Source: Pseudomonadota bacterium | Lineage (GTDB): Bacteria > Pseudomonadota > Gammaproteobacteria > Acidiferrobacterales > Acidiferrobacteraceae | Direction of reading: 5' to 3' | Length of the DNA stretch: 7,223 nt | Assembly: GCA_021795255.1 (NCBI GenBank) | Contig: JAJYPQ010000189.1 | Span: 1 to 7,223, forward strand | Shown here: in pieces, positions 1 through 7,223 of the stretch | Position numbering within the stretch: position 1 is the stretch's first letter | Layout: every line of letters begins with the position of its first letter | Position numbers and translations under genes: made by a program | The notes under the pieces: generated by a model | What the model was told of the DNA's origin: nothing | The model's database searches: none | What the model saw: the letters and a program-made list of their open reading frames with translations, nothing else

Positions 1-1920
1 TGGATCTACCATCTCATCCGCGCGTATGGCGTCGTGCCTCCGGTGCCGGGTGGCTGGATTCCGGCGGCCCTGGCCGTCGGGCTTGCGGTCGGGTTCGGGA
101 TTGAGGGGTGGCGGTTGGCCACGCGCACAAATGTCCGGCACATTCGCGGGTTCATTTTACACAGAGATCCTCGCGTGGTTGCGCGAGCCTTGCGCCCTGG
201 CCGGGATGAGGATCCCGGCATTCGTATCCACCCCAAGATCCAGATTTCGGCGCGCCAGGAAACCCACCATTTTATGGTGATGGGCGGCACGGGGGCGGGC
301 AAGACCACAGTCCTCTGGCCGTGGATTCAGCAAGCGATCGCACGGGGTGATCGTGTACTAATCTTCGATAGCAAAGGGGATTTCACCCAGAAAGTCCCAG
401 AGCCGTTCACCCTTTTGTCCCCGACTGACGCACGATCCAGCCGGTGGGTTTTGGGGAAAGACATCCGCACGAAATTGGAGGCGCAGGCGTTGGCCACAAC
501 ACTCATTCAAGAGCCGCCCGGCGGATCGAAGGCCGATCCGATGTGGATTCAGGGTTCGCGGGCGTTGCTCGCTGGCCTCATAACGGACTTGCAAACGAGG
601 TTCGGAAAAAAGTGGGATTTTGCCCATCTGGCCTACGAGTCCGCGGCGGCGCTGGCGGATTACCAGCGACTGAAGGCCGTGATCGCGCGCGAAGCCCCGT
701 TATGTTTGGCCTTGTTGGGTGGCGAGGATGCTAAGGAGGCCGGCCACACAACGATGGGGTTTTTGATGCAGATCGTCTCTTCTTTAACGAACGTCATCCA
801 CATCGGCGTCGCCACGCACGATCACAAAGCTAATCCGGGGTGGAGTGTAAGAGGGTGGCTGGCAGGCAAGACCCCGGGCACGGTCGTGCTAGGGTTTCGT
901 GGCGAGCAGTCCAAAGAACTGAGCCAGGCTTTTGTGGCGTCGATAATAGAACGGGTCGTAAGGCAAATCGGAGGGATGCCTGATGCGGCGCCAGAGAAGA
1001 GGCGGATATGGCTATGCATCGACGAGGCACCCGAGGCGGGGCGCATCCCGTCGATAACGACATCATTGACGACGTTGCGGAGTAAAGGGACACGGACCTT
1101 GCTTGGTTTTCAAACCTTTGCTGGCGTCAGGGAGGTGCATGGACGAGACGCGGCGCAGATCTGGGAGGGGCAAGTCGACATCAAAATTATCGGGAAGCTT
1201 GGAGCGACACCGGATCAGGAGTGGGCATCGAAGCTGCTGGGTGATCGGGAGGTTGAGCGTTACACGCATCAAGTTACGCAAAGCAATGGTGTGATGTCGC
1301 GGTCTGGATCGTGGCAACGCATGCGCGAGCCTCTTCTGATGCCCTCGGCCTTCGGGCAAGAATTGGGCATGCAGAAAGATCGACGCGGGCGACTGCAAGG
1401 CCCCCGCGCTCTTATGATCGCCGGAGGGCAGGCCGCTGTCCTCGACTGGCCCCTTACTCCGCGTACCGTTTTGCGGGATCCTGTGATTGATGCGCGCTGG
1501 ATTCAACCGGGCTACAACGCGCCCGCGTGGGGCCGGGACCCGCCGATGGTGGCCCCGGAGATTGCGGGCTCGCTTCCTAAATCCAAGGAAGAGCCGAAGG
1601 GCCCAGAAAAGGAAGAGGAGAAGATGCCAGTCGAGAAGGTGAAACCAAACATGGTGCCGATGCCTGGGGCTAACAAGCCCGCACAGAATGGCGGCGCGAA
1701 AAAGGGCGGTCCCGATCCTTTCAGTGATCTAGTATGCGGTATACTGGCTGATACGATCGCGCCGGGATCGTCCCTTATCATAGACATCGCCAACGCCGCA
1801 GGCGATGCGACAACCCCAACAGCGCCCGGCGCTGCGCCCCCGGTTCCTGGAATGCCGGAGGCGGAACCGGGCCATGCCGAGCCTCAAGATCAAGAACCAG
1901 AGCCAGAACCGGGAGACTGA
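1..1920 (+). CDS. traD: Type IV coupling protein (TraD/TrwB/VirD4 family ATPase), 5' end outside window
   Basis: This is the inner-membrane ATPase that links the relaxosome to the mating channel and helps drive DNA transfer. The frame is open from base 1, so the gene starts upstream; the GTG at 34 is only the first internal start-like codon. Counting residues from that GTG, a hydrophobic stretch at about 8-26 is probably the last N-terminal membrane helix. The Walker A motif GGTGAGKT is at 84-91, FDSKGD at 111-116, and a Walker B-like segment IWLCIDEA at 325-332. It is followed by TLRSKGTRTLLGFQ, typical of the TraD/TrwB DNA-binding ATPase domain. Residues about 510-628 form a low-complexity Lys/Glu/Pro tail ending in EPEPEPGD, and such tails often contact relaxosome proteins. 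The next gene starts 2 nt after the stop, so the two are probably cotranscribed. The family call is firm; the exact subfamily (TraD, TraG or VirD4) is less certain. Confidence 0.9.
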   Translation, partial: WIYHLIRAYGVVPPVPGGWIPAALAVGLAVGFGIEGWRLATRTNVRHIRGFILHRDPRVVARALRPGRDEDPGIRIHPKIQISARQETHHFMVMGGTGAGKTTVLWPWIQQAIARGDRVLIFDSKGDFTQKVPEPFTLLSPTDARSSRWVLGKDIRTKLEAQALATTLIQEPPGGSKADPMWIQGSRALLAGLITDLQTRFGKKWDFAHLAYESAAALADYQRLKAVIAREAPLCLALLGGEDAKEAGHTTMGFLMQIVSSLTNVIHIGVATHDHKANPGWSVRGWLAGKTPGTVVLGFRGEQSKELSQAFVASIIERVVRQIGGMPDAAPEKRRIWLCIDEAPEAGRIPSITTSLTTLRSKGTRTLLGFQTFAGVREVHGRDAAQIWEGQVDIKIIGKLGATPDQEWASKLLGDREVERYTHQVTQSNGVMSRSGSWQRMREPLLMPSAFGQELGMQKDRRGRLQGPRALMIAGGQAAVLDWPLTPRTVLRDPVIDARWIQPGYNAPAWGRDPPMVAPEIAGSLPKSKEEPKGPEKEEEKMPVEKVKPNMVPMPGANKPAQNGGAKKGGPDPFSDLVCGILADTIAPGSSLIIDIANAAGDATTPTAPGAAPPVPGMPEAEPGHAEPQDQEPEPEPGD

Positions 1921-1922
1921 AC

Positions 1923-2342
1923 ATGCCACCAAAAGAACCGAATGCCGCGTCGATGACGCAACCCCTCGGCCCAGTCTGTAAGGTCATCCTCGCCGGTGAG
2001 GTGTTGGCAGTCTCGCCCAGCGTCAAGCATAAGAGCCGCTTGATTACACCATGGACGCTCGTCGTGTCTGGAGAATCAGGCCCGCTGTCGGTCACCGTCG
2101 CCGACCCCGCTGGCATCCGGGTCGCCGAGAAACTGAAGGTTGGGGATTTTGTCGTGGCCGAGGCCGCCCTGATTCCGAAGGGCGCACGGTGTGAGATCCG
2201 CGCGCTCTTGATCCAGAGCAATCGGGAGTCGCGATTGCCGGTGATTCCCGCGAAATCGGGGCAGGTCGCCGACCCTGTCGGGGGTGACGCGGAAGGCGCG
2301 GACGGTGAGGGGCTTCCGTGGGAAGACGCGAGCGCTGGATAG
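1923..2342 (+). CDS. Small OB-fold / SSB-like protein (putative)
   Basis: A 139-aa protein that is not recognised with certainty. Residues about 16-98 look like a single OB-fold: alternating beta-rich segments, a TPWTLVV strand at 42-48, then VAEKLKVGDFVVAEAAL at 67-83, which resembles the 'KGd.V.V.G.l' strand pattern of single-stranded DNA-binding proteins. The tail is Gly/Asp/Glu-rich and ends in LPWEDASAG. This loosely recalls the acidic SSB C-terminus that recruits partners, although the classical DDDIPF tip is absent. The ATG is 2 nt after the coupling-protein stop, with GGGAG just upstream, so translational coupling is likely. A second ATG at codon 11 is an alternative start. The position suggests a role in handling transferred DNA, but this is inference; another small OB-fold protein is equally possible. 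Confidence 0.7.
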   Translation: MPPKEPNAASMTQPLGPVCKVILAGEVLAVSPSVKHKSRLITPWTLVVSGESGPLSVTVADPAGIRVAEKLKVGDFVVAEAALIPKGARCEIRALLIQSNRESRLPVIPAKSGQVADPVGGDAEGADGEGLPWEDASAG

Positions 2343-2378
2343 AATGTGTGTTATTGTATACCGTCAATTCCACGAGTG

Positions 2379-2407
2379 TTGACATATTGTGCGACCGGGT
2401 TTACGGT
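2379..2407 (+). promoter_or_regulatory. Sigma70-like promoter for the 90-aa gene
   Basis: A perfect -35 box TTGACA at 2379-2384 is followed, after 17 nt, by TACGGT at 2402-2407, a weak -10 match. The -35 overlaps one arm of a short inverted repeat (GTCAA at 2363-2367, TTGAC at 2379-2383), a possible operator. The predicted start, near 2414, leaves a short leader containing the GGGAGG ribosome site. Confidence 0.5.
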
Positions 2408-2441
2408 TGAGTCCGCTACAAACCACGTCCGGGAGGACAAC

Positions 2442-2714
2442 ATGCAAACACAGACGCAAGATTGCGCATGCACGTTCGATTACTACGCCGACGCAGATGG
2501 TCCGGAATGTGTTGCGGTCGCAGATTGGCGGGCTGCAGTAAACAACGCGGGGGTCGATGCGCCAATCAAGGAGGTAAATGATTTAGTCGCCCACGCACCC
2601 GCATGCCTTGCGGCACATGGGTCCCCGGATGACTGGGGGAGATATGGGCTGCTTGCGCTGGCAGCCCGCGCGGGGGAACCCCTCACATCTCTTATGGACC
2701 TTGTGGCGGCGTAG
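2442..2714 (+). CDS. Hypothetical 90-aa protein
   Basis: No family is recognised. The ATG at 2442 is chosen over the in-frame upstream start at 2346 because GGGAGG lies at 2431-2436 with normal spacing, and because a promoter lies between the two starts. The product is mildly acidic with a Thr/Gln-rich start (MQTQTQD). It has cysteines at 8, 10, 23 and 55, too scattered for a clear metal site. The C-terminal half is Ala-rich and probably helical (WGRYGLLALAARAGEPLTSL). There is no signal peptide or membrane segment. The gene is a complete one-gene transcription unit: its promoter is upstream and a strong intrinsic terminator follows 20 nt after the stop. It lies between the transfer block and ardC, so an accessory role in transfer or establishment is possible but not shown. 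Confidence 0.65.
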   Translation: MQTQTQDCACTFDYYADADGPECVAVADWRAAVNNAGVDAPIKEVNDLVAHAPACLAAHGSPDDWGRYGLLALAARAGEPLTSLMDLVAA

Positions 2715-2734
2715 GTGCGGCCACGGTATCCCAC

Positions 2735-2759
2735 AAGGGCCCCCTCCGGGGCCCTTTTT
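2735..2759 (+). terminator. Rho-independent terminator after the 90-aa gene
   Basis: A perfect 9-bp stem, AAGGGCCCC at 2735-2743 and GGGGCCCTT at 2748-2756, has a CTCC loop and runs into TTTTT at 2755-2759. This is a textbook intrinsic terminator that separates the upstream unit from ardC. Confidence 0.9.
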
Positions 2760-3074
2760 ACTGCCAGCGTCCGAAAAACGACCGCGTAAGAAGCCCTACA
2801 AGCCACGATCTCACCCCTACCCGCTACCTAAGTACCCCTATTTTTTAAGCCTTAGATCGGCATCCGCGCTCGTGCTCTATTCGTCTCCTGTGGTCCTACA
2901 AGCGCCAGTTGTCGCCCCCATGCCGGGTCCGTTCGCGTCTCCCTTGCATCCCCCGCGCCAGCGATAAATCTGCCGTCACGTGGTCTGCCGGTCGCCAAAA
3001 GCCGCTCACTACCCCGGCCTTGAGTGAGGGGCGACAACCGACGCAGACGCAGGACCACAACCTGGAGACGAACC
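2760..3074. other. Gene-free leader upstream of ardC
   Basis: About 315 nt lie between the terminator and the ardC start, and no ORF here has a credible ribosome site. A C-rich stretch (about 2812-2840) ends in TTTTTT at 2841-2846. A long-range inverted repeat spans 2908-3038 (separate entry). No convincing double-stranded sigma70 promoter was seen, although ardC must be transcribed from somewhere in or before this region. Confidence 0.6.
2908..3038. repeat. Long-range inverted repeat in the ardC leader
   Basis: GTTGTCGCCCC at 2908-2918 is exactly complementary to GGGGCGACAAC at 3028-3038. Inside it, GCCGGGT at 2922-2928 can pair with ACCCCGGC at 3011-3018 with one bulge. An alternative local stem pairs CTCACT (3005-3010) with AGTGAG (3023-3028). 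On single-stranded DNA or RNA this could fold into one imperfect stem with a loop of about 80 nt. It lies directly before the ardC ribosome site. Confidence 0.6.
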
Positions 3075-4028
3075 ATGAAAACGCACGAGCGCAAGACGGA
3101 CGCCAGAAGCCAAGTCAAAACCGAGGAGGCTCAAGCCTCAGCATCCGCAGGGGGTCAACCCTTTGACATCCACCAAACCATCACGGATCGGATCATTGGG
3201 GCCATGGAGCAAGCGCGCGGCACCGGGCGGCGCCTTTGGGACTCGCAACCGTCTTTACCTCTGAGCCTCACCACGGGCAAGCCCTATAGCGGCGTAAACA
3301 TAATCATCCTTTGGGGGGCAGCCCTTAGCCGTGGTTATACCTCCCCCTACTGGCTGACGTACAAGCAGGCGGCCGACAAGGGCGGGCAGGTCCGCAAGGG
3401 CGAGCACGGCACGCATTGCGTCTTCTATAAGCCATGGGAGTCGCAGGAGACCAACCACGAAACCGGCGAGGTCGAGACCAAGACCGGCGCAGTCCTGAAG
3501 TCCTTCCGCGTATTCAACCTCGACCAGATCGACGGCATCGAGGCCCCGGCCCGCGAACCCCGTCCGGACTTCCAGGCCATCGAGGACGCCGAGCGCATCC
3601 TGCAGGCGAGCCCGGCCCGGATCATCGAGGGCGGGGCGCAAGCCTTCTACCAACCAGCCACCGATACGATCCACCTACCGACGCGCGAGGCCTTCATAAA
3701 CCGCGAGGCGTTTTACAGTGTCGCCCTCCACGAATTGACCCATTCGACCGGCCACGCATCGCGCCTGGCCCGCGATTTTAGCGGACGGTTTGGCGATGCC
3801 GCCTACGCCTTCGAGGAGCTGGTGGCCGAGCTTGGGTCGGCCTTCCTGGGCGCGGATCTCGGAATCCTGAACGCGACCTTACCCGATCATGCCGATTATC
3901 TGGCCCACTGGATCAAGATTTTGCGCGAGGACAAGAAGGCCATCTTGACGGCCGCCGCGCAGGCATCCAAGGCGCACGCCTTTATCCGGGGCTTGCTGGC
4001 CGACCAGGACGGGCAGGTAGCGGCGTAG
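3075..4028 (+). CDS. ardC: ArdC-like antirestriction protein: ssDNA-binding domain plus zincin metallopeptidase domain
   Basis: A 317-aa protein of the ArdC family, related to plasmid TraC-type proteins. Known members protect plasmid DNA from host restriction during conjugative entry. The N-terminal domain (about 31-150) has the family's features: GKPYSGVNIIILWGAA at 68-83, YTSPYWLTYKQA at 88-99 and VRKGEHGTHCVFYK at 106-119. This domain binds single-stranded DNA in characterised members. The C-terminal zincin domain carries HELTH at 219-223 (zinc ligands His219 and His223, catalytic Glu220), followed by STGH and EELVAE at 247-252, which probably supplies the third ligand. Both domains look intact, so the protein is probably active. 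The ATG at 3075 is chosen over the in-frame GTG at 3024 because GGAG lies 7 nt upstream and because the GTG falls inside the leader hairpin. Its 3' end appears duplicated after the acrVA2-like gene. Confidence 0.92.
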   Translation: MKTHERKTDARSQVKTEEAQASASAGGQPFDIHQTITDRIIGAMEQARGTGRRLWDSQPSLPLSLTTGKPYSGVNIIILWGAALSRGYTSPYWLTYKQAADKGGQVRKGEHGTHCVFYKPWESQETNHETGEVETKTGAVLKSFRVFNLDQIDGIEAPAREPRPDFQAIEDAERILQASPARIIEGGAQAFYQPATDTIHLPTREAFINREAFYSVALHELTHSTGHASRLARDFSGRFGDAAYAFEELVAELGSAFLGADLGILNATLPDHADYLAHWIKILREDKKAILTAAAQASKAHAFIRGLLADQDGQVAA

Positions 4029-4038
4029 GCCACGGAGA

Positions 4039-4061
4039 GCCGGGCGCTGTAGGCGCCCGGC
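4039..4061. repeat. 23-bp GC-rich hairpin, copy 1
   Basis: The arms GCCGGGCGC (4039-4047) and GCGCCCGGC (4053-4061) flank a TGTAG loop, 11 nt after the ardC stop. The whole 23-bp unit recurs as an exact reverse complement at 7162-7184. No T-run follows, so it is not a standard intrinsic terminator. It may stabilise a 3' end, act with Rho, or be a mobile palindromic repeat. Confidence 0.8.
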
Positions 4062-4124
4062 GAACCGTCGGGGCCGTATCAACTAAAACGCCAAGGTCAA
4101 AATCTCGTGAGGAAGGTTGGTTGG

Positions 4125-4155
4125 GGGCCGGCCCTTAGCGGAAATGGCTAAAGGC
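4125..4155. repeat. Adjacent palindrome and stem-loop upstream of the operator module
   Basis: GGGCCGGCCC at 4125-4134 is a perfect 10-bp palindrome. It overlaps a second inverted repeat: GCCCTTAGC at 4131-4139 pairs with GCTAAAGGC at 4147-4155, with one mismatch and a 7-nt loop. The two structures are mutually exclusive where they overlap. Function unknown. Confidence 0.5.
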
Positions 4156-4219
4156 TGGACCGTACAGGACGCAGCGTCGCCGACCCCCTCCTACCGTGCC
4201 AAAAAATGCCCCTATTATA

Positions 4220-4270
4220 GATGATTCATCATCGAAATATATTTAATAAATATGAGGCGTCATCTATATC
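4220..4270 (+). promoter_or_regulatory. Paired-operator promoter module, copy 1 (upstream of acrVA2-like gene)
   Basis: The left palindromic site GATGATTCATCATC (4220-4233) and the right site ATGAGGCGTCAT (4252-4263) have centres 31 bp apart, about three DNA turns. A degraded -35 TTTAAT (4242-4247), a 17-nt spacer and -10 TATATC (4265-4270) place the right site between the promoter boxes and the left site just upstream. The layout matches copy 2 at 6397-6449 base for base in spacing, although the boxes and palindromes here are less perfect. A shared CGCCGACCCCCT lies upstream at 4178-4189. A repressor bound to the right site would block RNA polymerase. Confidence 0.65.
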
Positions 4271-4427
4271 ACAGGCATTCGGACTCGCCGTCGTCTTCGA
4301 ACGCGAGATTGGATACATTAATATCCGCGAGATTGTGGCGAACGGCGCGGAACTGGATCTACATTTTACCCCCGCGACCCTATCGGAATGCGTGGACGGT
4401 CGGGCCCTCGACGTGAGCGCCGACTAG
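4221..4427 (+). pseudogene. Small ORF upstream of acrVA2-like gene; no credible start codon
   Basis: The open frame ends at TAG 4425-4427, 39 nt before the acrVA2-like start. From about 4281 it reads like real coding sequence (GLAVVFEREIGYINIREIV...), with mostly G/C third positions. The only ATG, at 4221, lies inside the left operator and upstream of the module's own -10, so a transcript from that promoter would not contain it. There is no ATG, GTG or TTG in frame after the promoter, and no ribosome site. The first 18 codons are operator DNA: copy 2 of the module also reads as an open peptide, but every codon difference changes the amino acid. The likeliest reading is a gene whose 5' end was replaced by the promoter module; use of a rare ATT start is an alternative. 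No family is recognised, and no helix-turn-helix is visible. Confidence 0.4.
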
Positions 4428-4466
4428 GAGCCCATCACGACACCCACACTGAGAGGAGGTAACACA

Positions 4467-5507
4467 ATGAGTGTTTCTTGTCGCCCATGTGACTACGCAG
4501 CGACGTTATCGCGGATACCAAAACTGTCGCGGATGATTGATCAGAGGCGTGCGCTCCGAGGAGCACACCGTGATTGGCCGGACTGGTGTTATCTGCCGGA
4601 CGATTTGTGGACTAAGGATGGTTGGCCTTTCAATATTGGGGAAGCCCTCAACGATCCGGATGCGCTAGACCAAATACAGGGAGATATCGTTCTTGCGATA
4701 TGGCGCATAACGAAAGGGATATACCGTTTTGATTCCACGGTTTATAGCGCCATTAGTGATACCCCTATAACCGGGAATATCCCCTGTGAAATTCTGTTTC
4801 ACTTGCCGGAGTGGTGCGTGTACGTGGAGACGCCCGCCCAGAACTACGCTGATGATAACCTGCATGGATTTTTTGCGACCCTAAACTGGGATGAGGGCGG
4901 GGAGATGGAACTGCACCTATTGTTGGACAGGGATGCGGGGCTACAGTCTGTCGTTCTACCATTAGGCTCATGGACACTCGACGATGCGGTGCGAAAATCC
5001 GAGAAGGGAACCGCGGAATGGCTTGAGTACGTGAAGCCATCAATGAAACAACTGGGGGTACATGAATGGGAACAGTACGCTCTCGGGGAACGCGCGACGC
5101 CTAGCGCGCTGGCGCCTCTCGTGTCGCTGTTGGTGTACCTCTGTAGTGAGAATGCCGAGTTCGGGAGCGGGACACGGCCCACCAGACCACAGCCCAAGAA
5201 CACCAAGCGCGGGCCGCGCATATTTCCTGCGGACAAGCCGACGACCTGGGCCATAGGTGTGCGTATGGGCGCGGCGTTGCGGCGCGAGTATCGCAATGAG
5301 GATTCCCAACCGCAAGGAGGTAGTCACGCCAGCCCCCGGGGACATATCCGACGCGCGCACTGGCACAGCTATTGGACCGGCCCCAGAACCAGCGACGCGC
5401 GCACCCTGATCGTGCGCTGGATACCGCCAATCCCTGTCAATCTTAATGACCATGATGACCTTCCCGCCGTGGTTCGCGCGGTAGGCAACGCTGATGACAA
5501 GGCGTAA
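4467..5507 (+). CDS. acrVA2: AcrVA2-like anti-CRISPR protein (putative inhibitor of Cas12a expression)
   Basis: A 346-aa protein that matches, from memory, the AcrVA2 family (Moraxella bovoculi AcrVA2 is about 320 aa). The shared landmarks occur in the same order: a Trp/Tyr-rich N-terminal segment (DWPDWCYLPDD, 36-46), AIWRITKGIYRFD at 77-89, LPEWCVYVET at 113-122, an LLLDRD strand at 151-156, LVYLCSENAE at 222-231, and the C-terminal signature HIRRAHWHSYWTG at 293-305 with VRWIPPIPVN at 316-325. Characterised AcrVA2 lowers Cas12a by recognising the nascent N-terminus and triggering loss of its mRNA. Family members are also found where no Cas12a is known, so the target here is uncertain. The start is well fixed by GAGGAGGT at 4453-4460. 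The extra C-terminal tail (about 326-346) and the linker at 234-258 are poorly conserved. The gene sits in a cassette behind an operator-controlled promoter next to ardC, consistent with an anti-defence role. Confidence 0.8.
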   Translation: MSVSCRPCDYAATLSRIPKLSRMIDQRRALRGAHRDWPDWCYLPDDLWTKDGWPFNIGEALNDPDALDQIQGDIVLAIWRITKGIYRFDSTVYSAISDTPITGNIPCEILFHLPEWCVYVETPAQNYADDNLHGFFATLNWDEGGEMELHLLLDRDAGLQSVVLPLGSWTLDDAVRKSEKGTAEWLEYVKPSMKQLGVHEWEQYALGERATPSALAPLVSLLVYLCSENAEFGSGTRPTRPQPKNTKRGPRIFPADKPTTWAIGVRMGAALRREYRNEDSQPQGGSHASPRGHIRRAHWHSYWTGPRTSDARTLIVRWIPPIPVNLNDHDDLPAVVRAVGNADDKA

Positions 5508-5509
5508 TC

Positions 5510-5569
5510 AACAAGCACGCCTTCATTAAGGGCTTGCGGGCCTAGCAGGGGCGGGAGGCTGCGGCGTGA
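5510..5569 (+). pseudogene. Degenerate remnant of an ardC 3' end
   Basis: Just after the acrVA2-like stop, the frame from 5510 reads NKHAFIKGLRA, TAG, QGREAAA, stop. The ardC C-terminus reads HAFIRGLLADQDGQVAA, stop. From the shared CAC codon (3975 and 5516) to the stop codons (4026 and 5567) the two align without gaps, with 39 of 54 bases identical. Several of the changes are synonymous or conservative (TTT/TTC, ATC/ATT, Arg/Lys). The in-frame TAG at 5543-5545 shows it no longer encodes a full C-terminus. No other ardC sequence precedes it, so it is either the scar of a second ardC copy or one end of a duplicated flank around the acrVA2 cassette. Confidence 0.55.
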
Positions 5570-5576
5570 TTTCCCA

Positions 5577-5607
5577 GGGCCCCGGATAGTGCGGGGCCCA
5601 TTCATTT
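5577..5607 (+). terminator. Intrinsic terminator-like stem-loop
   Basis: A perfect 8-bp stem, GGGCCCCG (5577-5584) with CGGGGCCC (5592-5599), has a 7-nt loop and is followed by ATTCATTT. The T-run is weak. It closes the acrVA2 unit, but it lies only 8 nt before the next ribosome site, so it may also act as an attenuator in that gene's leader. Confidence 0.65.
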
Positions 5608-5626
5608 ACAAACTGGAGGTAGCACA

Positions 5627-6022
5627 ATGCAGACATTCAGCAACCAGCGCTCATACAACGACCATGTCGATAACGTGATCGCGGGCCCATTGACCCCCCC
5701 CCGCGAGATCCTGGCGCTGATTCGCGCCGGCGCCCGGTTCACTGACCGGACATTGGAGACCGAGTAGAGCCTCGCTCTTTTGCGCGGCCTTGGTCGTGCG
5801 CCAGACCCTGAGCCGTTCTCGAAAGCGTTTTATCGCGGCCGGGCGACAGCGCTGGCCGAGGCCCTGGCACTGTCAGACGTCGAGTCTCAGCAGGGGCCAG
5901 AGGCGGCCTGGGAGGCGTGGGATGAGATGATGGGTTATAGCGACGCGATCGAACATGAATTGATCGACCGCCACAACGCGGTGGCCTGTGCGTCCGGCGA
6001 CGGGCACGCCATCCCCCGTTAG
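5627..6022 (+). pseudogene. Small gene interrupted by an in-frame amber codon (unknown function)
   Basis: A strong GGAGGT at 5615-5620 precedes the ATG at 5627. Codons 1-46 end at TAG 5765-5767. The same frame then stays open, with coding-like G/C third positions, to TAG 6020-6022. The product would be about 130 aa without the internal stop. The first part is MQTFSNQRSYNDHVDNV..., with ILALIRAGARFTDRTLE before the stop. The second part is helical and acidic (FYRGRATALAEALALS; AAWEAWDEMMGYSDAIEHEL). The second part's only start-like codon is TTG at 5780, without a ribosome site, so a nonsense mutation in one gene fits better than two genes. A run of nine C (5694-5702) within the coding part could slip during replication. 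A functional 46-aa peptide cannot be excluded. No family recognised. Confidence 0.55.
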
Positions 6023-6065
6023 GCTTGCAATCGTGACTGTCGCTGGCGGTCGCGTTCAGGAAAGA

Positions 6066-6200
6066 ATGCGACCAGCGTGGCGGAAGGGGCCGTGGGGCGC
6101 TTACCAGATAACGGCTGGCGCCCAGAAAGCTAAAGTATCACTGTACCGTGCCGCCCGCCGACTCGTAACAACGATGTCGGCGGGCTACGTCAAGCGTTAG
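6066..6200 (+). CDS. Doubtful 44-aa ORF
   Basis: The ATG at 6066 has AGGAAAG just upstream (tight spacing), and the frame ends at TAG 6198-6200. The peptide is basic (MRPAWRKGPWGAYQIT... to SAGYVKR). No family is recognised. A near-perfect 14-bp hairpin crosses its 3' half, which suggests that the DNA or RNA structure may be what matters here. The frame also extends upstream to GTG 5988 without a ribosome site. Confidence 0.25.
   Translation: MRPAWRKGPWGAYQITAGAQKAKVSLYRAARRLVTTMSAGYVKR
6153..6185. repeat. Strong stem-loop
   Basis: GCCCGCCGAC (6153-6162) pairs perfectly with GTCGGCGGGC (6176-6185). Inside, TCGT (6163-6166) pairs with ACGA (6171-6174) around an AACA loop, leaving one bulged T at 6175. 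The total is 14 base pairs. No T-run follows, so it is not an ordinary intrinsic terminator. Confidence 0.75.
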
Positions 6201-6396
6201 CGCCATCAAATCCTACCCCAACACCCCCACTAGATCGTCGGCCCGCAGATGCGTGTACCCGCAGGGTCTTGTGTCCCGTGATCGCGGTCACCTGAGCCGT
6301 TCGACCCACAATAAGGCTGGGGAGATCGAATCGGTGCGCGCATTGTAAGCCGGACAGCCTATGCGCCGCCGACCCCCTTACCCCGTCCCCCTAGTG

Positions 6397-6449
6397 TCGA
6401 TGACGCATCATCGAAATTGCTTGAATACATATGATGCGTCATCTATAAT
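6397..6449 (+). promoter_or_regulatory. Paired-operator promoter module, copy 2 (upstream of basic protein gene)
   Basis: The left site TCGATGACGCATCATCGA (6397-6414) is a palindrome with perfect 7-bp arms. The right site ATGATGCGTCAT (6431-6442) is its inverted core, ATGACGCATCAT, 31 bp away centre to centre. The promoter is -35 TTGAAT (6421-6426), a 17-nt spacer and a perfect -10 TATAAT (6444-6449). The right site fills the spacer and the left site ends 6 bp before the -35. This is a classic arrangement for cooperative repression of the gene at 6479. Confidence 0.8.
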
Positions 6450-6478
6450 AGGCCATAGAACAGCACAGGAGCCACCAC

Positions 6479-6718
6479 ATGAGCAGGCAAACCAAGGGAT
6501 CCCTGAGAGCGGCAGGCAACCGGGTCGGCGACGAAAACAAGGCCCCCAAGCGCGGCCGACCGGCCAGCCCCGTCCCGCGCGCCATCCGCAACGCCGAGGC
6601 GGCCCGCCGGTATCGGGCACGCAAAAGGGCGGAGAAGGAGGCGCGGCGGGATCCGCGCCAGATGGTGCGGTCGGCGATCATTGATCTGTCGGCCGTGCCG
6701 ATCTGGCGGAGAGTTTAG
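6479..6718 (+). CDS. Small basic DNA-binding-like protein with AT-hook-like and bZIP-like basic motifs
   Basis: A 79-aa, strongly basic protein preceded by AGGA at 6467-6470 and by the best promoter in the window. KRGRPAS at 24-30 contains the AT-hook core RGRP, which binds the minor groove of AT-rich DNA in known proteins. RAIRNAEAARRYRAR at 34-48 fits the pattern of a bZIP basic region (Asn38, Ala41-Ala42, then Arg46 and Arg48). No heptad leucines follow, so it is not a true bZIP. Similar 'NAE..RRYR.RKR' segments occur in small bacterial plasmid and phage proteins, as far as I recall. The C-terminus (MVRSAIIDLSAVPIWRRV) is more hydrophobic and may mediate self-association. Its place directly behind the paired operators makes autoregulation, and control of the acrVA2 promoter, a reasonable inference. 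No direct evidence shows that it binds these sites. Confidence 0.75.
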   Translation: MSRQTKGSLRAAGNRVGDENKAPKRGRPASPVPRAIRNAEAARRYRARKRAEKEARRDPRQMVRSAIIDLSAVPIWRRV

Positions 6719-6800
6719 GACATATGTTTGTACGCAGATGGAATGGCAAAAGCGACCGTTCGGCGGATCGCAAGAGACATTATGAAAATCGCTCACTTCC

Positions 6801-6820
6801 GTTACGGTAACTGATATACT
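6801..6820 (+). promoter_or_regulatory. Extended -10 promoter with overlapping palindrome
   Basis: TGATATACT at 6812-6820 is an extended -10 element (TG at 6812-6813, TATACT at 6815-6820). No good -35 lies at the right distance. Immediately upstream is the perfect palindrome GTTACGGTAAC (6801-6811), a probable operator inside the promoter. It drives the 96-aa gene at 6849. Confidence 0.55.
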
Positions 6821-6848
6821 AAGATCATATAAACCGAGGAGACGCATC

Positions 6849-7139
6849 ATGTCCGATCAATTTTATGAGGTAATGATCAGACCACATGCGTGCGGAGGTG
6901 AGGAGTTTGAGGCGATCACAATCGACGAAGCGTGGGCTGACGAAGATGACTTGATCCAGGCGATAACGGAAGGAGTCGCCCCAGGCAGCCTCGTCAACGT
7001 GAGGGATCTGTGTGGTGCGCAGAATATCCTGGGGCGCATTCACGGCGAGCCGAACCGGGTTTTTGCGGTCATGGGCCCGTCCGCAGGCAGAGAGATCTAC
7101 TACGTCGGGATCTCGTGCATGCCGGATCGGGACGCTTAG
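6849..7139 (+). CDS. Small acidic lysine-free protein (unknown function)
   Basis: A 96-aa protein with GAGGAG at 6835-6840 before the ATG and its own extended -10 promoter. It has 17 Asp/Glu, 6 Arg and no Lys, so it is strongly acidic. The negative charges cluster at 18-34, including EE at 18-19 and DEDD at 31-34. The second half looks like a compact alpha/beta fold (GSLVNVRDLCGAQNILGRI; NRVFAVMG; EIYYVGISC). No signal peptide or membrane helix is visible, and no family is recognised. Small acidic proteins in anti-defence regions are sometimes DNA mimics (as ArdA and Ocr are), but nothing beyond charge and context supports that here. An antisense ORF covers the same bases but lacks comparable start signals. 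Confidence 0.75.
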   Translation: MSDQFYEVMIRPHACGGEEFEAITIDEAWADEDDLIQAITEGVAPGSLVNVRDLCGAQNILGRIHGEPNRVFAVMGPSAGREIYYVGISCMPDRDA

Positions 7140-7161
7140 ATAGAGATACTGACGGGGTGCC

Positions 7162-7184
7162 GCCGGGCGCCTACAGCGCCCGGC
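7162..7184. repeat. 23-bp GC-rich hairpin, copy 2 (inverted)
   Basis: The arms GCCGGGCGC (7162-7170) and GCGCCCGGC (7176-7184) flank CTACA. The unit is the exact reverse complement of 4039-4061. It lies 22 nt after the stop of the acidic-protein gene and ends 1 nt before the AAAGGAGGA ribosome site of the next gene. Confidence 0.8.
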
Positions 7185-7198
7185 CAAAGGAGGACCAC

Positions 7199-7223
7199 AT
7201 GCCGCACATCACGATCAACGAAG
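7199..7223 (+). CDS. Start of a further gene, cut off by the window end
   Basis: An ATG at 7199 follows a strong ribosome site (AAAGGAGGA at 7186-7194). Only MPHITINE is visible, too little to identify. No promoter is seen between it and the acidic-protein gene, so cotranscription is likely, with the hairpin in between perhaps tuning expression. Confidence 0.65.

What the first reader, a model, noticed from the sequence alone, without database searches (positions are those of the whole stretch)
3075..5507. ArdC and an AcrVA2 homologue side by side: an anti-defence island on a conjugative element
An intact ArdC (HELTH zincin) lies about 440 nt before a 346-aa protein with AcrVA2 landmarks (LPEWCVYVET, HIRRAHWHSYWTG, VRWIPPIPVN), downstream of a type IV coupling protein. 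One would act against restriction, the other against Cas12a. By guilt by association, the neighbouring unnamed genes (90-aa, amber-interrupted, 79-aa, acidic 96-aa, and the gene starting at 7199) become candidate anti-defence or establishment genes.
Basis: partly seen in the sequence, partly recalled or inferred. Interest (0 to 1): 0.85.

Follow-up and report, generated by a model that had tools for sequence, protein, structure and literature searches.

The report
AcrVA2/FinQ-family silencer gene beside ArdC
A mobile DNA element, probably from an Acidiferrobacter-like bacterium, carries a member of the protein family that includes both the anti-CRISPR AcrVA2 and the old plasmid transfer blocker FinQ, which suggests the family may be a general gene-silencing weapon of mobile elements rather than an anti-Cas12a tool.

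The parts
1..1920 (+). Type IV coupling protein (TrwB/TraD type), 5' end outside the window
   Evidence: Pfam TrwB_AAD_bind 6.8e-57, TraG-D_C 2e-18; ORF open at window start
1923..2342 (+). 139-aa protein, weak OB-fold hint
   Evidence: PF01336 E=0.011, below cut-off
2442..2714 (+). 90-aa acidic ORF (pI 4.1)
   Evidence: the longer 122-aa reading has no family match at E<=1
3075..4028 (+). ArdC: ssDNA-binding N-terminal domain plus zincin domain (HELTH)
4039..4062 (.). GC-rich palindrome after ardC; perfect inverted copy at 7161-7184
   Evidence: the repeat finder I1
4209..4268 (+). Promoter block upstream of the AcrVA2-family gene (82% identical to 6388-6447); -35-like TTTAAT 4242-4247, 17 nt, -10-like TATATC 4265-4270; dyads 4221-4232 and 4252-4263
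   Evidence: hexamers placed by register with the 6388 copy, not reported by the promoter scan
4221..4427 (+). 68-aa ORF, probably not a real gene as called (its ATG lies in the promoter block)
   Evidence: no family at a meaningful E-value (best phrog_5203 0.018)
4467..5507 (+). AcrVA2/FinQ-family protein, 346 aa
5515..5567 (+). Echo of the ardC 3' end (75% over 53 nt to 3974-4026)
   Evidence: D3; local score 27, best of 500 shuffles 17, best of 120 other stretches 24
5577..5599 (+). Terminator-like hairpin after the AcrVA2-family gene
   Evidence: scan finds 8 in the window, shuffles 6.0, so weak by itself
5627..6022 (+). ORF interrupted by TAG after codon 46; function unknown
6388..6447 (+). 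Twin promoter block upstream of the 79-aa gene; -35 TTGAAT 6421-6426, 17 nt, -10 TATAAT 6444-6449; dyads 6400-6411 and 6431-6442
6479..6718 (+). 79-aa basic protein (pI 12), bZIP-like basic region; candidate regulator of the twin promoters
   Evidence: 109 homologues, 5 of the 7 that bear an organism name are Acidiferrobacter; PF07716 E=0.0037, below cut-off
6849..7139 (+). 96-aa acidic protein, near-orphan
   Evidence: only itself in the protein search; one weak plasmid hit, Rhizobium, E=3e-3; pI 4.2
7199..7223 (+). Start of a further gene, cut by the window end

Best explanation
The 4467-5507 gene is an AcrVA2/FinQ-family silencer on a conjugative or mobilisable element of an Acidiferrobacter-like bacterium. 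SHOWN: it has the AcrVA2 sequence and fold; FinQ is a homologue; its gene and that of a 79-aa basic protein lie behind near-identical promoter blocks with paired dyads. INFERRED: like AcrVA2 (nascent-peptide-dependent loss of cas12a mRNA, published) and FinQ (loss of F tra transcripts, published), it recognises one particular target and lowers that target's mRNA. In this host the target is probably not Cas12a; a transfer gene of a rival element or another defence gene is more likely. The 79-aa protein may bind the dyads and set the timing of expression. ArdC next door is a separate anti-restriction gene of the same element, not a fixed partner.
For: Family; seven residues invariant in 68 sequences including FinQ and phage AcrVA2 (P114, G134, H293, R295, W299, H300, G305). 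FinQ homology: tblastn about 1e-23, 29 of 45 plasmid records listed at even steps are annotated FinQ; FinQ vs PDB AcrVA2 3.6e-17. Window closer to IncI FinQ (L010, L019) than to phage AcrVA2 (L012, L013): blastp 108 and 106 vs 82 and 89 bits; profile of the window's relatives 177 and 164 vs 126 and 139 bits. No Cas12a in 76 genomes carrying a relative, with a working control. Published mechanisms: AcrVA2, PMC13131331 passages; FinQ, PMC8744291 passages. Co-regulation: 82% identical 60-nt blocks; four exact dyads, 0.11 expected, 0 of 200 shuffles.
Against: No activity was or could be tested. The nascent-chain mechanism was read only in reviews or citing papers; the primary preprint is not held. 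The motif AcrVA2 is said to recognise (LSKT) is absent from 33 F Tra/Trb proteins, so FinQ, if it works that way, reads something else. FinQ is described as terminating transcription, which may be a different mechanism. A phage protein annotated FinQ (Erwinia, L016) scores lower than AcrVA2 (72 bits; profile 55). Cas1 is not rarer in carriers (27 of 50) than in a Gammaproteobacteria sample (67 of 185), so another CRISPR target is open. The window's own genome is not held. Allowing one mismatch the dyads number 6 against 2.2 expected, reached by 3 of 200 shuffles, and the promoter scan as a whole is near chance (4 against 2.6). The 79-aa protein as regulator is guesswork.
Confidence: 0.6

Rival explanations
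1. One reading: a working anti-Cas12a protein that protects the element on entry.
For: Fold and motifs of AcrVA2 are kept; one source (UniRef) names the 61%-identical homologue P0002 'AcrVA2 family anti-CRISPR protein'.
Against: 0 of 76 genomes carrying a relative hold Cas12a; the Moraxella/Shewanella AcrVA2 pair falls outside the window's group in a weakly resolved tree; only 17-22% identity to PDB AcrVA2 in the structural alignments.
Confidence: 0.15
2. A FinQ-type fertility inhibitor in the narrow sense: it shuts off transfer genes of co-resident conjugative elements, acting at transcription or transcript elongation rather than through nascent peptides.
For: FinQ homology; 612 of 677 plasmid records with a family member are typed conjugative (mostly redundant enterobacterial and Acinetobacter plasmids, no base rate taken); the gene lies on a stretch with a coupling protein here.
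Against: No rival plasmid or target known; members also occur in 79 phage records, where transfer inhibition makes less sense; of 14 plasmid loci fetched 6 are typed conjugative, 4 mobilisable, 4 non-mobilisable.
Confidence: 0.3
3. The two promoter blocks are single-strand (Frpo/ssi-like) promoters that switch on the genes from the entering T-strand.
For: Both blocks fold as ssDNA hairpins better than most shuffles (+ strand z -2.45 and -3.84); such promoters serve anti-defence genes in plasmid leading regions (PMC11541004 passages).
Against: In both, the -35-like hexamer falls in the loop and a weak inner stem, not in a firm stem; palindromic operators fold the same way; no oriT or transfer direction known.
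Confidence: 0.15
4. The region is a recurring anti-defence island, so the unnamed neighbours are anti-defence genes.
For: ArdC and an AcrVA2-family gene are 438 nt apart.
Against: ArdC near a relative in 2 of 101 loci, and no relative in 63 ArdC viral loci; 112 close neighbours show no anti-restriction family among the 25 of 27 families listed; the 96-aa gene has no homologue but itself in the protein search.
Confidence: 0.2

Closest known systems
AcrVA2 (Moraxella; PDB 7ci1/7ci2)
   Different: About 17-22% identity in structural alignments; outside the window's group in the tree; no Cas12a in 76 genomes carrying relatives of the window protein
FinQ of IncI plasmids
   Same: Homologous (27% over 81% of the query); carried on conjugative plasmids among transfer genes
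   Different: FinQ is on its own long branch; its F-plasmid target has no known counterpart here
ArdC of R388 (PDB 6i89/6sna)
   Same: Both domains and the zincin motif
   Different: Only ordinary divergence seen; activity untested
Anti-defence islands in plasmid leading regions (PMC11541004, passages)
   Same: Known or presumed counter-defence genes close together on a transfer element
   Different: Pairing not recurrent; no oriT search made

Membership tests
AcrVA2 family | Sequence profile similarity to AcrVA2 | tested here: met
   E=2.6e-18 single sequence; 9.2e-35 profile
AcrVA2 family | AcrVA2 fold | tested here: met
AcrVA2 family | Lowers Cas12a or its mRNA | not testable with these tools
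   needs an assay
AcrVA2 family | Host or target cell has Cas12a | tested here: inconclusive
   0 of 76 genomes carrying relatives; the window's own host is not held
FinQ | Sequence homology to FinQ | tested here: met
   blastp 108 bits, E 1.9e-30 against a set of 11 sequences; profile 177 bits
FinQ | Blocks transfer-gene expression of a conjugative plasmid | not testable with these tools
   needs a mating assay
ArdC | ArdcN plus MPTase-PolyVal domains with HExxH | tested here: met
   HELTH read in sequence
ArdC | Anti-restriction activity in the recipient | not testable with these tools
   known for R388 ArdC (PMC7213743 abstract)
Recurrent anti-defence island | The same anti-defence genes recur together | tested here: not met
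   ArdC in 2 of 101 loci; family member in 0 of 63 ArdC loci. None of these loci is from Acidiferrobacter by title, so a pairing confined to that lineage is untested
Recurrent anti-defence island | Lies in the leading region next to oriT | not tested
   no oriT search made
Frpo/ssi single-strand promoter | Hairpin with -35 and -10 both in the stem | tested here: inconclusive
   hairpins form but the -35 hexamer is in the loop and a weak inner stem
Aca-type HTH repressor (79-aa protein) | Helix-turn-helix domain | tested here: inconclusive
   no HTH family hit; only sub-threshold bZIP hits

The most novel reading that the evidence does not exclude
AcrVA2 and FinQ are one family of target-specific, translation-coupled gene silencers used by plasmids and phages. 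Each member reads a different nascent protein, and the invariant H-x-R-x3-W-H-x4-G segment couples recognition to loss of the transcript. Cas12a is only one target among many. FinQ's apparent multi-site termination of the F tra operon is the polar result of such silencing. The window member, with a co-regulated partner, aims at an unknown target in its host or in rival elements.
Probability: 0.35. Interest if true: 0.82.

Novelty: new member of a known kind. Interest (0 to 1): 0.52.

Why it matters
If FinQ and AcrVA2 work alike, a fertility-inhibition mechanism described in 1989 (reference seen) and a recently described anti-CRISPR mechanism explain each other, and FinQ offers an ordinary E. 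coli/F-plasmid system in which to work out how the family lowers an mRNA. It also warns that the label 'AcrVA2 family anti-CRISPR protein', already attached to relatives such as P0002 and P0072, may name the wrong target for many members.

Tried and rejected
LSKT test: 33 F Tra/Trb proteins scanned for [LVIM]SKT; none found, 0.5 expected from shuffles. So a shared LSKT target for FinQ and AcrVA2 is not supported.

Recurring upstream partner: 76 of 101 loci have an upstream same-strand ORF of 70 aa or more near the gene, but by blastp these ORFs group in sets of at most 3, so no common partner gene. By a second ORF picker 39 of 100 upstream neighbours are on the same strand within 30 nt, which may be ordinary operon spacing; no control was run. 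For the Pfam scan I took the same-strand neighbours within 120 nt and under about 900 aa, 114 in all, and left out the two of L086, twins of L085's; 112 were scanned.

Operator and 79-aa gene elsewhere: two exact patterns of the promoter block in viral contigs gave 0. The 79-aa protein gave no plasmid hit, no phage hit and no relative in viral contigs. Samples of genomes gave only distant relatives: 1 of 369 and 2 of 200, one of them the same genome; 20 genomes of one order gave none. No Acidiferrobacter genome could be reached, so copy number of the promoter block and Cas12a in the likely host remain untested.

Rfam: no match at gathering score. tRNA: none. The plasmid DNA search gave 212 records; the 20 rows listed match only within ardC. 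The coupling protein's 12 listed plasmid hits are 23-28% identical (capped at 5000 records).

Cas12a survey limits: 79 loci lie in 76 genomes (L024, L026 and L101 share an assembly with another locus, by record title, and were left out); they are the best 80 of 155 hits; many are MAGs of unknown completeness; the control sample is Bacteroidia, and 196 genomes of another class gave none. 0 of 76 shows that Cas12a is not needed for carriage; it does not show depletion. Cas1 was run on only 50 of the 76 carriers and against a sample not matched by lineage.

Tree: quick method, 67 rows chosen by me from a larger set, 32 of 63 inner branches open, FinQ and several phage members on long branches; the places of FinQ and AcrVA2 are not settled.
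Full report
WHAT IS THERE. The window is a piece of a transfer element: a TrwB/TraD-type coupling protein (1-1920), a 139-aa and a 90-aa ORF, ArdC (3075-4028), the AcrVA2-family gene (4467-5507), an ORF interrupted by TAG (5627-6022), a 79-aa basic protein, a 96-aa acidic protein and the start of another gene. No whole genome is held for it. The closest named relatives point to Acidiferrobacter: the AcrVA2-family protein is 61% identical to an Acidiferrobacter sp. protein, and of the 7 homologues of the 79-aa protein that bear an organism name 5 are Acidiferrobacter, one Acidithiobacillus, one an unclassified gammaproteobacterium. The first two thirds of the AcrVA2-family gene have lower GC (0.52-0.57 in windows 4501-5250) than most of the window (mostly 0.58-0.65), as an acquired gene might.

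ARDC. Both Pfam domains are above cut-off and the PDB match to ArdC is 6e-53. R388 ArdC acts in the recipient against HsdRMS, without needing its protease activity (PMC7213743, abstract). Nothing here is unusual.

FINQ IS IN THE SAME FAMILY. tblastn of the window protein finds 677 plasmid records; of 45 listed at even steps down the ranking 29 are annotated FinQ. An IncI FinQ (L010:6794-7876, from a start upstream of the annotated one) matches PDB AcrVA2 at 3.6e-17. Seven positions are invariant among 68 aligned members, which include FinQ, phage AcrVA2 and the window protein; five of them lie in the H293-G305 segment. In like-for-like comparisons the window protein scores IncI-type FinQ (L010, L019) above the Moraxella- and Shewanella-phage AcrVA2 proteins (L012, L013): 108 and 106 vs 82 and 89 bits; with the profile of its relatives 177 and 164 vs 126 and 139. 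An Erwinia-phage protein annotated FinQ (L016) scores lowest (72; 55). In the tree the window pairs with its Acidiferrobacter relative (100); the FinQ pair falls in the same 33-row group (support 89) and the Moraxella/Shewanella pair outside it, but FinQ sits on a very long branch and half of the inner branches are unresolved.

LITERATURE. AcrVA2 is described as triggering translation-dependent loss of cas12a mRNA through the nascent N-terminal LSKT peptide (PMC13131331, passages); PMC10403363 (passages) cites the same preprint for phage anti-CRISPRs that recognise nascent Cas12a. FinQ is described as terminating F tra transcription at multiple sites, Rho-independently (PMC8744291, passages); its plasmid distribution was surveyed in PMC5696584 (passages). 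Absence of neighbouring Aca genes for AcrVA2 homologues in RefSeq (0%) was noted in PMC6739104 (passages), relatives in huge phages in PMC7162821 (passage) and in a Shewanella phage in PMC10846135 (passages). Searches for FinQ with anti-CRISPR and AcrVA2 with fertility inhibition found 0 papers in the held open-access library; most subscription papers and preprints are not covered, among them the primary AcrVA2 papers.

TARGET. Cas12a (TIGR04330) was found in 0 of 76 genomes that carry a relative. The search works: 7 of 395 Bacteroidia genomes are over the cut-off; 0 of 196 in another class. Against my reading, carriers are not poor in CRISPR: Cas1 over the cut-off in 27 of 50 carriers and 67 of 185 Gammaproteobacteria, samples not matched by lineage. 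So Cas12a is not needed to keep the gene in these hosts, but another CRISPR target is not excluded. An LSKT-like site is absent from the 33 F transfer proteins.

NEIGHBOURHOODS. ArdC-like ORFs occur in 2 of 101 family loci (L008, L035), and the family in 0 of 63 ArdC viral loci; an ArdC-like domain, missed by that search, also lies about 2 kb from the gene in L011 by annotation. Among 112 close same-strand neighbours Pfam hits are few: HTH domains, exonucleases, uracil-DNA glycosylases, mobilisation and replication proteins, transposases, two type VI secretion proteins, one Aca2/YdiL and others (25 of 27 families listed). The ArdC pairing here is therefore probably incidental to both being mobile-element genes.

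REGULATION. Two 60-nt blocks, 82% identical, lie upstream of the AcrVA2-family gene and of the 79-aa gene (alignment). The second has a near-consensus promoter TTGAAT-17-TATAAT (where the scan as a whole finds 4 against 2.6 in shuffles); the first aligns with TTTAAT-17-TATATC. Each block has one ATGA-N4-TCAT dyad upstream of the -35 and one in the spacer: 4 exact sites in the window, 0.11 expected, 0 of 200 shuffles with 4; with one mismatch allowed 6 against 2.2. A homologue of the 79-aa protein, P0227, carries an N-terminal extension that reads like the translated block (SVTRHQNDLIKYDASPII against SMTHHRNCLNTYDASSII), so the block probably accompanies the gene elsewhere; this is 1 of 109 homologues. 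The start of transcription expected before the AcrVA2-family gene lies past the ATG of the 68-aa ORF, which is therefore doubtful as a gene. The 79-aa protein has a bZIP-like basic region (a recalled pattern fits 86 of 109 homologues; Pfam bZIP_2 0.0037, below cut-off). It is my candidate for the factor that binds the dyads; this is inference.

VERDICT. The gene is a genuine, ordinary member of a known family in a mobile setting. The specific claim 'anti-Cas12a' is weak. The valuable point is the FinQ-AcrVA2 kinship, which suggests one mechanism with changing targets and gives a simple laboratory system to test it.

Noticed in passing
L005 1967-8020; L043; L042: In Thioflavicoccus mobilis a family member follows PglZ, brxL and a 114-aa ORF with short overlaps, i.e. 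at the end of a BREX operon; relatives of the 114-aa ORF stand before the gene in L042 and L043, and a BrxL-like ORF recurs in L043.
   Followed up: partly
3974-4026 and 5515-5567: The ardC 3' end is echoed (75%) just after the AcrVA2-family stop, so the gene sits between two ardC-end sequences; perhaps a relic of a second ardC or of cassette insertion.
   Followed up: partly
4039-4062 and 7161-7184: A 24-nt GC-rich palindrome after ardC has a perfect inverted copy before the gene at 7199.
   Followed up: no
5627-6022: An ORF preceded by GGAGG is interrupted by TAG after 46 codons and stays open for 84 more; decay or recoding not examined.
   Followed up: no
6479-6718: The 79-aa protein has 109 homologues at 69-99% identity, while the adjacent 96-aa gene has none but itself in the same database and one weak plasmid hit.
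   Followed up: partly
4195-4290 and 6375-6470: Both promoter blocks fold as ssDNA hairpins better than most shuffles, + strand z -2.45 and -3.84.
   Followed up: partly
34-1917: The coupling protein is far from plasmid relatives: the 12 listed hits are 23-28% identical, which hints at a little-sampled transfer system.
   Followed up: no
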